Of a stretch of 64,000 nucleotides of DNA, positions 1 through 64,000 are shown piece by piece. How positions within the stretch are numbered: position 1 is the first letter of the stretch; each line of letters begins with the position of its first letter. The position numbers were made by a program, and so were the translations under genes. The stretch is from NCBI RefSeq assembly GCF_017876625.1, contig NZ_JAGIOH010000001.1, positions 5,415,501-5,479,500 on the forward strand, written 5' to 3'. The DNA comes from Streptomyces syringium. Its GTDB lineage: Bacteria; Actinomycetota; Actinomycetes; Streptomycetales; Streptomycetaceae. Below the pieces are notes generated by a model that did no database searches, was not told the origin of the DNA, and was given only the letters and a program-made list of their open reading frames with translations.

Positions 1-927
1 CGCCGCGCGGGCCGCGGCCAGCGCCTCCGACCAGGCGGTGGGCAGCTCGGCCAGGCCCCGGCGGGGGGTTCCGATCCCCGCCGTGGCCGCCGAGGCCGCC
101 CCGGCCGCGCGCGGGGAGCGCAGCAGCCGCTCCGCCGCGGTGCGGGCCGGGGCGGGGGTGGTGAGGGCGCGCAGCCGGACCAGGGCGGCCAGCGCCGCCG
201 AGCCGTCGGGCAGCGAGTCCGGGACGGCGCAGAGCGCGGCGACGCCCGACTGCGCGGCGAGCATCGAGCCGGAGCCCGTGTCCGCCGGCGCCGCCGACCG
301 GTCCGGCTCGTCCCCGGCGGAGCCCGGTTCGCCCACCGGGCGCCAGGGGGCCACCGCGACGATCGCCAGCGGGCCGTCGGCCGCCGCTCCGAGCGCCTCC
401 CGCAGCGCGCCGCGCGCCGCGTCCCGCCCGGCGGAGCGGGCCGTCAGCAGCTCCCGCAGCAGCTCGCCCAGCTCGGCCCCGGCCCGGGCCTCCGCGGCCA
501 GCAGCGCGCCGATCCGGTCGGCGGTCTCCATGGCGTGCGCGAGCCGGGGGTCCGCGTACGGCAGGGCGAGATCGAGCCCCGCGAGCTGCTCGTCGTCCAG
601 CAGCCAGACATAGCCGTGGACCACCCCGCGGTGGCGCACGGGCAGACAGATGCGCCCCTTGAAGACCCCCGCCGCCGGGTCCGGCGGGATCCGCAGCGGC
701 GACTGGGCCCGCGCGATGCCGAACGCCTCGAACCACGCCCGGACCGCCGCCGTCGACCGGCGCTGGAGGATCGAGCGGGTGCGGACCGGGTCCATCATCA
801 GGTCGAGATCGTCGTCACCGCCGTGGGCGCCGAACGCGATCAGCCCGAAGTCGCGGTCCTCGAGCGTCGCGGGCGCGCCGAGCGCCGCCGAGATGTCGTC
901 CACGAGCTGCTGATAGTCGCCCCGCAT
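1..927 (-). CDS. PucR-family transcriptional regulator (3' part outside window)
   Basis: The frame opens with ATG at 927 behind a GGAAGGAG ribosome site and runs without a stop to the window edge, giving 309 codons. The visible part resembles the N-terminal sensory and GGDEF-like regions of PucR/CdaR-type regulators, including a late stretch GIGTPRRGLAELPTAW typical of that central domain. The C-terminal PucR helix-turn-helix would lie beyond base 1. The gene is divergent from the proline dehydrogenase gene, and regulators of this class often sit beside the catabolic genes they control, so control of proline degradation is the natural inference. DNA binding cannot be seen directly here. Confidence 0.8.
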   Translation of the reverse strand, partial: MRGDYQQLVDDISAALGAPATLEDRDFGLIAFGAHGGDDDLDLMMDPVRTRSILQRRSTAAVRAWFEAFGIARAQSPLRIPPDPAAGVFKGRICLPVRHRGVVHGYVWLLDDEQLAGLDLALPYADPRLAHAMETADRIGALLAAEARAGAELGELLRELLTARSAGRDAARGALREALGAAADGPLAIVAVAPWRPVGEPGSAGDEPDRSAAPADTGSGSMLAAQSGVAALCAVPDSLPDGSAALAALVRLRALTTPAPARTAAERLLRSPRAAGAASAATAGIGTPRRGLAELPTAWSEALAAARAA

Positions 928-1116
928 GCCGCGCTCCGCTCCTTCCCTCGGGTATTCCCCATGCCCGTGCCCCCATTGTCATACATCTGTCTGAGATCCC
1001 GGCCACGGATGCGTGACAGCTGTCGATGGCCGCGCGGTGGCATGAACTCTACGTTTCACGTTGAGTTACTTATGCCGACTCCCCAGGTGGGGGCGGCCGT
1101 CATTGTGGAGGTGCCC
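928..1116. promoter_or_regulatory. Divergent control region, pucR-like gene / proline dehydrogenase
   Basis: These 189 bases separate the divergent regulator and proline dehydrogenase genes. The stretch around 975-1075 is less GC-rich than its surroundings and contains several TGTC/GACA half-sites (for example TGTCATACATCTGTC). I cannot assign an operator or start point with certainty. It must hold both promoters unless transcription enters from outside. Confidence 0.45.
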
Positions 1117-2043
1117 GTGCTGGCTCCCGTGATCCTCGCCGCTTCGCGCAGCGACAAGATGCGCCGTTTCGTGTCGGCTGCCCCGGGCACCAAGCAGGTC
1201 GTCGACCGGTTCATCGCCGGCGAGACCGTCGACCAGGTCATCCCGATCGTGCAGGACGCCTCGGCCAAGGGCCTGGAGGTCACCCTGGACGTCGTGGGCG
1301 AGGACATCACCACGGTCGAGCAGTCCTACGCCGCCCGTGACGCCTACCTGGAGCTGATCGACCGCCTCAAGGCGCTCGGCCTCGGCACCAAGGCCGAGAT
1401 GTCGGTCAAGCTCTCCATGTTCGGCCAGGCCCTGGAGGGCGGCCACGAGCTGGCGCTCGCCAATGTCCGCCCGGTCGTCGAGGCCGCCGCCGCCATCGGC
1501 ACCACGGTCACCCTGGACGCCGAGGACCACACCACCCTCGACTCGATGTTCGCCATCCACGAGGAGCTGCGGAAGGACTTCCCGCAGACCGGCTGTGTGA
1601 TCCAGGCCTACCTCTTCCGCACCGAGGACGACGCCCGCCGGCTCGCCGCGGCCGGCAGCCGAGTGCGTATCGTGAAGGGTGCGTACAAGGAGCCCGCCTC
1701 CGTCGCGTACCTGGACAAGGCCGAGATCGACAAGGCGTTCGTCCGCATCGTCAAGATCCTCATGCAGGGCGAGGGCTACCCGATGATCGGGTCGCACGAC
1801 CCGCGTCTGATCGCCATCTCGCAGGAGCTGGCCCGGCAGGCGGGGCGCAAACTGGATGAGTACGAATTCCAGATGCTGTACGGCATCCGCAGCGACGAGC
1901 ACGTCCGGCTGGCCGCCGAGGGCCACCGGATGCGGGTGTACACCGCGTACGGCACCGACTGGTACGGCTACTTCATGCGCCGCCTCGCCGAGAAGCCCGC
2001 GAACCTGCTGTTCTTCGCCCGTTCCATCCTCACCACGGGCTGA
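1117..2043 (+). CDS. Proline dehydrogenase (monofunctional PRODH)
   Basis: This FAD enzyme oxidises L-proline to 1-pyrroline-5-carboxylate, the first step of proline catabolism. The 308-residue length fits the stand-alone actinobacterial enzyme rather than the bifunctional PutA. Visible family motifs are LDAEDHTTLDSM, RIVKGAYKEP and a C-terminal YFMRRLAEKP, whose paired arginines (near residue 288) bind the substrate carboxylate. GTG at 1117 is chosen as start because GGAGGTG lies five bases upstream and the protein then begins at the conserved LAPVILAASRSDKMRR; the same frame is open much further upstream. It is followed 42 bases later by pruA, so the two form a proline-to-glutamate operon. 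Confidence 0.93.
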   Translation: MLAPVILAASRSDKMRRFVSAAPGTKQVVDRFIAGETVDQVIPIVQDASAKGLEVTLDVVGEDITTVEQSYAARDAYLELIDRLKALGLGTKAEMSVKLSMFGQALEGGHELALANVRPVVEAAAAIGTTVTLDAEDHTTLDSMFAIHEELRKDFPQTGCVIQAYLFRTEDDARRLAAAGSRVRIVKGAYKEPASVAYLDKAEIDKAFVRIVKILMQGEGYPMIGSHDPRLIAISQELARQAGRKLDEYEFQMLYGIRSDEHVRLAAEGHRMRVYTAYGTDWYGYFMRRLAEKPANLLFFARSILTTG

Positions 2044-2085
2044 CCCCCGAACCCCCGCAAGAGCCCCGAAGGAGACACGGAACTC

Positions 2086-3717
2086 ATGGACGCCGTTACC
2101 CAGGTCCCCGCGCCGGTCAACGAGCCGGTGCACAGCTACGCCCCCGGTTCCCCGGAGCGTGCCCGCCTCGAGGCCAAGCTCAAGGAGCTGGCCGGCAACC
2201 CCATCGACCTGCCGATGACCATCAACGGTGAGAAGCGGATGGGCGGCGGCGAGCCGTTCCAGGTCGTGCAGCCGCACAACCACGCGGCCGTCATCGGCAC
2301 CTTCAACAACGCCACCGTCCGGGACGCCCAGGACGCGGTCGACGCCGCCCTGGCCGCCGCCCCGGCGTGGCGCGCGATGTCCTTCGACGACCGCGCGGCG
2401 ATCATCCTGCGCGCCGCCGAGCTGCTGGCCGGCCCCTGGCGCGAGACGCTGGCCGCCTCCACCATGCTCGGCCAGTCGAAGACCGCCCAGCAGGCGGAGA
2501 TCGACACCCCCTGTGAGCTCGTCGACTTCTGGCGCTTCAACGTGCACTTCGCGCGCCAGATTCTCGCCGAGCAGCCGGTCGCCAACTCCGCCGGTGTGTG
2601 GAACCGCAGCGACCACCGTCCGCTCGAGGGCTTCGTCTACGCGATCACGCCCTTCAACTTCACCGCCATCGCGGGCAACCTGCCGACCGCCCCGGCCCTG
2701 ATGGGCAACGTGGTCGTCTGGAAGCCGTCCCCGACCCAGACCCACTCCGCCGTGCTGCTGATGCAGCTCCTGGAGGAGGCGGGCCTGCCCAAGGGCGTCA
2801 TCAACCTGGTGACCGGTGACGGCATCGCCGTCTCCGAGGTGGCCCTGAACCACCCCGAGCTGGCCGGTATCCACTTCACCGGCTCGACCAAGACCTTCCA
2901 GTACCTGTGGAAGACGGTCGGCAACAACATCGAGAAGTACAAGTCCTACCCGCGTCTGGTCGGCGAGACCGGTGGCAAGGACTTCGTCGTCGCGCACCCG
3001 AGCGCCGACCCGGCGATCCTGAAGACCGCGCTGACCCGCGGCTCCTTCGAGTTCCAGGGCCAGAAGTGCTCGGCCTCCTCCCGCGCCTACATCCCGCGTT
3101 CCCTCTGGGACAACGGCTTCAAGGAGCAGTTCGCGGCCGAGGTCGACGGCATCACCATGGGTGACGTCACCGACCTGTCGCACTTCATCGGCGCCGTCAT
3201 CGACGACCGTTCGTTCGCCAAGAACAAGGCCGCGATCGACCGGGCCAAGTCCGACCCGACCTGCACGATCATCGCGGGCGGCACGTACGACGACTCGGTC
3301 GGCTACTTCGTCCGCCCGACGGTCATCGAGTGCACGGACCCGGAGAACGAGGTCTTCACGACCGAGTACTTCGGCCCGATCCTCGCCGTCCACGTCTACG
3401 AGGACGCCGACTTCGACGCGATGCTGGCCCAGATGGAGTCCGTCTCGGCGTACGCCCTGACCGGCTCGATCATCGCCCAGGACCGCTACGCGGCGGCCGA
3501 CGCGATGGAGAAGCTCCGCTTCGCCGCGGGCAACTTCTACATCAACGACAAGTCGACCGGTGCCGTCGTCGGCCAGCAGCCCTTCGGTGGCGGCCGCGCG
3601 TCCGGCACCAACGACAAGGCCGGCGCCGCGTCCAACCTGATGCGCTGGACCTCGACCCGCTCCATCAAGGAGACGCTGGTCCCGCCGACCGAGTACGGCT
3701 ACCCGCACATGGGCTGA
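2086..3717 (+). CDS. pruA: L-glutamate gamma-semialdehyde dehydrogenase
   Basis: This NAD-dependent aldehyde dehydrogenase converts glutamate semialdehyde, the hydrated P5C, to glutamate. It completes proline breakdown started by the preceding gene. The 543-residue protein carries the aldehyde dehydrogenase catalytic residues: Glu near 294 in VGETGGKDF and Cys near 328 in FQGQKCSASS. HFTGSTKTF marks the cofactor-binding region, and QQPFGGGRASGTNDKAG is typical of the P5C dehydrogenase subfamily. ATG at 2086 has an AAGGAG site about ten bases upstream. A strong hairpin terminator follows the stop codon. Confidence 0.97.
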   Translation: MDAVTQVPAPVNEPVHSYAPGSPERARLEAKLKELAGNPIDLPMTINGEKRMGGGEPFQVVQPHNHAAVIGTFNNATVRDAQDAVDAALAAAPAWRAMSFDDRAAIILRAAELLAGPWRETLAASTMLGQSKTAQQAEIDTPCELVDFWRFNVHFARQILAEQPVANSAGVWNRSDHRPLEGFVYAITPFNFTAIAGNLPTAPALMGNVVVWKPSPTQTHSAVLLMQLLEEAGLPKGVINLVTGDGIAVSEVALNHPELAGIHFTGSTKTFQYLWKTVGNNIEKYKSYPRLVGETGGKDFVVAHPSADPAILKTALTRGSFEFQGQKCSASSRAYIPRSLWDNGFKEQFAAEVDGITMGDVTDLSHFIGAVIDDRSFAKNKAAIDRAKSDPTCTIIAGGTYDDSVGYFVRPTVIECTDPENEVFTTEYFGPILAVHVYEDADFDAMLAQMESVSAYALTGSIIAQDRYAAADAMEKLRFAAGNFYINDKSTGAVVGQQPFGGGRASGTNDKAGAASNLMRWTSTRSIKETLVPPTEYGYPHMG

Positions 3718-3730
3718 CCAGCCCTTTCAC

Positions 3731-3778
3731 AAGCGACGCCGCCGCCCGGCTCCCCAGCCGGGCGGCGGCGTCGCTTTT
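3731..3778. terminator. Bidirectional intrinsic terminator after pruA
   Basis: A perfect 20-bp inverted repeat (3731-3750 with 3757-3776) encloses a six-base loop and is followed by TTTT on the plus strand. It lies between convergent pruA and the small secreted-protein gene and can serve both. Confidence 0.9.
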
Positions 3779-3860
3779 CCGGTTTCCGGGATCCTCCCCG
3801 GTCCCCACGGCCGGCCGCCGGACCGGCAGTGGAGCGTGCCGCGGAGGTGCGGCGGTGGTC

Positions 3861-4217
3861 CTACAGACCGCCGCAGTACGGCGGGATGATGTTGGCGTGG
3901 GCCACATAGCCGCGGGTGCCCTTGGGCAGCCCGCCCCTGCTCTTGGCCTTCAGCTGGACGTAGTCCCACTTGCCCGACTTGCTGAGGATCCGGATCGGGT
4001 CCTTGAAGTAGAGCTGGCCCTTGACGCCGCTCGACGCGCTCGCCTTGGTGCGCAGCCGGGTGCCGTCGGTGTAGATGGCCGCGTTGTCCGCGTTGCACGG
4101 CTTGGCCGCCGCCGCGCGCTGCGGTGCCGCGGTGGCCGCCTGGGCCGGGGCGGCCAGGGCGGCGGTGCCGATCAGCGCGACGGTGGTGAGCGCGAGGGAT
4201 ATTCGACGCACGGGCAT
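3861..4217 (-). CDS. Small secreted SH3-like protein
   Basis: The 118-residue product begins with a Sec signal peptide: basic MPVRR, a hydrophobic stretch, then an Ala-rich cleavage region APAQA near residue 27. The mature part has two cysteines, in KPCNADN and the C-terminal PPYCGGL, which could form one disulphide. Its central portion (TDGTRLRTKAS, KSGKWDYVQLK, RGYVAHANI) resembles bacterial SH3-type domains found in exported Streptomyces proteins. The role is not known; cell-wall association is a guess from the fold. ATG at 4217 has GGAGGA a few bases upstream. The 179-base region before it contains repeated GTGACA motifs and probably its promoter. Confidence 0.75.
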   Translation of the reverse strand: MPVRRISLALTTVALIGTAALAAPAQAATAAPQRAAAAKPCNADNAAIYTDGTRLRTKASASSGVKGQLYFKDPIRILSKSGKWDYVQLKAKSRGGLPKGTRGYVAHANIIPPYCGGL

Positions 4218-4396
4218 GTCCTCCGGTGGGTGGAGCGAGTGGAACGGTGAATCAAGATCGCGGCTACGGCCGCGGCGATCACCTTAAGCGCCGTCGGGTC
4301 GTGCTCGTATGGCGGTTTTGTCACGCCCCTGTCACGGGTGGTGCGGACGGCGGCGTCCCCGCGGGCGGCGCGCGTCGCAGCGGGAGCGGGCGGACG

Positions 4397-5281
4397 TCAC
4401 AGCGCCACCAGCATCGCGAGCGGCAGCGCCGACAGCAGGGAGCCGAGTCGACCGAGGAGGCCGCCGAAGCCCGGCAGCCAGCTGCCCGTACCCTCCGCGC
4501 CGGCCTCGCGGGTGAGCGCGGAACCGAGCAGACCGCCCACGACACAGCCGCACAGCACCGCGGCCCACAGGCTGACCGTGAACCCGCCGACCGCGCCCAG
4601 GCCGACGGCCACGCCCATGCCCCCCGTGAGCACGTGCGCCCACGTCCGGTCGGGGGAGAGCCGGGACAGCGGCCGGGCCAGGCCGCCGCCCAGCCGGGCC
4701 AACAGGGCCCCTCCGCACCAGGCGGCCACATCACCGAAGGCGACGGCCACGACCACGGCGATCGCCGTGCCCTCCAGCACCAGGAGTCCGCTCAGCGTCA
4801 ACGGGATCCACAGCACCCCGAAGACCGTGCGCGCCGCCCGCTCACCGGCCCGCGCGGGATCCCCGGACAGCACCGCCGCCAGCACGCACGCGACCAGCAC
4901 GAGCGCCGGGAACCGCAGGTCGAAACGCACCTCCTCCGGCAGCACATGGGCCACATACGCCAGCGGCGGCACCAGCACGGCCGCGACGCCCAGCACCACC
5001 CGCTCGCCCCGCGCGAGGCGCAGCAGAGCCGCGTACTCCGCCACCGCGACCAGCCCCAGCACGGCCGGCAGCAACAGCGGCCCCGGCGAGTCCACCGGGT
5101 ACAGCGCGGCGAAGAACAACAGCGCCGCCACGACCGAAGTGCCCCAGGCGCGCCGCAGTTCACGGCGGGCGGTGACGCCCGCGGGGAGGACCGCGACGGC
5201 CGCACCGGCGACGGCCAGCGCCCCCGCGACGACCGGCAGGGCGCGGCCGAACGCCTCCTCGGCTTCCAACAGCGCACTCAT
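4397..5281 (-). CDS. CdsA-like membrane protein with degraded active site
   Basis: This 294-residue polytopic membrane protein has the layout of phosphatidate cytidylyltransferase (CTP_transf_1), which makes CDP-diacylglycerol. The C-terminal CDS signature can be aligned, but the key residues are changed. The Lys-Arg pair is TR (257-258), the Lys-Asp pair is EG (263-264), the loop PGHGG is PGFGG (His to Phe at 272), and the DRxDS metal-binding motif is GRLGS (277-281). All the signature aspartates are missing, so classical activity is unlikely. It overlaps a short upstream ORF by four bases, suggesting coupled translation. It could be a pseudoenzyme with a lipid-binding or regulatory role. 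Confidence 0.7.
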   Translation of the reverse strand: MSALLEAEEAFGRALPVVAGALAVAGAAVAVLPAGVTARRELRRAWGTSVVAALLFFAALYPVDSPGPLLLPAVLGLVAVAEYAALLRLARGERVVLGVAAVLVPPLAYVAHVLPEEVRFDLRFPALVLVACVLAAVLSGDPARAGERAARTVFGVLWIPLTLSGLLVLEGTAIAVVVAVAFGDVAAWCGGALLARLGGGLARPLSRLSPDRTWAHVLTGGMGVAVGLGAVGGFTVSLWAAVLCGCVVGGLLGSALTREAGAEGTGSWLPGFGGLLGRLGSLLSALPLAMLVAL

Positions 5282-5343
5282 CGCGCCTCGTCGGGCAGGA
5301 GGCGGGCCGGGGCCCAGGGTTCGCGTACGTACTGGCCGTTCAT
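5278..5343 (-). CDS. Possible 21-residue ORF coupled to the CdsA-like gene
   Basis: A 21-codon frame starting at ATG 5343 ends in TGA that overlaps the ATG of the next gene (ATGA). All codons fit Streptomyces usage. The peptide starts MNGQYVREPWAPARLLP. It has no recognisable domain and the upstream AGGG is a modest ribosome site. The tight stop/start overlap suggests a coupling leader, but it may be chance. Confidence 0.35.
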   Translation of the reverse strand: MNGQYVREPWAPARLLPDEAR

Positions 5344-5433
5344 GGGCCCTACTGTCGCCGACCCGTTTCCGCGCTGTACGGGCGGGTGGAGCCGCACCCC
5401 CGTCTCAGATAGTAGGAAGGCCGACTAAATGTG

Positions 5434-5462
5434 CAGACAGCGCGTCCCCGCTGACCTAGCGT
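5434..5462 (+). promoter_or_regulatory. Candidate promoter for the small basic protein gene
   Basis: CAGACA (5434-5439) and TAGCGT (5457-5462) are separated by 17 bases, a good match to vegetative sigma-70-type boxes. This predicts an untranslated leader of about 140 bases before the ATG at 5612. An AT-richer stretch, CAGATAGTAGGAAGG, lies just upstream. Nothing else coding is evident between 5344 and 5611. Confidence 0.4.
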
Positions 5463-5611
5463 GGAAGCAGCCGAACGTCCCGCTCCATCGAGCGAAGGCG
5501 GTTGCGGCCCGGTGCGTGAGCGCAGGTGATCCCTGCCGTACGCGGGCCCCCGCACTCTTTCCGGCTCTCATCCGCACTTCTCGGGCTTCCATTCAGAGGA
5601 GACGTGACTTC

Positions 5612-5764
5612 ATGGCCGAGACCGTCGTCCGCAGGACCCGCCGCGGCGCCCGCGGCACCCGCACCTCCGACACCACCGCCCACAAGACCGACCGCGCCAA
5701 CGCCGCCGCCGCGCTCCAGCGCGCGCTCGACCGCCGCGACAACGGCGGCGCGACGGGTCACTGA
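5612..5764 (+). CDS. Small basic hypothetical protein, 50 residues
   Basis: The short protein is rich in Arg, Thr and Ala (it begins MAETVVRRTRRGARGTRTS) and has no membrane segment or known motif. The start ATG at 5612 has AGAGGAGA about nine bases upstream, and the codons show normal high third-position GC, so it is likely a real gene. An upstream promoter candidate and a repeat element downstream frame it. The function is unknown; the basic N-terminus could bind nucleic acid, but that is only an inference from charge. Confidence 0.6.
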   Translation: MAETVVRRTRRGARGTRTSDTTAHKTDRANAAAALQRALDRRDNGGATGH

Positions 5765-5779
5765 GCGCCCTGCGGGCGC

Positions 5780-5849
5780 GTCCTCAAACGCCGGACAGGC
5801 TGCTTTCGGCTGGGGTCAGCCACATCCAGCCCGTCCGGCGATCGAGGAC
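5780..5849. repeat. REP-like intergenic inverted repeat
   Basis: Imperfect 22-base arms at 5780-5801 and 5828-5849 match at 19 of 22 positions and flank a 26-base centre. The core CGCCGGAC...GTCCGGCG with flanking TCCTCAA/GAGGA is a dispersed palindromic element common between Streptomyces genes. A related partial copy (CCAGCCCG...GCCCGGCGCTTGAGG) appears near 11630-11668. It may act as a transcription terminator. Confidence 0.55.
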
Positions 5850-5927
5850 ACCGCCGCGCAGCGGAGGTGCGCGTGAGGCGGCCCGCAGCCGCTGTTTCTT
5901 CTCCGCCGCGCGTTACGTCGCGCCGAC

Positions 5928-6021
5928 GCTCCGCGTCACTTCGCGGTGCTAGTTCTTCTCGGCTCCGCTCCGCGTCACTTCGCGGTGCTAGTTCTTCTCG
6001 GCTCCGCTCCGCGTCACTTCG
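5928..6021. repeat. 39-bp tandem repeat spanning a gene's 3' end
   Basis: Two exact 39-base units (5928-5966 and 5967-6005) are followed by a 16-base partial third copy. The unit includes the last codons and TAG stop of the minus-strand metallophosphoesterase gene, so the gene end has been duplicated outward. Because 39 is divisible by three, each copy carries the stop in the same frame. Confidence 0.9.
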
Positions 6022-7565
6022 AAGTAATCCACCCGCGCTCCGCTCTCCGCCAGTGCCGTCACCCGCAGTCGCGGGTGGCGGCCCGGCTCGGCCTCGACGG
6101 CGAGGAAGGAGAAGCCGGTGTAGCGCACACGTGACCACTCCACCGTCTCCGGGCGCTTCACCCGGCCCTTCCCCCAGTGGTAGCTGGCGATGCCGTCGAG
6201 GTCCTTCACACGGCCCTCGTAGCTGTCCGGCACCGGGAAGTCGTACAGCGCCTTGCCCGCCCCGCCCGCGGTGACGTACACAATGCCGTCGCGCGTCCCG
6301 TCGACGCTCCCACCGATCGGGACCTTCCTGCCCACTCGCCCGCCGCGGATCGCGTCGGTCCGTTCGTAGACGTGATTGTGGCCGTTGATCACCAGGTCCA
6401 CCTGGTGCTTCTCGAACAGCGGCAGCCATGCCTCGCGCACCCCGCCGTCCGACGCGTGCGCCTTCGTCGTCGAGAACGCGCAGTGGTGGAAGAAGACGAC
6501 GAGGAAATCGATCCCGCGCCGCCCGCGCAACTCCCGCAGCCGCCGGTCCAGCCAGGCGGTCTGTCTGCCGCCGGTGTAACCGGTGTTGGCGGCGATCTCG
6601 TACGAGACGTCGTTGGCGTCCAGCGCGACGACCCCCACGTTTCCGTAGGTGAAGGAGTAGACGCCCGGCGCCTGGCGCGGGTCGAAGCCGTTGTCCGGCA
6701 GGGTCCAGCGGGCCCGCTGACCGCCGTAGCCGTTGGGGGAGTACCAGGCCTCCATGTCGTGGTTGCCGGTGGTCACCATCCACGGCACCCGCGCCGCCAC
6801 GGACTCGGTCTGGGCGAGGAACTGGTCCCACACCCGCGCGTCGTAGACGTCCGTCGGCTTGCCCCCGCCGCTGGAGTCGGCGTAGCAGATGTCGCCCGCG
6901 TGGAGATGGAACGCGGGGTTCTGGCCGAGGATCAGCTGGTCGTTGGCGAGCGCGTCGTAGCTGACGCCCTGGTCGCCGAAGGCGGTGAAGACGAATCTCT
7001 CCGCGCTCTGTGGGGCGGTGCGGAAGGTGCCGATGGTCGCGAAGTGGCGCGGGTCGGCGGGGTCGTGGCCGGTGTGGCCGACGCCGTAGTAGTACGTCCT
7101 GCCCGGGCTGAGGCCGTCCAGCGCCGCGTGCAGATAGACCTGGTCGACGGCCGGGAGCTTTTTGCTGAGCGCGGGCGTGTGCAGAGCGCGCACCTCCGCC
7201 GCCACGCGCAGGCCGAGGTCCCACGGTTCGAGGCCCACCCGGACGAACGGGTCCCTGACCGCGAACGGCACCTGCCAGGAGATCCGCATCTGCGTCCTCG
7301 GATCGGCGCCGAAGGCGAGATGGCGGCCGAAGGGCGCGACCACCGAGCCGTCCACCCGGGCGGTCGCGGGCGCGCCGACCAGGGTGGGGCCCGCGTACGC
7401 GCCCGCGCCGCCGAGGACACCCAGCCCGGCGACCGTCCCGGCCGTGGCGGCACCGGCGCGCAGCATCCCGCGCCGGGTGAGCTTCGTCCGCAGATACTCG
7501 TGCTGCTCGGCCATCGTCATCCGGACGGCGAGGTGGTCGGGGATGCCTACCCGTGGTGTCTCCAT
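5988..7565 (-). CDS. Tat-exported purple-acid-phosphatase-like metallophosphoesterase
   Basis: The 525-residue protein has a twin-arginine signal (LTRRGMLRAG, about residues 29-38), then a purple-acid-phosphatase N-terminal fibronectin-like domain and a calcineurin-type catalytic domain. Metal ligands are visible in order: FGDQG, HAGDICYAD, TGNHDME, FFHHC and NGHNHVYERT. It is predicted to hydrolyse phosphate esters outside the cytoplasm, useful under phosphate limitation. The start is uncertain: ATG at 7565 has no strong ribosome site, and an in-frame ATG lies 16 codons downstream (MTMAEQ), still before the signal. The 3' end is duplicated as a 39-bp tandem repeat. It is divergent from leuB. 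Confidence 0.88.
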   Translation of the reverse strand: METPRVGIPDHLAVRMTMAEQHEYLRTKLTRRGMLRAGAATAGTVAGLGVLGGAGAYAGPTLVGAPATARVDGSVVAPFGRHLAFGADPRTQMRISWQVPFAVRDPFVRVGLEPWDLGLRVAAEVRALHTPALSKKLPAVDQVYLHAALDGLSPGRTYYYGVGHTGHDPADPRHFATIGTFRTAPQSAERFVFTAFGDQGVSYDALANDQLILGQNPAFHLHAGDICYADSSGGGKPTDVYDARVWDQFLAQTESVAARVPWMVTTGNHDMEAWYSPNGYGGQRARWTLPDNGFDPRQAPGVYSFTYGNVGVVALDANDVSYEIAANTGYTGGRQTAWLDRRLRELRGRRGIDFLVVFFHHCAFSTTKAHASDGGVREAWLPLFEKHQVDLVINGHNHVYERTDAIRGGRVGRKVPIGGSVDGTRDGIVYVTAGGAGKALYDFPVPDSYEGRVKDLDGIASYHWGKGRVKRPETVEWSRVRYTGFSFLAVEAEPGRHPRLRVTALAESGARVDYFEVTRSGAEKN

Positions 7566-7695
7566 GCTCGAAAACGTCCCAGGAACGAGCGACACCGTCC
7601 CGTCCTTGAGGTGAACGTGACCTGACCGGACCGCCATCTGTCCGGATCGTGGACATCGCGTGTCAACCACCGGGACGGCGGAGTACGGTCCCGCT

Positions 7696-8736
7696 ATGTC
7701 TCGCACCATGCGCCTCGCAGTGATCCCCGGTGACGGTATCGGCCAGGAAGTCGTGGCCCAGGGCCTCAAGGTCCTCAATGCCGTCCTTCCTTCGGACGTG
7801 AAGCTGGAGACCCGGGAGTACGATCTCGGCGCCCGGCGCTGGCACGCGACCGGCGAGACCCTGCCGGACGCCGAGCTCGAATCCCTCAAGGACCACGACG
7901 CGATCCTGCTCGGCGCGGTCGGCGACCCCTCCGTGCCGTCCGGCGTGCTCGAGCGCGGGCTGCTGCTCAAGCTGCGCTTCGCCTTCGACCACTACGTCAA
8001 TCTGCGCCCCTCGAAGCTCTTCCCCCACACGGACACCCCGCTCGCCGGACGCCCGGAGATCGACTTCATCGTCGTCCGCGAGGGCACCGAGGGCCCCTAC
8101 GTCGGCAACGGCGGCAGCCTGCGCACCGGCACCCCCCACGAGGTCGCCACCGAGGTCAGCCTCAACACGGCGCTGGGCGTGGAGCGCGTGGTGCGCGACG
8201 CGTACGAGCGCGCGCAGGCCCGGCCGCGCAAGAAGCTGACCCTCGTCCACAAGAACAACGTCCTCGTCTACGCGGGCCACCTGTGGAAGAACGTCTTCGA
8301 CCGGGTCGGCCGGGAATACCCCGAGGTCACCACCGACTATCTGCACGTCGACGCGGCGACGATCTTCTTCGTCACCCAGCCCGAGCGTTTCGACGTCATC
8401 GTCACCGACAACCTCTTCGGTGACATCCTCACCGACCTCGCCGCCGCCGTCACCGGTGGCATCGGCCTGGCCGCCTCCGGGAACATCAACCCGACCGGCG
8501 CCTTCCCGTCGATGTTCGAACCGGTCCACGGCTCCGCGCCCGACATCGCCGGCACCGGCAAGGCCGACCCCACGGCCGCCGTCCTCTCCGTCGCGCTGCT
8601 GCTGCGCCACCTCGGCCACGAGGCGGAGGCGGACCGCGTCGAGGAGGCCGTCGCCGACGACCTCGCCGCCCGCGGCACAGGCCCCCGTACGACGGACGAG
8701 ATCGGCGACGCGCTCGCCGCACGAGTATCCGGCTGA
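7696..8736 (+). CDS. leuB: 3-isopropylmalate dehydrogenase
   Basis: This enzyme oxidatively decarboxylates 3-isopropylmalate to 2-ketoisocaproate in leucine synthesis. The 346-residue protein has the decarboxylating dehydrogenase fold: [13 protein letters not shown] at the N-terminus, [19 protein letters not shown], the substrate and metal segment [10 protein letters not shown], and [17 protein letters not shown] at 7696 gives the usual actinobacterial N-terminus. A -10-like TACGGT ends six bases before it and no clear ribosome site is present, so the transcript may be leaderless. Leucine-pathway partners leuCD lie 30 kb away in this window; ilvE follows after a hairpin. Confidence 0.96.
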
Positions 8737-8771
8737 CCCGGCCGCCCCGGCTCCCGGCACCCTCCCCGATG

Positions 8772-8797
8772 GCGGTGCTCTACCCGTAGAGCACCGC
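8772..8797 (+). terminator. Hairpin after leuB
   Basis: A perfect 11-bp stem (8772-8782 with 8787-8797) closes a CCCG loop 35 bases after the leuB stop. No uridine run follows, so it may be an RNA-processing or weak termination signal. Confidence 0.6.
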
Positions 8798-8875
8798 TGT
8801 ATGAGGTGGGTCGCTGTGCTACCGCGCGGTTGGGTGCGACCATCCATCCAGGGCCGCGCGCAGTTTTTTCGTCCA

Positions 8876-8910
8876 CGGCCCCACGGGAGAGATAATCGAA
8901 CGTGGGGCCG
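8876..8910 (+). promoter_or_regulatory. Inverted repeat enclosing a -10-like box upstream of ilvE
   Basis: CGGCCCCACG (8876-8885) and CGTGGGGCCG (8901-8910) form a perfect 10-bp inverted repeat. The 15-base centre contains GATAAT (8891-8896), a good -10 hexamer. A start near 8903 would give a leader of about 96 bases. A protein bound to the repeat would block the promoter; alternatively this is an RNA hairpin. The -35 region is weak. Confidence 0.4.
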
Positions 8911-8998
8911 CGGCATGAGGGGAAGCTCGGACGTCCTCGAGCCGATCGGGACGGAATGAGCGCGGTCCGCCACACACCAAGGTGAAGGACACGCATTC

Positions 8999-10105
8999 AT
9001 GACGACGCCCACGATCGAGCTCAAGCCCTCCTCGCACCCGCTGTCCGACGCGGAGCGCGAGAAGATCCTGGCTGCCCCCGGTTTCGGCCGGCACTTCACC
9101 GACCACATGGTCACCATCAAGTGGACCGAGGGCCGTGGCTGGCACGACGGGCAGCTCGTCCCGTACGCGCCGCTGTCGATCGACCCGGCCAACATGACCC
9201 TGCACTACGCGCAGGAGATCTTCGAGGGCCTGAAGGCCTACCGCGGCCCCGACGGGTCGGTCGCCACCTTCCGGCCCGAGGCCAACGCCGAGCGCTTCCA
9301 GAAGTCCGCCCGCCGTCTGGCGATGCCGGAGCTGCCCGTCGAGACCTTCATCGAGGCCTGTGACGTGCTGGTCGAGCAGGACAAGAAGTGGGTGCCCGAG
9401 CACGGCGGCGAGGAGTCGCTCTATCTGCGCCCGTTCATGATCGCGACCGAGGTCGGTCTCGGCGTGCGGCCCGCCAATGAGTACCTCTTCATCGTCATCG
9501 CCTCGCCCGCCGGCGCGTACTTCCCCGGCGGCGTGCAGCCGGTGTCCGTCTGGCTCTCGGAGAACTACGTCCGCGCGGTGCCCGGCGGCATGGGTTTCGC
9601 CAAGACCGGCGGCAACTACGCGGCCTCCCTGCTCGCCCAGGCCGAGGCGGCGGAGAAGGGCTGCGACCAGGTGGTCTGGCTCGACGCCCTGGAGCACCGC
9701 TGGGTCGAGGAGATGGGCGGCATGAACCTGTACTTCGTGTACGGGTCCGAAGCCAATGAGCAGCCCAGGATCGTCACCCCCGAGCTCACCGGCTCGCTCC
9801 TCGCCGGCGTCACCCGTGACTCCCTGCTGAAGCTGGCCAAGGACCTCGGCTACGAGTCCGAGGAGCGCCGCATCTCCACCGACGACTGGAAGCGCGACAC
9901 CGAGAACGGCACGCTCACCGAGGTGTTCGCCTGCGGCACGGCCGCGGTCATCACCCCGGTCGGCTCCGTGAAGTCCGCGGGCGCCGAGTGGACCCAGGCC
10001 GACGGCCGGCCCGGCGAGGTCACGATGAAGCTGCGCGAGGCGCTGCTCGCCATCCAGACCGGCAAGGCCGAGGACACCCGCGGCTGGATGCACCCGCTGG
10101 GCTGA
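8999..10105 (+). CDS. ilvE: Branched-chain amino-acid aminotransferase
   Basis: This PLP fold-type IV aminotransferase makes leucine, isoleucine and valine from their 2-oxo acids with glutamate. The 368-residue protein carries [18 protein letters not shown], the PLP lysine near 202 in [11 protein letters not shown], and the later [12 protein letters not shown] segment that binds the cofactor phosphate. ATG at 8999 is preceded by AAGGTGAAGGA. A 262-base leader region with a hairpin and promoter-like box separates it from leuB, so it probably has its own control. A terminator hairpin follows. Confidence 0.97.
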
Positions 10106-10125
10106 GCCCGCTCCTCGCCACCGCC

Positions 10126-10159
10126 GAGGCCGCCCCGGACGAACCGTCGGGGCGGCCTC
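10126..10159 (+). terminator. Terminator hairpin after ilvE
   Basis: A 12-bp GC-rich stem (10126-10137 with 10148-10159) closes a ten-base loop about 20 bases after the ilvE stop. There is no clear T-run. Confidence 0.65.
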
Positions 10160-10273
10160 AGCCGTACCGGCTCGGCTCCGGTGGCCGCCGTGAACGCAAC
10201 GCACGCAAGTTGGCATGATCGTTGCCGCCCGGCCCCTTGTCCGACACCTGTCGCTCCGCCACCGTGATCGACC

Positions 10274-11614
10274 ATGGGACGACAGCACTGGAAGAAGATC
10301 TGGGTCGGCTCGGCCGGCAACATGGTCGAATGGTTCGACTGGTTCGTGTACGCCAGCTTCGCCACCTACTTCGCGGGCGCCTTCTTCCCCTCGGGTGACG
10401 ACACGGCGAAGCTCATGAACACCGCGGGCCTCTTCGCCGTCGGCTTCTTCATGCGCCCCCTCGGCGGCTGGCTGCTCGGCCGCGTCGGCGACCGGCGCGG
10501 CCGCAAGTCGGCACTCACCTTGACCGTCACCTTGATGTCGGCCTCCGCCGTACTGATCGCCATCGCGCCGACCTACGCCGTCGCGGGCTACGGCGGCGCG
10601 GCGGTCCTGCTGGTCGCCCGGCTGCTCCAGGGCCTCTCGGTCGGCGGCGAGTACGCGGCCAGCGCGACCTACCTCACCGAGGCGTCCGCGCCCGGCCGCC
10701 GAGGCTTCGCCTCCAGCTTCCAGTACGTCTCCATGACCGCGGGCCAGCTCGTCGGCCTCGGCCTGCAGATCCTTCTGCAACACACCCTGTCCGACAGCGC
10801 GCTGCACAGCTGGGGCTGGCGCATCCCCTTCATCGTGGGCGCGCTGGGCGCGGCCGTCATCTTCTATCTGCGGCGCAACATGCTGGAGACGGAGGTGTAC
10901 GAGGAGTCGGGCGAGACCTCCGAGGAGGACCGCGGCACGATCAAGGCGCTGCTGCGGCACAAGCGCGAGGCGTTCCTCGTCATCGCGCTGACCATGGGCG
11001 GCACGGTCGCGTACTACACCTACACGACCTACCTCACCAAGTACCTCTCCAACAGCGCGGGCCTGTCCAAGCAGACGGCGACCCTCGTCAGCTTCTGCGC
11101 CCTCTTCGTCTTCATGTGCCTGCAGCCCCTCGCGGGCGCCCTCTCGGACCGCATCGGCCGCCGCCCGCTGCTCGTCACCTTCGCCGTGGGCTCCACCTTC
11201 CTGACCGTGCCGATCATGACGCTGCTCGGCCACGCGGGCTCCTTCTGGCCGGCGCTCGGCCTGGCCCTGCTGGCGCTGATCGTCGTCACGGGCTACACGT
11301 CGATCAACGCGTGCGTGAAGGCGGAGCTGTTCCCCACCGGTGTCCGGTCGCTGGGCGTGGCCCTGCCCTACGCCATCGCCAACGCGCTCTTCGGGGGGAC
11401 GGCGGAATACGTGGCGCTGTGGTTCAAGAAGGGCGGCATCGAGTCCGGCTACTACTGGTACGTGGCGGGCTGTGCGGCCGTCTCGCTGATCGTCTACCTC
11501 ACGATGCGCGAGACGCGGGACATCGACCTGAAGAACGTCGGCACCACGGGGACGGTGATCCCGGCTCGAACCACGACCGAGGACGCGACGGAGGCCAGTC
11601 GTCCGGGTGTCTGA
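10274..11614 (+). CDS. MFS transporter, metabolite:H+ symporter (MHS) family
   Basis: The 446-residue, 12-helix protein has the MHS-family N-terminus GNMVEWFDWFVYASFATYF, the MFS loop motif GRVGDRRGRKSALT between helices 2 and 3, and the helix-4/5 motif ARLLQGLSVGGEYAASATYL. A second loop motif, GALSDRIGRRPLL, lies in the C-terminal half. Relatives such as KgtP, ShiA and ProP carry organic acids, shikimate or osmolytes by proton symport; the substrate cannot be read from sequence. The position between ilvE and cimA suggests, but does not show, uptake of a keto or organic acid. No convincing ribosome site precedes ATG 10274. Confidence 0.85.
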   Translation: MGRQHWKKIWVGSAGNMVEWFDWFVYASFATYFAGAFFPSGDDTAKLMNTAGLFAVGFFMRPLGGWLLGRVGDRRGRKSALTLTVTLMSASAVLIAIAPTYAVAGYGGAAVLLVARLLQGLSVGGEYAASATYLTEASAPGRRGFASSFQYVSMTAGQLVGLGLQILLQHTLSDSALHSWGWRIPFIVGALGAAVIFYLRRNMLETEVYEESGETSEEDRGTIKALLRHKREAFLVIALTMGGTVAYYTYTTYLTKYLSNSAGLSKQTATLVSFCALFVFMCLQPLAGALSDRIGRRPLLVTFAVGSTFLTVPIMTLLGHAGSFWPALGLALLALIVVTGYTSINACVKAELFPTGVRSLGVALPYAIANALFGGTAEYVALWFKKGGIESGYYWYVAGCAAVSLIVYLTMRETRDIDLKNVGTTGTVIPARTTTEDATEASRPGV

Positions 11615-11758
11615 TGACGTCACCAGCCCGCGAAACCAAGCCTGCCCGGCGCTTGAGGGCGACACTGACCGCAGCGTGGGACGCAGCCGCATCGCCGGAG
11701 GCATCCGCATCGTGAGACTCGGCAGCGCCGACGCGAGACACCGTGCCAGGATGGCACC

Positions 11759-11809
11759 ATGCTCTCGTTCGCCATGATTATTGGCAGCAGGCGCGCCGGT
11801 CCGCAGTGA
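11759..11809 (+). CDS. Putative cimA leader peptide with tandem Ile codons
   Basis: A 16-residue frame, MLSFAMIIGSRRAGPQ, begins at ATG 11759 with AGGA seven bases upstream and ends at TGA 11807. Codons 7 and 8 are ATT ATT, an isoleucine codon little used in such GC-rich genomes. It ends 53 bases before an intrinsic terminator and 186 bases before the citramalate synthase gene, whose pathway leads to isoleucine. This is the arrangement of ribosome-mediated attenuation. The peptide itself would have no other function. Confidence 0.65.
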   Translation: MLSFAMIIGSRRAGPQ

Positions 11810-11862
11810 CCGCCTCGTACCAACCCGTACGACGCGGACACCGTCGTCCCAGACCCGCGCGC
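11791..11862 (+). promoter_or_regulatory. Candidate alternative pairing segments of the cimA leader
   Basis: GCGCGCCGGTC (11791-11801, inside the leader peptide after the Ile codons) can pair with GACCCGCGCGC (11852-11862) with one mismatch in 11. The second segment abuts the terminator stem. A ribosome stalled at the Ile codons would reach the first segment. Other hairpins (TCGTAC...GTACGA) lie between them. I could not compute the competing folds. Confidence 0.4.
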
Positions 11863-11891
11863 AGACCTCTCGCACCCGCGAGAGGTCTTTT
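11863..11891 (+). terminator. Attenuator-type intrinsic terminator upstream of cimA
   Basis: A perfect 11-bp stem (11863-11873 with 11878-11888) closes an ACCC loop and runs into TTTT. It lies after the Ile-rich leader peptide and 104 bases before cimA, so it would stop cimA transcription unless prevented. Confidence 0.85.
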
Positions 11892-11995
11892 CGTTTCCCG
11901 GCCCACCACGCCGGAGGCGCACCGCGCGGGATCATAGGGGGACGGTGGAACCGGTTATTCCGGTAGACCGAGATCTCGACAGGAGTCAGAGCAGC

Positions 11996-13630
11996 ATGAC
12001 GGACGCACCCGAGGACGGCTTTCCCGCCGAGGACGGCCTTCAGGTCGACGACAGCTTTCACGTCTTCGACACGACGCTGCGCGACGGCGCGCAGCGCGAG
12101 GGCATCAGCCTCACCGTCGCGGACAAGCTGACCATCGCCCGGCACCTGGACGACTTCGGCGTCGGCTTCATCGAGGGCGGCTGGCCCGGCGCCAACCCAC
12201 GCGACACCGAGTTCTTCCAGCGGGCCGCCGCCGAGATCGACTTCCGGCACGCGCAGCTCGTCGCGTTCGGCGCCACACGCAAGGCGGGCGTGCGGGCCGA
12301 GGACGACCCGCAGGTCGCCGCGCTGGTCGACTCCGGCGCCCCGGTCGTCACCCTGGTGGCCAAGTCCCACGACCGGCACGTCGAACTCGCCCTGCGCACC
12401 ACGCTGGAGGAGAACCTCGCGATGGTGCGGGACACCGTCGCCCATCTGCGGGCGCGGGGACGTCGCGTCTTCGTCGACTGCGAGCACTTCTTCGACGGCT
12501 ACCACGCCAACCCCGGCTACGCGACGCAGGTCGTGCGCACCGCGCACGAGGCCGGCGCCGACGTGGTCGTGCTCTGCGACACCAACGGCGGCATGCTCCC
12601 CGCCCAGGTCCAGACGGTCGTGGCGGCCGTGCTGGCCGAGACCGGCGCCCGGCTCGGCATCCACGCCCAGGACGACACCGGCTGCGCGGTGGCCAATACG
12701 CTCGCCGCCGTGGACGCGGGCGCCACGCACGTGCAGTGCACCGCCAACGGCTACGGCGAACGGGTCGGCAATTCCAACCTCTTCCCCGTGGTCGCGGCGC
12801 TGGAGATCAAGTACGACCGGCGGGTGCTCCCGGCGGGGAAGCTCGCGGAGATGACGCGCATCTCGCACGCCATCGCCGAGGTCGTCAATCTCACGCCCTC
12901 CACCCACCAGCCCTATGTGGGGGTCTCCGCCTTCGCCCACAAGGCGGGGCTGCACGCATCGGCGATCAAGGTCGACCCGGATCTGTACCAGCACATCGAC
13001 CCGGAGCGGGTCGGCAACACCATGCGGATGCTCGTCTCCGACATGGCCGGACGGGCATCCATCGAGCTCAAGGGCAAGGAGCTGGGCATCGACCTCGGCG
13101 GCGACCGCGCCCTGGTCGCGCGCGTCGTCGAGCGCGTGAAGGAGCGTGAACTCGCCGGCTACACGTACGAGGCCGCCGACGCGTCCTTCGAACTGCTGCT
13201 GCGCGCGGAGGTCGAAGGCAGAGCCCGCCGCTACTACCGCGTGGAGTCCTGGCGCGCGATCGTCGAGGACCGCCCCGACGGTACGCACGCCAACGAGGCG
13301 ACCGTGAAGCTGTGGGCCAAGGGCGAGCGCATCGTCGCCACCGCGGAGGGAAACGGCCCGGTCAACGCCCTCGACCGCGCGCTGCGCGTCGCGCTGGAGC
13401 GCATCTATCCGAAGCTGGCCGCCCTGAAGCTGACGGACTACAAGGTCCGCATCCTGGAGGGCAGTCTGGGCACGGGCTCGATCACCCGGGTCCTGGTCTC
13501 CACGAGCGACGAGCACGGCGAGTGGTCCACCGTCGGTGTCGCGGAGAACGTCATCGCCGCGTCCTGGCAGGCGCTCGACGACGCCTATGCCTACGGTCTG
13601 CGGCGCGCCGGGGTCGAACCACAGGAGTAG
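11996..13630 (+). CDS. cimA: Citramalate synthase (LeuA/CimA family)
   Basis: The protein condenses acetyl-CoA with pyruvate to (R)-citramalate, the entry to an alternative route to 2-oxobutyrate and isoleucine. It has a DRE-TIM metallolyase domain at the N-terminus with FDTTLRDGAQREGISLT, CDTNGGMLPAQ and HAQDDTGCAVANTL, and a C-terminal LeuA dimer/allosteric domain from about residue 400. The 544-residue length and sequence resemble the actinobacterial CimA group. 2-isopropylmalate synthase is the main alternative; an upstream leader with paired Ile codons favours the isoleucine branch. ATG at 11996 is used because AGGAG lies 11 bases upstream; a GTG 17 codons earlier is in frame. Confidence 0.88.
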   Translation: MTDAPEDGFPAEDGLQVDDSFHVFDTTLRDGAQREGISLTVADKLTIARHLDDFGVGFIEGGWPGANPRDTEFFQRAAAEIDFRHAQLVAFGATRKAGVRAEDDPQVAALVDSGAPVVTLVAKSHDRHVELALRTTLEENLAMVRDTVAHLRARGRRVFVDCEHFFDGYHANPGYATQVVRTAHEAGADVVVLCDTNGGMLPAQVQTVVAAVLAETGARLGIHAQDDTGCAVANTLAAVDAGATHVQCTANGYGERVGNSNLFPVVAALEIKYDRRVLPAGKLAEMTRISHAIAEVVNLTPSTHQPYVGVSAFAHKAGLHASAIKVDPDLYQHIDPERVGNTMRMLVSDMAGRASIELKGKELGIDLGGDRALVARVVERVKERELAGYTYEAADASFELLLRAEVEGRARRYYRVESWRAIVEDRPDGTHANEATVKLWAKGERIVATAEGNGPVNALDRALRVALERIYPKLAALKLTDYKVRILEGSLGTGSITRVLVSTSDEHGEWSTVGVAENVIAASWQALDDAYAYGLRRAGVEPQE

Positions 13631-13700
13631 CGCAGTAGCGCAGGGCTCTTGGGCGGGCGGCGCCCGGCGCGCGCCCCCGCCCGGCCCGCCACCGCCCCCG

Positions 13701-14348
13701 TCAGCCGTAGTGGGCCGCCAGCCCGCCGTCGAGCAGGTCGTAACCGAGGTCGGCGGCGGCGTGCGCCTCGGGCAGTGCCTGCTCGGCGGTGCGGCCGTCC
13801 GTGATCCTGCGCCAGTTCCCCTCGGCGAGGCGCCGGTGGAGGGTGATGACCTGCGCGGCCGCGAGCCCGGCCGTGAACCGGGCCGCCGCAGCGCCGTCGT
13901 CGGCACTCTCGTGGAGCGCATCGGTCAGCTCCTCCTCGTCGCGGCCGGTGTAGCGCACCAGCCGGGCCAGCAGGCTCGGCGTGGTGTAGAGCATGTCGTT
14001 GAACGCGCGTATCCGGGCGTCGTCGTTGAGACCCGTGATCGGATCATGGGCGTCGAGCCGCGCGTGGAAGTGGGCGCGCAGGGCGGCCAGCGGCGACTGG
14101 CCCTCGGCCCGGGCGCGCACCACGCGGGCGGCCTCGCCCTGGTGGTCGGCGATCCGGTGCAGGGCCAGATCCTCCTTGGCCGGGAAGTAGCGGAAGAGGG
14201 TCGGCTTGGACACCTCCACCGCGGCCGCCACGTCCGCGACCGACACCCGATCGAAGCCTCGCTCCAGGAAGAGCTCGATCGCCGTGCTGGACAGCGCTTC
14301 TCGCGTGCGCTGCTTCTTTCGTTCCCGCAGTCCGGTCACCTCGTTCAC
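13701..14348 (-). CDS. TetR-family transcriptional regulator
   Basis: The 215-residue protein has an N-terminal TetR helix-turn-helix: REALSSTAIELFLERGFDR, then VADVAAAVEVSKPTLFRYFPAKEDL at about residues 38-62. The remainder is a helical ligand-binding domain without a recognisable specificity. It is divergent from an FAD-dependent monooxygenase with a 106-base gap, a common pairing in which the regulator represses both itself and the oxygenase and is released by the substrate. Direct repeats in the gap are candidate operators. It converges with cimA across a GC-rich stretch. Confidence 0.9.
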   Translation of the reverse strand: MNEVTGLRERKKQRTREALSSTAIELFLERGFDRVSVADVAAAVEVSKPTLFRYFPAKEDLALHRIADHQGEAARVVRARAEGQSPLAALRAHFHARLDAHDPITGLNDDARIRAFNDMLYTTPSLLARLVRYTGRDEEELTDALHESADDGAAAARFTAGLAAAQVITLHRRLAEGNWRRITDGRTAEQALPEAHAAADLGYDLLDGGLAAHYG

Positions 14349-14363
14349 ACGGCCACCCTACCA

Positions 14364-14393
14364 GATTCTCGTTACCAAGAAAGATTCGTTACC
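14364..14393. promoter_or_regulatory. Candidate TetR operator
   Basis: GATTCTCGTTACC (14364-14376) and GATTCGTTACC (14383-14393) are near-direct repeats in the 106-base gap between the TetR gene and the monooxygenase gene. The AT-richer context fits overlapping divergent promoters. Confidence 0.4.
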
Positions 14394-14454
14394 CGGTTGC
14401 GTTTTCTGCTCCGGGGGTCTTTCATGGAGACACCGAACGACGGAGGGACACCGC

Positions 14455-15972
14455 ATGACATCCACAGTGCTGATCGTGGGCGCCGGGCCGACCGGGCTGA
14501 CTCTCGCGTGCACGATCGCCCGGGCCGGGGTGCCGGTCCGCATCATCGACAAGTCCCCCGCTTTTCACCGCACTTCGCGGGCCAAGGGCCCCAATCAGCG
14601 CAGCCGGGAGGTGTTCGCGGACCTCGGCGTGGCGGCGGAGCTCGATGCCGCCGGCGTGGAGCGCATGGTGCTGCGCAAGTACCGGGGAGGCGTCCCGCTG
14701 GCGGATGCCGAGATCTTCGCGGGAGCGGTCCCGACACCCACGGCGCCGTACGGAAAGGGGCTGGGCCTTCCGCAGTGGCGCACCGAGGAGATCCTCCGCA
14801 CCAAGCTCGCCGAGTACGGGGTGGCCGTCGAACTCGGCTGCGAGGTGGCCGGGTTGACGCAGGGCGAGGAGAAGGCGACCGTCACCCTCGCGGACGGGCG
14901 AAGCGTCGAGGCGTCGTACGTCGTGGGGTGCGACGGCGGGCGCGGCGTGCTGCGCAGGACGCTCGGCGTGCCCTTCGAGGGCGAGTCCGAGGACGAGGAA
15001 TGCATGGTGATCGGGGACGTGGAGGCCGACGGGCTGGACCGCGCCTACTGGCACCAGTGGTTCGACGAGGACGGTGCGATCATGCTCTGGCCCATTCCGG
15101 GCACCACATCGTGGCAGCTCCAGGGGACGCCCGAGCGCGATGACCGGGGCCGCTTGGTGGCACCTTCGCTGGAGACCTTTCAGCGCCTCTTCGACCGGCA
15201 CGCGCGGCTGCCCGGGGTGCGGCTCGCCAACCCGACGTGGATCTCGACCTACCGCATCAATGTACGGATGGCCGAGCGCTTCAGGGTCGGTCGTGCCTTC
15301 CTCGCGGGCGACGCGGCACACGTGCAGCCGATAGCGGGCGGCCTCGGGATGAACACCGGCGTCCAGGACGCCTTCAACCTCGGCTGGAAGCTCGCACTCG
15401 TCGCCAAGGGACAGGCGGGGGAGGGGCTGTTGGACACGTACGAGGAGGAGCGGCTCCCCGTCGCGGCCTGGACGTTGAAGACCACCGATGAGCGGATGCG
15501 GGTGGTGCGGGAGGCCGTCAAGGAAGCGGGCGTCGGCACGGAGGTGGTCATCGACGACGCCGCCACCACGCTGGGTGTGGGCTACCGCTGGAGCTCGCTG
15601 GCCTGCGGCGGGGAGACGGCGGGCGACCGGGCACCGGACGCGCCCTGCGTGGACGCGGTCACCGGCCGGCCGGTGCGGCTCTTCGACGTCTTCGCCGGAC
15701 CGCACTTCACGCTGCTGGGCTTCGGTGAGGACAGCGCGAAGGCGCTGGCGGAAGTCGCGGGGGAGTGCGGTGACCTCGTCCGCACCTGCCTTGTCGACGG
15801 GGGGCCCGAGGCGGGTCTCGCGGACCCCGAGGGGCACGCCCGCGCGGCGTACCGGGTGCCGGAGGGCCGGGGAGGTCTTGTGCTCGTGCGGCCCGACAAC
15901 CACATAGCGCTGAGCGCGGCCGCGGACCGAGGCGCGGACGTCATCGACTGTCTGCGGCGCCTCGGTCGCTGA
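14455..15972 (+). CDS. FAD-dependent aromatic hydroxylase-type monooxygenase
   Basis: This 505-residue group A flavoprotein monooxygenase uses NAD(P)H and oxygen to hydroxylate aromatic compounds. It shows the FAD-binding Rossmann motif VGAGPTGLTLA near residues 7-17, the middle DG motif VVGCDGGRGVLRR, and the FAD ribityl motif RAFLAGDAAHVQPIAGGLGM. The C-terminal thioredoxin-like domain of the longer family members is represented by a final stretch of about 100 residues. Relatives act on phenols, polyketides or antibiotics such as rifampicin, so a catabolic or detoxifying role is possible. ATG at 14455 follows GGAGGGA. The divergent TetR gene is its probable regulator. Confidence 0.88.
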   Translation: MTSTVLIVGAGPTGLTLACTIARAGVPVRIIDKSPAFHRTSRAKGPNQRSREVFADLGVAAELDAAGVERMVLRKYRGGVPLADAEIFAGAVPTPTAPYGKGLGLPQWRTEEILRTKLAEYGVAVELGCEVAGLTQGEEKATVTLADGRSVEASYVVGCDGGRGVLRRTLGVPFEGESEDEECMVIGDVEADGLDRAYWHQWFDEDGAIMLWPIPGTTSWQLQGTPERDDRGRLVAPSLETFQRLFDRHARLPGVRLANPTWISTYRINVRMAERFRVGRAFLAGDAAHVQPIAGGLGMNTGVQDAFNLGWKLALVAKGQAGEGLLDTYEEERLPVAAWTLKTTDERMRVVREAVKEAGVGTEVVIDDAATTLGVGYRWSSLACGGETAGDRAPDAPCVDAVTGRPVRLFDVFAGPHFTLLGFGEDSAKALAEVAGECGDLVRTCLVDGGPEAGLADPEGHARAAYRVPEGRGGLVLVRPDNHIALSAAADRGADVIDCLRRLGR

Positions 15973-15984
15973 TCCGCACGGGGG

Positions 15985-16617
15985 TCAGGCCTGGGCGGCG
16001 GTCTTGACGGCGGAGATGTCGAAGGTCAGCTTCACCTTGTCGCTGACCATCACACCACCGGTCTCCAGGGCCGCGTTCCAGGTCAGGCCCCAGTCGGAGC
16101 GCAGGATCTCGGCGCTGCCCTCGAAGCCGACGCGCTCATTGCCGTAGACGTCGGTGGCCGAGCCGTTGAACTCCAGGTCGATGGCGAGGGGGCGGGTGAC
16201 GTCCTTGATGGTGAGGTCGCCGGTGACCCGGTAGCGGTCGCCGCCGAGCTGCTCGGCGCCGGTGGAGCGGAAGGTCATCAGGGGGAACGCCGCGGCGTCG
16301 AAGAAGTCGTCACCGCGCAGATGGGCGTCGCGGTCCTTGATGCCGGTGTCCACGCTCTCGATCTTGACGTCGATGCTCGCCGTGGAGCGGGACGGGTCGG
16401 TGCCATCGAGGTGGAGGTTGCCCTCGTGCTCGGCGAAGGAGCCCTTCACATTGGTCACCATGGCGTGGCGCACGGTGAAGCCGATGCTGCTGTGGGCCGG
16501 GTCGATGGCGTAGTCACCGGTCAGGGCCGCCAGCGCGGGGTCCACATCGAGGACGGCGGTGGCGCCACGGTCGGCGGCAGTGGCGGCGGTATTGCTCTTG
16601 CGGCTGAAGATGCCCAT
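15985..16617 (-). CDS. YceI-family protein
   Basis: The 210-residue protein contains the YceI lipocalin-like domain (about residues 35-205), with starting segment YAIDPAHSSIGFTVRHAMVT, then KDRDAHLRGDDFFD and a terminal MVSDKVKLTFDIS. This fold binds long isoprenoid or lipid ligands in the crystallised relatives. No signal peptide is evident, so it is probably cytoplasmic or membrane-associated. ATG at 16617 follows AGGAG. It is divergent from the polysaccharide lyase gene, and two TTGAA/TTCAA-type inverted repeats lie upstream. A stress or redox role is often proposed for the family but cannot be read here. Confidence 0.88.
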   Translation of the reverse strand: MGIFSRKSNTAATAADRGATAVLDVDPALAALTGDYAIDPAHSSIGFTVRHAMVTNVKGSFAEHEGNLHLDGTDPSRSTASIDVKIESVDTGIKDRDAHLRGDDFFDAAAFPLMTFRSTGAEQLGGDRYRVTGDLTIKDVTRPLAIDLEFNGSATDVYGNERVGFEGSAEILRSDWGLTWNAALETGGVMVSDKVKLTFDISAVKTAAQA

Positions 16618-16648
16618 GACGTGCTCCTGGAGAAGATGAGAGGTGGTT

Positions 16649-16699
16649 GTTGAAGGTTCAACGAGAATGACGTTAGCTCGATCTGGTTCAACTTTCAAC
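16649..16699. promoter_or_regulatory. Paired TTGAA/TTCAA operators upstream of yceI-like gene
   Basis: GTTGAAGGTTCAAC (16649-16662) is a perfect 6-bp inverted repeat with a two-base centre. GTTCAACTTTCAAC (16686-16699) reuses the same half-site 37 bases away. Twin sites upstream of yceI-like genes suggest a dimeric MarR-type repressor, but no MarR gene is in this window. Confidence 0.45.
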
Positions 16700-16747
16700 A
16701 TTTGTGGTGGGGATTTTTCCCGAGGGTCTTCCAGGAAGGGATCGGCG

Positions 16748-19243
16748 ATGGCCGAGTCGGGGGTATTGCCGCACGTCCACGGGCCGTGCCACGGTGTGGC
16801 CCCGGTACCGCCCGCACCCCGTGCCCCGGGAGGACCCGCCGTGCCGTCTGCCCCGAGCTGGACCCGCCGCGGCTTCCTCGCCGCCTCCGCCGTGACCGCC
16901 CTCGGCCTCACCGCGGCCGGTCCGCCGGCCGGGGCCGCCGCGGCCGGTGCGGGGGCGGACCCGGGCGAGGAGTTCCGGGTGCTGCGGGAGAGATGGCGCG
17001 ACCTCATGCTCGGCAGCGGGTTCGACGCCTCGGCCGAGCCCTACGCCTCGGCCCTGCGCCGCACCGGCGACCTCGCCCGATCCCACCGGGCGGGCATGCG
17101 GCCCGGTCCCGCCTGGCTCTGGCCCGACGCGCCCTTCGACTCGCCCGCCGGCATCACCCAGAGCTACGCACGTCTGCACACCATGGCCCAGGCCTGCACC
17201 CAGCCCGGCACCGGCAGCACCGGTGACGCCGGCCTCGCCGCCGACGTGATCGCCGGACTCGACCACGTCCACGACCGGATCTACCACCCCGGAACGACCC
17301 GCTACGGCAATTGGTGGGAGTGGCAGATCGGCAGCCCCCGACTGCTCCTCGACACCCTCACCCTCCTCCACGACCGCATCGACCCCACCCGGCGCGCGGG
17401 TCAACTCGCCGCCGTCGACCACTTCGTCCCCGACACGATGCTCGGCGCCTACACCGGCACCAGCACCGGAGCCAACCGCGTCGACCTGTGCCGCGTCGTG
17501 GCCGTGCGCGGCATCCTCGGCGAGGCCCCCGCCAAGGTCGCCCTCGCCCGCGACGCCCTCTCCCCGGTCTTCCCCTACGTCACCGAGGGGGACGGGCTCT
17601 ACGCCGACGGCTCCTTCATCCAGCACACCTGGGTCGCCTACTCCGGCACCTACGGCCAGGTGCTGCTCGACGGACTCGGACGGCTCTTCTCCCTGCTGCG
17701 CGGGTCGCGTTGGGAGGTCACCGACCCCCGCCGGCAGATCATCCACGACAGCGTCGAGCGGGCCTACGCCCCCCTGCTGTACAACGGCCTGATGATGGAC
17801 AGCGTCTCCGGCCGCGCCATCAGCCGCGGCGTGCAGACGGCCGACCCCCGGCGGCTGACCCAGGGCGACCACCAGCGCGGCCACGCGCTCATCGCGGCCA
17901 TCGCGCTGCTGTCCGGCGGCGCGAGCGCGGCGGAGCGGGACCGCTGGCACGCCCTGGTCAAGGGCTGGATCGCCCGCGACACCACCAGCCCCGTCCGCTC
18001 CGACCCCCAGTTCGGCGTCGCCGACCTGGCCCGGCTCGCCGCCGTCGCCGACGGCCCGGCACCCGCCGCCCCCGAGCCCGTCGGACACCGGCTCTTCGCC
18101 GCCATGGACCGGGCCGTCCACCGGCGCCCCGGCTGGTGCGCGAACATCGCCATGGCCTCCGACCGCGTCAGCCACTACGAGAACGGCAACGGCGAGAACC
18201 CGCGCGGCTGGCACACCGGCGCCGGAATGCTCTACTGGTGGGGCCGCGACCACGGCGGCGGCCAGTACACGGACGGCTTCTGGCCCACCGTCGACCCGTA
18301 CCGGCTGCCCGGCACCACCGTTTCCACCAAGCCCCTCGCCGACAACGAGGGCGGCGGCTGGGGCGAACCCAGGCCCGCCGCGCGCTGGGTGGGCGGCGTC
18401 ACCGACGGGGAGTTCGCCGCCGTCGGCCAGCATCTCAAGGGCCTCGGCTCCACCCTGGACGCCAGGAAGTCCTGGTTCTGCGCGGCCGATTCCGTCATCT
18501 GCCTCGGCGCCGGGATCACCGCGCACGACGGCGTCCCCGTCGAAACGATCGTCGACAACCGCAACCTCGGCGCCACCGGCACCCCGCGGCTCACCGTCGA
18601 CGGCACCCCCCAGCCCCAGGACGACGGCTGGTCACAGTCCTACGCGCGCGCCCACTGGGCCCACCTCGAAGGGCACGGCGGCTATCTCTTCCCCGGCGGC
18701 ACCCCGCTCACCGCGCTGCGCCGATCGCGCACCGGCGCCTGGCGGGACATCAACACCGGCGGCAGTGCCGACCGGATCACCCGCCGCTATCTCACCCTCC
18801 TGCGCCCCCACGGCACCGACCCCGCGGACTCCTCGTACGCCTACGTCCTCATGCCCGGCGCCACCCCCCGCGACCTGGCCGCCCACTCCCGGGACCCGCA
18901 CCGGCTCACGGTCCTCGCCAACTCCCGCGACTGCCAGGCCGTCCATGTGCCCGCGCAGGGACTCACCGCGGCCAATTTCTGGTCCCCGGGCACGGCCGGT
19001 ACGCTCTGCGTCACGGCCCCCGCGGCCGTGCTCGTCCGCCGGCGGGGCCGCACCGCGATCCTCCATCTCGCCGATCCGCTGCGCGCCGGCACCCCGATCG
19101 ATCTCCTCTGGACCCGGCCCGTGCGCCGGGTCACCGCGCACGACTCCTCCGTCCGTGTGCTCGCCACGGGAGCCGCGCTGCGGCTCCGCGTCCAGCCGGG
19201 CACGGCGTGCGCGGCGCACGTCTGCGAGGTGGCCCTCGGCTGA
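16748..19243 (+). CDS. Tat-exported polysaccharide lyase, family 8
   Basis: The 831-residue protein begins with a twin-arginine signal (WTRRGFLAASAVTALG, about residues 38-53). It then shows the alpha/alpha toroid and beta-sandwich arrangement of family 8 lyases. Recognisable segments are NWWEWQIGSPRLLLDTLTLL, DGSFIQHTWVAYSGTYGQVLL with the catalytic His and Tyr region, and NGENPRGWHTGAGMLYWW. Family members cleave hyaluronate, chondroitin or xanthan by beta-elimination; the exact substrate cannot be assigned. ATG at 16748 follows GGAAGGG. It stands alone, divergent from the YceI gene. Confidence 0.9.
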   Translation: MAESGVLPHVHGPCHGVAPVPPAPRAPGGPAVPSAPSWTRRGFLAASAVTALGLTAAGPPAGAAAAGAGADPGEEFRVLRERWRDLMLGSGFDASAEPYASALRRTGDLARSHRAGMRPGPAWLWPDAPFDSPAGITQSYARLHTMAQACTQPGTGSTGDAGLAADVIAGLDHVHDRIYHPGTTRYGNWWEWQIGSPRLLLDTLTLLHDRIDPTRRAGQLAAVDHFVPDTMLGAYTGTSTGANRVDLCRVVAVRGILGEAPAKVALARDALSPVFPYVTEGDGLYADGSFIQHTWVAYSGTYGQVLLDGLGRLFSLLRGSRWEVTDPRRQIIHDSVERAYAPLLYNGLMMDSVSGRAISRGVQTADPRRLTQGDHQRGHALIAAIALLSGGASAAERDRWHALVKGWIARDTTSPVRSDPQFGVADLARLAAVADGPAPAAPEPVGHRLFAAMDRAVHRRPGWCANIAMASDRVSHYENGNGENPRGWHTGAGMLYWWGRDHGGGQYTDGFWPTVDPYRLPGTTVSTKPLADNEGGGWGEPRPAARWVGGVTDGEFAAVGQHLKGLGSTLDARKSWFCAADSVICLGAGITAHDGVPVETIVDNRNLGATGTPRLTVDGTPQPQDDGWSQSYARAHWAHLEGHGGYLFPGGTPLTALRRSRTGAWRDINTGGSADRITRRYLTLLRPHGTDPADSSYAYVLMPGATPRDLAAHSRDPHRLTVLANSRDCQAVHVPAQGLTAANFWSPGTAGTLCVTAPAAVLVRRRGRTAILHLADPLRAGTPIDLLWTRPVRRVTAHDSSVRVLATGAALRLRVQPGTACAAHVCEVALG

Positions 19244-19290
19244 GCCTCCGCCGTCAAGACGCTCGCCCTACGGCTCATGACGTGGAGATT

Positions 19291-19305
19291 TGTGGAATAT
19301 CCACA
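19291..19305. promoter_or_regulatory. Palindrome upstream of accB
   Basis: TGTGGAATATCCACA is a 6-bp inverted repeat with a three-base centre, 138 bases before accB. It is a candidate regulator site in an otherwise empty 199-base region. Confidence 0.35.
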
Positions 19306-19442
19306 GCGCTGTGAGCCCTCGGCGGGTGTGGTGAAGTGATAAAGCCTGTGTGCGTTTCTGTGCTGCCTGCCCACCAAACAGCGCATGACGTTGTATGGAA
19401 CCGACATGAGTTTCCAGCACCCCCGGCACGTACCGTCTATGC

Positions 19443-21026
19443 ATGAGCAATCTCGAAGGTGCGCCCGTAGAGGCGAGTGACGTCCGTGGGCGCGTCGCCG
19501 AGCTGCACGCCATCCGCGAGCAGGTTCGGCGTGGGCCCAGTGACCGGGCGACCGAGGCCCAGAAGGCCAAGGGCAAGCTGACGGCTCGCGAGCGTATTGA
19601 CCTCCTCCTCGACGAAGGCTCTTTTTCCGAGGTGGAGCCGCTGCGGCGGCACCGCGCTTCGGGGTTCGGCCTGGAGGCGAAGAAGCCCTACACCGATGGT
19701 GTGATCACCGGGTGGGGGACGGTGCACGGGCGTACGGTTTTTGTGTACGCGCATGATTTCCGGATCTTCGGTGGTGCGTTGGGTGAGGCGCATGCGACGA
19801 AGATCCACAAGATCATGGACATGGCGATTTCGGCGGGTGCTCCGCTGGTGTCGTTGAACGACGGTGCGGGTGCGCGTATCCAGGAGGGCGTCTCGGCGCT
19901 GGCCGGGTACGGCGGGATCTTCCAGCGGAACACCAAGGCGTCGGGTGTCATCCCGCAGATCAGTGTGATGCTCGGCCCGTGCGCGGGTGGTGCGGCGTAC
20001 AGTCCGGCGCTGACGGACTTCGTGTTCATGGTCCGTGAGACCTCGCAGATGTTCATCACGGGCCCGGATGTGGTGCGGGCCGTGACGGGTGAGGAGATCA
20101 CCCAGAACGGTCTGGGGGGTGCCGATGTGCACGCCGAGACCTCCGGCGTCGCGCACTTCGCCTACGACGACGAGGAGACCTGCCTCGAAGAGGTTCGCTA
20201 CCTCCTCTCGCTCCTCCCGCAGAACAACCGCGAGAACCCGCCGCGGGTCGCCTCCGAGGACCCGGCCGACCGCACCGGCGACGCCCTCCTGGACCTGGTC
20301 CCGGCGGACGGCAACCGCCCGTACGACATGCGCAAGGTGATCGAGGAGCTCGTCGACGACGGCGACCACCTGGAGATCCACGAGCGCTGGGCTACCAACA
20401 TCATCTGCGCGCTGGCCCGGCTCGACGGCCAGGTCGTGGGCATCGTCGCCAACCAGCCGCAGTCCCTGGCCGGTGTCCTGGACATCGAGGCCTCGGAGAA
20501 GGCCGCGCGATTCATCCAGATGTGCGACGCCTTCAACATCCCGATCATCACTCTTCTGGACGTCCCCGGCTTCCTGCCCGGTGTGGACCAGGAGCACGGT
20601 GGAATCATCCGCCACGGCGCGAAGCTGCTGTACGCGTACTGCAATGCCACGGTTCCGCGTATTTCGGTGATCCTGCGCAAGGCGTACGGCGGCGCGTACA
20701 TCGTGATGGACTCCCAGTCCATCGGTGCGGACCTGACGTACGCGTGGCCGACCAACGAGATCGCCGTGATGGGCGCGGAAGGCGCGGCAAACGTGATCTT
20801 CCGGAAGCAGATCGCGGAGGCCGACGACCCGGAGGCGATGCGGGCACGCATGGTCAAGGAGTACAAGGCGGAGCTGATGCATCCGTACTACGCGGCCGAG
20901 CGCGGGCTGATCGACGACGTGATCGACCCCGTCGAGACCCGTTCCGTGCTGATCAAGTCGCTGGCCATGCTCGCGACGAAGCACGCCGATCTGCCCTCGC
21001 GCAAGCACGGCAACCCGCCCCAGTAA
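19443..21026 (+). CDS. accB: Acyl-CoA carboxylase beta subunit (carboxyltransferase)
   Basis: This subunit transfers carboxyl groups from biotin to acyl-CoA, giving malonyl- or methylmalonyl-CoA for fatty acids and polyketides. The 527-residue protein has two crotonase-like carboxyltransferase halves, with MLGPCAGGAAYSPALTDF and GGAYIVMDSQSIGADLTYAWP. Residue 420 is Ile. In S. coelicolor AccB this residue (I420) allows acetyl- as well as propionyl-CoA, whereas PccB has Asp, so this is an AccB-type subunit. accE follows 11 bases later. Codon use shifts between about 19680 and 20120 (more GGT, GCG, GTG), unlike the rest of the gene. Confidence 0.95.
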   Translation: MSNLEGAPVEASDVRGRVAELHAIREQVRRGPSDRATEAQKAKGKLTARERIDLLLDEGSFSEVEPLRRHRASGFGLEAKKPYTDGVITGWGTVHGRTVFVYAHDFRIFGGALGEAHATKIHKIMDMAISAGAPLVSLNDGAGARIQEGVSALAGYGGIFQRNTKASGVIPQISVMLGPCAGGAAYSPALTDFVFMVRETSQMFITGPDVVRAVTGEEITQNGLGGADVHAETSGVAHFAYDDEETCLEEVRYLLSLLPQNNRENPPRVASEDPADRTGDALLDLVPADGNRPYDMRKVIEELVDDGDHLEIHERWATNIICALARLDGQVVGIVANQPQSLAGVLDIEASEKAARFIQMCDAFNIPIITLLDVPGFLPGVDQEHGGIIRHGAKLLYAYCNATVPRISVILRKAYGGAYIVMDSQSIGADLTYAWPTNEIAVMGAEGAANVIFRKQIAEADDPEAMRARMVKEYKAELMHPYYAAERGLIDDVIDPVETRSVLIKSLAMLATKHADLPSRKHGNPPQ

Positions 21027-21037
21027 GGGAGAAACAC

Positions 21038-21235
21038 ATGAACGACACGCTCGTACGCGTCGAGAAGGGCACCGCCGACGCCGAGGAACTGGCCGCGGTC
21101 ACCGCCGTCCTCCTCGCCCGCGCCGCGGCCGGCAACGGCCACGAGGCCCCCGCCCGCCCGCGCCGCTCCTCCGCCGGCTGGCGCCGCCTGGAGCGCACCC
21201 CGGGCTTCCGGGCCCCGCACAGCTGGCAGGGCTGA
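21038..21235 (+). CDS. accE: Acyl-CoA carboxylase epsilon subunit
   Basis: The 65-residue protein matches the small actinobacterial epsilon subunit that stabilises and activates the alpha-beta acyl-CoA carboxylase complex. It has an N-terminal helix (VRVEKGTADAEELAAVTAVL) and a tryptophan-containing tail, SSAGWRR...APHSW. ATG at 21038 has AAGGGAGA upstream and follows accB directly, so the two are one operon. The biotin-carrying alpha subunit is not encoded in this window. Confidence 0.9.
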   Translation: MNDTLVRVEKGTADAEELAAVTAVLLARAAAGNGHEAPARPRRSSAGWRRLERTPGFRAPHSWQG

Positions 21236-21338
21236 CGCGCCGCCCCCGGCCGGGGGTCCGGGGGCTGCCCCCGGGTGGGCACAGCCGGGCCCCGCACAGC
21301 TGGCAGGGCTGAGCCACGCGAAATGAACCACGCGAAAA

Positions 21339-21368
21339 GGTCCCCGCACTCATCCGAGTGCGGGGACC
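21339..21368 (+). terminator. accBE terminator
   Basis: A perfect 13-bp stem (21339-21351 with 21356-21368) closes an ATCC loop. It is flanked by AAAA before and CTCTTC after, about 100 bases beyond the accE stop. Confidence 0.85.
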
Positions 21369-21391
21369 TCTTCGTCTGCGCGACCAAAAGC

Positions 21392-21444
21392 GATGGCTGT
21401 GCGGAGGTGCTGACACCCGGTGTCAGCAGATCCGCACAGCCATC
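21392..21444 (-). terminator. Compound hairpin terminating conservon 1
   Basis: A 14-bp outer stem (21392-21405 with 21431-21444) encloses a 9-bp inner stem (21409-21417 with 21419-21427). Read on the minus strand it lies just after the cvnD stop and runs into CGCTTTT. Confidence 0.8.
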
Positions 21445-21454
21445 CCTGACCGCT

Positions 21455-22036
21455 CTACCGCAGCCGGGCCATGAGGGCGTGCTCGACGAGCGTGATGAGT
21501 GCGCTCTTGGCTTCGTTGCGGTGGCGGGCGTCGGTGGTGATGATCGGTGCGTCGGGGCCGATCTGGAGTGCTTCGCGGACTTCTTCGGGGTTGTAGGGCT
21601 GGTGTCCGTCGAAGCCGTTGAGGGCGATGACGAAGGGGAGGCCGCTGTTCTCGAAGTAGTCGACGGCGGGGAAGCAGTCGGCGAGGCGCCTGGTGTCGAC
21701 GAGGACGACGGCGCCGATGGCGCCGCGGACCAGGTCGTCCCACATGAACCAGAAGCGGTCCTGACCGGGTGTACCGAAGAGGTACAGGATCAGGTCCTGG
21801 TCCAAGGTGATGCGGCCGAAGTCCATGGCCACGGTCGTCGTGGTCTTGTCCGGCGCGTGCGTGAGGTCGTCGATCCCCGCCGAGGCGGAGGTCATGACCG
21901 CTTCGGTGCGCAGCGGGTTGATCTCCGAGACCGCGCCGACGAACGTGGTCTTGCCCACGCCGAAGCCACCGGCCACCACAATCTTCGCGGAGGTGGTGGA
22001 GCGGGCTGCCTCGCCGCTAGAGGTTCCGAAGTCCAC
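21455..22036 (-). CDS. cvnD: Conservon 1 small GTP-binding protein (CvnD)
   Basis: The 193-residue protein is the Ras/Rap-like GTPase of a conservon, a membrane-associated heterocomplex resembling eukaryotic G-protein signalling. It has a P-loop GGFGVGKTTFVG near residues 24-35, a G3-like DFGRITL...LFGTPGQDRF, and LNGFDG in place of a classical NKxD. GTG at 22036 is the start and overlaps the end of cvnC by 20 bases, so translation is coupled. Its 3' half is identical at DNA level to the second cvnD in the window over 305 bp. A compound terminator follows. Confidence 0.93.
   Translation of the reverse strand: MDFGTSSGEAARSTTSAKIVVAGGFGVGKTTFVGAVSEINPLRTEAVMTSASAGIDDLTHAPDKTTTTVAMDFGRITLDQDLILYLFGTPGQDRFWFMWDDLVRGAIGAVVLVDTRRLADCFPAVDYFENSGLPFVIALNGFDGHQPYNPEEVREALQIGPDAPIITTDARHRNEAKSALITLVEHALMARLR
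21462..21766. repeat. 305-bp direct repeat, copy 1 (within cvnD)
   Basis: Bases 21462-21766 are identical to 26447-26751, in the same orientation. The tract ends abruptly at both edges while the flanking parts of the two cvnD genes differ at many synonymous sites. Confidence 0.95.
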
Positions 22037-22538
22037 TGAGCACCCTTTCGAGCAGTGTCACGTCAGGCTGGCCGCCGGCGGACTCGTCGCCGCCGGGCTG
22101 ATGGATGGCGACAAGTCCGGCCTCCGCCAAGTCGGCGACGAGGATTCGGGCTACGCCGAGCGGGATGGAAAGAAGTGCCGAGATCTCGGCGACCGACTTG
22201 ATCTCACGGCACAGTTGGCAGATGCGCTGGTGTTCCGGCAACTGCCCTTGGAGCTGGGACGGCTGAGCCGTGGTGTGCACCAGTGCCTCGATGGCGAGCT
22301 GGTAGCGCGGCCGCGTACGGCCGCCGGTCATCGCATACGGTCGCACCAGCGGGTTGTGCGCGCCCCCCGAGGGGGTCGCACGCCGGTGCTTCTGGGGCTG
22401 CGCGGGTGCCGAGTACGGCGACCGCGGAGCCTCCGGCTGAGCTTGGTGGCTCGGTGCGGAGGGGAAATTGAAGCGGTTCAGCGGGGGCTGAGCCTGCTGT
22501 TCATTGCCGTACGGGTAACCGCCGGGGGGCGTTGCCAC
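22017..22538 (-). CDS. cvnC: Conservon 1 DUF742 protein (CvnC)
   Basis: The 173-residue protein has a proline- and glutamine-rich N-terminal third and a conserved DUF742 domain at the C-terminus. That domain carries VRPYAMTGGRTRPRYQLAIE, a CQLCREIKS pair of cysteines, and a winged-helix-like PLGVARILVADLAEAGLV. DUF742 proteins work with CvnB and the CvnD GTPase at the membrane. The start is taken as GTG 22538 because GGAGGAGGAG lies just upstream; a GTG 14 codons earlier is in frame. It overlaps cvnD by 20 bases. Confidence 0.92.
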   Translation of the reverse strand: MATPPGGYPYGNEQQAQPPLNRFNFPSAPSHQAQPEAPRSPYSAPAQPQKHRRATPSGGAHNPLVRPYAMTGGRTRPRYQLAIEALVHTTAQPSQLQGQLPEHQRICQLCREIKSVAEISALLSIPLGVARILVADLAEAGLVAIHQPGGDESAGGQPDVTLLERVLSGLRNL

Positions 22539-22622
22539 GTCTCCTCCTCCAACTTGCCTGTCTGATGCTGGTCGCGCCACCGCACCTTATGGGGCGGTGG
22601 CGCGAAACGCACTGCCTCTTTG

Positions 22623-23045
22623 CTAGTTGAGAAGGCTCCCCTGCAATTCGGCGCGGAGGTCGGGCGTGAGCACACTGCCCGCGCGGTCGACCAACAGGGC
22701 CATCTCGTAGCCCACGAGGCCGATGTCGCACTCGGGGTGCGCCAGCACGGCCAGCGAGGATCCGTCGGAGACGGACATGATGAAGAGGAAACCACGCTCC
22801 ATCTCCACCACGGTCTGGTTGACCGCGCCGCCCTCGAAGATCCGGGAGGCACCCGCGGTCAGTGAGGTCAGGCCGGAGGCTACTGCCGCCAGCTGGTCGG
22901 CGCGGTCCCGCGGGAACCCTTCGGACATGGCCAGAAGGAGTCCGTCGGCGGAGACCACGACGGTGTGGGACACCCCTGGGGTGTTGTCCACGAAACTGGT
23001 GATCAACCAGTTCAGGTTTTGCGCCGCCTGGCTCATCGGGCTCAC
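22623..23045 (-). CDS. cvnB: Conservon 1 roadblock/LC7 protein (CvnB)
   Basis: The 140-residue protein is a Roadblock/LC7 domain, similar to the GTPase-regulating MglB family: VSHTVVVSADGLLLAMSEGF, DQLAAVASGLTSLTAGASR, and an ending in LRAELQGSLLN. It probably binds and regulates CvnD. GTG 23045 is preferred since GGAG lies seven bases upstream, inside the end of cvnA; an ATG three codons later is possible. The sequence is almost identical to the second CvnB in the window. Confidence 0.92.
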   Translation of the reverse strand: MSPMSQAAQNLNWLITSFVDNTPGVSHTVVVSADGLLLAMSEGFPRDRADQLAAVASGLTSLTAGASRIFEGGAVNQTVVEMERGFLFIMSVSDGSSLAVLAHPECDIGLVGYEMALLVDRAGSVLTPDLRAELQGSLLN

Positions 23046-23046
23046 A

Positions 23047-26000
23047 CTAACGCTCCTGATCGTAGGTGCCGCCGGGGCCGAAGCCCTGGTCGTGTTGCTC
23101 ATGTGCGGAGTTGTCGGTCCCCGCGCTGCGCCCCTGCTGGACACCGCGGCGCAGGTTGCTCAACCTGCCGCGGACGTCCTCCGGAGCGCGGGATATCTGG
23201 GGGCCGCCCTGCGGGGTCGTTTCCGCCTTGCCCTCGACCAGGTTGGCCTTGGGGACCCGGCGGGGGAGACCGGAAGAGGTGATTCCGCCGGCCTTCGGCT
23301 CACGGAGCTGCTCGGCGCGGTGCCAGCGCTCGTCGTTCGCCGACTGCCAGTCGGACTTATCGGCCTCTGCACGCTGCTGTGGGTCCTGTTGGGACTGCTC
23401 CGGTTCTCCGCCGGCCCCCGCGGCGCTCTCGCCCGACTCGGATTGCTGCCACTGCTTCGCGCGGCGCGGCAGACCGGACCCGGTCAGCGAGTGGGAGCCG
23501 CTCGAAGAGGGGCCCGGACGGTCGAACTCTACGCGCTCGGGCTGGGCCGTGTCAGCGGACGGCAGGGATTCCGAATCAGCTCCGCGACCCTGCTCGTAAC
23601 CGTGCTGGTACGGACCGGCTTCGTTCCACTCGCCTTGGGGGGCGGGGGCGTTGTAGTCGCCGTAGCCCTGCTGGTCGCCGTACCCGGATTCGGTATAGCC
23701 GGCTTCCGTATACGGCTGCTGCCCGGTCTGCTCCGACGACTGGGCGAGGCCCCGCTGCTCGTCGTAACCCTGCTGCTCGTAGCCCTGCTGGTCGTACCCC
23801 TGCTGCGGAACCTCGTCCCGGAACAGCGGACGGTTGTCGGCGGCCTGCGCCTCCAGCGCCGCGCGCCGCTCCTCGCGCATCAGCGAACGGCCGACCGGGT
23901 CCAGCGAAGGTCCGGTGCCGGCGTCCGGCCGGGGCTCGTAACGGGAGTCGTCGAAGCCCAGTTCGGCGGCGGTGCGCAGCCGGGGGCCGGTCGGTGCGGC
24001 CGGCGCGGCCGGCTGCTGCTGCTCCGGCACGGCCCGGGAAGTGAGCGTGAAGTCCTCGGGGGACATCTCGTCCAGCGAGGCGCCGCCACCGTGCGTGATG
24101 GCGTCCGGCAGCATCACCAGCGAGGTGGTGCCGGCCTGCTCGCCCGACGGGCGCAGCTGGACGCGGATGCCGTGGCGGGTCGCCAGGCGGCCGACCACGA
24201 ACAGACCCATGCGCTGGGCGATCGCGACGTCCACGGTCGGCGGGTTGGCCAACCGGTGGTTGATGTCCGCGAAGTCGGTGGGCGTGAGGCCGATGCCCTT
24301 GTCGTGGATCTCGACCATCACGCGGCCGTCGGGCAGCCGGGTCGCGGTCACCCGGACCTTGGTGTGCGGGGAGGAGAAGGTGGTGGCGTTCTCCAGCAGC
24401 TCCGCGAGCAGGTGCACGAGGTCGGTCACGGCCAGGCCGTGGATCTCGGCCTCCGGGACACCGCTCAGCTCGATGCGCTCGTACGCCTCCACCTCGGAGG
24501 AGGCGGCACGGAGCACGTCGACCAGCGGGATCGGCTGGTCCCAGCGGCGGCCCGGCTCCTCGCCCGCGAGGACGAGGAGGTTCTCGCCGTTGCGCCGCAT
24601 ACGGGTGGCCAGGTGGTCCATCCGGAAGAGGTTCTCCAGCTGGTCCGGGTCCGCCTCGTTGTTCTCCAGCTCCGTGATCAGCGTCAGCTGACGCTCGATG
24701 AGGGCCTGGTTGCGGTGCGAGAGGGTCGTGAAGATCGCGTTGACGTTGCCCCGCAGCAGCGCCTGCTCGGCGGCCAGTCGCACCGCCTCGCGGTGGACCT
24801 GGTCGAAGGCGCGGGCGACCTCGCCGATCTCGTCACCGGTGGTGATCGGGATGGGCTCGATACGGGTGTCGACGTGACCGGGGTCGGTGCGCGAAAGCTG
24901 GTCGACCAGGGCCGGCAGTCGCTGCTCGGCGATCTCGAAGGCGCCGGCGCGCAGCCGGAGCATGCTCCGGCTCATCGAGCGGGCCATCTTGCCCGCCACC
25001 ACGAAGGCGGCGAACAGGGCCAGCACCATGATCGAGGAGTTGATGATCGCTTCCTGCTTGGCGTCGGAAGCGACCTTCTCGGCATCGGCCACGGCCCGGT
25101 CGGCCAGCTGCATCTCGATGTAGTGGTAGGCATCGAACTTGCCCGTCGCGGTGGTGAACCACGACTCGGCGGTGATGCCCTTGGTCTTCAGCGCCGCGGC
25201 CGGCGTGGTGGAGATCGCGGCGTACATCTTGTCCTGCTCGGTCACCTTGGCCTTGTCGGCCAGCGCCTTGTTGAGCCGGTTGATGTCGTCGTCGGTGCCG
25301 CCCTGGACGTACTCGCCGTGGGCGATGTACTCCAGGAAGTTGTAGGAGACGAAGGAGGTCGTCAGCTTCTCGCGGTTCTGCGCGCTGCCGGGCTTCTCCA
25401 GCAGGTGGGCGCCGATGGAACGCTGCAGCGACTCGGCGGCCTTGGCGAGCTGCACGGCGTAGACCATGCGGCCGAAGGAGCTCGCGTTGTCGGTGCCGAG
25501 GCCCAGCTCGTTGGAGAACGCCATGAGCGGTCGCTGGATGGCGCCGTAGCCGTCCTCGGTGTCGGCGCCGGACAGGGCGGAGGAGTACGCGGCGCTGCGG
25601 AGCCTGGGCAGCCCGGCTTCGGCGTCGCGCAGCAGCTTGATGCGGCGCTGGAGGCTCGGGGTGGCCGGCATGTTCTTGACGGCCTTGTCGAACTCCGTCC
25701 GGGCGGCGTCCGTCGCGTCCCGCGTCTTCTTGATGACCGGGTCGTCGCGGTGGTTGCCCAGCAGCGGCAGCGCCGTCTGGTCGCGCTCCTCGAGCGTGGG
25801 CGTACGTGGCCGCGGCCCGTACTCCTCGCGCGGTCTCCGTGGCGTCCTGCGCCTCGTTCCACGTGTCGACGGAGGTCTTCACGTGAAGGCCACCGAAGAC
25901 CAGGGCGACGAGCACCGGGATCAGCAGAATGACGTTCAGCCGGGTGGGCACCCGCCAGTTGCGTGGGGAGAACCTGCCGCCACTGCCCTTCACGGGCTCG

Positions 26001-26110
26001 GCGGGGGCTTCGGGCACGTCAGAGGGCAACGCCGCTGAGCGGGACGGTGGGGTGAAGTTGCCCCGCTCGTCCCGCGCCTGCTGCGTGGCGCCCGTCTTTC
26101 TACGCCTCAC
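23047..26110 (-). pseudogene. cvnA: Conservon 1 sensor kinase-like CvnA, split by a +1 frameshift
   Basis: The span encodes a CvnA: N-terminal membrane helix (LNVILLIPVLVALVFGG), nitrate/nitrite-sensing-type helical domain, second helix (SSIMVLALFAAFVVAG), HAMP, a HATPase domain (NATTFSSPHTKV, DKGIGLTPTDFADIN, RMGLFVVGRLATRHG) and a disordered Gln/Gly/Tyr-rich tail. It is one base too long (3064 nt). The first 100 or so codons, ending TYAHA, are in one frame; LEERDQTALPLLGN and everything after are in the next, the switch being near 25790-25812. The remaining 874-codon frame starts at ATG 25671 and lacks the first membrane helix. Either the gene is broken, the base is a sequencing error, or the shift is bypassed. 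Confidence 0.75.
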
Positions 26111-26439
26111 TCGACCAACAACCTCTCGGCGTCGGCACCTGACCTGTGCCGTGTATTTCCGCTGAGCCGTGACTGCTCAGCCCCGGAATTCCAGCACGGC
26201 AGGCAGGTGCATTCCAAACAGTGGGCACGGCCGTCGGACACGACGATTCGCCCGACATAAAACGGGCATTAAGAGCGAGCGGCGCCAAATGACGGGCGAA
26301 TTGTGTGCAGAGCGAAGTTGACCGAACGCGCCGAGTGGTCACGTCCGGTCAATTCTCTTGTTGAAATGTTATGAACCCCGGACGGTGGTCCGTGTCCAAT
26401 AACACAAATCCGCCCATCGCAACTGTGGGACGCGCAAAG
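26111..26439. other. Intergenic region between the two conservons
   Basis: These 329 bases are noticeably AT-richer than the genes. They hold the conservon 1 promoter, read leftwards, and the end of conservon 2. A 13-base motif shared with the conservon 2 promoter lies at 26185-26197. I see no gene here. Confidence 0.6.
26185..26197 (-). promoter_or_regulatory. Shared conservon upstream motif, copy 1
   Basis: The minus strand reads GTGCTGGAATTCC, identical to the motif at 31574-31586. Here it is 75 bases before the first cvnA start. The surrounding sequences otherwise differ, so the match is likely functional. Confidence 0.45.
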
Positions 26440-27021
26440 CTACTTGAGCCGGGCCATGAGGGCGTGCTCGACGAGCGTGATGAGTGCGCTCTTGGCTTCG
26501 TTGCGGTGGCGGGCGTCGGTGGTGATGATCGGTGCGTCGGGGCCGATCTGGAGTGCTTCGCGGACTTCTTCGGGGTTGTAGGGCTGGTGTCCGTCGAAGC
26601 CGTTGAGGGCGATGACGAAGGGGAGGCCGCTGTTCTCGAAGTAGTCGACGGCGGGGAAGCAGTCGGCGAGGCGCCTGGTGTCGACGAGGACGACGGCGCC
26701 GATGGCGCCGCGGACCAGGTCGTCCCACATGAACCAGAAGCGGTCCTGACCCGGCGTACCGAAGAGGTACAGGATCAGATCGTCGTCCAGTGTGATGCGG
26801 CCGAAATCCATCGCCACCGTGGTGGTGGTTTTGTCCTGGACGTGGCTCAGGTCGTCGATCCCCGCCGAGGCGGAGGTCATGACGGCTTCGGTGCGCAGCG
26901 GAGAAATCTCCGAGACCGCACCGACGAATGTCGTCTTGCCCACGCCGAAGCCGCCAGCCACCACGATCTTCGCCGAAGTGGTGGAACGGCCGACGCTCCC
27001 GCTAGAGCTTCCGAAGTCCAC
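26440..27021 (-). CDS. cvnD: Conservon 2 small GTP-binding protein (CvnD)
   Basis: This 193-residue GTPase closely matches the one encoded at 21455-22036, with the same P-loop GGFGVGKTTFVG and LFGTPGQDRF. Differences are confined to the N-terminal half (for example SSSGSVGRSTT, LSHVQDKTT) and the final residue. It starts at GTG 27021, overlapping cvnC by 20 bases. It acts with its own CvnA, CvnB and CvnC at the membrane. Its last 305 bases are identical to the first copy, which suggests recent gene conversion. Confidence 0.93.
   Translation of the reverse strand: MDFGSSSGSVGRSTTSAKIVVAGGFGVGKTTFVGAVSEISPLRTEAVMTSASAGIDDLSHVQDKTTTTVAMDFGRITLDDDLILYLFGTPGQDRFWFMWDDLVRGAIGAVVLVDTRRLADCFPAVDYFENSGLPFVIALNGFDGHQPYNPEEVREALQIGPDAPIITTDARHRNEAKSALITLVEHALMARLK
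26447..26751. repeat. 305-bp direct repeat, copy 2 (within cvnD)
   Basis: Identical to 21462-21766, offset by exactly 4985 bases. It covers the C-terminal half of the second CvnD. Confidence 0.95.
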
Positions 27022-27412
27022 TGAGCACCCTTTCGAGCAGTGTCACATCCGGCGTTCCACCGGACTCGCCGCTGCCGCCCGGCTGGTGGATCGCCACCAT
27101 TCCGGCCTCCGCCAGGTCCGCCACGAGGATCCGCGCCACGCCCAGAGGCATGTTCAGCAGCGCGGAGACCTCCGCGACCGACTTCACCTCCTGGCAGAGG
27201 TGGCAGATCCGCTGGTGCTCGGGAAGCAGCCCCGCGAGATGGGCCGGGTCGGCCGTGGAGCTGACCAGGGCCTCGATGGCGAGCTGGTAGCGCGGCCGGG
27301 TACGGCCCCCGGTCATGGCGTAGGGGCGGACCAGCGGCTGGTCGCCTTCACTCCCGTACGACGCGTGATGATGCGAGGCGCCGTACGGGCCGGGCGAGGC
27401 GGGCGGGGTCAT
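27002..27412 (-). CDS. cvnC: Conservon 2 DUF742 protein (CvnC)
   Basis: The 136-residue protein has the same DUF742 core as the first copy (VRPYAMTGGRTRPRYQLAIE, CHLCQEVKSVAEVSALLN, PLGVARILVADLAEAG) but a much shorter, His/Pro-rich N-terminus. ATG 27412 follows GGAGG. The stop overlaps cvnD by 20 bases. The conserved cysteine pair in HLCQ/RIC could bind metal, which is an inference. Confidence 0.92.
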   Translation of the reverse strand: MTPPASPGPYGASHHHASYGSEGDQPLVRPYAMTGGRTRPRYQLAIEALVSSTADPAHLAGLLPEHQRICHLCQEVKSVAEVSALLNMPLGVARILVADLAEAGMVAIHQPGGSGESGGTPDVTLLERVLSGLRKL

Positions 27413-27516
27413 GAATCCTCCGGACGGGACAGCAGGATGGCAATAATGCCGTCGAGCGGTGGCCGGTGGGGGGTTTTCGGCCGTACGGTCGGACGGTATT
27501 TGCGGTATGCGTACGG

Positions 27517-27939
27517 TCAGTTCAGCAGACTGCCCTGAAGCTCCGCGCGGAGATCGGGCGTCAGCACCGTGCCCGCGCGGTCGACGAGCAGGGCCATCTC
27601 GTAGCCCACGAGGCCGATGTCGCACTCGGGGTGCGCCAGCACGGCCAGGGACGAACCGTCGGAGACGGACATGATGAAGAGGAAACCACGCTCCATCTCC
27701 ACCACGGTCTGGGTGACGGGGCCGCCCTCGAAGATCCGGGAGGCCCCGGCCGTGAGGGAGGTCAGACCGGAGGCGACAGCCGCCAGCTGATCGGCGCGGT
27801 CGCGCGGAAAGCCTTCGGACATCGCCAGAAGGAGTCCGTCGGCGGACACCACCACCGTGTGGGACACCCCCGGGGTGTTCGCCACGAAGTTGGTGATCAA
27901 CCAGTTCAGATTCTGCGCCGCCTGGCTCATCGGACTCAA
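27517..27939 (-). CDS. cvnB: Conservon 2 roadblock/LC7 protein (CvnB)
   Basis: This 140-residue Roadblock/LC7 protein is nearly identical to the conservon 1 copy, differing at a handful of positions such as NFVANTPG and GGPVTQT. The chosen start is TTG 27939, which matches the GTG of the other copy and has GGAG six bases upstream inside the end of cvnA; ATG 27930 would remove three residues. It likely forms the GTPase-regulator part of the CvnABCD complex. Confidence 0.92.
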   Translation of the reverse strand: MSPMSQAAQNLNWLITNFVANTPGVSHTVVVSADGLLLAMSEGFPRDRADQLAAVASGLTSLTAGASRIFEGGPVTQTVVEMERGFLFIMSVSDGSSLAVLAHPECDIGLVGYEMALLVDRAGTVLTPDLRAELQGSLLN

Positions 27940-30900
27940 CTAACGCTCCTGCTGGTAAGTGGGGCCAATGTTGTGACTGCCGGTGGTCGAGCCGTTTCCG
28001 GCCTGACGACCCTGCTGGATGCCCCGGCGAAGATTGGTCAGCCGGCCGCGTACGTCATCGGGCGCACGCGAGACCGCCGGACCGGTCGGGTTGTTCTGTT
28101 CCTGCTCCTGCGCGGCACCCTCGACGAGGTTCGCACGCGGCACGCGCCGCGGCAGACCGGAAGAGGTGATACCGCCGGCCGCCGGCTCGCGGACCGCTTC
28201 GGCCCGCTGCTGGCGCTCGTCGTTGGGGTTGCGCCAGTCGTCCGCCGGAGCCTGCCGGGCCTTCGGGGCCTGCGGGTTGCGCGGCGTGCGCTGGGCCTTG
28301 GGGGCCCGGTCGCCCTGCGGCGTGGGCGTCGGCTGCGGCTCGCGCCGCGGCAGCGACCGCCCGTTCTTGGCGGGCTGCGCGGGTGCGGCTGTGTTGTCGG
28401 CGGTCCCGGCGGTCCCGGCGTTCCCGCCGTTCTCGCCCCGGCGCCAGTTCGACTCCAGCTCCTCGAACAGCGGTGCCCGTCCGTCGCCGGGCCCGGCCGC
28501 CGGCAGCTGGCCCGCCTCGGGCCTGCCGTCGGGCTGTGCGAATTGCCCGGTGTCACCGGGGCGCTCGAACTGGCCGGTGGTGCTGTTCTGCGCGTGGTCG
28601 ACGCCACCGATCTGCGGGAACGACGACGTGTCGGCGGGCGAGCCGGGCAGCGCGAACTGGCCGGTGTCACCCGGACCGGTGGACGGCTGTGCGCCCGTCG
28701 GCCGGGGGAACTGGCCGGTGGCGTTGGCGCGGGACTCGTCGCCGCCGCCGATCCGCGGGAACTCGGAGGTGTCGCCGGGACCGCCGGAGCCGGGCTGCGG
28801 GGTACCGGGCCGCGGGAACTGGCCCGTGGTGTCCGGACGCGCGCCCTGCGCGGGCTGCGCGAACCGGCCGGTGTTCTCCACGTCCTCGTGGCCGCGCGGG
28901 CTGTCCTGCGCCGGGCGCCGGGCGCCGCCGTCAGAGGCCAGGGGCCAGTCGTCGACCGGGGCGGCCGGAGCCGGGGTGCCGGAAGCGGGTGTCGCGGGCG
29001 ACTGCTCGTTGCCCCAGCTCGGGGCCGTGCGGCCCGGGAGCTCGGGAGCGGCGCCGCGGGCGGGAAGCTGCGGACGGCGGCCGCCGCGGTCACCGGCGGG
29101 CGGTGTGGCGGCGGGGCCGGCCGGGTTGCCCCGGGGCGGAAGCGTGGGGCGGTCGCCGCCGCCGCGCGGCGCGCTGTCGAAGAGGCTGCCGCCACTTGAA
29201 CCAGCGGCAGCACCGGCAGCAGCGCCGGCACCGGCCGCGGGGCGCGTCGGCAGACCCTTGTCCGTCGTGCCGGGGCGACCCGGCAGCGCGGGCCGCGGCC
29301 CGCTGGCCGGGGGAACCTGCCGGCGGGGAGCCTGGCCGCCGGCCATGAGGCCGGCCTGTCCGGCACCCGGGTTGCCGCCGCCCATGGCGGGCTGGCCGCC
29401 GGGCATGCCCGGAGCCGGCTTCTTGCCGCCCTGGGCGACGTCGACCGGCAGCATGACGAGCGCGGTCGTGCCGCCCGAGTCGGAGGGCCGGAGCTGAATG
29501 CGGATGCCGTGTCGCAGGGACAGACGGCCGACCACGAACAGACCCATGCGCCGGGAGACGGAGACGTCGACCGTGGGCGGGCTGGCGAGCCGCTCGTTGA
29601 TCGCGGCAAGGTCCTCGGGGGAGAGGCCGATGCCCGTGTCGTGGATCTCGACCAGTACCCGGCCGTCGGGCAGGGCGTGACCGGTGACCTTGACCTTGGT
29701 CTGCGGCGACGAGAAGGACGTCGCGTTCTCGAGCAGCTCGGCGAGCAGGTGCACGAGGTCGTTGACCACGCGGCCGGCGACCTCGGTCGGCGGCACACCG
29801 CTCAGCTCGATGCGCTCGTACTGCTCCACCTCGGACGCGGCGGCACGCAGCACGTCGACGAGCGGCACCGGGCGGGTCCACCGGCGGCCCGGCTCCTCGC
29901 CCGCGAGGACGAGGAGGTTTTCGCCGTTACGGCGCATACGGGTCGCGAGGTGGTCGAGCCGGAAGAGCGAGGAGAGCTGGTCGGGGTCGGCCTCGCGGCT
30001 CTCGAGCTCGGAGATGAGCGAGAGCTGACGCTGGATGAGGCCCTGGCTGCGGCGCGAGAGGTTGGTGAACATCGCGTTGACGTTGCCTCGCAGCAACGCC
30101 TGCTCGGCGGCGAGGCGGACCGCCTCGCGGTGCACGTCGTCGAAGGCCGCGGCCACCTTGCCGATCTCGTCCCGGCTGTGCACACCGACGGACTCGACCG
30201 TGGTGTCGACGTCCTGCGGGTCCGTCTCGGACAGCTGCTTGACGAGCTCGGGCAGACGTTCCTGGGCGACCTTCTGGGCGGTGTCCTGCAGTCGGCGCAG
30301 CGACCGCACCATGGACCGGGCCACGACGAACGCGCCGACGAGCGAGATGCCGAGGACCAGGATGATCAGCACACCGTTGAGGATGGCGTCCTGCTGGGCG
30401 TCGTCACGGAGCTCGCGCGCCTTCTGGTCCATCTGGGACAGCAGGGTCTGCTCGATCTTGGACATCTCTTCGAGCTTCACGCTGTCCTGGTCGTACCAGT
30501 CCATGTACGTGTACGGCGCGGACTTGAGGCCCTCGGTCTTGCCGAGCGCGCGCTCGGCGAAGGTGTTCGCCGAGGTGATCTCCGTCTGGCCGCCGTTGAG
30601 AGCCTGGAGCAGTTCGGCGGAGTCACCGGCGCGGATCGCGGTGAAGCGGCGCAGCGCCTCGTCCTCGCTGTCCAGCGCATTCTTGCCGTACTGCAGGTCG
30701 TTCGCGGAGAGCCGCGCGCCCTTGGGGTTGGCGAGCGCGGCGCTGATCACGGCCCGCTGGATGGAGGCGTACTCCTTGGCAGCGGAGAACGTCGCCAGCG
30801 CACGGGTGCTGGTGATCATGTCGCTGTTGCTGGTGGCCTGCGCCATGTCCTGGGACAGCGACAGCAGCGAGGTGATCAACGCGTTGTAGTCGTTGACCGT

Positions 30901-31479
30901 CTGCGCGATGTAGTCGGTCTCCTGGTACGCCTGCAGCCGGTGGTTCTTGATCTTGTCGAGCTGCTTGGTGATGTCGACCAGGGTCGTCTGGACACCGATC
31001 ATCGTCGTGTCGTTCGACTCGACCTTGGTGGTCGCTTCCCGGAACGCGTCGATGGCGCGGTCGGTCTTCTCGCGCGGGGCGACGACCCGGTCGTCCTTGT
31101 CGTTGCCGCCGACCAGCGGACCCGCGGACTTGTCGCGCTCCTCCTGGAGCGCGTCCGCGAGCTGGGTGGCCTTACCGGTCATCTCGGTAAGGATCTTCAT
31201 GTGGTCGAGCTGGTCGACGTTCTCGAGCGAACCGTCGATACGTAGCGCACCCAGGGTCGTCGCGGCGACCACGGGCAGGGCTAGCAGGGAGACCAGTCGG
31301 GTGCTGATGCGCCAGTTGCGCAGGGCTATTCGTGAGCCCGGCCCGTTCGGCTTTTTCGCCTTCGGCTTGTCGGCGGGCTCGCCGCCGCTCGGCGCGTCGG
31401 CGGGCGTGCCGCGGTCGGTCGCACCGCGCGGCTCCGGCTCCGCCGCAGCGCTGCCATCCCTCTTGAAACGTCCCTGCAC
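27940..31479 (-). CDS. cvnA: Conservon 2 sensor histidine kinase-like protein (CvnA)
   Basis: The 1179-residue membrane protein heads conservon 2. A first helix lies near residues 62-79 (LVSLLALPVVAATTLGA), then a helical extracellular nitrate/nitrite-sensing-type domain, a second helix near 360, HAMP, and a HATPase domain with NATSFSS near 581 and RMGLFVVGRLSLRHG near 645. A classical H-box is not obvious. The last ~500 residues are Pro/Gly/Gln-rich with repeated TGQF motifs, ending in SRAPDDVRGRLTNLRRGIQQ, which is also found in the first CvnA. GTG 31479 is the likely start; the frame is open further upstream. Unlike copy 1 it is intact. Confidence 0.92.
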   Translation of the reverse strand: MQGRFKRDGSAAAEPEPRGATDRGTPADAPSGGEPADKPKAKKPNGPGSRIALRNWRISTRLVSLLALPVVAATTLGALRIDGSLENVDQLDHMKILTEMTGKATQLADALQEERDKSAGPLVGGNDKDDRVVAPREKTDRAIDAFREATTKVESNDTTMIGVQTTLVDITKQLDKIKNHRLQAYQETDYIAQTVNDYNALITSLLSLSQDMAQATSNSDMITSTRALATFSAAKEYASIQRAVISAALANPKGARLSANDLQYGKNALDSEDEALRRFTAIRAGDSAELLQALNGGQTEITSANTFAERALGKTEGLKSAPYTYMDWYDQDSVKLEEMSKIEQTLLSQMDQKARELRDDAQQDAILNGVLIILVLGISLVGAFVVARSMVRSLRRLQDTAQKVAQERLPELVKQLSETDPQDVDTTVESVGVHSRDEIGKVAAAFDDVHREAVRLAAEQALLRGNVNAMFTNLSRRSQGLIQRQLSLISELESREADPDQLSSLFRLDHLATRMRRNGENLLVLAGEEPGRRWTRPVPLVDVLRAAASEVEQYERIELSGVPPTEVAGRVVNDLVHLLAELLENATSFSSPQTKVKVTGHALPDGRVLVEIHDTGIGLSPEDLAAINERLASPPTVDVSVSRRMGLFVVGRLSLRHGIRIQLRPSDSGGTTALVMLPVDVAQGGKKPAPGMPGGQPAMGGGNPGAGQAGLMAGGQAPRRQVPPASGPRPALPGRPGTTDKGLPTRPAAGAGAAAGAAAGSSGGSLFDSAPRGGGDRPTLPPRGNPAGPAATPPAGDRGGRRPQLPARGAAPELPGRTAPSWGNEQSPATPASGTPAPAAPVDDWPLASDGGARRPAQDSPRGHEDVENTGRFAQPAQGARPDTTGQFPRPGTPQPGSGGPGDTSEFPRIGGGDESRANATGQFPRPTGAQPSTGPGDTGQFALPGSPADTSSFPQIGGVDHAQNSTTGQFERPGDTGQFAQPDGRPEAGQLPAAGPGDGRAPLFEELESNWRRGENGGNAGTAGTADNTAAPAQPAKNGRSLPRREPQPTPTPQGDRAPKAQRTPRNPQAPKARQAPADDWRNPNDERQQRAEAVREPAAGGITSSGLPRRVPRANLVEGAAQEQEQNNPTGPAVSRAPDDVRGRLTNLRRGIQQGRQAGNGSTTGSHNIGPTYQQER

Positions 31480-31950
31480 TAGCGTCGCAACCTCTGGACC
31501 AGGCGTCCCTCCGGGTGAGCGGCGGGACGGTGTCGAGTCGTGGGGGGACCGCGGTTGCCCCCTGGCGGTCCGTGGAATTCCAGCACAGTGCCGGATCTCC
31601 AACAAGGCCGGTGCACGGCACCCGGAATGCTGTGACGCTATGTGCGGAATGGGTCACCAGATGTAGAAACCTGCACCCCTTAAAACGCCCCCAAACCGGC
31701 AATTCGCACCCCGGACGTGAAGGGGCGCCCGGTGTCCCAGTCGCCATGATCAGGAGCGGAACGTCTGGTTCAGCCCTGCAATGTCCGTTTCGCGAGGGTG
31801 AAATGTCCGACCGATATGCGGCATTTTTTGAGGTACTCGTGAGCAAACTCACAGCAGACTCAGGACTTCTCCAGCGGGCCGGTGGGGAAGGGCAGGCCTA
31901 GCCTGGACCTTTACACCCGCTGCGAAAACGACAACGCGAGGCCACTCACA
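31480..31950. other. Region upstream of conservon 2
   Basis: These 471 bases between divergent cvnA and a small plus-strand gene hold the conservon 2 promoter, including the shared 13-base motif, and an AT-richer stretch at 31640-31860. A 32-codon frame from ATG 31804 after GAGGGTG is possible but unsupported. GTGAGCAAACTCAC (31839-31852) is a small inverted repeat. Confidence 0.5.
31574..31586 (-). promoter_or_regulatory. Shared conservon upstream motif, copy 2
   Basis: The minus strand reads GTGCTGGAATTCC, exactly as at 26185-26197. It lies 95 bases upstream of the second cvnA start. Confidence 0.45.
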
Positions 31951-32142
31951 GTGAAGACGACGACGCCGTCCCGGAAGACCGCCAACCCGCGCCGCACCAC
32001 GCTCGCGCACCTCGAGGACGCCGCGGGGCTGAGCGCCGCCGGCGACCTCGTCCGCGAGCACGCCGTCGAGCTGCCGGCCGTCACCGCCAACCCGCGCCGC
32101 ACCGTCCTCATGACCGCGCCCGTGACGGCCCCCCAGGGCTGA
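31951..32142 (+). CDS. Small hypothetical protein with internal TANPRR repeat
   Basis: The 63-residue protein contains the segment TANPRRT twice (near residues 10 and 47), each encoded by the same 21 bases. It has no signal, membrane segment or known domain. GTG 31951 has GAGG nine bases upstream. The frame has good Streptomyces codon use. It precedes the FAH-family gene by 88 bases and may be co-transcribed. The function is unknown. Confidence 0.55.
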   Translation: MKTTTPSRKTANPRRTTLAHLEDAAGLSAAGDLVREHAVELPAVTANPRRTVLMTAPVTAPQG

Positions 32143-32230
32143 CCCACGGCGGCGCACGGGCCGCCGGCGACCCCCGCGATAGCCTGGGGTGTCAGTCTCC
32201 GGCCGGACCAGATAGGGGCAAAAGCTTCCC

Positions 32231-33031
32231 GTGCGCATCGCCAGGTTCTCCATCGACGGCAACGTCGCCTTCGGTGTCGTGGAAGGGGACGCCTCCACAG
32301 AAGGCGGCCCCGTCCTCGACATCATCAAGGGCCACCCCTTCGCCGAGTTCGAGCGCTCGGGGCAGAAGATCCCGCTGAGCAAGGTGCGGCTGCTGCCGCC
32401 CGTCCTGCCCAACAAGGTCGTCGCCATCGGCCGCAACTACGCCGAGCACGCCGCCGAGCTGGGCAATGCCATTTTTGACGATCAAGGGCGTCCCGACGCC
32501 CCCGTCGCGTTCTTCAAGCCGTCCACCGCGGTCATCGGCCCCGGCGACCCCATCGCGTACCCCTCCTTCTCCAGCGAGGTGCACCACGAGGCCGAGCTGG
32601 CCGTGGTCATCGGCCGCATGTGCCGCGAGGTCCCGCGCGAGCGCGTGAAGGACGTCATCCTCGGCTACACCTGCGCCAACGACATCACCGCGCGTGATGT
32701 CCAGGAGCGCGAGAAGCAGTGGGCCCGGGCCAAGGGCTTCGACACCTCCTGCCCGCTGGGCCCCTGGGTCGAGACCGAGCTGGACCCGAGCGACCTCGGG
32801 ATCATGTGCACGGTCAACGGCCGGCAGCGCCAGCTGGGCCGCACGAGCGACATGGTCCGCTCCATCGAGGACCTGATCGTCCACATCACCGAGGCGATGA
32901 CGCTGCTCCCCGGCGACGTCGTCCTCACCGGCACCCCGGCCGGGGTCGGACCCCTGAACGTCGGCGACGAGGTCGCCGTCACCATCGAAGGCATCGGCAC
33001 TCTCACCAATAAGGTGATCAAGCGTGGCTAG
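32231..33031 (+). CDS. Fumarylacetoacetate hydrolase-family protein
   Basis: The 266-residue protein has the FAH catalytic fold: [27 protein letters not shown] with the metal-binding glutamates, [11 protein letters not shown], and [18 protein letters not shown]. Members hydrolyse C-C bonds or decarboxylate acylpyruvates and related 2-oxo acids in aromatic or metabolite-repair pathways. The particular substrate is not evident. GTG 32231 is the start. Its stop overlaps the gltX start by eight bases, so the two are translationally coupled, an odd but widely conserved actinobacterial pairing. Confidence 0.92.
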
Positions 33032-34502
33032 CGCAACTCCCGTACGCGTCCGTTTCTGTCCCTCGCCGACCGGCAACCCCCATGTGGGTCTGGTCCGCAC
33101 CGCCCTGTTCAACTGGGCGTTCGCCCGCCACCACGGCGGCACCCTGGTCTTCCGCATCGAGGACACCGACGCGGCGCGCGACTCGGAGGAGTCGTACCAG
33201 CAGCTGCTGGACTCGATGCGCTGGCTGGGCTTCGACTGGGACGAGGGCCCCGAGGTCGGCGGCCCGCACGCGCCGTACCGCCAGTCGCAGCGCATGGACA
33301 TCTACCAGGACGTCGCGCGGAAGCTGCTGGACGGCGGTCACGCCTATTACTGCTACTGCACCACCGAGGAGCTCGACGCCCGCCGCGACGCCGCCCGCGC
33401 GGCCGGCAAGCCGTCCGGCTACGACGGCCAGTGCCGGGTGCTCACCCCCGAGCAGAAGGCGGCGTACGACGCCGAGGGCCGCAGCTCGATCGTCCGCTTC
33501 CGGATGCCCGACGAGCCGATCACCTTCACCGACCTCGTCCGTGGCGAGCTGACCTTCACCCCGGAGAACGTGCCGGACTTCGGCATCGTCCGGGCCAACG
33601 GCGCGCCGCTCTACACGCTCGTCAACCCCGTCGACGACGCGCTGATGGAGATCACCCACGTGCTGCGCGGTGAGGACCTGCTGTCCTCCACGCCGCGCCA
33701 GATCGCCCTCTACCGGGCGCTCGCCGAGATCGGCGTCGGCAATGGCACCACCCCGCAGTTCGGCCACCTGCCGTACGTGATGGGCGAGGGCAACAAGAAG
33801 CTCTCCAAGCGCGACCCGCAGGCGTCCCTGAACCTCTACCGGGAGCGCGGCTTCCTCCCCGAGGGCCTGCTGAACTACCTCTCCCTGCTCGGCTGGTCCC
33901 TCTCGGCCGACCAGGACATCTTCACGATGGACGAGATGGTCGCGGCCTTCGACATCAAGGACGTCAACGCCAACCCGGCGCGCTTCGACCTCAAGAAGTG
34001 CGAGTCGATCAACGGCGACCACATGCGCCGCATGGACGTGAAGGCGTTCATCGAGGCCTGCGGCCCCTGGCTGAAGGCCCCGTTCGCCCCGTGGGCCCCC
34101 GAGGCCTTCGACCAGGCGGTCTTCGAGGCCATCGCCCCGCACGCGCAGACCCGGCTGACGGTGCTCTCCGACATCACCGCCAACGTCGATTTCCTCTTCC
34201 TCGACGAGCCGGCCCACGACGAGGCGTCCTGGGCCAAGGCGATGAAGGAGGGCTCGGACGCGCTGCTGCGCACCGCGCGCGCCCGCCTGGAGGCCGCGGA
34301 GTGGAACCCCGAGGCCCTCAAGGCGGCCGTCCTCGCCGCCGGTGAGGAGCACGGGCTGAAGCTCGGCAAGGCCCAGGCGCCGGTCCGCGTCGCGGTCACG
34401 GGCCGCACGGTCGGCCTGCCGCTGTTCGAATCGCTGGAGATCCTCGGCCGCGAGCGCACTCTGGCGCGTATCGACGCTGCCCTGGTGAAGCTCGCCGGCT
34501 GA
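33024..34502 (+). CDS. gltX: Glutamyl-tRNA synthetase
   Basis: This class I synthetase charges tRNA-Glu and, in organisms using GatCAB amidation, also tRNA-Gln. The 492-residue protein has the HIGH-like [10 protein letters not shown] near residues 12-21, KKLSKRD (KMSKS) near 258, and the anticodon-binding helical C-terminus. Actinobacteria normally lack GlnRS, so a non-discriminating enzyme is expected from established knowledge; the sequence alone does not prove it. GTG 33024 overlaps the preceding FAH gene. A strong terminator and then tRNA-Gln and tRNA-Glu genes follow. Confidence 0.96.
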
Positions 34503-34550
34503 CGGCGCAGGGCCGCCCAGGCGGCCACAGGGCCCTTTCACGGGCTCAGG

Positions 34551-34590
34551 GGCCCGTTCCCGCGGTTGTTCGACCGCGGGGGCGGGCCCT
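34551..34590 (+). terminator. gltX terminator
   Basis: A 17-bp stem with two G-T pairs (34551-34567 with 34574-34590) closes a six-base loop about 50 bases beyond the gltX stop and is followed by TTCG. Confidence 0.75.
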
Positions 34591-34685
34591 TCGCCCGTGG
34601 CGGGCCGTACGGCCGTGCGGGCGCGGGTGCGGGCGCCGCGCGAGGTGCCGTGGGGCGTCCGGGCCGGCCCTGCGGGTTATCGGTT

Positions 34686-34714
34686 TTGGAGCCCCGTCCA
34701 CCTTCGGGTAATGT
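34686..34714 (+). promoter_or_regulatory. Promoter of the tRNA cluster
   Basis: TTGGAG (34686-34691) and TAATGT (34709-34714) are separated by 17 bases, a good vegetative promoter. The start would be near 34721, about 80 bases before the first tRNA. Confidence 0.6.
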
Positions 34715-34800
34715 TCTTCCTGCGCCGCCCGAGAGGGCCGAGAGGCCGGAGCGGACGGTGCAAGCCCGAGCAAGACCCTTTAAGTAAGGTCGAGTTCTGG

Positions 34801-34872
34801 TGGGGTATGGTGTAATTGGCAGCACGAGGGTTTCTGGTTCCCTTAGTCTAGGTTCGAGTCCTGGTACCCCAG
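34801..34872 (+). tRNA. tRNA-Gln(CUG), copy 1
   Basis: The 72-base cloverleaf has acceptor stem TGGGGTA/TACCCCA, D arm with AATTGGCAG, anticodon loop TTCTGGT (anticodon CUG) and T-loop GGTTCGAGTCC. The CCA end is encoded (34873-34875). It reads glutamine CAG. Confidence 0.95.
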
Positions 34873-34924
34873 CCAAAGGAAATTCGATCGAATTTCTTTT
34901 GGTAAATTAGTAAGCGCAGTGCGA

Positions 34925-34997
34925 GCCCCCGTTGTGTAGCGGCCTAGCACGCCGCCCTCTCAAGGCGGTAGCGCCGGTTCGAATCCGGTCGGGGGTA
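34925..34997 (+). tRNA. tRNA-Glu(CUC), copy 1
   Basis: The 73-base cloverleaf has acceptor GCCCCCG/CGGGGGT, anticodon arm CCGCC-CTCTCAA-GGCGG (anticodon CUC) and T arm CCGGTTCGAATCCGG. CCA is not encoded. Confidence 0.96.
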
Positions 34998-35060
34998 CAG
35001 ATCCTGAATTCCGTCACCATCCGGAGAACTTCCGGAGGCGATGATGAATGGATCGCTAGG

Positions 35061-35133
35061 GCCCCCGTTGTGTAGCGGCCTAGCACGCCGCCCTCTCAAG
35101 GCGGTAGCGCCGGTTCGAATCCGGTCGGGGGTA
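35061..35133 (+). tRNA. tRNA-Glu(CUC), copy 2
   Basis: Identical over all 73 bases to the copy at 34925-34997, with different flanks. Confidence 0.96.
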
Positions 35134-35145
35134 CTGGTATCACCA

Positions 35146-35217
35146 TGGGATATGGTGTAATTGGCAGCACGAGGGTTTCTGGTTCCCTTAGTCTAGGTTC
35201 GAGTCCTGGTATCCCAG
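35146..35217 (+). tRNA. tRNA-Gln(CUG), copy 2
   Basis: Same as the first tRNA-Gln except a compensated acceptor pair (TGGGATA/TATCCCA instead of TGGGGTA/TACCCCA). CCA is not encoded; CGC follows the discriminator base. Confidence 0.95.
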
Positions 35218-35243
35218 CGCAGATAGCTCTGCAAACAAAGCTA

Positions 35244-35316
35244 GCCCCCGTTGTGTAGCGGCCTAGCACGCCGCCCTCTCAAGGCGGTAGCGCCGGTTCG
35301 AATCCGGTCGGGGGTA
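35244..35316 (+). tRNA. tRNA-Glu(CUC), copy 3
   Basis: A third identical 73-base copy of the tRNA-Glu gene, last in the cluster and followed by a terminator. Confidence 0.96.
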
Positions 35317-35323
35317 CAAGAAG

Positions 35324-35359
35324 AAAAAATGCCTTTCGCGTGAGCGGAGGGCATTTTTT
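35324..35359. terminator. tRNA cluster terminator
   Basis: A 16-bp stem (35324-35339 with 35344-35359) with a GTGA loop begins with AAAAAA and ends with TTTTTT. It is strong and works on both strands. Confidence 0.93.
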
Positions 35360-35392
35360 CGTGCGCTCTTCCGCGCCGCCGGATGCCGCCCC

Positions 35393-35398
35393 GATAAT
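35393..35398 (+). promoter_or_regulatory. -10 box of a probable leaderless promoter
   Basis: GATAAT ends six bases before ATG 35405, and no ribosome site precedes that ATG. This spacing fits transcription starting at the start codon itself. The -35 region is not conserved. Confidence 0.5.
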
Positions 35399-35404
35399 TC
35401 CCGC

Positions 35405-36295
35405 ATGGTCCATCCCCACGGCGGGCGCCGCCGGGTCCACGTCGGCGATCTCCGGCCCGGCGACCACGCGTGCCTCCTCTTCGACTCGGACGAGGAACGG
35501 GCTCTGCTCCTGGGCGGCTTCCTGCTCGGGGGCCTGGACGCCAAGGACAAGATCCTCTACCTCGCGGGGGAGGGCCCGGCCGGCCACGACGCCCTGCTGG
35601 ACCGCTGCCGTTTCCCCGCCGGGCCGCCCGATCTGTCCGGGCAGCTGGAGATCGTGGGCCCGGCCGAAATCTCCTCGGGCCGCGGGGAGTTCGAGCCCGC
35701 CGCCCTCCTGGACCGGCTCCGGGCCGCCGCCGACCGCGGCCGCCGGGAGGGCTACCGCGCCCTGCGGGTCGCGGCCGATCTGGGCGCCCTCCTGCGCGAC
35801 GGCCGCGACGTCCACCGCCTACTGCGGTACGAAGCCCTGCTGGCCGCGGAGTTCATCGACGACGAGGCGCTGGCCGTCTGCCAGTACGACCTCCGCCGCT
35901 GTGACCCCGCTGCCCTGGACACCCTCGCAGCCGCCCACCCCCGGAGCGTCGAATTGGATCCACTCGTCCGCACGGCCGATCTGGTCGTGGTCCGCACCTT
36001 CCGTCCCCCGGGCCTGCGGATCGAGGGGGCGGTCGACGCCGGCTCGCACGGGCACCTCAGGGAGGCCCTGCAGTCGGTCGCGGCCGTCAGGGGCGACGTC
36101 CGCCTGGAGATGTCCCGGGTGGAATTCCTCGACCTCGGCGGGCTGCGGCTGCTGATGACCTTCGCCAGGGCCCGCGCCGCCCGCCACTACGCCGTCGAGC
36201 TGACGGGGCTGCTGCCCCATCTGCTCCGCGTCATCACGCTCATCGGCTGGGACCGGACGCCCGGCCTCCGGCTCGGGGCCGCGCATGCCTACTGA
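35405..36295 (+). CDS. MEDS-domain protein with C-terminal STAS (anti-anti-sigma-like) domain
   Basis: The 296-residue protein has an N-terminal MEDS (DcmR-type sensory) domain: VGDLRPGDHACLLFDSDEER, ILYLAGEGPA and VCQYDLRRC. A STAS domain follows from about residue 195: LRIEGAVDAGSHGHLREAL, VRLEMSRVEFLDLGGLRLLM. The STAS serine position is not clear (FLDLGG stands where many anti-anti-sigma factors have LDSSGL), so phosphorylation is uncertain. The next gene, overlapping by 11 bases, joins the same sensory domain to an anti-sigma-type ATPase. Together they look like a partner-switching pair sensing a small ligand. Transcription is probably leaderless. Confidence 0.82.
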   Translation: MVHPHGGRRRVHVGDLRPGDHACLLFDSDEERALLLGGFLLGGLDAKDKILYLAGEGPAGHDALLDRCRFPAGPPDLSGQLEIVGPAEISSGRGEFEPAALLDRLRAAADRGRREGYRALRVAADLGALLRDGRDVHRLLRYEALLAAEFIDDEALAVCQYDLRRCDPAALDTLAAAHPRSVELDPLVRTADLVVVRTFRPPGLRIEGAVDAGSHGHLREALQSVAAVRGDVRLEMSRVEFLDLGGLRLLMTFARARAARHYAVELTGLLPHLLRVITLIGWDRTPGLRLGAAHAY

Positions 36296-37253
36296 GCACG
36301 CCGACGGGCCCGGATTCGTCCATCACGCCTGTCTGTACGGCAGCGACGAGCAGTTCCTGGCGACGGCCCTGCCGTTCGTCCGGGACGGGCTGACGGCCGG
36401 GGAGCCCGTCCTCGCCGCGACGACACCCGCCAACATCGAACTGCTCCGGGACGCCCTCGGCGAGCGGGCGCACGCCCTGGACACCGCCGAGACCGCGTAC
36501 TTCGGCCGCCGGCCCGTGGAGCGCGTCTCCGCCTTCCTGCGCTACCACGACCGCCGGGCCCGGCCCGGGCGGCGCATGCGGATGCTCGCCGAGCCGGTGT
36601 GGGGCGGCAGATCCGCCCGTCAGATCGCCGAGTGGAAACGGATGGAGTCCGGGCTCAATGTGCTGCTCGCCGAGCTGCCGGTCTGGATGATCTGCCCGTA
36701 CGACACCCGGGCCGTGTCCGCCGACGTGGCGGCGGCCGCCTGTGTCACGCACCCCGTGCGGATGGACGGCGGGCGGGCCCGCCCCTGTGCCGGGTACACG
36801 GACCCGCTGGCGTACGCGGCGGCGATCGGTCCGGCGCCGGAGACCGCCCCGGCCACGGCCGCGCGGATGGGCCCCACGGCCGACTCCGCGGCCGTCCGGC
36901 TCTTCGCCCGTGAGCGGGCGGCCGCGGCGGGGCTGACGGGCGAGCGGCTCGCCCTGGCCGAGTTCGCCGTCGCCGAGGCGGCGGGCTATCTGCTGGCCGC
37001 CGACGGCGCCCGGGTCGCCCTGCGGATCTGGGAGGAGCCGGGCACCCTGGCCTGCGAACTGCTGCGCGAGGATCCCCACGGCGCGAGCGTGCCGGCCTTC
37101 GCCGGCTTCCTGCCCCCCGACGAGGCACCGGACCCGGAGGACGGCCTCTGGCTCGCGCGCACCCTCAGCGAGACCCTGGAGGTGCGCGCGGAGGGCGACC
37201 GCACCCGCCTCGGTCTGCGGCTCGCGGGCCTGCGTGACGCGGAGTGCGGCTGA
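36285..37253 (+). CDS. MEDS-domain protein with C-terminal anti-sigma-type ATPase domain
   Basis: The 322-residue protein starts with a MEDS domain (FVHHACLYGSDEQFL, MRMLAEPVWGGRSARQIAEW, WMICPYDTR). Its C-terminal third from about residue 205 resembles HATPase_c/RsbW-type domains: LTGERLALAEFAVAEAAGYL, VALRIWEEPGTLACELL, DGLWLARTLSETLEVR. The N-box is weakly kept (EFAVAEAAGYLL). It begins at ATG 36285 within the end of the MEDS-STAS gene. The pair may sequester and release an unknown sigma factor, or the ATPase may have another partner; no sigma gene is adjacent. Confidence 0.8.
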   Translation: MPTEHADGPGFVHHACLYGSDEQFLATALPFVRDGLTAGEPVLAATTPANIELLRDALGERAHALDTAETAYFGRRPVERVSAFLRYHDRRARPGRRMRMLAEPVWGGRSARQIAEWKRMESGLNVLLAELPVWMICPYDTRAVSADVAAAACVTHPVRMDGGRARPCAGYTDPLAYAAAIGPAPETAPATAARMGPTADSAAVRLFARERAAAAGLTGERLALAEFAVAEAAGYLLAADGARVALRIWEEPGTLACELLREDPHGASVPAFAGFLPPDEAPDPEDGLWLARTLSETLEVRAEGDRTRLGLRLAGLRDAECG

Positions 37254-37320
37254 CCGCACGAACGGTCACCCACGGACGGTCGGCCGCAGGTGACTCGCTA
37301 CGGGCGAGGGTCGGCGCGGC

Positions 37321-38049
37321 TCAGCCGTTGCGGCGGAGGGCCTCACTCAGGCGCAGGGCGGCGTCGATGACCGCCTGGGCGTGCATCCGGCCCGGGTGGC
37401 GCGTCAGCCGCTCGATGGGGCCGGAGACCGACACGGCGGCCACCACGCGGTTCGAGGGGCCGCGCACGGGCGCGGAGACCGAGGCGACGCCCGGCTCCCG
37501 CTCGCCGATCGACTGGGCCCAGCCCCGGCGCCGGACGCCCGAGAGCGCGGTCGCCGTGAAGCGGGCGCCCTGCAGACCGCGGTGCAGCCGCTCGGGCTCC
37601 TCCCAGGCCATGAGCACCTGGGCCGCCGAGCCCGCCTTCATCGGCAGCGTCGAGCCGACCGGCACGGTGTCCCGCAGTCCGGACAGCCGCTCCGCGGCCG
37701 CCACACAGATCCGCATGTCGCCCTGGCGGCGGTAGAGCTGCGCGCTCTCGCCCGTCACGTCCCTCAGGTGCGTGAGCACCGGTCCGGCCGTGGCCAGCAG
37801 CCGGTCCTCACCGGCCGCCGCCGCCAGCTCGCTGAGCCGCGGGCCGAGGATGAAACGGCCCTGCATGTCCCGCGCCACCATCCGGTGGTGCTCCAGCGCC
37901 ACGGCGAGCCGGTGCGCCGTGGGCCGGGCGAGCCCGGTCGCCGCCACGAGCCCGGCCAGCGTCGCCGGGCCGGACTCCAGAGCGCTCAGTACCAAAGCCG
38001 CCTTGTCGAGAACGCCCACGCCACTCGAGGCGCCACCAGAGTTGTCCAT
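37321..38049 (-). CDS. ndgR: IclR-family regulator of amino-acid metabolism
   Basis: The 242-residue protein has an N-terminal winged helix-turn-helix (LDKAALVLSALESGPATLAG, ATGLARPTAHRLAVALE) and an IclR effector-binding domain (GRFILGPRLSELA, TVPVGSTLPMKAGSAAQVLMAW). Its divergence from leuC, its size and its location fit NdgR, which in Streptomyces controls leucine and other amino-acid genes. ATG 38049 is the start, and the in-frame upstream region lacks IclR homology. A strong palindrome in the 128-base gap to leuC is the likely binding site. Confidence 0.92.
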   Translation of the reverse strand: MDNSGGASSGVGVLDKAALVLSALESGPATLAGLVAATGLARPTAHRLAVALEHHRMVARDMQGRFILGPRLSELAAAAGEDRLLATAGPVLTHLRDVTGESAQLYRRQGDMRICVAAAERLSGLRDTVPVGSTLPMKAGSAAQVLMAWEEPERLHRGLQGARFTATALSGVRRRGWAQSIGEREPGVASVSAPVRGPSNRVVAAVSVSGPIERLTRHPGRMHAQAVIDAALRLSEALRRNG

Positions 38050-38061
38050 GAAACGATATTC

Positions 38062-38082
38062 GCGTCTCACAGTGTGAAACGC
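38062..38082. promoter_or_regulatory. Candidate NdgR operator in the ndgR-leuC gap
   Basis: GCGTCTCACA and TGTGAAACGC flank a single G and match as an inverted repeat at 9 of 10 positions. The site is 13 bases before the ndgR start and about 95 bases before leuC, suited to control of both genes. Confidence 0.6.
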
Positions 38083-38177
38083 AAGTTCAATTTTCCGGGA
38101 TTGGCGCCAACCTGGACGGACAGGACCCCACTGGCACACGAGTTGGGTCGGCAGCGACGCCGGCCGGAGGGACAGCG

Positions 38178-39620
<1,443 letters not shown>

Positions 39621-39626
39621 ACAGCC

Positions 39627-40220
39627 ATGGAAGCTTTCACCACGCACACCGGCCGGGCCGTCCCGCTGCGCCGCGGAAATGTCGACACCGACCAGATCAT
39701 CCCGGCGCACTGGCTCAAGAAGGTGACCCGCGACGGCTTCGAGGACGGGCTCTTCGAGGCCTGGCGCAAGGACCCGGAGTTCGTCCTGAACCGTCCGGAG
39801 CGCGCGGGCGCCACCGTGCTGGTCGCCGGCCCCGACTTCGGCACGGGCTCCTCCCGCGAGCACGCGGTCTGGGCGCTGCAGAACTACGGCTTCAAGGCCG
39901 TGGTCTCGTCGCGCTTCGCCGACATCTTCCGTGGGAACTCCCTCAAGAACGGTCTGCTGACCGTCGTCCTGCCGCAGGAGACCGTCGACGCGCTCTGGGA
40001 GCTGACCGAAGCCGACCCCACCGCCGAGGTCACGGTGGACCTCGTGGCACGCGAGGTCCGGGCCGAGGGCATCACGGCTGGATTCGACCTTGACGAGAAC
40101 GCCCGGTGGCGACTCCTGGAGGGGCTGGACGACATCAGCCTGACCCTCCGGCAAGAGGCCGACATCGCCGCCTTCGAGGCCCGGAGGCCTTCCTACAAGC
40201 CGTCCACGGCCCGGATCTGA
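39627..40220 (+). CDS. leuD: 3-isopropylmalate dehydratase small subunit
   Basis: The 197-residue small subunit forms the substrate-recognition part of the isomerase. It has [34 protein letters not shown] and [19 protein letters not shown], all typical of LeuD. Six bases separate it from leuC, so it is one operon. A 15-bp hairpin with a TTCG tetraloop follows about 80 bases downstream. Confidence 0.97.
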
Positions 40221-40301
40221 CATCAATTTCGGGCCCGAACGGCCCATCGTCCGAGCCCCTTGCCGACCCCGGATTTTCGCTGTTCACCCAGGGTTTGACA
40301 T

Positions 40302-40335
40302 GATGCGCCCCCTGTCTTCGGACAGGGGGCGCATC
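40302..40335 (+). terminator. leuCD terminator-like hairpin
   Basis: A perfect 15-bp stem (40302-40316 with 40321-40335) closes a stable TTCG tetraloop. There is no T-run. It lies between leuD and the next small gene. Confidence 0.75.
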
Positions 40336-40389
40336 GCTCTGTTGAGGCCCTGTGAAGCGACAACTCGCCTCAGATGGCACAATCGGTGC

Positions 40390-40635
40390 ATGGAACGCGA
40401 CAGCCAACTCGAGCTCTACCGGCTCGTCGCCGACCAACTCAAGGAAGCGCACACAAGGGTGCGCGCACTGCAAGTCCCGGAGGGCGTACGGATGGCGCTG
40501 TCCCGGAAGCTGCTGGTCATCACGGCCGCGGCAAAGCACGATCTCTCAGGCGCGGCAAGGCGTCTGGACCGGCTGATGAACGACCTCGACGAGGGCCGTT
40601 TCCCCGAAGAGCCCGACCCCGACGGAACTCCGTGA
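40390..40635 (+). CDS. Small helical hypothetical protein, 81 residues
   Basis: The protein is predicted to be mostly helical (ERDSQLELYRLVADQLKE, SRKLLVITAAAKHDLSGAAR, DRLMNDLDEGRFP) and acidic at the C-terminus. It has no known motif. CACAAT ends six bases before ATG 40390 without a clear ribosome site, so it may be leaderless. It sits upstream of hupS but is separated by a clear hupS promoter. I do not recognise a function. Confidence 0.65.
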   Translation: MERDSQLELYRLVADQLKEAHTRVRALQVPEGVRMALSRKLLVITAAAKHDLSGAARRLDRLMNDLDEGRFPEEPDPDGTP

Positions 40636-40680
40636 TGGTCGAGTTCGTTGCGGCACAAGGGTGATTAGACCGTTTCGTGT

Positions 40681-40709
40681 TTGATTTGCGGTATATATCT
40701 GCCTAACGT
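40681..40709 (+). promoter_or_regulatory. hupS promoter
   Basis: TTGATT (40681-40686) and TAACGT (40704-40709) have a 17-base spacer containing TATATAT, in the most AT-rich stretch locally. The start would be near 40716. A GGAACG/CGTTCC hairpin (40721-40736) lies in the leader before GTG 40761. Confidence 0.65.
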
Positions 40710-40760
40710 GCGAAAAGGCTGGAACGCATTCGTTCCAGCAATGTCTCCGAAGGGGAAGAC

Positions 40761-41465
40761 GTGAACAAGGCGCAGCTCGTTGAAGCGATTGCCGACAAGC
40801 TCGGCGGCCGTCAGCAGGCCGCAGACGCTGTCGACGCGGTACTCGACGCGATCGTCCGTGCGGTGGTCTCCGGCGACCGGGTCTCGGTCACCGGCTTCGG
40901 CTCGTTCGAGAAGGTCGACCGTCCGGCCCGTTACGCCCGCAACCCGCAGACGGGTGAGCGCGTGCGGGTCAAGAAGACCTCGGTGCCCCGCTTCCGCGCG
41001 GGTCAGGGCTTCAAGGACCTGGTGAGCGGCTCGAAGAAGCTCCCGAAGAACGATGTCGCGGTGAAGAAGGCGCCCAAGGGCAGCCTTTCCGGTGGCGTCA
41101 AGACCACCACCAAGGCCGCGGCCAAGAAGGCCACCGCCAAGAAGGCCGCCGCGAAGAAGGCCACCACGGCCACCACCGCGAAGAAGACCGCGGCGAAGAC
41201 CACGGCGAAGAAGACCACCACCGCGGCAGCGGCCAAGAAGGCCACCACCGCGAAGAAGGCCACCGCCAAGAAGACGACGGCCACCGCCACCAAGGCCGCC
41301 GCCAAGAAGGCGACCCCGGCGAAGAAGGCCACGACGACGGCCGCCAAGAAGACCACGGCGAAGAAGACCGCGCCCGCCAAGAAGGCTACGGCGACCAAGG
41401 CTCCGGCGCGCAAGACCACCGCGCGCAAGACCACCGCCAAGAAGACGGCCGCCAAGAAGAAGTAA
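40761..41465 (+). CDS. hupS: HU-family nucleoid protein with long lysine-rich tail
   Basis: This DNA-bending protein compacts the nucleoid; the tailed form in Streptomyces is linked to spore chromosomes. Residues 1-91 are a full HU domain (NKAQLVEAIADKLGG, VTGFGSFEKVDRPARYARNP, KTSVPRFRAGQGFKDLV). Residues about 95-234 are low-complexity Lys/Ala/Thr repeats such as AAKKATAKKA, like the tail of eukaryotic linker histones, and encoded by repetitive DNA prone to length change. GTG 40761 follows GGGGAAG. A clear promoter and downstream terminator make it a single-gene unit. Confidence 0.95.
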   Translation: MNKAQLVEAIADKLGGRQQAADAVDAVLDAIVRAVVSGDRVSVTGFGSFEKVDRPARYARNPQTGERVRVKKTSVPRFRAGQGFKDLVSGSKKLPKNDVAVKKAPKGSLSGGVKTTTKAAAKKATAKKAAAKKATTATTAKKTAAKTTAKKTTTAAAAKKATTAKKATAKKTTATATKAAAKKATPAKKATTTAAKKTTAKKTAPAKKATATKAPARKTTARKTTAKKTAAKKK

Positions 41466-41489
41466 CGGCGACGCACGGCGTCACGCGCC

Positions 41490-41519
41490 GGGCCGGGCTC
41501 CCCTCGGGGAGCCCGGCCC
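41490..41519 (+). terminator. hupS terminator
   Basis: GGGCCGGGCTCCCC (41490-41503) pairs with 41506-41519 around a very short loop, about 25 bases after the stop. It could also serve the convergent small gene. Confidence 0.75.
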
Positions 41520-41586
41520 GCGGTGTGTCCCCAGCCGGCAGACCGCGCCGGAATCCGCCGTGGGAGCCGCCCCGGAACCGTCGGAG

Positions 41587-41811
41587 CTAGAAGGTCTGCA
41601 GCGTTACCAACGTCACGCGCCGGGCCGCGTCGCCGCCCTCGGCGCCTTCCGGGGCCTGTCCGAACTCGATCCGTACGCGCTGCCCGGGGCGCAGCAGCCG
41701 CAGGCCGCCCGCGTCGAACGCCGCCGCGTCGAAGGGCACCGGGGTGCCGTCGTCCAGGAGCACGCTCCCGGCGCGGGTCTGAGGGTCGTAGGTGTACGCG
41801 GTGGCCTGCAT
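41587..41811 (-). CDS. Small cold-shock/OB-like hypothetical protein
   Basis: The 74-residue protein (YDPQTRAGSVLLDDGTPVPFDA, LRLLRPGQRVRIE) resembles the beta-barrel pattern of cold-shock or S1-type OB domains, with GSVLLDDG in the position of the first strands. The RNA-binding aromatic motifs of true CspA proteins are absent, so nucleic-acid binding is uncertain. It starts at ATG 41811, nine bases after the cofC stop, so it is in an operon with cofC. The function is unknown. Confidence 0.7.
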   Translation of the reverse strand: MQATAYTYDPQTRAGSVLLDDGTPVPFDAAAFDAGGLRLLRPGQRVRIEFGQAPEGAEGGDAARRVTLVTLQTF

Positions 41812-41820
41812 GGGGCCAGC

Positions 41821-42477
41821 CTAGTCGAGCCCCACCGCCGGGCCGGGGGCCGTCGCACGGCCCGCCGCGGCCGCCGTGTGCGGGCCCACGCCCAATGCCA
41901 GAGCCGTCCGCAAATCCTGCTCGGTATCCACGTCCTGCCGTACGGAATCCACCCCGGTCAGCTCGATCTCCCGGGCCCCCGAAGCACGGTGACGGGCACG
42001 CGACCGGCCCTCGAACGCCGGCGCCAATTCATTTCCCGCGGTCGCCGAGAGCAGTGTCGTGCCGATTCCCGCGGCATCCGCGAGAAATGCGCGCGGGAAT
42101 TCGGCGGCCGAATCGAGCACCCGCCCGAGTTCCGCGGGGCGCAGCGCCGGCAGATCCGCGTTGAGCGTCGCCACCCCGGTATGCGGCCACCGCGTCCGGG
42201 CGGTGCGCGCCCCGTGCGCGAGGGCGCTGTTCAGGCCACCGCCCCCCGTCGGCTCGGGCAGCACCCAGGCGCCGAGCGCGGACAGCTCGGCCCCCGCCCG
42301 GCGATCGTCCGTGACGACCACCACATCCCGCACGGCCCGGCAGGTCAGCGCGGCGCCCACGGTGTCCAGGGCGAACGCCAGCGCGAGGGCGGGCCGGGGC
42401 AGCCGCCCGGTGCCGCCCGCGAGGCGGCTCTTGGCCAGGGCCAGCGGCTTCACGGGCACGACCAGCGTCCAGACCAC
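41821..42477 (-). CDS. cofC: 2-phospho-L-lactate/phosphoenolpyruvate guanylyltransferase (F420 synthesis)
   Basis: CofC activates phosphoenolpyruvate or phospholactate with GTP in coenzyme F420 biosynthesis. The protein has the nucleotidyltransferase N-terminus VVPVKPLALAKSRLAG, then VVVVTDDRR, GGGGLNSALAHGA and LNADLPALRP (the metal-binding aspartate). Either ATG 42498 or GTG 42477 could be the start; the latter is preferred because GGGAGGGAG lies immediately upstream, giving 218 residues. It is divergent from the acyltransferase gene. Other F420 genes are not in this window. Confidence 0.85.
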   Translation of the reverse strand: MVWTLVVPVKPLALAKSRLAGGTGRLPRPALALAFALDTVGAALTCRAVRDVVVVTDDRRAGAELSALGAWVLPEPTGGGGLNSALAHGARTARTRWPHTGVATLNADLPALRPAELGRVLDSAAEFPRAFLADAAGIGTTLLSATAGNELAPAFEGRSRARHRASGAREIELTGVDSVRQDVDTEQDLRTALALGVGPHTAAAAGRATAPGPAVGLD

Positions 42478-42650
42478 GTCCGCTCCCTCCCGTCGCATGG
42501 CTCTTATTGTCACCTGCTGCCGCAGCCCGCCGGGGACCGCCGGGGTTACGGTGTTCTCGACAGACCGGGTACCTGGGGCCACACTTGTCCGGCCCCCGGG
42601 TTCGGACGGCTCCCGAGCCCGGCTTCAGGTTCCAAGAGAAGGGTGTCCGA

Positions 42651-43409
42651 GTGTCCCGCCACAGAATCGGCTTCTGGTACCGCTTTACGGCGGTGTTGGC
42701 AAAACCGCCGCTCGTGGTTCTGTTCAAGCGGGACTGGAGGGGAATGGAGCACATTCCGGCTGACGGCGGATTCATCACCGCGGTCAACCACAACTCCTAT
42801 CTCGACCCGCTCTCGTACGCCCACTTCCAGTACAACACCGGGCGCGTCCCCCGCTTCCTGGCCAAGGCCGCCCTGTTCCGGACCACCTTCGTCGGAACGT
42901 TGCTGCACGGCACCGGGCAGATCCCGGTCTACCGCGAGACCACCGACGCCGCCACCGCTTTCCGGGCCGCCGTCGACGCCATCAACAAGGGCGAGTGCGT
43001 GGCCTTCTACCCCGAGGGCACCCTCACCCGCGACCCCGACATGTGGCCCATGGAGGGCAAGACCGGGGCCGCCCGCGTGGCCCTGCTCACCAAGGCCCCG
43101 GTCATCCCGGTCGCCCAGTGGGGCGCCAACGAGGCCATGCCGCCGTACGCCAAGGAGAAGAAGCTGCGGCTCTTCCCCCGCAAGACGCTCAGGGTCGCGG
43201 CGGGACCGCCCGTCGACCTCTCCGCGTACTACGGCAAGGAGCCGACCGCCGAGGTGCTGCGCGAGGCCACCGAGAAGATCATGGCCGCGATCACCGAACT
43301 CCTCGCCGAACTCCGCGGCGAGCCGGCGCCCGCCGAGCCGTACAACCACAAGCGGGCCCGCGCCGCGGCCCGCCGGACACCACAGCAGACACAAGGGGAC
43401 AGCAAGTGA
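42651..43409 (+). CDS. plsC: 1-acyl-sn-glycerol-3-phosphate acyltransferase
   Basis: This membrane-associated acyltransferase makes phosphatidate. The 252-residue protein has the HX4D motif in VNHNSYLD, the second-motif region VGTLLHGTGQIPVYRE, FYPEGTLTRD and APVIPVAQWG. A C-terminal basic tail (YNHKRARAAARR) may aid membrane association. GTG 42651 follows GAGAAGGG. Its stop overlaps the gpsA start (GTGA), so glycerol-3-phosphate production and its acylation are coupled. Confidence 0.9.
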   Translation: MSRHRIGFWYRFTAVLAKPPLVVLFKRDWRGMEHIPADGGFITAVNHNSYLDPLSYAHFQYNTGRVPRFLAKAALFRTTFVGTLLHGTGQIPVYRETTDAATAFRAAVDAINKGECVAFYPEGTLTRDPDMWPMEGKTGAARVALLTKAPVIPVAQWGANEAMPPYAKEKKLRLFPRKTLRVAAGPPVDLSAYYGKEPTAEVLREATEKIMAAITELLAELRGEPAPAEPYNHKRARAAARRTPQQTQGDSK

Positions 43410-44407
43410 CGCGCTGCGCCGTCTACGGCACCGGCTCCTGGGGCACGGCCTTCGCGATGGTCCTCGCGGACGCCGGCTGCGAGGTGACCATGTGGGGCCG
43501 ACGCGCCGCCACCGTGGACGCCGTCAACACCGGCCGCACCAACCCCGACTACCTCCCGGGCGTCGAGCTGCCCGCCACGGTCCGGGCCACCACCGACCCC
43601 GCCGAGGCGGCCGACGGCGCACAGTTCACCGTGCTGGCCGTGCCGTCCCAGACGCTGCGCGGCAATCTCGCCGAGTGGGCCCCCCTGCTGCCCGCCGACA
43701 CCGTGCTCGTCTCCCTGATGAAGGGCGTCGAACTGGGCACGGCCAAGCGGATGAGCGAGGTCATCGAGGAGGTCGCCAAGGTCTCCGCCGATCAGGTCGC
43801 GGTCCTCACCGGCCCCAACCTCGCCCGCGAGATCGCCGCCCGGCAGCCCGCCGCGGCCGTCGTCGCCTGCCGTGACGAGTCCGTGGCCAAGCGGCTCCAG
43901 GCCGCCTGCCACACCCCGTACTTCCGCCCGTACACCAACACCGACGTGGTCGGCTGTGAGCTCGGCGGCGCCGTGAAGAACGTCATCGCCCTCGCCGTGG
44001 GCATCGCCGACGGCATGGGCCTCGGCGACAACGCCAAGGCGTCGCTCATCACCCGCGGGCTGGCCGAGACGACCCGGCTGGGCCTCGCGATGGGTGCCGA
44101 CGCGCACACCTTCGCCGGACTGGCCGGCATGGGCGACCTCGTCGCCACCTGCTCCTCGCCGCTCTCCCGCAACCACACCTTCGGCACCAACCTCGGCCGC
44201 GGCATGACCCTCGCCGAGACCATCGCGGTCACCAAGCAGACCGCCGAAGGCGTCAAGTCCTGTGAATCCGTGCTGGATCTGGCCCGGCGCCACGATGTCG
44301 ACATGCCGATCACCGAGACGGTCGTGGACATCGTGCACGAGGGCAAGCCGCCGCTGGTGGCCCTCAAGGAGCTCATGTCGCGCAGCGCCAAGCCCGAGCG
44401 ACACTGA
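43406..44407 (+). CDS. gpsA: Glycerol-3-phosphate dehydrogenase [NAD(P)+]
   Basis: GpsA reduces dihydroxyacetone phosphate to glycerol-3-phosphate, the backbone of phospholipids. The 333-residue protein has the Rossmann motif YGTGSWGTAFAMVLA near residues 6-20, LTGPNLAREIAARQPAA, the catalytic lysine region GGAVKNVIALAVG, and GMGDLVATCSSPLSRN. It starts at GTG 43406 with a four-base overlap with plsC. The ddl gene follows 46 bases later. Confidence 0.96.
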   Translation: MTRCAVYGTGSWGTAFAMVLADAGCEVTMWGRRAATVDAVNTGRTNPDYLPGVELPATVRATTDPAEAADGAQFTVLAVPSQTLRGNLAEWAPLLPADTVLVSLMKGVELGTAKRMSEVIEEVAKVSADQVAVLTGPNLAREIAARQPAAAVVACRDESVAKRLQAACHTPYFRPYTNTDVVGCELGGAVKNVIALAVGIADGMGLGDNAKASLITRGLAETTRLGLAMGADAHTFAGLAGMGDLVATCSSPLSRNHTFGTNLGRGMTLAETIAVTKQTAEGVKSCESVLDLARRHDVDMPITETVVDIVHEGKPPLVALKELMSRSAKPERH

Positions 44408-44453
44408 AGCGCGGGATTGCACCCGGCGGACCACGAGGTACTCTCGACGCGAT

Positions 44454-45608
<1,155 letters not shown>

Positions 45609-45620
45609 CGGCACACGAGG

Positions 45621-45647
45621 CGGGCCGGTCGTGGGACGACCGGCCCG
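45621..45647. terminator. Terminator between ddl and the lipoprotein gene
   Basis: A perfect 11-bp stem (45621-45631 with 45637-45647) with a TGGGA loop lies between the two convergent genes. Confidence 0.8.
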
Positions 45648-45660
45648 CTGGTCCCGCTTC

Positions 45661-46164
45661 TCAGACGACGCCCTCGGGAATCGTCTTCTTGACGGCGTCG
45701 GCGAAATCGGTGAGCGCACTGATGTCGCCGGCGTCGCCGACGTATTTCTTCGGCAGGGTGACCTCCACCCACGCCGCCCGCAGTGTGGTCGTGCAGCGGA
45801 CGCTGCCGTCCGGCTGTTTCTCCGGCAGCCACTCCACGCCATTGATCTCCACCGAGTCCGCGGCGGGGTTGTAGTGTTCGGAGCCGGACGTAAGGATCTT
45901 GGGGCGGCCCACCCCGCACCGCAGGGCGATCGCGGGCGTGCCCCACGCGGCCGTGAAGTCCGAGACGGGTTCAGTGGTACGCCGCCGGTGCCCGTCCACG
46001 GCCTCGGGCAGTTCCTCGTGCAGAGCCCGGCAGAGCTGGGCCTCCCGCGCCGACGGCGTGGGAACCACCAGGCCCGCCGCGTCGTCCGTGGATGAGCAGC
46101 CAACGGCCGCGCACAGCACGGCGACAGCGGACAGGCCGAGGGGCCGGCGGAGTAAAGACTTCAC
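45661..46164 (-). CDS. DUF3515-type lipoprotein
   Basis: The 167-residue product has a lipoprotein signal with lipobox AAVGC (Cys near residue 23). The mature domain has three further cysteines (AQLCRAL, ALRCGVG, VRCTTT), conserved tryptophans and the motif TAAWGTPAIALRCG, as in actinobacterial DUF3515 proteins. It is predicted to sit on the outer face of the membrane. The role is unknown; its location beside ddl and the RAM-domain gene is conserved but not informative. Confidence 0.8.
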   Translation of the reverse strand: MKSLLRRPLGLSAVAVLCAAVGCSSTDDAAGLVVPTPSAREAQLCRALHEELPEAVDGHRRRTTEPVSDFTAAWGTPAIALRCGVGRPKILTSGSEHYNPAADSVEINGVEWLPEKQPDGSVRCTTTLRAAWVEVTLPKKYVGDAGDISALTDFADAVKKTIPEGVV

Positions 46165-46184
46165 CGGCCGAGCATACGGGGGAG

Positions 46185-46418
46185 CTACAGATGGACGACC
46201 GGGCAGGTCAGTGTGCGGGTGATGCCGTCCACCTGCTGCACCTTCGCGACCACCATCCGGCCGAGTTCGTCCACGGTGTCGGCCTGGGCGCGCACGATGA
46301 CGTCGTAGGGTCCGGTCACGTCCTCGGCCTGGATCACCCCCGGGATCTTGGCGATGACTTCGGCCACGGTCGACGCTTTGCCGACCTCGGTCTGGATCAG
46401 GATGTACGCCTGTACCAC
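46185..46418 (-). CDS. Stand-alone Lrp/AsnC ligand-binding (RAM) domain protein
   Basis: The 77-residue protein consists only of the RAM domain of Lrp/AsnC regulators: AYILIQTEVGKASTVAEVIAKI, the turn EDVTGPYDVIVRAQA and a terminal TLTCPVVHL. The DNA-binding helix-turn-helix is absent, so it probably oligomerises with an Lrp-family protein or binds small ligands on its own. It lies 146 bases upstream of the divergent thiL, and 20 bases upstream of the lipoprotein gene. Confidence 0.88.
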   Translation of the reverse strand: MVQAYILIQTEVGKASTVAEVIAKIPGVIQAEDVTGPYDVIVRAQADTVDELGRMVVAKVQQVDGITRTLTCPVVHL

Positions 46419-46564
46419 GGAACCTCCAGGGCGGCTTCGAGGATCATGTGGGGAGAAGAGACGCCACGGTACCGCGTCGTCGCACGGTGCGGGGAGACCC
46501 GCGCGGCCTGCGCGGCGCGGAACACGTCACGAACAGGGCAACCGACACTCCGAGGAGGAGCTCA

Positions 46565-47536
46565 GTGAAAGGCACCGTGGGCGAGTTGGGGGAGTTCGGG
46601 CTCATCAGAGAGCTTACGTCCCGGCTCACCACCACCCCGGCGGTCCGACTCGGGCCGGGTGACGACGCCGCGGTGGTCGCAGCCCCCGACCGGAGGGTCG
46701 TGGCCAGCACGGACGTACTCCTGGAGGGGCGGCACTTCCGCCGCGACTGGTCCACCGCGTACGACGTCGGGCGCAAGGCCGCGGCGCAGAACCTCGCCGA
46801 CATCGCCGCCATGGGCGCGGTGCCCACCGCGATCCTGCTCGGCCTCGTCGTGCCCGCCGAACTTCCCGTCACCTGGCCGACCGAGCTGATGGACGGCATC
46901 CGCGACGAGTGCCAGGTCGCGGGTGCCGCCGTGGTCGGCGGGGACGTGGTGCGGGGCGAGACGATCACCGTCGCCATCACGGCGCTGGGCGATCTGCGCA
47001 ACCACGAGCCGGTCACCCGGTCCGGTGCCCAGGCGGGCGACGTCGTCGCCGTCACGGGCTGGCTGGGCTGGTCCGCGGCCGGGCACGCGGTGCTCTCCCG
47101 CGGTTTCCGCTCCCCGCGGGCCTTCGTCGAGGCCCACCGGCGGCCCGAGCCGCCGTACCACGCCGGTCCCGCGGCGGCCTCCCTCGGCGCCACCGCGATG
47201 ACCGACATCAGTGACGGCCTCATCGCCGACCTCGGGCACATCGCCGAGGCCAGCAAGGTCCGTATCGATCTGCGCACGGCCGCGATCGACGTACCGACGC
47301 AGATGTCCGACATCGGGCAGGCCGTCGGCGTCGACCCGCTGCAGTGGGTGCTGACCGGGGGAGAGGACCACGCCATCGTGGCGACCTTCCCGCCGGACGT
47401 GAAGCTCCCCGCCCGCTGGAAGGTCATCGGAGAGGTGGTCAATCCCTCCGCCCTGCCGCAGGTGACCGTCGACGGCGCCCCCTGGGACAAGGCGGGCGGC
47501 TGGGACCACTTCGGCGACATGGAGCCCGAGGAGTAG
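46565..47536 (+). CDS. thiL: Thiamine-monophosphate kinase
   Basis: ThiL phosphorylates thiamine monophosphate to the active diphosphate. The 323-residue protein has [14 protein letters not shown] near residues 28-41, [28 protein letters not shown] and VGGDVVRGE, and [16 protein letters not shown], all motifs of the PurM/ThiL ATP-binding fold. GTG 46565 follows CGAGGAGGAG. thiD is 27 bases downstream, forming a thiamine unit. Confidence 0.95.
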
Positions 47537-47563
47537 CGCACGGGGGCCTGTAGATTCGGCCCC

Positions 47564-48364
47564 ATGGGCATACCTCCACGCGTCCTGACCGTCGCCGGCT
47601 CCGACTCCGGCGGCGGTGCGGGCATCCAGGCCGACCTGAAGACGATGCTCGCGCTCGGCGTGCACGGCATGAGCGTGCTCACGGCCGTCACCGCCCAGAA
47701 CTCCTTGGGCGTCCAGGGGGCCTGGGAGCTGCCGGCCGAGGCCGTACGGGCCCAGTTCCGCAGCGTCGTCGACGACATCGGCGTCCAGGCCGTCAAGACC
47801 GGCATGCTCGCCTCGGCGGAACTGGTGGAGACCGTCGCGGGGCTGCTCGCCGGGGTCGACGCCCCCGTGGTCGTCGACCCGGTGGGCGTCTCCAAGCACG
47901 GCGACGCGCTGCTCGCCGCCTCCGCGCTGGACGCGGTCCGCACGAAACTGCTGCCGGCCGCCACGGTCGCCACCCCCAATCTCGACGAGGTCGCCTGGCT
48001 CACCGGCGTGCGCGTGCGGACGGAGAGCGACCTGCGGCGGGCGGCGGACGCGGTGCTCTCCCACGGCCCGCGCTGGGCGCTGATCAAGGGCGGTCATCTG
48101 GCGGGCGACGCCGTCGACCTGCTGACCGACGGCACCGAGGAGCACTGGCTGCGGGCCGTGCGCCACGACAACCGCCACACCCACGGCACCGGCTGCACCC
48201 TGGCGAGCGCCATCGCGGCGCGACTGGCACAGGGACGCTCGGTGCCGGAGGCGGTGGCCGACGCCAAGGACTACGTCACCGGCGCCATCGCCGCCGGCTT
48301 CCCGCTCGGCGGCGGGATCGGACCGGTGGACCACGGGTGGCGGTTCCGGGACCACCGGAACTGA
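47564..48364 (+). CDS. thiD: Hydroxymethylpyrimidine/phosphomethylpyrimidine kinase
   Basis: ThiD phosphorylates hydroxymethylpyrimidine twice in thiamine synthesis. The 266-residue ribokinase-fold protein has [19 protein letters not shown] at the N-terminus, [36 protein letters not shown] and the catalytic [21 protein letters not shown]. It follows thiL closely. A terminator hairpin lies about 60 bases downstream. Confidence 0.95.
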
Positions 48365-48426
48365 ACGACCAGGAGCGGGCCCCTACGGGGGCCTTCCGTA
48401 CGGAAAACTCCCCGGACATGCGAAAA

Positions 48427-48452
48427 ACCGGCCCATCGTGAGATGGACCGGT
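48427..48452. terminator. Terminator after thiD
   Basis: ACCGG-C-CCATC (48427-48437) pairs with GATGG-A-CCGGT (48442-48452) around GTGA, with one mismatch. AAAAA precedes and ATTT follows, so it works on either strand between thiD and rpmB. Confidence 0.8.
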
Positions 48453-48505
48453 ATTTCAGGCAACCGGAGGGGGCTGCGCCACGACGTAAACGTCATTGCG
48501 AGACC

Positions 48506-48536
48506 GGCTCACCCCCGCTTGCGCGGGGAGGACCAC
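48506..48536 (-). repeat. Solitary type I-E-like CRISPR repeat behind rpmB
   Basis: On the minus strand this 31-base element has the stem CCCCGC-GCAA-GCGGGG, preceded by GTGGTCCT and followed by GGTGAGCC, the layout of actinobacterial type I-E repeats. Only one copy is present, without spacers or cas genes. It begins four bases after the rpmB stop, so it may act as its terminator hairpin. Confidence 0.5.
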
Positions 48537-48539
48537 TCG

Positions 48540-48725
48540 CTAGCGCGAGACCTTGCCGGCCTTGATGCACGAGGTGCAGACGTTGAGCCGCTTCGGCGTG
48601 CTCCCGACCACTGCACGCACCCGCTGGATGTTGGGGTTCCAACGGCGGGGGGTACGGCGGTGCGAGTGCGAAATAGCGTTGCCGAAGCCCGGCCCCTTGC
48701 CGCAGACGTCGCAGTTGGCAGCCAC
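48540..48725 (-). CDS. rpmB: 50S ribosomal protein L28 (zinc-ribbon form)
   Basis: The 61-residue ribosomal protein keeps both CxxC pairs (CDVCGKGP near the N-terminus and CTSCIKAGK near the C-terminus), so it is the zinc-containing form. Streptomyces often carry additional zinc-free paralogues for zinc shortage. ATG 48725 is the start. It is divergent from the FakA-like kinase and followed by the CRISPR-like hairpin. Confidence 0.95.
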   Translation of the reverse strand: MAANCDVCGKGPGFGNAISHSHRRTPRRWNPNIQRVRAVVGSTPKRLNVCTSCIKAGKVSR

Positions 48726-49060
48726 GGGTCACTCCAAAGACTTCAGATGCTCTTACGGTGAAATCCCGGCAAGCCGAGATCGAAGTCTTGAGGAAGTCGA
48801 TGACCGGCAGTGCCAGGAAGGGATGGCCTGATTCTCATCAGGCAACCGGAGCAGCATACAACGGCCGCTCCTGTTCAACGAAACTACCACGAACGCTCCC
48901 GCATCCGCCCGGCCGCCCCGGGCCGCCCGCCGCGACCCGGCGGGACCCCGGCCCGGCCGGTCAGGGCCCCGACCGGGCTGGTCAGGGTCCCATCGGGCCA
49001 CCCCACGGACTAACCTGCCCAAGCATTGCCACAGCCCCCAGGAGTCCGAGGAGGACACAG
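48726..49060. other. Divergent upstream region, rpmB / FakA-like kinase
   Basis: These 335 bases hold the promoters of both genes. A small hairpin GCCTGA-N6-TCAGGC (48826-48843) lies in the rpmB leader side. The right half (48895-49010) is Pro/Arg-codon-like GC-rich sequence without a gene I can support. Confidence 0.45.
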
Positions 49061-50722
49061 GTGTCGCACACCCTGGACGCCGACGCGGTTCGTGCCTGGT
49101 GCGCCCTGGCACTCGACGCGCTCGGCCGGGCCCGCGAGGAGATCGACGCGATCAACGTCTATCCGGTCGCGGACGGCGACACCGGCACCAACCTCTACCT
49201 GACCGTCGAATCCGCCGCCCGGGCCGTCGACGACGTCTTCCACGGCCACGCCACGACGGACCCCGCCTCGCCCCCCGCCTTCCCCGACGCCGTCCGGGCC
49301 ATGGCGCACGGCGCGCTGATAGGAGCCCGCGGCAATTCCGGGACGATCCTCGCGCAGCTCCTGCGCGGCATGGCGGAGGTCCTCACCGGCGACCCCGGGA
49401 CGGCACCGGGCACCGACGACGCAGAGCGGCTGCGGCGGGCCCTGCGGCGCGCGGTGGAGGCCGCGTACGAGGGAGTGGCCCGGCCCGTGGAGGGCACGGT
49501 GCTGACCGTCGCGGCCGCCGCCGCCGACGGGGCCGCGACCGCCCCGGGCGGCGCCGCCGCCGTGGCCCGCGCCGCGTACGAGGCGGCCCGCACCGCCCTC
49601 GCGGCCACCCCCGGCCAGCTGGAGGTCCTCGGCCGGGCCGGGGTCGTGGACGCGGGCGGACTCGGCCTGGTCGAGGTGCTGGGCGCGCTCACGCGGGCGC
49701 TGGCGGGGGAGAGGGCCGGGCAGCCCTCCCAGGACGCCGCCGCCCCCGAGACGCCCGCCACGCGCGCGTGGCGGACCGAGAGCTGCCCCGCCGACCTCGC
49801 GGGCGGCGCCGAACCCTCCTACGAGGTGATCTACCTGCTGGAGGCGGACGACACCGCCGTCGCACGGCTGCGCACCCGGCTCGACGCCCTCGGCGAATCG
49901 CTCGTCGTCGTCGGCGGCGACGGGCTGTGGAACGTCCATGTGCACGTCGACGACGCAGGAGCCGCCGTGGAGGCCGGCGTCGAGGCCGGCCGGCCCTACC
50001 GGATCCGGATCACCCACTTCGGTGCGGCCCAGGAGGAACGGACGCGCACCCGCGAGCGCGCCCAGCGGGCCGTCGTCGCGGTCGTGCCCGGCGAGGGACT
50101 GGCCGGGCTGTGCACCGAGGCCGGGGCCACGGTCGTCGCGACCCGGCCCGGGCAGCAGCCCGCCGGCGAGGAACTCGTCGAGGCGATCCGCCGCGCCCAC
50201 GCGCGCGAGGTGGTCCTGCTGCCCAACGACGCGGAACTGCGGCAGACCGCCGCCGCGGCCGCCGAGCAGGCACGCGCCGAGGGCGTCCGCGTCGCCCTCA
50301 TCCCCACCCGCTCACCGGTCCAGGGCATCGCCGCCCTCGCCGTCCACGAACCCGGCCGGCGCTTCGACGAGGACGTCGTGGCCATGACCGCGGCCGCCGG
50401 CGCCACCCGCTACGCCGAACTGGCCGTCGCCGAACGACAGTCCTGGACCATGGCCGGCGTCTGCCAGGCCGGGGACGTGCTCGGCCTGATCGACGGCGAC
50501 GTGGCCGTCATCGGCGCCGAACTGGCCGCCACCGCCGAGACCGTCCTCGACCGCATGCTCGCGGCGGGCGGCGAGATGGTCACCCTCGTCCTCGGCGCGG
50601 ACGTCCCCGACACCGTCGCGGACCGCCTGGAACGGCACGTACGCGGCGGGCACCTGGCCGTGGACACAGTGGTCTACCGGGGCGGACAGCAGTCCGCGCC
50701 CCTGATCGTCGGGGTGGAGTGA
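49061..50722 (+). CDS. DAK/FakA-type kinase (DhaL domain protein)
   Basis: The 553-residue protein has an N-terminal DhaL/DAK2 ATP-binding domain (INVYPVADGDTGTNLYLTVE, ALIGARGNSGTILAQLLRG) and a C-terminal DAK1/DegV-like part (VLLPNDAELRQTA, IPTRSPVQGIAALAVHEP). This is the architecture of FakA, which phosphorylates fatty acids bound to FakB (DegV) proteins. A DegV partner is not adjacent. Dihydroxyacetone kinase is the less likely alternative. GTG 49061 follows GAGGAGGAC. The recG gene follows. Confidence 0.85.
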   Translation: MSHTLDADAVRAWCALALDALGRAREEIDAINVYPVADGDTGTNLYLTVESAARAVDDVFHGHATTDPASPPAFPDAVRAMAHGALIGARGNSGTILAQLLRGMAEVLTGDPGTAPGTDDAERLRRALRRAVEAAYEGVARPVEGTVLTVAAAAADGAATAPGGAAAVARAAYEAARTALAATPGQLEVLGRAGVVDAGGLGLVEVLGALTRALAGERAGQPSQDAAAPETPATRAWRTESCPADLAGGAEPSYEVIYLLEADDTAVARLRTRLDALGESLVVVGGDGLWNVHVHVDDAGAAVEAGVEAGRPYRIRITHFGAAQEERTRTRERAQRAVVAVVPGEGLAGLCTEAGATVVATRPGQQPAGEELVEAIRRAHAREVVLLPNDAELRQTAAAAAEQARAEGVRVALIPTRSPVQGIAALAVHEPGRRFDEDVVAMTAAAGATRYAELAVAERQSWTMAGVCQAGDVLGLIDGDVAVIGAELAATAETVLDRMLAAGGEMVTLVLGADVPDTVADRLERHVRGGHLAVDTVVYRGGQQSAPLIVGVE

Positions 50723-50815
50723 GCCGGCCCCGACGAGCACGGGCGCGACACCCCGGACCTCCCGGCTCCCCGGGCGTGCCACCACGATGTCAGTGCGGTG
50801 GTGTCCAATGGTCGC

Positions 50816-53032
50816 GTGCCCGCGCTCGATGAACCCCTGAAAAAGATCCTCGGCGGCAACACCGCGAAGGTGATGGCCGAGCACCTCGACCTGCACACCG
50901 TCGGCGACCTGCTGCACCACTACCCGCGCCGCTACGCCGAGCGCGGCGAGCTGACCCGGCTCGCCGATCTGCCGCTCGACGAGCACGCCACGGTCGTCGC
51001 CCAGGTGGCCAAGGCCGCCATGAAGACCTTCAACCACGGCAAGGGCGTCCGCCTGGAGGTCGTGGTCACCGACGGCAGCGGCTCGCTGACCCTGGTCTTC
51101 TTCGGCCGCGGCGCCTACGCGCGGGAGAAGGAGCTGCTGCCCGGCCGCCGCGGCATGTTCGCGGGCAAGGTCTCGGTCTTCAACCGCACCCGGCAGCTGC
51201 TCCACCCCGACTACGAACTCCTGGACCGCGAGAGCGGCGCGGCCGCCGCCGAGTCCTTCGCTGGGCGGCTGCTGCCGATCTACCCGGCGTGCAAGCAGTT
51301 CCAGTCCTGGAAGCTCACCAAGGCCGTCGACACCCTGCTGGACCTCTTCGAGGCGGACGGCTGGCAGGGCATCGTCGACCCGCTGCCCCCCGCGCTGCGC
51401 GACGGCCGCGGCCTCGCCCCCCTCGCGGACGCGTTCCGCAAGGTCCACCGGCCGGCCTCGAAGGCCGACATCGAGGACGCCCGGGCCCGGCTGAAGTGGG
51501 ACGAGGCCTTCGTGCTCCAGGTCGCCCTCGCCCGCCGCCGCCACACCGACGCCCAGCTGCCGGCCGTGGCCCGCAAGCCCGTGGCGGGCGGACTGCTCGA
51601 CGCCTTCGACGCGAAGCTGCCCTTCACGCTGACCGACGGACAGCGGACGGTCTCGGCGGAGATCTTCGACGACCTGGCCACCGAGCACCCCATGCACCGC
51701 CTGCTCCAGGGCGAGGTCGGCTCGGGCAAGACGATGGTCGCCCTGCGCGCCATGCTCGGCGTCGTGGACGCCGGCGGCCAGGCCGCGATGCTCGCCCCCA
51801 CCGAGGTGCTCGCCCAGCAGCACCACCGGTCGATCACCGAGATGATGGGCGAGCTGGCCGAGGGCGGCATGCTCGGCGGCGCCGAGCAGGGCACCAAGGT
51901 GGTGCTGCTCACCGGCTCCATGGGCGCGGCAGCGCGCCGGCACGCGCTGCTCGACCTCGTCACCGGCGAGGCCGGGATCGTCATCGGCACCCACGCCCTG
52001 ATCGAGGACAAGGTCCAGTTCCACGACCTCGGCCTGGTGGTCGTGGACGAGCAGCACCGGTTCGGCGTCGAACAGCGCGACGCCCTGCGCTCCAAGGGCA
52101 AGCAACCCCCGCACCTGCTGGTGATGACCGCGACCCCGATCCCGCGGACCGTCGCCATGACCGTCTTCGGCGACCTGGAGACCTCGGTCCTCGACCAGCT
52201 CCCCGCCGGCCGCTCGCCCATCGCCACCCACGTCGTGCCCGCCAAGGACAAGCCGCACTTCCTGGCGCGCACCTGGGAGCGGGTGCGCGAGGAGGTCGAA
52301 GGCGGACACCAGGCGTACGTGGTGTGTCCGCGCATCGGCGACACCCTGGGGGAGGAGCCGCAGGGCGAGGGCGACACCCCGAAGAAGAAGGCGGCCGAGG
52401 AGCCGGAGGCGGAGAAGCGACCGCCGCTCGCGGTCCTCGACATCGCCGAGCAGCTCGCCGAGGGGCCGCTCGGCGGGCTGCGCGTGGAGGTGCTGCACGG
52501 GCGGATGCAGCCCGAGGCGAAGGACGACGTCATGCGCCGCTTCGCCGCGGGCGAGGTGGACGTCCTGGTGGCGACGACCGTCATCGAGGTCGGGGTGAAC
52601 GTCCCCAACTCCACCGTCATGGTGATCATGGACGCGGACCGGTTCGGCGTCTCCCAGCTGCACCAGCTGCGCGGCCGCGTCGGCCGTGGCTCCGCCCCCG
52701 GGCTCTGTCTGCTGGTCAGCGAGGCGTCCGAGGCGAGCCCCGCGCGGGCCCGGCTGGCCGCCGTCGCCGGCACACTGGACGGCTTCGAGCTGTCCCGCAT
52801 CGACCTGGAGCAGCGCCGCGAGGGCGATGTGCTCGGCCAGGCGCAGTCGGGCGTCCGCTCGTCGCTGCGGATGCTCACCGTCATCGACGACGAGGAGGTC
52901 ATCGCCGCCGCCCGCGAGGAGGCCACCGCGATCGTCACCGCCGACCCCGAGCTGGAGCGACTGCCCGAGCTGCGCACCGCGTTGGACGCCCTGCTGGACA
53001 AGGAGCGGGAGCGCTATCTCGACAAGGGCTGA
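50816..53032 (+). CDS. recG: ATP-dependent DNA helicase RecG
   Basis: RecG reverses stalled replication forks and branch-migrates Holliday junctions. The protein (738 residues from GTG 50816) has an N-terminal wedge/OB domain (VGDLLHHYPRRYAERG, VVVTDGSGSLTLVFFGR), Walker A GEVGSGKTMVALR near 299, DEQHRFGVEQRDAL near 410, TATPIPRT, and the helicase C motifs VSQLHQLRGRVGRG. A 74-residue-scale insertion with GEGDTPKKKAAEEPEAE near 525 is low-complexity. GTGs at 50798 and 50801 are alternative starts; no strong ribosome site decides. Confidence 0.95.
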   Translation: MPALDEPLKKILGGNTAKVMAEHLDLHTVGDLLHHYPRRYAERGELTRLADLPLDEHATVVAQVAKAAMKTFNHGKGVRLEVVVTDGSGSLTLVFFGRGAYAREKELLPGRRGMFAGKVSVFNRTRQLLHPDYELLDRESGAAAAESFAGRLLPIYPACKQFQSWKLTKAVDTLLDLFEADGWQGIVDPLPPALRDGRGLAPLADAFRKVHRPASKADIEDARARLKWDEAFVLQVALARRRHTDAQLPAVARKPVAGGLLDAFDAKLPFTLTDGQRTVSAEIFDDLATEHPMHRLLQGEVGSGKTMVALRAMLGVVDAGGQAAMLAPTEVLAQQHHRSITEMMGELAEGGMLGGAEQGTKVVLLTGSMGAAARRHALLDLVTGEAGIVIGTHALIEDKVQFHDLGLVVVDEQHRFGVEQRDALRSKGKQPPHLLVMTATPIPRTVAMTVFGDLETSVLDQLPAGRSPIATHVVPAKDKPHFLARTWERVREEVEGGHQAYVVCPRIGDTLGEEPQGEGDTPKKKAAEEPEAEKRPPLAVLDIAEQLAEGPLGGLRVEVLHGRMQPEAKDDVMRRFAAGEVDVLVATTVIEVGVNVPNSTVMVIMDADRFGVSQLHQLRGRVGRGSAPGLCLLVSEASEASPARARLAAVAGTLDGFELSRIDLEQRREGDVLGQAQSGVRSSLRMLTVIDDEEVIAAAREEATAIVTADPELERLPELRTALDALLDKERERYLDKG

Positions 53033-53237
53033 CCCGAACGGACCGGCCGGTCCGTCCGGACCGGACGGACCGGGGACGGCACGGACCGAGGGGCAGCCGT
53101 CGCCCGCGTCCGGGTCACCGGGCAGGGCCGGGGCGCCACCGACGCCCTAGGCTGAGGGGGCGGGGCCCGCCGTCCACAGCGGCGGCCCGGCACCCACCGG
53201 CCCCACCACCCCCGACCCGTGAAGGACCGAAAGCCCC

Positions 53238-53837
53238 ATGACCCGCGTGATCGCCGGCACCGCCGGCGGACGCCGCCTGGCCGTACCGCCCGGCAACGGC
53301 ACCCGCCCGACCTCCGACCGGGCGCGCGAGGGCCTGTTCTCCACCTGGGAGTCGCTGCACGGCACCCTGGAGGGCAGCCGGGTCCTGGACCTCTACGGCG
53401 GCTCGGGCGCCGTCGGCCTGGAGGCGCTCTCGCGGGGCGCCGAGCACACCCTGCTGGTCGAGGCCGACGCCCGTGCGGTGCGCACCATCCGGGACAACGT
53501 CCGCGCGGTCGGCCTGCCCGGCGCCGAGGTCCGCAGCGGCAAGGCCGAGCAGGTCGTCGCCGGTGCCGCGCCGCAGAGCCCGTACGACGTGGTCTTCCTC
53601 GACCCGCCCTACGCCGTCACCGACGCCGAACTGTGCGAGATCCTCCTCACACTGCGCACCCGGGGGTGGCTCGCGGACGACGCGCTGGTCACTGTGGAGA
53701 GAAGCACCAGGGGAGGGGAATTCCCCTGGCCGGACGGTTTCGAGCCCCTGAGGGCCCGTCGCTACGGGGAGGGGACGCTTTGGTACGGTCGCGCCGCCTC
53801 GACGCGCACCGCCGACCCGGCTCCGTGCACGTCATGA
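53238..53837 (+). CDS. rsmD: 16S rRNA (guanine966-N2)-methyltransferase
   Basis: The 199-residue enzyme methylates G966 of 16S rRNA. It has [31 protein letters not shown], the SAM-binding [18 protein letters not shown] and the catalytic DPPY near residue 123. ATG 53238 is the start with GGACCGAAAG upstream. It is just upstream of coaD, with which it is paired in most actinobacteria. Confidence 0.94.
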
Positions 53838-53863
53838 ATGGACCGGAGAGCGAGGAACCACCG

Positions 53864-54343
53864 TTGCGCCGCGCCGTCTGTCCGGGGTCGTTCGACCCCG
53901 TCACCAATGGACATCTCGACATCATCGCCCGAGCTTCCAGGCTGTACGACGTCGTGCACGTCGCAGTGATGGTGAACCAGTCGAAGAAGGGCCTGTTCAC
54001 CGTCGAGGAGCGGATAGAGCTGCTCCGACAGGTCACCGCCGAATACGGCAATGTGCGGGTGGAGTCCTTCCACGGTCTGCTCGTGGACTTCTGCAAGCAG
54101 CGTGAGATCCCCGCCATCGTCAAGGGGCTGCGGGCGGTGAGCGATTTCGACTACGAGCTGCAGATGGCCCAGATGAACAACGGGCTCTCGGGCGTGGAGA
54201 CCCTCTTCGTCCCCACCAACCCCACCTACAGCTTCCTCTCCTCCAGCCTCGTCAAAGAGGTGGCGGCATGGGGCGGCGACGTCTCCCATCTGGTGCCGCC
54301 GCTGGTGCTGGAATCCCTCACCGAGCGGCTCGCCCAGCGCTGA
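53864..54343 (+). CDS. coaD: Phosphopantetheine adenylyltransferase
   Basis: CoaD makes dephospho-CoA from phosphopantetheine and ATP. The 159-residue protein has [19 protein letters not shown] with the T/HxGH motif, [18 protein letters not shown], and [16 protein letters not shown] 53864 is taken as the start because GAGGAA lies eight bases upstream and it gives the usual length; ATG 53834, overlapping the rsmD stop as ATGA, is in frame and would add ten residues. Confidence 0.94.
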
Positions 54344-54454
54344 CACACCGGCCGCACCACCGACGGACTGTCATCGGGTGTCGAGCGGGGGCCACTGGCC
54401 GTACAGTCGTCCCCGTTCGTGCCCATCCGTCAAAAGAGAGTGGCGAGCGCCAAG

Positions 54455-55543
54455 GTGGACGTGCAGAAGAAGCTCGACGAGATCGTCGCGACCGTCTCCG
54501 GCGCCCGGTCCATGCCCATGTCGGCCTCCTGTGTGGTCAACCGGGCCGAGCTGCTCGCCCTGCTCGAAGAGGTGCGGGCCGCCCTGCCCGGCTCCCTCGC
54601 CCAGGCCCGGGAGCTGATCGGCGGCCGGGAGCAGCTCGTCGCGGACGCGCGCGAGGAGGCCGAGCGGATCATCGAGTCCGCGCGCGCCCACCGCGGCTCG
54701 CTGATCTCCGACACCGAGGTCGCCCGGCAGTCCCAGGAGGAGGCCGACCGCATCCTCGCGGAGGCCCGCCGGGAGGCCGACGAGATCCGGGCGGAAGCCG
54801 ACGACTACGTCGACAGCAAGCTCGCCAACTTCGAGGTCGTCCTCACCAAGACCATCGGTTCCGTCGACCGGGGCCGCGAGAAGCTGCTCGGTCACGCGGA
54901 CGACACCGGCTACGGCTCCTCCGGCGGCCTGGCCGAGGACGCCCCCGAGCGCAGCGCCGACCCCCAGACCCAGCGGATGAACGCCGACGCCTACGTGGAC
55001 GCCAAGCTCGGCGCGGTCGCCGCGGTGCTGGCCAAGACGCTCGAAGCCGTGGGCAAGGGCCGCGAGAAGCTGCTCGGCGCCCGGCCGGCCGACGAGCTGG
55101 GCGCCCACATGGCCGCCCAGGACAGCCTTCCCGGCGGCCACCACACCAGCGACGCCGACTTCCTCTCCGAGCTGGCCGCCCCCCAGGGGCCGGCCGTCCC
55201 GCCCCCGGCGCCGCCCCAGCAGGACTACTACGCGCCCGTGGGCGGCTACGCCCAGCAGGACCCGTACGAGTACCAGCAGCACTACACCCACCAGGCCGAC
55301 CCGTACGCGGCCCACGGCGGCTACCAGCAGGACCCCTACGCCTGGGCCCCCCACGACGGCGGGCAGGGGCTCGACCAGGGAAGCCAGGGCGGCTACGGCC
55401 CGCACGGCGGATACGTGCCCGCGCAGGCGTCGCCGCAGCCGACGGCGGCGCAGCAGGGCGGTGGCTCGCTCGACGAGACGAGCCTCTTCGACACGAGCAT
55501 GATCGACCTCGATCAGCTCCGGCGCTACGAGCAGGGCCGCTGA
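54455..55543 (+). CDS. DivIVA-like coiled-coil protein
   Basis: The protein (about 362 residues) has long charged coiled-coil segments (LIGGREQLVADAREEAERI, ARQSQEEADRILAEARREAD) like the membrane-curvature and polar-growth family of DivIVA and filament proteins, followed by a Gln/Tyr/Gly-rich tail with repeated QQDPY motifs and an ending DLDQLRRYEQGR. Two copies of an AKL-type segment (VDSKLANFEVVL, VDAKLGAVAAVL) are visible. The start is uncertain; GTG 54455 before DVQKKLDEIV is chosen, but GTG 54419 or 54440 are possible. The function is not established. Confidence 0.75.
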   Translation: MDVQKKLDEIVATVSGARSMPMSASCVVNRAELLALLEEVRAALPGSLAQARELIGGREQLVADAREEAERIIESARAHRGSLISDTEVARQSQEEADRILAEARREADEIRAEADDYVDSKLANFEVVLTKTIGSVDRGREKLLGHADDTGYGSSGGLAEDAPERSADPQTQRMNADAYVDAKLGAVAAVLAKTLEAVGKGREKLLGARPADELGAHMAAQDSLPGGHHTSDADFLSELAAPQGPAVPPPAPPQQDYYAPVGGYAQQDPYEYQQHYTHQADPYAAHGGYQQDPYAWAPHDGGQGLDQGSQGGYGPHGGYVPAQASPQPTAAQQGGGSLDETSLFDTSMIDLDQLRRYEQGR

Positions 55544-55660
55544 CGTAACGCCGCGGTGTCCCCCGTAGGGTGAAACCGGACCGGTTCCGTCCGCCAGGTC
55601 TGACCTGGCCCGGACCGGGTGCCGCCCGTCGGCGGCCCGACCGCTCCCCATAGGTGCGGA

Positions 55661-55690
55661 TTGGGTCTACGGCGGCCCGTCCAGTATCCT
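55661..55690 (+). promoter_or_regulatory. Promoter upstream of DUF177-rpmF
   Basis: TTGGGT (55661-55666) and TATCCT (55685-55690) are separated by 18 bases. A start near 55697 would give a leader of about 87 bases to the DUF177 gene. Confidence 0.5.
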
Positions 55691-55783
55691 GGCTCTTCGG
55701 TCGCGTGTACGTTCGCGATCTCGGCTGCCCTCAGCGCATTCAGCGTCGGGCCGCCGTCGCCGCAGTGTAGAAAGCAGGAAGCC

Positions 55784-56410
55784 CTGAACACCCGCCTCGA
55801 TCACCGTGCCCCTCTCGTGTTCGACACACGCGAGCTGGGTCGGCGTCCCGGTGCGCTGAAGAGGGTCTCCCGCTCCATTCCGGCCCCCCAGGACCTCGGC
55901 ATCGAGGTCATCGGGGTCGCCGAGGGCGCGACCGTGGAGCTCGACCTCCGACTGGAGTCGGTCATGGAAGGGGTGCTTGTCACAGGCACCGCCCGTGCAC
56001 CGCTGACAGGGGAGTGCGTAAGGTGTCTGGAGCCGCTCGGGCGTGAGCTCGAAGTGGACTTCCAGGAGATGTTCTCCTACCCCGACGCCGACGACCGGAG
56101 CCGCCCCGCGGACACCGGCGACGACGCCGAGGAAGAGGAGGACATGCTCTTCCTCGAGGGCGACCTGTTCGACCTCGAACCCGTGCTGCGTGACGCGGTG
56201 GTGCTCGCACTGCCGCTGCAGCCGGTGTGCCAGGAAGACTGCCCGGGTCTGTGCGCCGAGTGCGGCACGCGACTGGCGGACGACCTGGACCACCACCACG
56301 AGTCCGTCGACATTCGTTGGGCGGCACTGCAGGGCCTCGCCGGGTCCAACCAGGACGGCGAGATGGACAACGCACCCCGCTCCGGCGGGGATGACTCACA
56401 GGAGAAGTAG
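55784..56410 (+). CDS. YceD/DUF177 protein with cysteine clusters
   Basis: DUF177 (YceD) proteins are implicated in 23S rRNA accumulation and sit next to rpmF. The protein has [19 protein letters not shown] at the N-terminus, [14 protein letters not shown] and [16 protein letters not shown] as cysteine clusters, suggesting a zinc ribbon. No ATG or GTG in frame precedes the conserved N-terminus at a suitable place; the sequence reads AGGAAGCC then CTG 55784, so a CTG start is proposed. GTG 55817 would lose part of the conserved region, and a longer frame from GTG 55619 is open. rpmF follows three bases after the stop. Confidence 0.8.
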
Positions 56411-56412
56411 CC

Positions 56413-56586
56413 GTGGCTGTTCCGAAGCGGAAGATGTCGCGCAGCAACACGCGCCACCGCCGGTCGCAGTGGAAGGCTGCGGTCCCCACCCTGGTGGCAT
56501 GCGCTAGCTGCCACGAGCCGAAGCTGCAGCACATCGCGTGCCCCAGCTGCGGCACCTACAACAAGCGCCAGGTCCTCGAGGTCTGA
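56413..56586 (+). CDS. rpmF: 50S ribosomal protein L32
   Basis: The 57-residue protein has [19 protein letters not shown] and the zinc-type motif [23 protein letters not shown] 56413 is the start, with GGAGAAG upstream overlapping the end of the DUF177 gene. It is in an operon with rnc and probably mutM. Confidence 0.96.
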
Positions 56587-56605
56587 TCGGCGGGTGACAG
56601 GCTTC

Positions 56606-57451
56606 ATGTCAGACGCCATTACGCCGAAGAAGGCGCCGGCGGACACGGCCTCGTCTCACACGCTTCTGGAAGGGCGGCTCGGGTACAGACTCGAGACCGC
56701 CCTTCTGGTGCGTGCACTGACCCACCGTTCCTTCGCATACGAGAACGGCGGTCTGCCCACCAACGAGCGGCTGGAATTCCTCGGGGATTCCGTGCTCGGC
56801 CTGGTGGTCACGGACACGCTGTACCGCATCCACCCCGATCTGCCCGAAGGCCAGCTGGCCAAGCTGCGGGCCGCGGTGGTCAACTCGCGTGCGCTGGCGG
56901 AGGTCGGTCGCGGCCTTGAACTCGGTTCCTTCATCCGGCTCGGCCGCGGTGAAGAGGGCACGGGCGGCCGGGACAAGGCGTCCATCCTCGCCGACACCCT
57001 GGAAGCGGTGATCGGTGCGGTCTATCTCGACCAGGGCCTCGAAGCCGCCGCCGAACTGGTGCACCGGCTCTTCGACCCGCTGATCGAGAAGTCCTCGAAC
57101 CTCGGGGCCGGCCTGGACTGGAAGACCAGCCTCCAGGAGCTGACCGCGACGGAGGGGCTGGGCGTTCCCGAATACCTGGTCTCCGAGACGGGTCCCGACC
57201 ACGAGAAGACCTTCACGGCTGCTGCCCGCGTCGGTGGTGTCGCGTACGGCACCGGCACCGGCCGCAGCAAGAAGGAAGCGGAGCAGCAGGCGGCGGAATC
57301 CGCCTGGCGCGCCATCCACGGAGCGGCGGAGGCTCGCGCCTCGGCCGCCCGGGCGGCGGCGGAAGCCGCCCCCGCCCCGGCGGACGAGACGCCCGCCGAC
57401 GGTGTGGCGGCCGAGCCCGCCACGGACGGCGCGCAGGGCGCTTCGCACTGA
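56606..57451 (+). CDS. rnc: Ribonuclease III
   Basis: RNase III cleaves double-stranded RNA in rRNA processing and mRNA decay; in S. coelicolor its loss (absB) blocks antibiotic production. The 281-residue protein has the signature [20 protein letters not shown] near residues 53-72 and a C-terminal dsRNA-binding domain ([39 protein letters not shown]). An Ala/Pro-rich tail of about 35 residues follows. ATG 56606 is used; GTG 56594 is an alternative. Confidence 0.96.
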
Positions 57452-57582
57452 AGCGCCGCCCCGCGACGCCCCGCACCCCGGCTGCCGGCCGGGCCCGGTC
57501 ACCCGGGCCCGGCCGGCAGCCGCGGCAGCGGCGCGGGGGCCGACATCCCGGCGAATCCCGGCGAACCCTCCCAAGGAGCATC

Positions 57583-58482
57583 GTGCCCGAGTTGCCCGAG
57601 GTCGAGGTCGTACGGCGCGGGCTGGAGCGCTGGGTCCGTGACCGCACGGTCGCGGACGTGGCCGTGCTGCACCCCCGCGCGATCCGCCGTCACCTCGCCG
57701 GACCCGAGGACTTCGCCGCGCAGCTGCGCGGGCGCCGGCTCGGCACCGCCCGACGCCGGGGCAAGTACCTCTGGCTGCCCCTCGAAGCCGAGACCTCCGC
57801 CGGGACGCCTGACCGGGCCGCTCCCGACCGGGCCGTCCTCGCCCATCTCGGCATGAGTGGCCAGCTCCTCGTCCAGCCGCACGACGCGCTCGACGAAAAA
57901 CACCTGCGCATCCGCGTCCGCTTCGCCGATGCGAACGGCACCGAGCTGCGCTTCGTCGACCAGCGCACCTTCGGCGGCCTGTCGCTGCACGACACCGTCC
58001 CCGGCGACCCCGACGGGCTGCCCGACGTCATCGCGCACATCGCCCGCGATCCCCTCGACCCCGCCTTCGACGAGGACGCCTTCCACGCGGCGCTGCGCCG
58101 CCGCCGTACGACCGTCAAGCGCGCCCTGCTGGACCAGTCGCTGATCAGCGGCGTGGGCAACATCTACGCCGACGAGGCGCTGTGGCGCGCCCGGCTGCAC
58201 TACGACCGCCCCACCGCGACCCTGACCCGCCCGCGCAGCGCCGAGCTGCTCACCCACATCCGCGACGTCATGCACGCGGCTCTCGCCGTCGGCGGCACCA
58301 GTTTCGACAGCCTCTACGTCAATGTGAACGGCGAATCCGGCTACTTCGACCGGTCGTTGGACGCGTACGGACGCGAGGACGAGCCCTGCCGCCGCTGTGG
58401 CACGGCCATGCGCCGGCGGCCGTGGATGAACCGGTCCAGCTACTTCTGCCCGCGCTGCCAGCGCCCGCCGCGCGTGTCCTAG
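57583..58482 (+). CDS. mutM: Formamidopyrimidine-DNA glycosylase
   Basis: MutM removes oxidised purines such as 8-oxoguanine. The 299-residue protein keeps the catalytic N-terminal Pro-Glu ([14 protein letters not shown]), the helix-two-turn-helix [20 protein letters not shown], and a C-terminal zinc finger ([10 protein letters not shown]...YFCPRCQ). GTG 57583 has AAGGAG upstream. The order rnc-mutM is the common actinobacterial arrangement. Confidence 0.97.
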
Positions 58483-58632
58483 AACGGCCCGGGGCCCCTC
58501 CGGTCCCAGCGTCCGGCCGGTCTCGGCCCTCGGCGTGGACCGCCTCGTACCGCTCCCGCGCCACCAGCACCTCCGGCACGCGCTCCTCCACCAGCTCGAT
58601 GAGCGTGCCGCCGCAGCTCGCGCACAGGATTG
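58483..58632 (-). pseudogene. Possible gene remnant with CxxC motif
   Basis: On the minus strand the frame reads CASCGGTLIELVEERVPEVL then VARERYEAVHAEG before turning into mutM antisense. It looks like real protein sequence, but it has no proper start (only CTG or an internal GTG 58591) and an upstream stop. It may be the leftover of a lost gene or chance coding-like sequence. Its family is not recognised. Confidence 0.3.
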
Positions 58633-58633
58633 C

Positions 58634-58645
58634 GTTTTCCGAAAA
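58634..58645. promoter_or_regulatory. TTTTC-C-GAAAA palindrome upstream of flavodoxin-like gene
   Basis: A short A/T-rich palindrome lies 55 bases before GTG 58700 in otherwise GC-rich sequence. It may be a repressor site or part of the promoter, since TTAGTGCTTTTTTAGG follows. Confidence 0.35.
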
Positions 58646-58699
58646 TTAGTGCTTTTTTAGGCCATCGCACCGCTCGTCCCCCCTCCCGAGGAGCCCGCA

Positions 58700-59284
58700 G
58701 TGACCACGCCCGTCGTTTCCATCGCCTACCACTCCGGCTACGGCCACACCGCGGTCCTCGCCGAGGCCGTCCGGGCCGGCGCAGCCGACACCGGTGCGAC
58801 CGTCCACCTCATCAAGGTCGACGAGATCAGCGAGGCGCAGTGGGAGCTGCTCGATGCCTCCGACGCGATCATCTTCGGCTCGCCCACCTACATGGGCACC
58901 GCCTCCGGCGCCTTCCATGTCTTCGCCGAGGCCACGTCCAGGCGCTGGGCGACCCGCGCCTGGCAGAACAAGATCGCGGCCGGCTTCAGCAACTCCGGCT
59001 CCAAGAGCGGCGACAAGCTGCACACCCTCCAGTTCTTCACGGTCCTCGCCGCCCAGCACGGCATGCACTGGGTCGGTCTGAACCTGTCGCCCGGCTGGTG
59101 CAGCTCCACGGGTTCCGAGAACGACCTCAACCGCCTCGGCTTCTACCTCGGCGCCGGCGCCCAGACCGACACCGACCAGGGTCCGGACGGCGTCCACAAG
59201 GCCGACATAGCGACCGCCGAGCACCTCGGCCGCCGCATCGCCGAGCAGACCCGGATCTACGTCGCGGGCCGCGCGGCCGTCTGA
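58700..59284 (+). CDS. Flavodoxin-fold NAD(P)H oxidoreductase (WrbA-like)
   Basis: The 194-residue protein has the flavodoxin FMN loop SIAYHSGYGHTAVLAEAV near residues 7-24, then IIFGSPTYMGTASGAFHVF and AAGFSNSGSKSGDK, consistent with quinone reductases of the WrbA/flavodoxin_2 group. It would carry FMN and protect against quinones and oxidative stress. GTG 58700 is the start. A large hairpin terminator follows. A palindrome upstream suggests its own control. Confidence 0.85.
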   Translation: MTTPVVSIAYHSGYGHTAVLAEAVRAGAADTGATVHLIKVDEISEAQWELLDASDAIIFGSPTYMGTASGAFHVFAEATSRRWATRAWQNKIAAGFSNSGSKSGDKLHTLQFFTVLAAQHGMHWVGLNLSPGWCSSTGSENDLNRLGFYLGAGAQTDTDQGPDGVHKADIATAEHLGRRIAEQTRIYVAGRAAV

Positions 59285-59300
59285 CCGGTGCCACGCGTCT

Positions 59301-59369
59301 GTTGAACGATGACGTCGGCCGCCGCGGACCGGGATCCCTCCCGGCCCGCGGCGGCCGACGGCGTTCAAC
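59301..59369. terminator. Large terminator between convergent genes
   Basis: GTTGAACG (59301-59308) pairs with 59362-59369 and a 15-bp arm (59313-59327) pairs with 59346-59360. The structure separates the flavodoxin-like gene from the CAP-domain gene. Confidence 0.75.
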
Positions 59370-59422
59370 GGGCGCCCGGTGACGGCAAGTCGGGCGCGCC
59401 CCTCAAAGCCCTCAGTGAGCCC

Positions 59423-60553
59423 TCAGTAGCCGAATTCCTGTGTCCACCACGGACCCCCCGGGCCGGCGTGCATACCGATGCCGATCGTCCGGTAGTCGCC
59501 GTTCAGGATGTTCCGCCGGTGGCCGGGGCTGCGCATCCAGGCCTCCATCACGGCCTCGGCGTCGCTGTGGCCGCGGGCGATGTTCTCGCCGCCGAGGGTG
59601 GTGATGCCGCGCTTGGCGGCCCGGTCCCAGGGGGTCCGGCCGTCCGGGTCGGTGTGGGCGAAGAAGCCCCGCCTGGCCATGTCCTCGCTGAAGTCCTGGG
59701 CGAGCCGGGCCAGTCGGGCGTCGGCGCGCACCGGGGGGCGGCCCGCCCGCACCCGCTCCCGGTTGACCAGCGCGAGCAGATGGGCCGCGACCGAGGCCCG
59801 GGGAAGCGCCACCTGGGCCGCGTCCGGCGCCGGAGGGGCAGCGGCCCGGGGCGGCGCGGACGAAGGGGGCGGGGCCGACGGCGCCGCGGTGGTCCGGGCG
59901 GCTTCCGGCGGCGCCGCCGTGCCGCCACGGGGATCGGCGCCGGCGCCGGTCTCCCGGGGCGACGGCGTGGCGGACGGCTCGGCCCCGGGCTCCCGCCACG
60001 GGGCCGCCGAGGGCGTGTGCGACGGCGCGGCCTCCCGGTGCGCGGGGAACCACTCCCGCTCGTCGGGCTCCCGGGGCTCCAGTGGCCGGGGGCGCTGGGT
60101 GAGGAGATCGCGGGGCAGGTCGTCGCCGAAGTCGGGCGGCAGATCGGGCTCGGGCGGCTCCTCCACCTCGAACCGGCCCCGGGTGCTCTCGCTGCCGGTG
60201 CCGCTGTTGAGCGTGTAGGTGTCGCTGCCGCCCGGCAGCAGCCCGGAGGCCACCACCACCGCGCCCATCGCCATCGCGGCGGAGGCGCCGAGCAGCCCCG
60301 TCCGCACGGGCCCCTTCGCCCTGCTCCGGGCCCCCCGGCGGGGACTGCGGTGCCGTCCCGTGCCGGCCGCGGGGACGGACGCGCCGAAGGGGCTGCGGGA
60401 GTTCGCCGGGAAGGGTTTGGCGGACTGCCGCGCCGGTGTGTTCGGGGGATCGCTGCGTTCGGTCGACTCGCTCGTCGGGGGCGCTCCGGCTGCCTGGGAA
60501 ATCGCGGCCGTGTCGTCGGAGGTCTCGGGGGCAGAGCGTCGATGGCGACCCAT
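59423..60553 (-). CDS. Membrane-anchored CAP/SCP-domain protein
   Basis: The 376-residue protein has a basic N-terminal cytoplasmic region, one membrane helix (LLGASAAMAMGAVVVASGLL near 88-107), a long Pro/Ala-rich linker, and a C-terminal CAP domain: LLALVNRERVRAGRPPV, MARRGFFAHTDPDG, TLGGENIARG and WMRSPGHRRNILNGDY. The histidine/glutamate pattern of CAP proteins is present. It is likely exposed outside the cell, with unknown target. ATG 60553 is the start. It converges with the flavodoxin-like gene. Confidence 0.88.
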   Translation of the reverse strand: MGRHRRSAPETSDDTAAISQAAGAPPTSESTERSDPPNTPARQSAKPFPANSRSPFGASVPAAGTGRHRSPRRGARSRAKGPVRTGLLGASAAMAMGAVVVASGLLPGGSDTYTLNSGTGSESTRGRFEVEEPPEPDLPPDFGDDLPRDLLTQRPRPLEPREPDEREWFPAHREAAPSHTPSAAPWREPGAEPSATPSPRETGAGADPRGGTAAPPEAARTTAAPSAPPPSSAPPRAAAPPAPDAAQVALPRASVAAHLLALVNRERVRAGRPPVRADARLARLAQDFSEDMARRGFFAHTDPDGRTPWDRAAKRGITTLGGENIARGHSDAEAVMEAWMRSPGHRRNILNGDYRTIGIGMHAGPGGPWWTQEFGY

Positions 60554-60685
60554 CCGCTGCCTTCCTTACGTGCTCGGCGTCATCGTGCGTCACTCGTACG
60601 GCGGAGTCTTAACGAGCGGCGACTGTACGCCAAGACATGGGGGGCCGAGGTGCTACCTGCGCAATTGCCCGGTTAACGTGCAGAC

Positions 60686-60967
60686 ATGAACGAGAATGTC
60701 CGTCTTACCGCCTGGGTTCGTGGTCATGTGCAGGGTGTCGGCTTCCGATGGTTCACGCGGGAGAACGCTCTGGGTATCGGTAATCTGATCGGCTTTGCCT
60801 CGAATCTCGACGACGGGCGCGTCCAGGTGGTCGCGGAGGGGCCGCGCGACCGGTGCGAACGACTGCTCGATTGGCTCCGGGACGGGGACACGCCCGGGCG
60901 CGTGGACGGCGTCACCGAGATCTGGGCCACACCCAAGGGTGGTTATGACGGCTTCGAGATCCGCTGA
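60686..60967 (+). CDS. acyP: Acylphosphatase
   Basis: The 93-residue enzyme hydrolyses acyl phosphates. It has the catalytic arginine and loop in [18 protein letters not shown] and the asparagine in [21 protein letters not shown] 60686 is the start. It precedes smc in this and many actinobacterial genomes, separated here by about 890 bases that include one small gene. Confidence 0.95.
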
Positions 60968-61373
60968 CCGGACGGCCCGGAAAGCGGTTTGCGGGGGGAA
61001 GCGGAGAGATTTGGCGGGGCATGGAAGTCGTATTCATATGCCGCTGGCATATTCGCTCGGCAGAAATTGCCTGATGGTTGCCAACTCGGCCCCGTCGTGG
61101 AAGGCTGCAACTCAACGGATGATCTCCACGCCCCCTCGGGCCCCGGGAGAGGAAAGCGCCGCGCATTCGCCGCCGCGCACCCCTGGGACGCCCGTGGATA
61201 CGGGGTGTGATCGTGTTGACCGTCAAACCTTTTGGTGAGACTCTGGAAGCCCCGCGCACCTTAGCTGTTTGGCCATTGAACACCGCAGTAGCTGATGGCA
61301 GACACCGCGGGTGCGAATCCCTCACGACCCACACCGCTTCCGGTCGGTCACTCAGTGTGGAGGACCATCCATC
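60968..61373. other. Gene-poor region between acyP and the next small gene
   Basis: These 406 bases contain no frame I can support. They include an inverted repeat CATATGCC-GCT-GGCATAT (61035-61052) in a locally AT-rich stretch, and TTGACC (61216-61221) with GACTCT 17 bases on, a possible promoter for the small gene at 61374. An untranslated RNA is possible but not shown. Confidence 0.45.
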
Positions 61374-61580
61374 ATGGCAAAGGCGCTTCTCGGTTACGTC
61401 GGCGGCTCCGACCCCCGAGTCCTCTCCGAGATGCGACGGCTTCAGCAGCGTGTCCAGGACCTCGAATCCGAGCTCATTCGGATGCAGGCCGAGAACGACG
61501 CACTGTCCGCCGCCGCGCACCACGGCGACTCGTTGCTCGACAGCATCGACGTACCCCAGGCGGAGCCTGCGCTCGCCTGA
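61374..61580 (+). CDS. Small coiled-coil protein, 68 residues
   Basis: The protein has a GYVGG N-terminal part followed by a heptad-like helix, EMRRLQQRVQDLESELIRMQAEND, and a short tail ending QAEPALA. It looks like a dimeric coiled coil. ATG 61374 has GGAGGA upstream. It is of a type kept upstream of smc in Streptomyces, but I do not know its role; an association with chromosome or cell-division proteins would be a guess. A terminator hairpin with TTCG loop follows. Confidence 0.8.
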   Translation: MAKALLGYVGGSDPRVLSEMRRLQQRVQDLESELIRMQAENDALSAAAHHGDSLLDSIDVPQAEPALA

Positions 61581-61639
61581 CCCCACGCCCTTCCTCCGGG
61601 GGCCCGGTCAGGCTGCACTGTCAGCCGCTTGTGATCTGC

Positions 61640-61663
61640 AAGGGACGCTTCGGCGTCCCTTCG
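61640..61663 (+). terminator. Terminator before smc
   Basis: A 9-bp stem (61640-61648 with 61653-61661) closes a TTCG tetraloop about 60 bases after the small gene and leads into CGTCGTTT. Confidence 0.85.
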
Positions 61664-61843
61664 TCGTTTCCCCCCGGCTGCCGCCCGACCTGGGCGTCCG
61701 GCGCGCTGGGCGCGTCTGTCTGATTTTCGCCGCACCGTCCCCTCACCGTCTGATGTGCCCTGCGCTTTCCCGGGTGAAACCGAAATGAAGACGCGGTGTC
61801 GCCCGCGCCTCGTGCCAGGACGCGACGGGAGGCGGGCGGGCGG

Positions 61844-61849
61844 TAGAGT
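61844..61849 (+). promoter_or_regulatory. -10 box of smc (probably leaderless)
   Basis: TAGAGT ends eight bases before GTG 61858, and no ribosome site is present between them. This fits transcription starting at or next to the start codon. Confidence 0.45.
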
Positions 61850-61857
61850 CCCACCGC

Positions 61858-64000
61858 GTGCACCTCAAGAGCCTGACCCTGCGTGGGTTCAAATCCTTCG
61901 CCTCGGCCACGACGCTGCGCTTCGAACCCGGCATCACCTGCGTCGTGGGCCCCAATGGTTCGGGAAAGTCCAATGTCGTGGACGCGCTTTCCTGGGTCAT
62001 GGGCGAGCAGGGTGCCAAGTCGTTGCGCGGCGGCAAGATGGAAGACGTCATCTTCGCCGGGACGACCGGCAGGCCGCCGCTGGGCCGCGCCGAGGTCTCG
62101 CTCACCATCGACAACTCCGACGGCGTGCTGCCCATCGACTACGCGGAAGTCACCATCACGCGGATCATGTTCCGCAACGGCGGCAGCGAGTACCAGCTCA
62201 ACGGCGACACCTGCCGGCTCCTGGACATCCAGGAACTCCTCTCCGACTCCGGCATCGGCCGCGAGATGCACGTCATCGTCGGACAGGGCCAGCTCGACTC
62301 CGTCCTGCACGCCGACCCGACGGGGCGCCGCGCCTTCATCGAGGAGGCGGCGGGCGTCCTCAAGCACCGCAAGCGCAAGGAGAAGGCGCTGCGGAAGCTC
62401 GACGCGATGCGCGCCAACCTCGCCCGCGTCCAGGACCTGACCGACGAACTGCGACGCCAGCTCAAACCGCTCGGCCGGCAGGCGGCCGTAGCCCGCCGCG
62501 CCGCCGTCATCCAGGCCGATCTCCGCGACGCCCGGCTGCGGCTGCTCGCCGACGACCTGGTGACCCTGCGCGAGGCGCTACGCGCGGAGATCGCCGACGA
62601 AGCCGCGCTCAAGAGCCGCCGGGAGGCCGTGGAGGCCGAGCTGCGGGCGGCGACCGACCGCGAGGCGGCGCTGGAGGAGCGGGTGCGGACGCTGACGCCG
62701 CGGCTGGGACAGGCACAGCAGACCTGGTACGAGCTCTCCCGGCTCGCCGAACGCGTGCGGGGCACGGTGAGCCTCGCGGACGCGCGGGTCACCAGCGCGA
62801 CCACCGCCCCCGAGGAGGAGCGGCGCGGTCGCGACCCGGAGGACCTGGAACGCGAGGCGGCCCGGGTCCGTGAGCAGGAAGCGGAGCTGGAGGCCGCGCT
62901 GGAGGCGGCGAGCCGGGCGCTGACGGACACGGCCGAGCACCGCGCCGAGCTGGAGCGCCGGCTGGCGGAGGAGGAACGGCGGCTGAAGGACGCCGCCCGG
63001 GCCATCGCAGACCGCCGCGAACAGCTGGCCCGGCTGCACGGCCGCGCCACCGCCGCCCGCGGCCGGGTCGCCTCTGCCCAGGCGGAGACCGACCGGCTGG
63101 CCGCCGCCCGCGACGAGGCCCGGGAACGGGCCGCCGAGGCCGAGGCCGCGTACGCGGCACGGCAGAGCGAGGTGGACGGCCAGGGCGCGGACGACGCCGA
63201 GCTGGCCGGCCGGCACGAGAGCGCGAAGCGCGAGCTCGCCGCCGCGGAAGCCGGGCTGAACGCGGCCCGCGAGGCGGCGACGGACACCGAACGGCACCGC
63301 GCGGCGCTGGCCGCCCGCCGGGACGCGCTCGCCCTGGGCCTGCGCCGCAAGGACGGAACGGGCACGCTGCTGGCGGCGAAGGATCGTTTGTCCGGCCTGC
63401 TGGGCCCGGCCGCGGAACTCCTGACCGTCACCCCCGGACACGAGCTCCCCGTCGCCACCGCCCTCGGCGCCGCCGCCGACGCGATCGCCGTCACGGACAC
63501 TGCCACGGCGGCCGAAGCCCTGCGCCTGCTCCGCAAGGAGGACGCGGGGCGCGCGGCACTGCTGGTATCGGCGGCGGCACCGGAGCCCGACGCACCGGAC
63601 GACGCCCCGGCAGACCCCGACGGCCGCGACCGGACACCGGGGACCCCGCGCCCGGCGGCGGACCTCGTGGCCGGGCCGGCGGCGTTGATGCCCGCCGTAC
63701 GCCGGCTGCTGCGCGACGTCATGGTCGTCGCGACCCTGGAGGACGCCGAGGAGCTGGTGGCGGCGCGGCCGGAGCTGACCGCCGTCACCGCCGAAGGCGA
63801 CGCGCTCGGTGCCCACTTCGCGCACGGCGGATCCGGCGGGGCGCCGAGCCTGCTGGAGGTGCAGGCGGCCGTCGACGAGGCGAGCGCCGAGCTGACCGAG
63901 CTGGACGCGTGGTGCGAGGAACTGACCGCCGCCCTGCGGGCCGCCGACCGGCGGCGCGCCGAGTGCGCCAGCCGGGTCGAGGAACTGGCGGTCCGGCGCA
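61858..64000 (+). CDS. smc: Chromosome segregation ATPase SMC (3' end outside window)
   Basis: SMC organises and segregates chromosomes together with ScpA/ScpB. The first 714 codons show the N-terminal ATPase head with Walker A GPNGSGKS at residues 31-38, FAGTTGRPPLGRAEV and HVIVGQGQLDSVLHADP, then a long Ala/Glu/Arg-rich coiled coil. The hinge region begins near residue 510 (LLGPAAELLTVTPGHELPVA, TALGAAADAIAV). The coil has an unusual Pro/Asp-rich insertion (AAPEPDAPDDAPADPDG) near residue 575, perhaps within the hinge. The second coil and Walker B lie beyond the window. Confidence 0.95.
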   Translation, partial: MHLKSLTLRGFKSFASATTLRFEPGITCVVGPNGSGKSNVVDALSWVMGEQGAKSLRGGKMEDVIFAGTTGRPPLGRAEVSLTIDNSDGVLPIDYAEVTITRIMFRNGGSEYQLNGDTCRLLDIQELLSDSGIGREMHVIVGQGQLDSVLHADPTGRRAFIEEAAGVLKHRKRKEKALRKLDAMRANLARVQDLTDELRRQLKPLGRQAAVARRAAVIQADLRDARLRLLADDLVTLREALRAEIADEAALKSRREAVEAELRAATDREAALEERVRTLTPRLGQAQQTWYELSRLAERVRGTVSLADARVTSATTAPEEERRGRDPEDLEREAARVREQEAELEAALEAASRALTDTAEHRAELERRLAEEERRLKDAARAIADRREQLARLHGRATAARGRVASAQAETDRLAAARDEARERAAEAEAAYAARQSEVDGQGADDAELAGRHESAKRELAAAEAGLNAAREAATDTERHRAALAARRDALALGLRRKDGTGTLLAAKDRLSGLLGPAAELLTVTPGHELPVATALGAAADAIAVTDTATAAEALRLLRKEDAGRAALLVSAAAPEPDAPDDAPADPDGRDRTPGTPRPAADLVAGPAALMPAVRRLLRDVMVVATLEDAEELVAARPELTAVTAEGDALGAHFAHGGSGGAPSLLEVQAAVDEASAELTELDAWCEELTAALRAADRRRAECASRVEELAVRR

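Follow-up and report, generated by a model that had tools for sequence, protein, structure and literature searches.

The closest experimental precedent that we found for the element described here is the leader of M. tuberculosis ilvB1, which carries Leu-Val-Val-Ile (LVVI) codons. According to PMC13236596, replacement of LVVI by AAAA in this leader gives low, uninducible expression, its authors propose that a ribosome at the stop codon masks the antiterminator, and dependence of read-through on the tRNA charging of the control codons is reported for M. tuberculosis ilvB1 only. For the S. coelicolor ilvB leader, which has the same scaffold, codon replacement was without effect as cited in PMC1262725, a result that counts against an attenuator. 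PMC1262725 also states that no conserved structures stand upstream of amino acid genes beyond those described, cimA not being included, and the cimA leader is not among the eight S. lividans leaders listed in PMC8079986. A search of open-licence papers for Streptomyces citramalate synthase leaders or attenuation, and for Term-seq of branched-chain leaders, found no cimA attenuator described. Here we report an element ahead of cimA, in a 64-kb window (the whole stretch of DNA that was analysed), which judging by its sequence is very likely an Ile-sensing attenuator.

Features of the cimA leader region

The genes noted in the window are leuB, ilvE, a transporter gene and cimA, and the leader open reading frame (ORF) sits between the last two (Table 1). 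A first-pass annotation had described a 16-residue leader with two adjacent ATT codons, followed 53 bases after its stop (11810-11862) by a terminator with a T-run and then by cimA; this was confirmed, the cimA start lying approximately 100 nt 3' of the terminator (P2) and its T-run. ATT had been called an unusual Ile codon here, which is borne out by the counts, as it accounts for none of the 61 Ile codons in four window genes and for 6 of 344 in the adjoining 40 kb. The pairing proposed next to the terminator, here called P1, is real: its arms pair at 10 of 11 positions, with one C.C mismatch, and show compensatory changes. The view that the LeuA/CimA-family enzyme is ambiguous from sequence did not hold, since CimA scores 629.8 bits against the NCBIfam citramalate synthase equivalog TIGR00977 (cut-off 450), and the link to isoleucine is thus independent of the leader.

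Table 1. Features of the cimA leader region (coordinates within the 64-kb window)
Feature	Coordinates	Strand	Remarks
GCATCGTGAGAC box, possible operator	11707..11718	+	approximately 50 nt 5' of leader start; Streptomyces-conserved
Putative -10-like hexamer CAGGAT (CAGACT in most relatives)	11747..11752	+	6 nt 5' of leader start codon
Leader ORF	11759..11809	+	ATG 11759 to TGA 11809; 16 residues, MLSFAMIIGSRRAGPQ, then stop
Whole putative attenuator	11774..11892	+	covariance model R1 match, 57.1 bits, E 4.8e-14
Control codons ATT ATT (Ile-Ile)	11777..11782	+	first nt 14 and 11 nt 5' of P1
P1 5' arm (GCGCGCCGGTC)	11791..11801	+	30-locus alignment, compensatory change
P1 3' arm (GACCCGCGCGC)	11852..11862	+	P2 begins at next base
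P2 intrinsic terminator hairpin, AGACCTCTCGC-ACCC-GCGAGAGGTCT	11863..11888	+	11 bp, 4-nt loop; T-run 11888-11891
AGGAG ribosome binding site of cimA	11981..11985	+	sequence
cimA, citramalate synthase	11996..13630	+	TIGR00977 equivalog; HMGL-like and LeuA_dimer domains

The GCATCGTGAGAC box presumably resembles LtbR-type sites. TGAGA/TCTCA boxes of a similar kind stand ahead of several ilvB leaders, and the box differs from the published NdgR ChIP motif. The 15-bp form of the NdgR motif (GTCCACGATCCGGAC), as given in PMC4340878, has an exact match at 7640-7654, just 5' of leuB; NdgR control of cimA was rejected, the motif being absent between 11357 and 12034 with up to 2 mismatches allowed. Closer to the leader ORF, the -10-like hexamer keeps its position in a 30-locus Streptomyces alignment and across the class, and a promoter scan reported no consensus sigma-70 promoter. 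Because this box ends so shortly before the ATG or GTG, transcription probably starts at the first base of the leader ORF and the leader mRNA would be leaderless, as reported for other S. lividans leaders (PMC8079986). Between the terminator and the cimA ribosome binding site, positions 11918-11985 hold a Streptomyces-conserved block, GCGCGaGGGA...GGTGGAgCCGGTcATTCCGGTA, with an inverted repeat (CCGGtnATTCCGG), a possible candidate for an extra control site in the read-through RNA.

The folding energy of 11759-11895 is -67 kcal/mol, against -43.3 +/- 3.7 kcal/mol for shuffled sequences (z -6.4; 0 of 200 shuffles as good). P2 is the sole terminator-like site in 11560-12060 (shuffles give 0.1), and a descriptor for tandem abutting hairpins matched once in the 64 kb when both strands were scanned. 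A covariance model of the class element scored 57.1 bits here and 11.1 bits at its next best match. A known RNA family was considered for the leader and rejected: the Rfam search of the window, riboswitches and T-box included, gave only tRNAs above the gathering score, and the best sub-threshold matches in 11600-12050 were at chance level.

Conservation within Streptomycetaceae

The DNA upstream of cimA was matched in all 36 other sampled genomes of the genus, and the element is present ahead of cimA in every Streptomycetaceae locus inspected. The blocks conserved in the 30-locus alignment are a near-invariant GCATCnTGAGAC box, the -10-like box, GATTAT(T/C/G), the P1 arms and P2. P1 also varies in a compensatory way among family members, GCGCGC/GCGCGC becoming GCACGC/GCGTGC, and the altered pair is A-U in 9 cases and G-C in 91.

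Some Streptomyces carry an extra copy of the Ile leader, P1 and P2 away from cimA (L191/L198, L192/L199, L193/L200 and L194/L201), with a degenerate second copy in L190/L202. In L198 and L200 the gene that follows codes for a CimA-like LeuA_dimer allosteric domain and an ACT-like tail without the catalytic domain, and at others only a short ACT-like protein follows. By their sequence, these copies look like a stripped cimA duplicate that has retained the Ile switch and perhaps also an Ile-binding domain.

Conservation across the class

Outside Streptomycetaceae, most of the families sampled from the class also have the element ahead of cimA. Conservation of the Ile codons and of the terminator, the point on which the attenuator reading had beforehand been staked, extends far beyond Streptomyces, with the codons exchanged synonymously at a fixed distance from the hairpin. 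In all 149 parsed cimA elements, the first Ile codon within 15 nt of P1 begins 11-15 nt upstream of it, and P1 and P2 are separated by 0 nt in 136, 1 nt in 11 and 2 nt in 2. These counts are no census, as the automatic parser overlooked some that can be recognised by eye (e.g. L012, L025, L070, L115 and L117), and because the sequences are related they represent non-independent events. Every parsed element has at least one Ile codon and 131 of the 149 have 2-3, ATT outnumbering ATC by 234 to 57; since the two alternate synonymously, it is the amino acid that is conserved. The adjacent Ile-Ile pair of the first-pass annotation is upheld in that Ile codons are conserved, but it is not absolute, as 3 of the 30 aligned Streptomyces loci have ATG (Met) at codon 8, the second Ile, and family f11 (L141, L145, L146 and L147) has just one Ile, with Thr after it (CITT, CITP, CITT and LITH).

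The remainder of the peptide drifts. Its stop codon falls anywhere between 5 nt ahead of P1 and 27 nt within it, the frame is shifted among relatives (MSFAMIIG and VSAQLMIMDSSAPVLSDR, each followed by a stop), and ORFs elsewhere in the class are as short as MTHWMIII, VTTTVIIT, VAQALIIG and VTAVIIII. With stop position and frame so variable, what is kept is the codon and its distance and not the peptide. On the RNA side, the GCGC base of P1 is invariant and the ACCTCTCGC arm is conserved. Across 37 sequences from outside Streptomycetaceae, 95.4% of P1/P2 cells are paired, with 50 double-change cells against 10.8 in shuffled alignments and 2-10 with the partner slid, and P1 and P2 covary separately. 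In the class-wide sample cimA of several families is without the element, which is therefore dispensable there, and this weighs against the attenuator reading.

A covariance model (R1) was built from the same 37 sequences, with no Streptomycetaceae included, and its E-values are rough. It matches the window's genome at exactly two places, the cimA leader (57.1 bits, E 5.7e-12) and the ilvB leader (37 bits, E 4e-6), and has matches in 75 of 89 class genomes. A 31-nt P1/P2 junction pattern, which includes neither Ile codons nor protein, was scanned over 84,980 species and found in 60 places, 57 of them with cimA immediately downstream and three with no reference-protein match in the flanking DNA examined. 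The genera named include Micromonospora, Plantactinospora, Verrucosispora, Motilibacter, Prauserella, Amycolatopsis, Actinokineospora and Pseudonocardia. Ile codons occur at the predicted position in all 59 distinct places (1-3 each, 2-3 in 55), and ATT makes up 88 of these 124 Ile codons, against 6 of 344 in ordinary genes near the window.

A scaffold shared with other branched-chain genes

In the ilvB leader of the window's genome (MRTRILVLGKRVG, then stop) P1 likewise abuts a terminator. In 15 parsed ilvB leaders Leu/Ile-Val-Val-Ile/Leu codons occupy the stretch 8-17 nt ahead of P1, a Val codon always falls at 11, and the gap is 0-1 nt; the cimA element has the same features, namely codons 8-17 nt before P1, a GCGC base, P1 abutting P2, and a T-run. 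Family f6 of the sample, probably the mycobacterial family, has LVVI codons on the same scaffold. R1 also matches leuS leaders, where Leu codons stand at the same distance from the same two hairpins, and it detects the leuA and ilvA leaders described below. Codons by gene are thus Leu-Val-Val-Ile/Leu for ilvB, Ile for cimA, Leu for leuS and leuA and Ile-Thr for ilvA, the identities of leuS, leuA and ilvA coming from reading the translated proteins with no family search. As the codons match the gene while the scaffold stays constant, they follow the pathway.

In family f13 (L276, L278), whose sampled genomes are without a CimA match, the scaffold precedes a leuA-like gene and has Leu codons (MTNLLLT, then stop, in L276). 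In family f20 (L291, L292), whose cimA is without the element, it precedes a threonine dehydratase-like ilvA, and these leaders end in Val-Ile-Thr or Ala-Ile-Thr, joining product and substrate codons.

Proposed mechanism and alternatives

As in known attenuators, the leader ORF is rich in codons for Ile, the end product, the regulated enzyme being citramalate synthase, and a conserved, covarying intrinsic terminator with a T-run lies between the leader ORF and cimA. The trp-type arrangement was not found, as the terminator shares no strand with P1 (gap 0-2 nt in 149 elements). We consider it probable that this is an Ile-specific ribosome-mediated transcription attenuator of cimA, a member of an actinobacterial scaffold common to the ilvB, leuS, leuA and ilvA leaders, in which P1 favours read-through. 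The leading edge of a ribosome lies approximately 12 nt past the A-site codon, and with the observed codon-P1 spacing a ribosome with the first Ile codon in its A site would be flush with P1. Under a shortage of charged Ile-tRNA, a ribosome would wait at this codon, the uncovered P1 would form, and transcription would continue into cimA; when Ile-tRNA is plentiful the ribosome would read through the Ile codons, reach a stop that lies shortly ahead of P1 or within it, and cover the P1 5' arm, so that P2 could form and transcription would end. With P1 formed when Ile is short and covered when it is plentiful, the physiology requires that P1 favour read-through, and both the M. tuberculosis ilvB1 AAAA result and the stop-masking proposal agree with this. 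The Ile-attenuator interpretation of the first-pass annotation is in this way partly supported. Its stalled ribosome, said to cover part of 11791-11801, is not; P1 would be covered by a ribosome that has reached the stop codon or gone beyond it. Its competing structure does exist beside the terminator, but is no classical antiterminator, having no overlap with it.

A classical antiterminator was also rejected on folding, since P2 persisted in all the folds displayed when the ribosome footprint was masked and the RNA refolded. When upstream segments were searched systematically for pairing with the terminator arms, neither arm had a partner exceeding the shuffled-sequence level, and the best alternative helix of the 5' arm averages 4.3 bp against 4.8-5.6 bp in shuffles. 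With no strand common to P1 and P2, and no upstream partner better than in shuffles, the textbook overlapping antiterminator is absent, and we propose instead that P1 acts by abutment. In the least certain step, P1, as a rigid GC helix with no linker to the base of P2, would keep the P2 stem open within the RNA exit channel. This way for P1 to oppose P2 without overlapping it is something that we infer and that energy models do not show; on thermodynamics alone the predicted fold allows the two to coexist, directly stacked. A broader proposal, which we put forward tentatively and with less than even confidence, is that in actinobacteria ilvB, cimA, leuS, leuA and ilvA use one interchangeable scaffold whose antiterminator shares no strand with the terminator and acts by touching it, the linker-less helix preventing the terminator stem from zipping up inside RNA polymerase, with specificity set only by the codons one ribosome footprint upstream.

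The compatible, directly stacking hairpins could suit the opposite role, in which P1 aids termination as a pause hairpin or as coaxial support for P2 and a ribosome stalled at Ile melts the base of P1 and so lowers termination; with the ribosome on the second Ile codon, 1-4 nt of P1 would be hidden. Against this, the first-Ile ribosome is flush with P1, it is the non-stalled ribosome that is placed to cover P1, and uninterrupted translation should give read-through, whereas the M. tuberculosis ilvB1 AAAA leader is low (PMC13236596), so we regard this role as unlikely. The invariant GCGC base and the conserved ACCTCTCGC arm might also be read by a protein or other factor, with the leader ORF secondary, and the S. 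coelicolor ilvB codon replacement without effect (as cited in PMC1262725) points the same way; that older result conflicts with the attenuator reading and remains unexplained. A protein site, however, would need neither codons that track the pathway nor a codon-P1 distance held fixed amid drifting flanks, which makes such a factor very unlikely.

It is more doubtful still that the terminator just ends an upstream transcript while cimA has a promoter of its own downstream of 11891. The conserved Streptomyces block between P2 and the ribosome binding site could hold one, but an ordinary terminator would not hold Ile codons at a fixed spacing, and across the class the element is accompanied by the leader's conserved -10-like box and start codon. 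The RRAGPQ C-terminus, fully conserved in most Streptomyces and similar to the SecM RAGP motif, raises the idea that the nascent peptide itself arrests the ribosome, which we find scarcely credible: the ORF ends earlier in L061-L065 (MSFAMIIG) with the RNA letters kept, and it is frameshifted in L101 and others. As a general mechanism an RRAGPQ arrest peptide is refuted by these early stops and frameshifts. Since the letters are kept where untranslated or frameshifted, the P1 arm is conserved as RNA and RRAGPQ is a by-product of its translation.

Implications and comparison with known systems

The attenuator reading gives a rule that works on sequence alone, by which codons 11-15 nt before a GC hairpin abutting a terminator reveal the controlling amino acid. 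It points to RNA-level feedback control of the citramalate route to isoleucine across much of the class, makes the old disagreement on the Streptomyces ilvB leader testable, and poses the question of how a non-overlapping hairpin disables a terminator. Codon swaps could yield a compact amino-acid sensor for Streptomyces.

The proteobacterial trp, his and ilvGMEDA attenuators resemble the cimA leader in having a leader peptide rich in the pathway amino acid followed by an intrinsic terminator, but their antiterminator shares a terminator strand and P1 of cimA does not. SecM/RAPP-type arrest peptides have RAGP at the C-terminus in common with most Streptomyces cimA leaders, whereas the cimA peptide is far shorter, its residues are lost or frameshifted in relatives, and the R-A-G/P-P residues are not conserved as a peptide. 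Most actinobacterial leuA genes have been described as carrying a pseudoknot LEU element, which the scaffold ahead of the f13 leuA-like gene does not resemble. Nearer to cimA is the Streptomyces leuS leader (LeuL2; PMC8079986, PMC1262725), which shares the model match, the codon distance and the two hairpins but has Leu codons, an aminoacyl-tRNA synthetase gene, a CCGCGC base of P1 and a gap of approximately 2 nt. The actinobacterial ilvB/ilvB1 leader is described (PMC1262725, PMC13236596) as forming mutually exclusive structures, while no common strand is seen in the cimA element; it has Leu/Val/Ile codons and not Ile only, and regulates acetolactate synthase. Like cimA, the ilvB/ilvB1 leader (PMC1262725; PMC13236596) combines a short ORF of branched-chain codons, a GCGC-based P1, a terminator abutted at 0-1 nt and a match to the same model.
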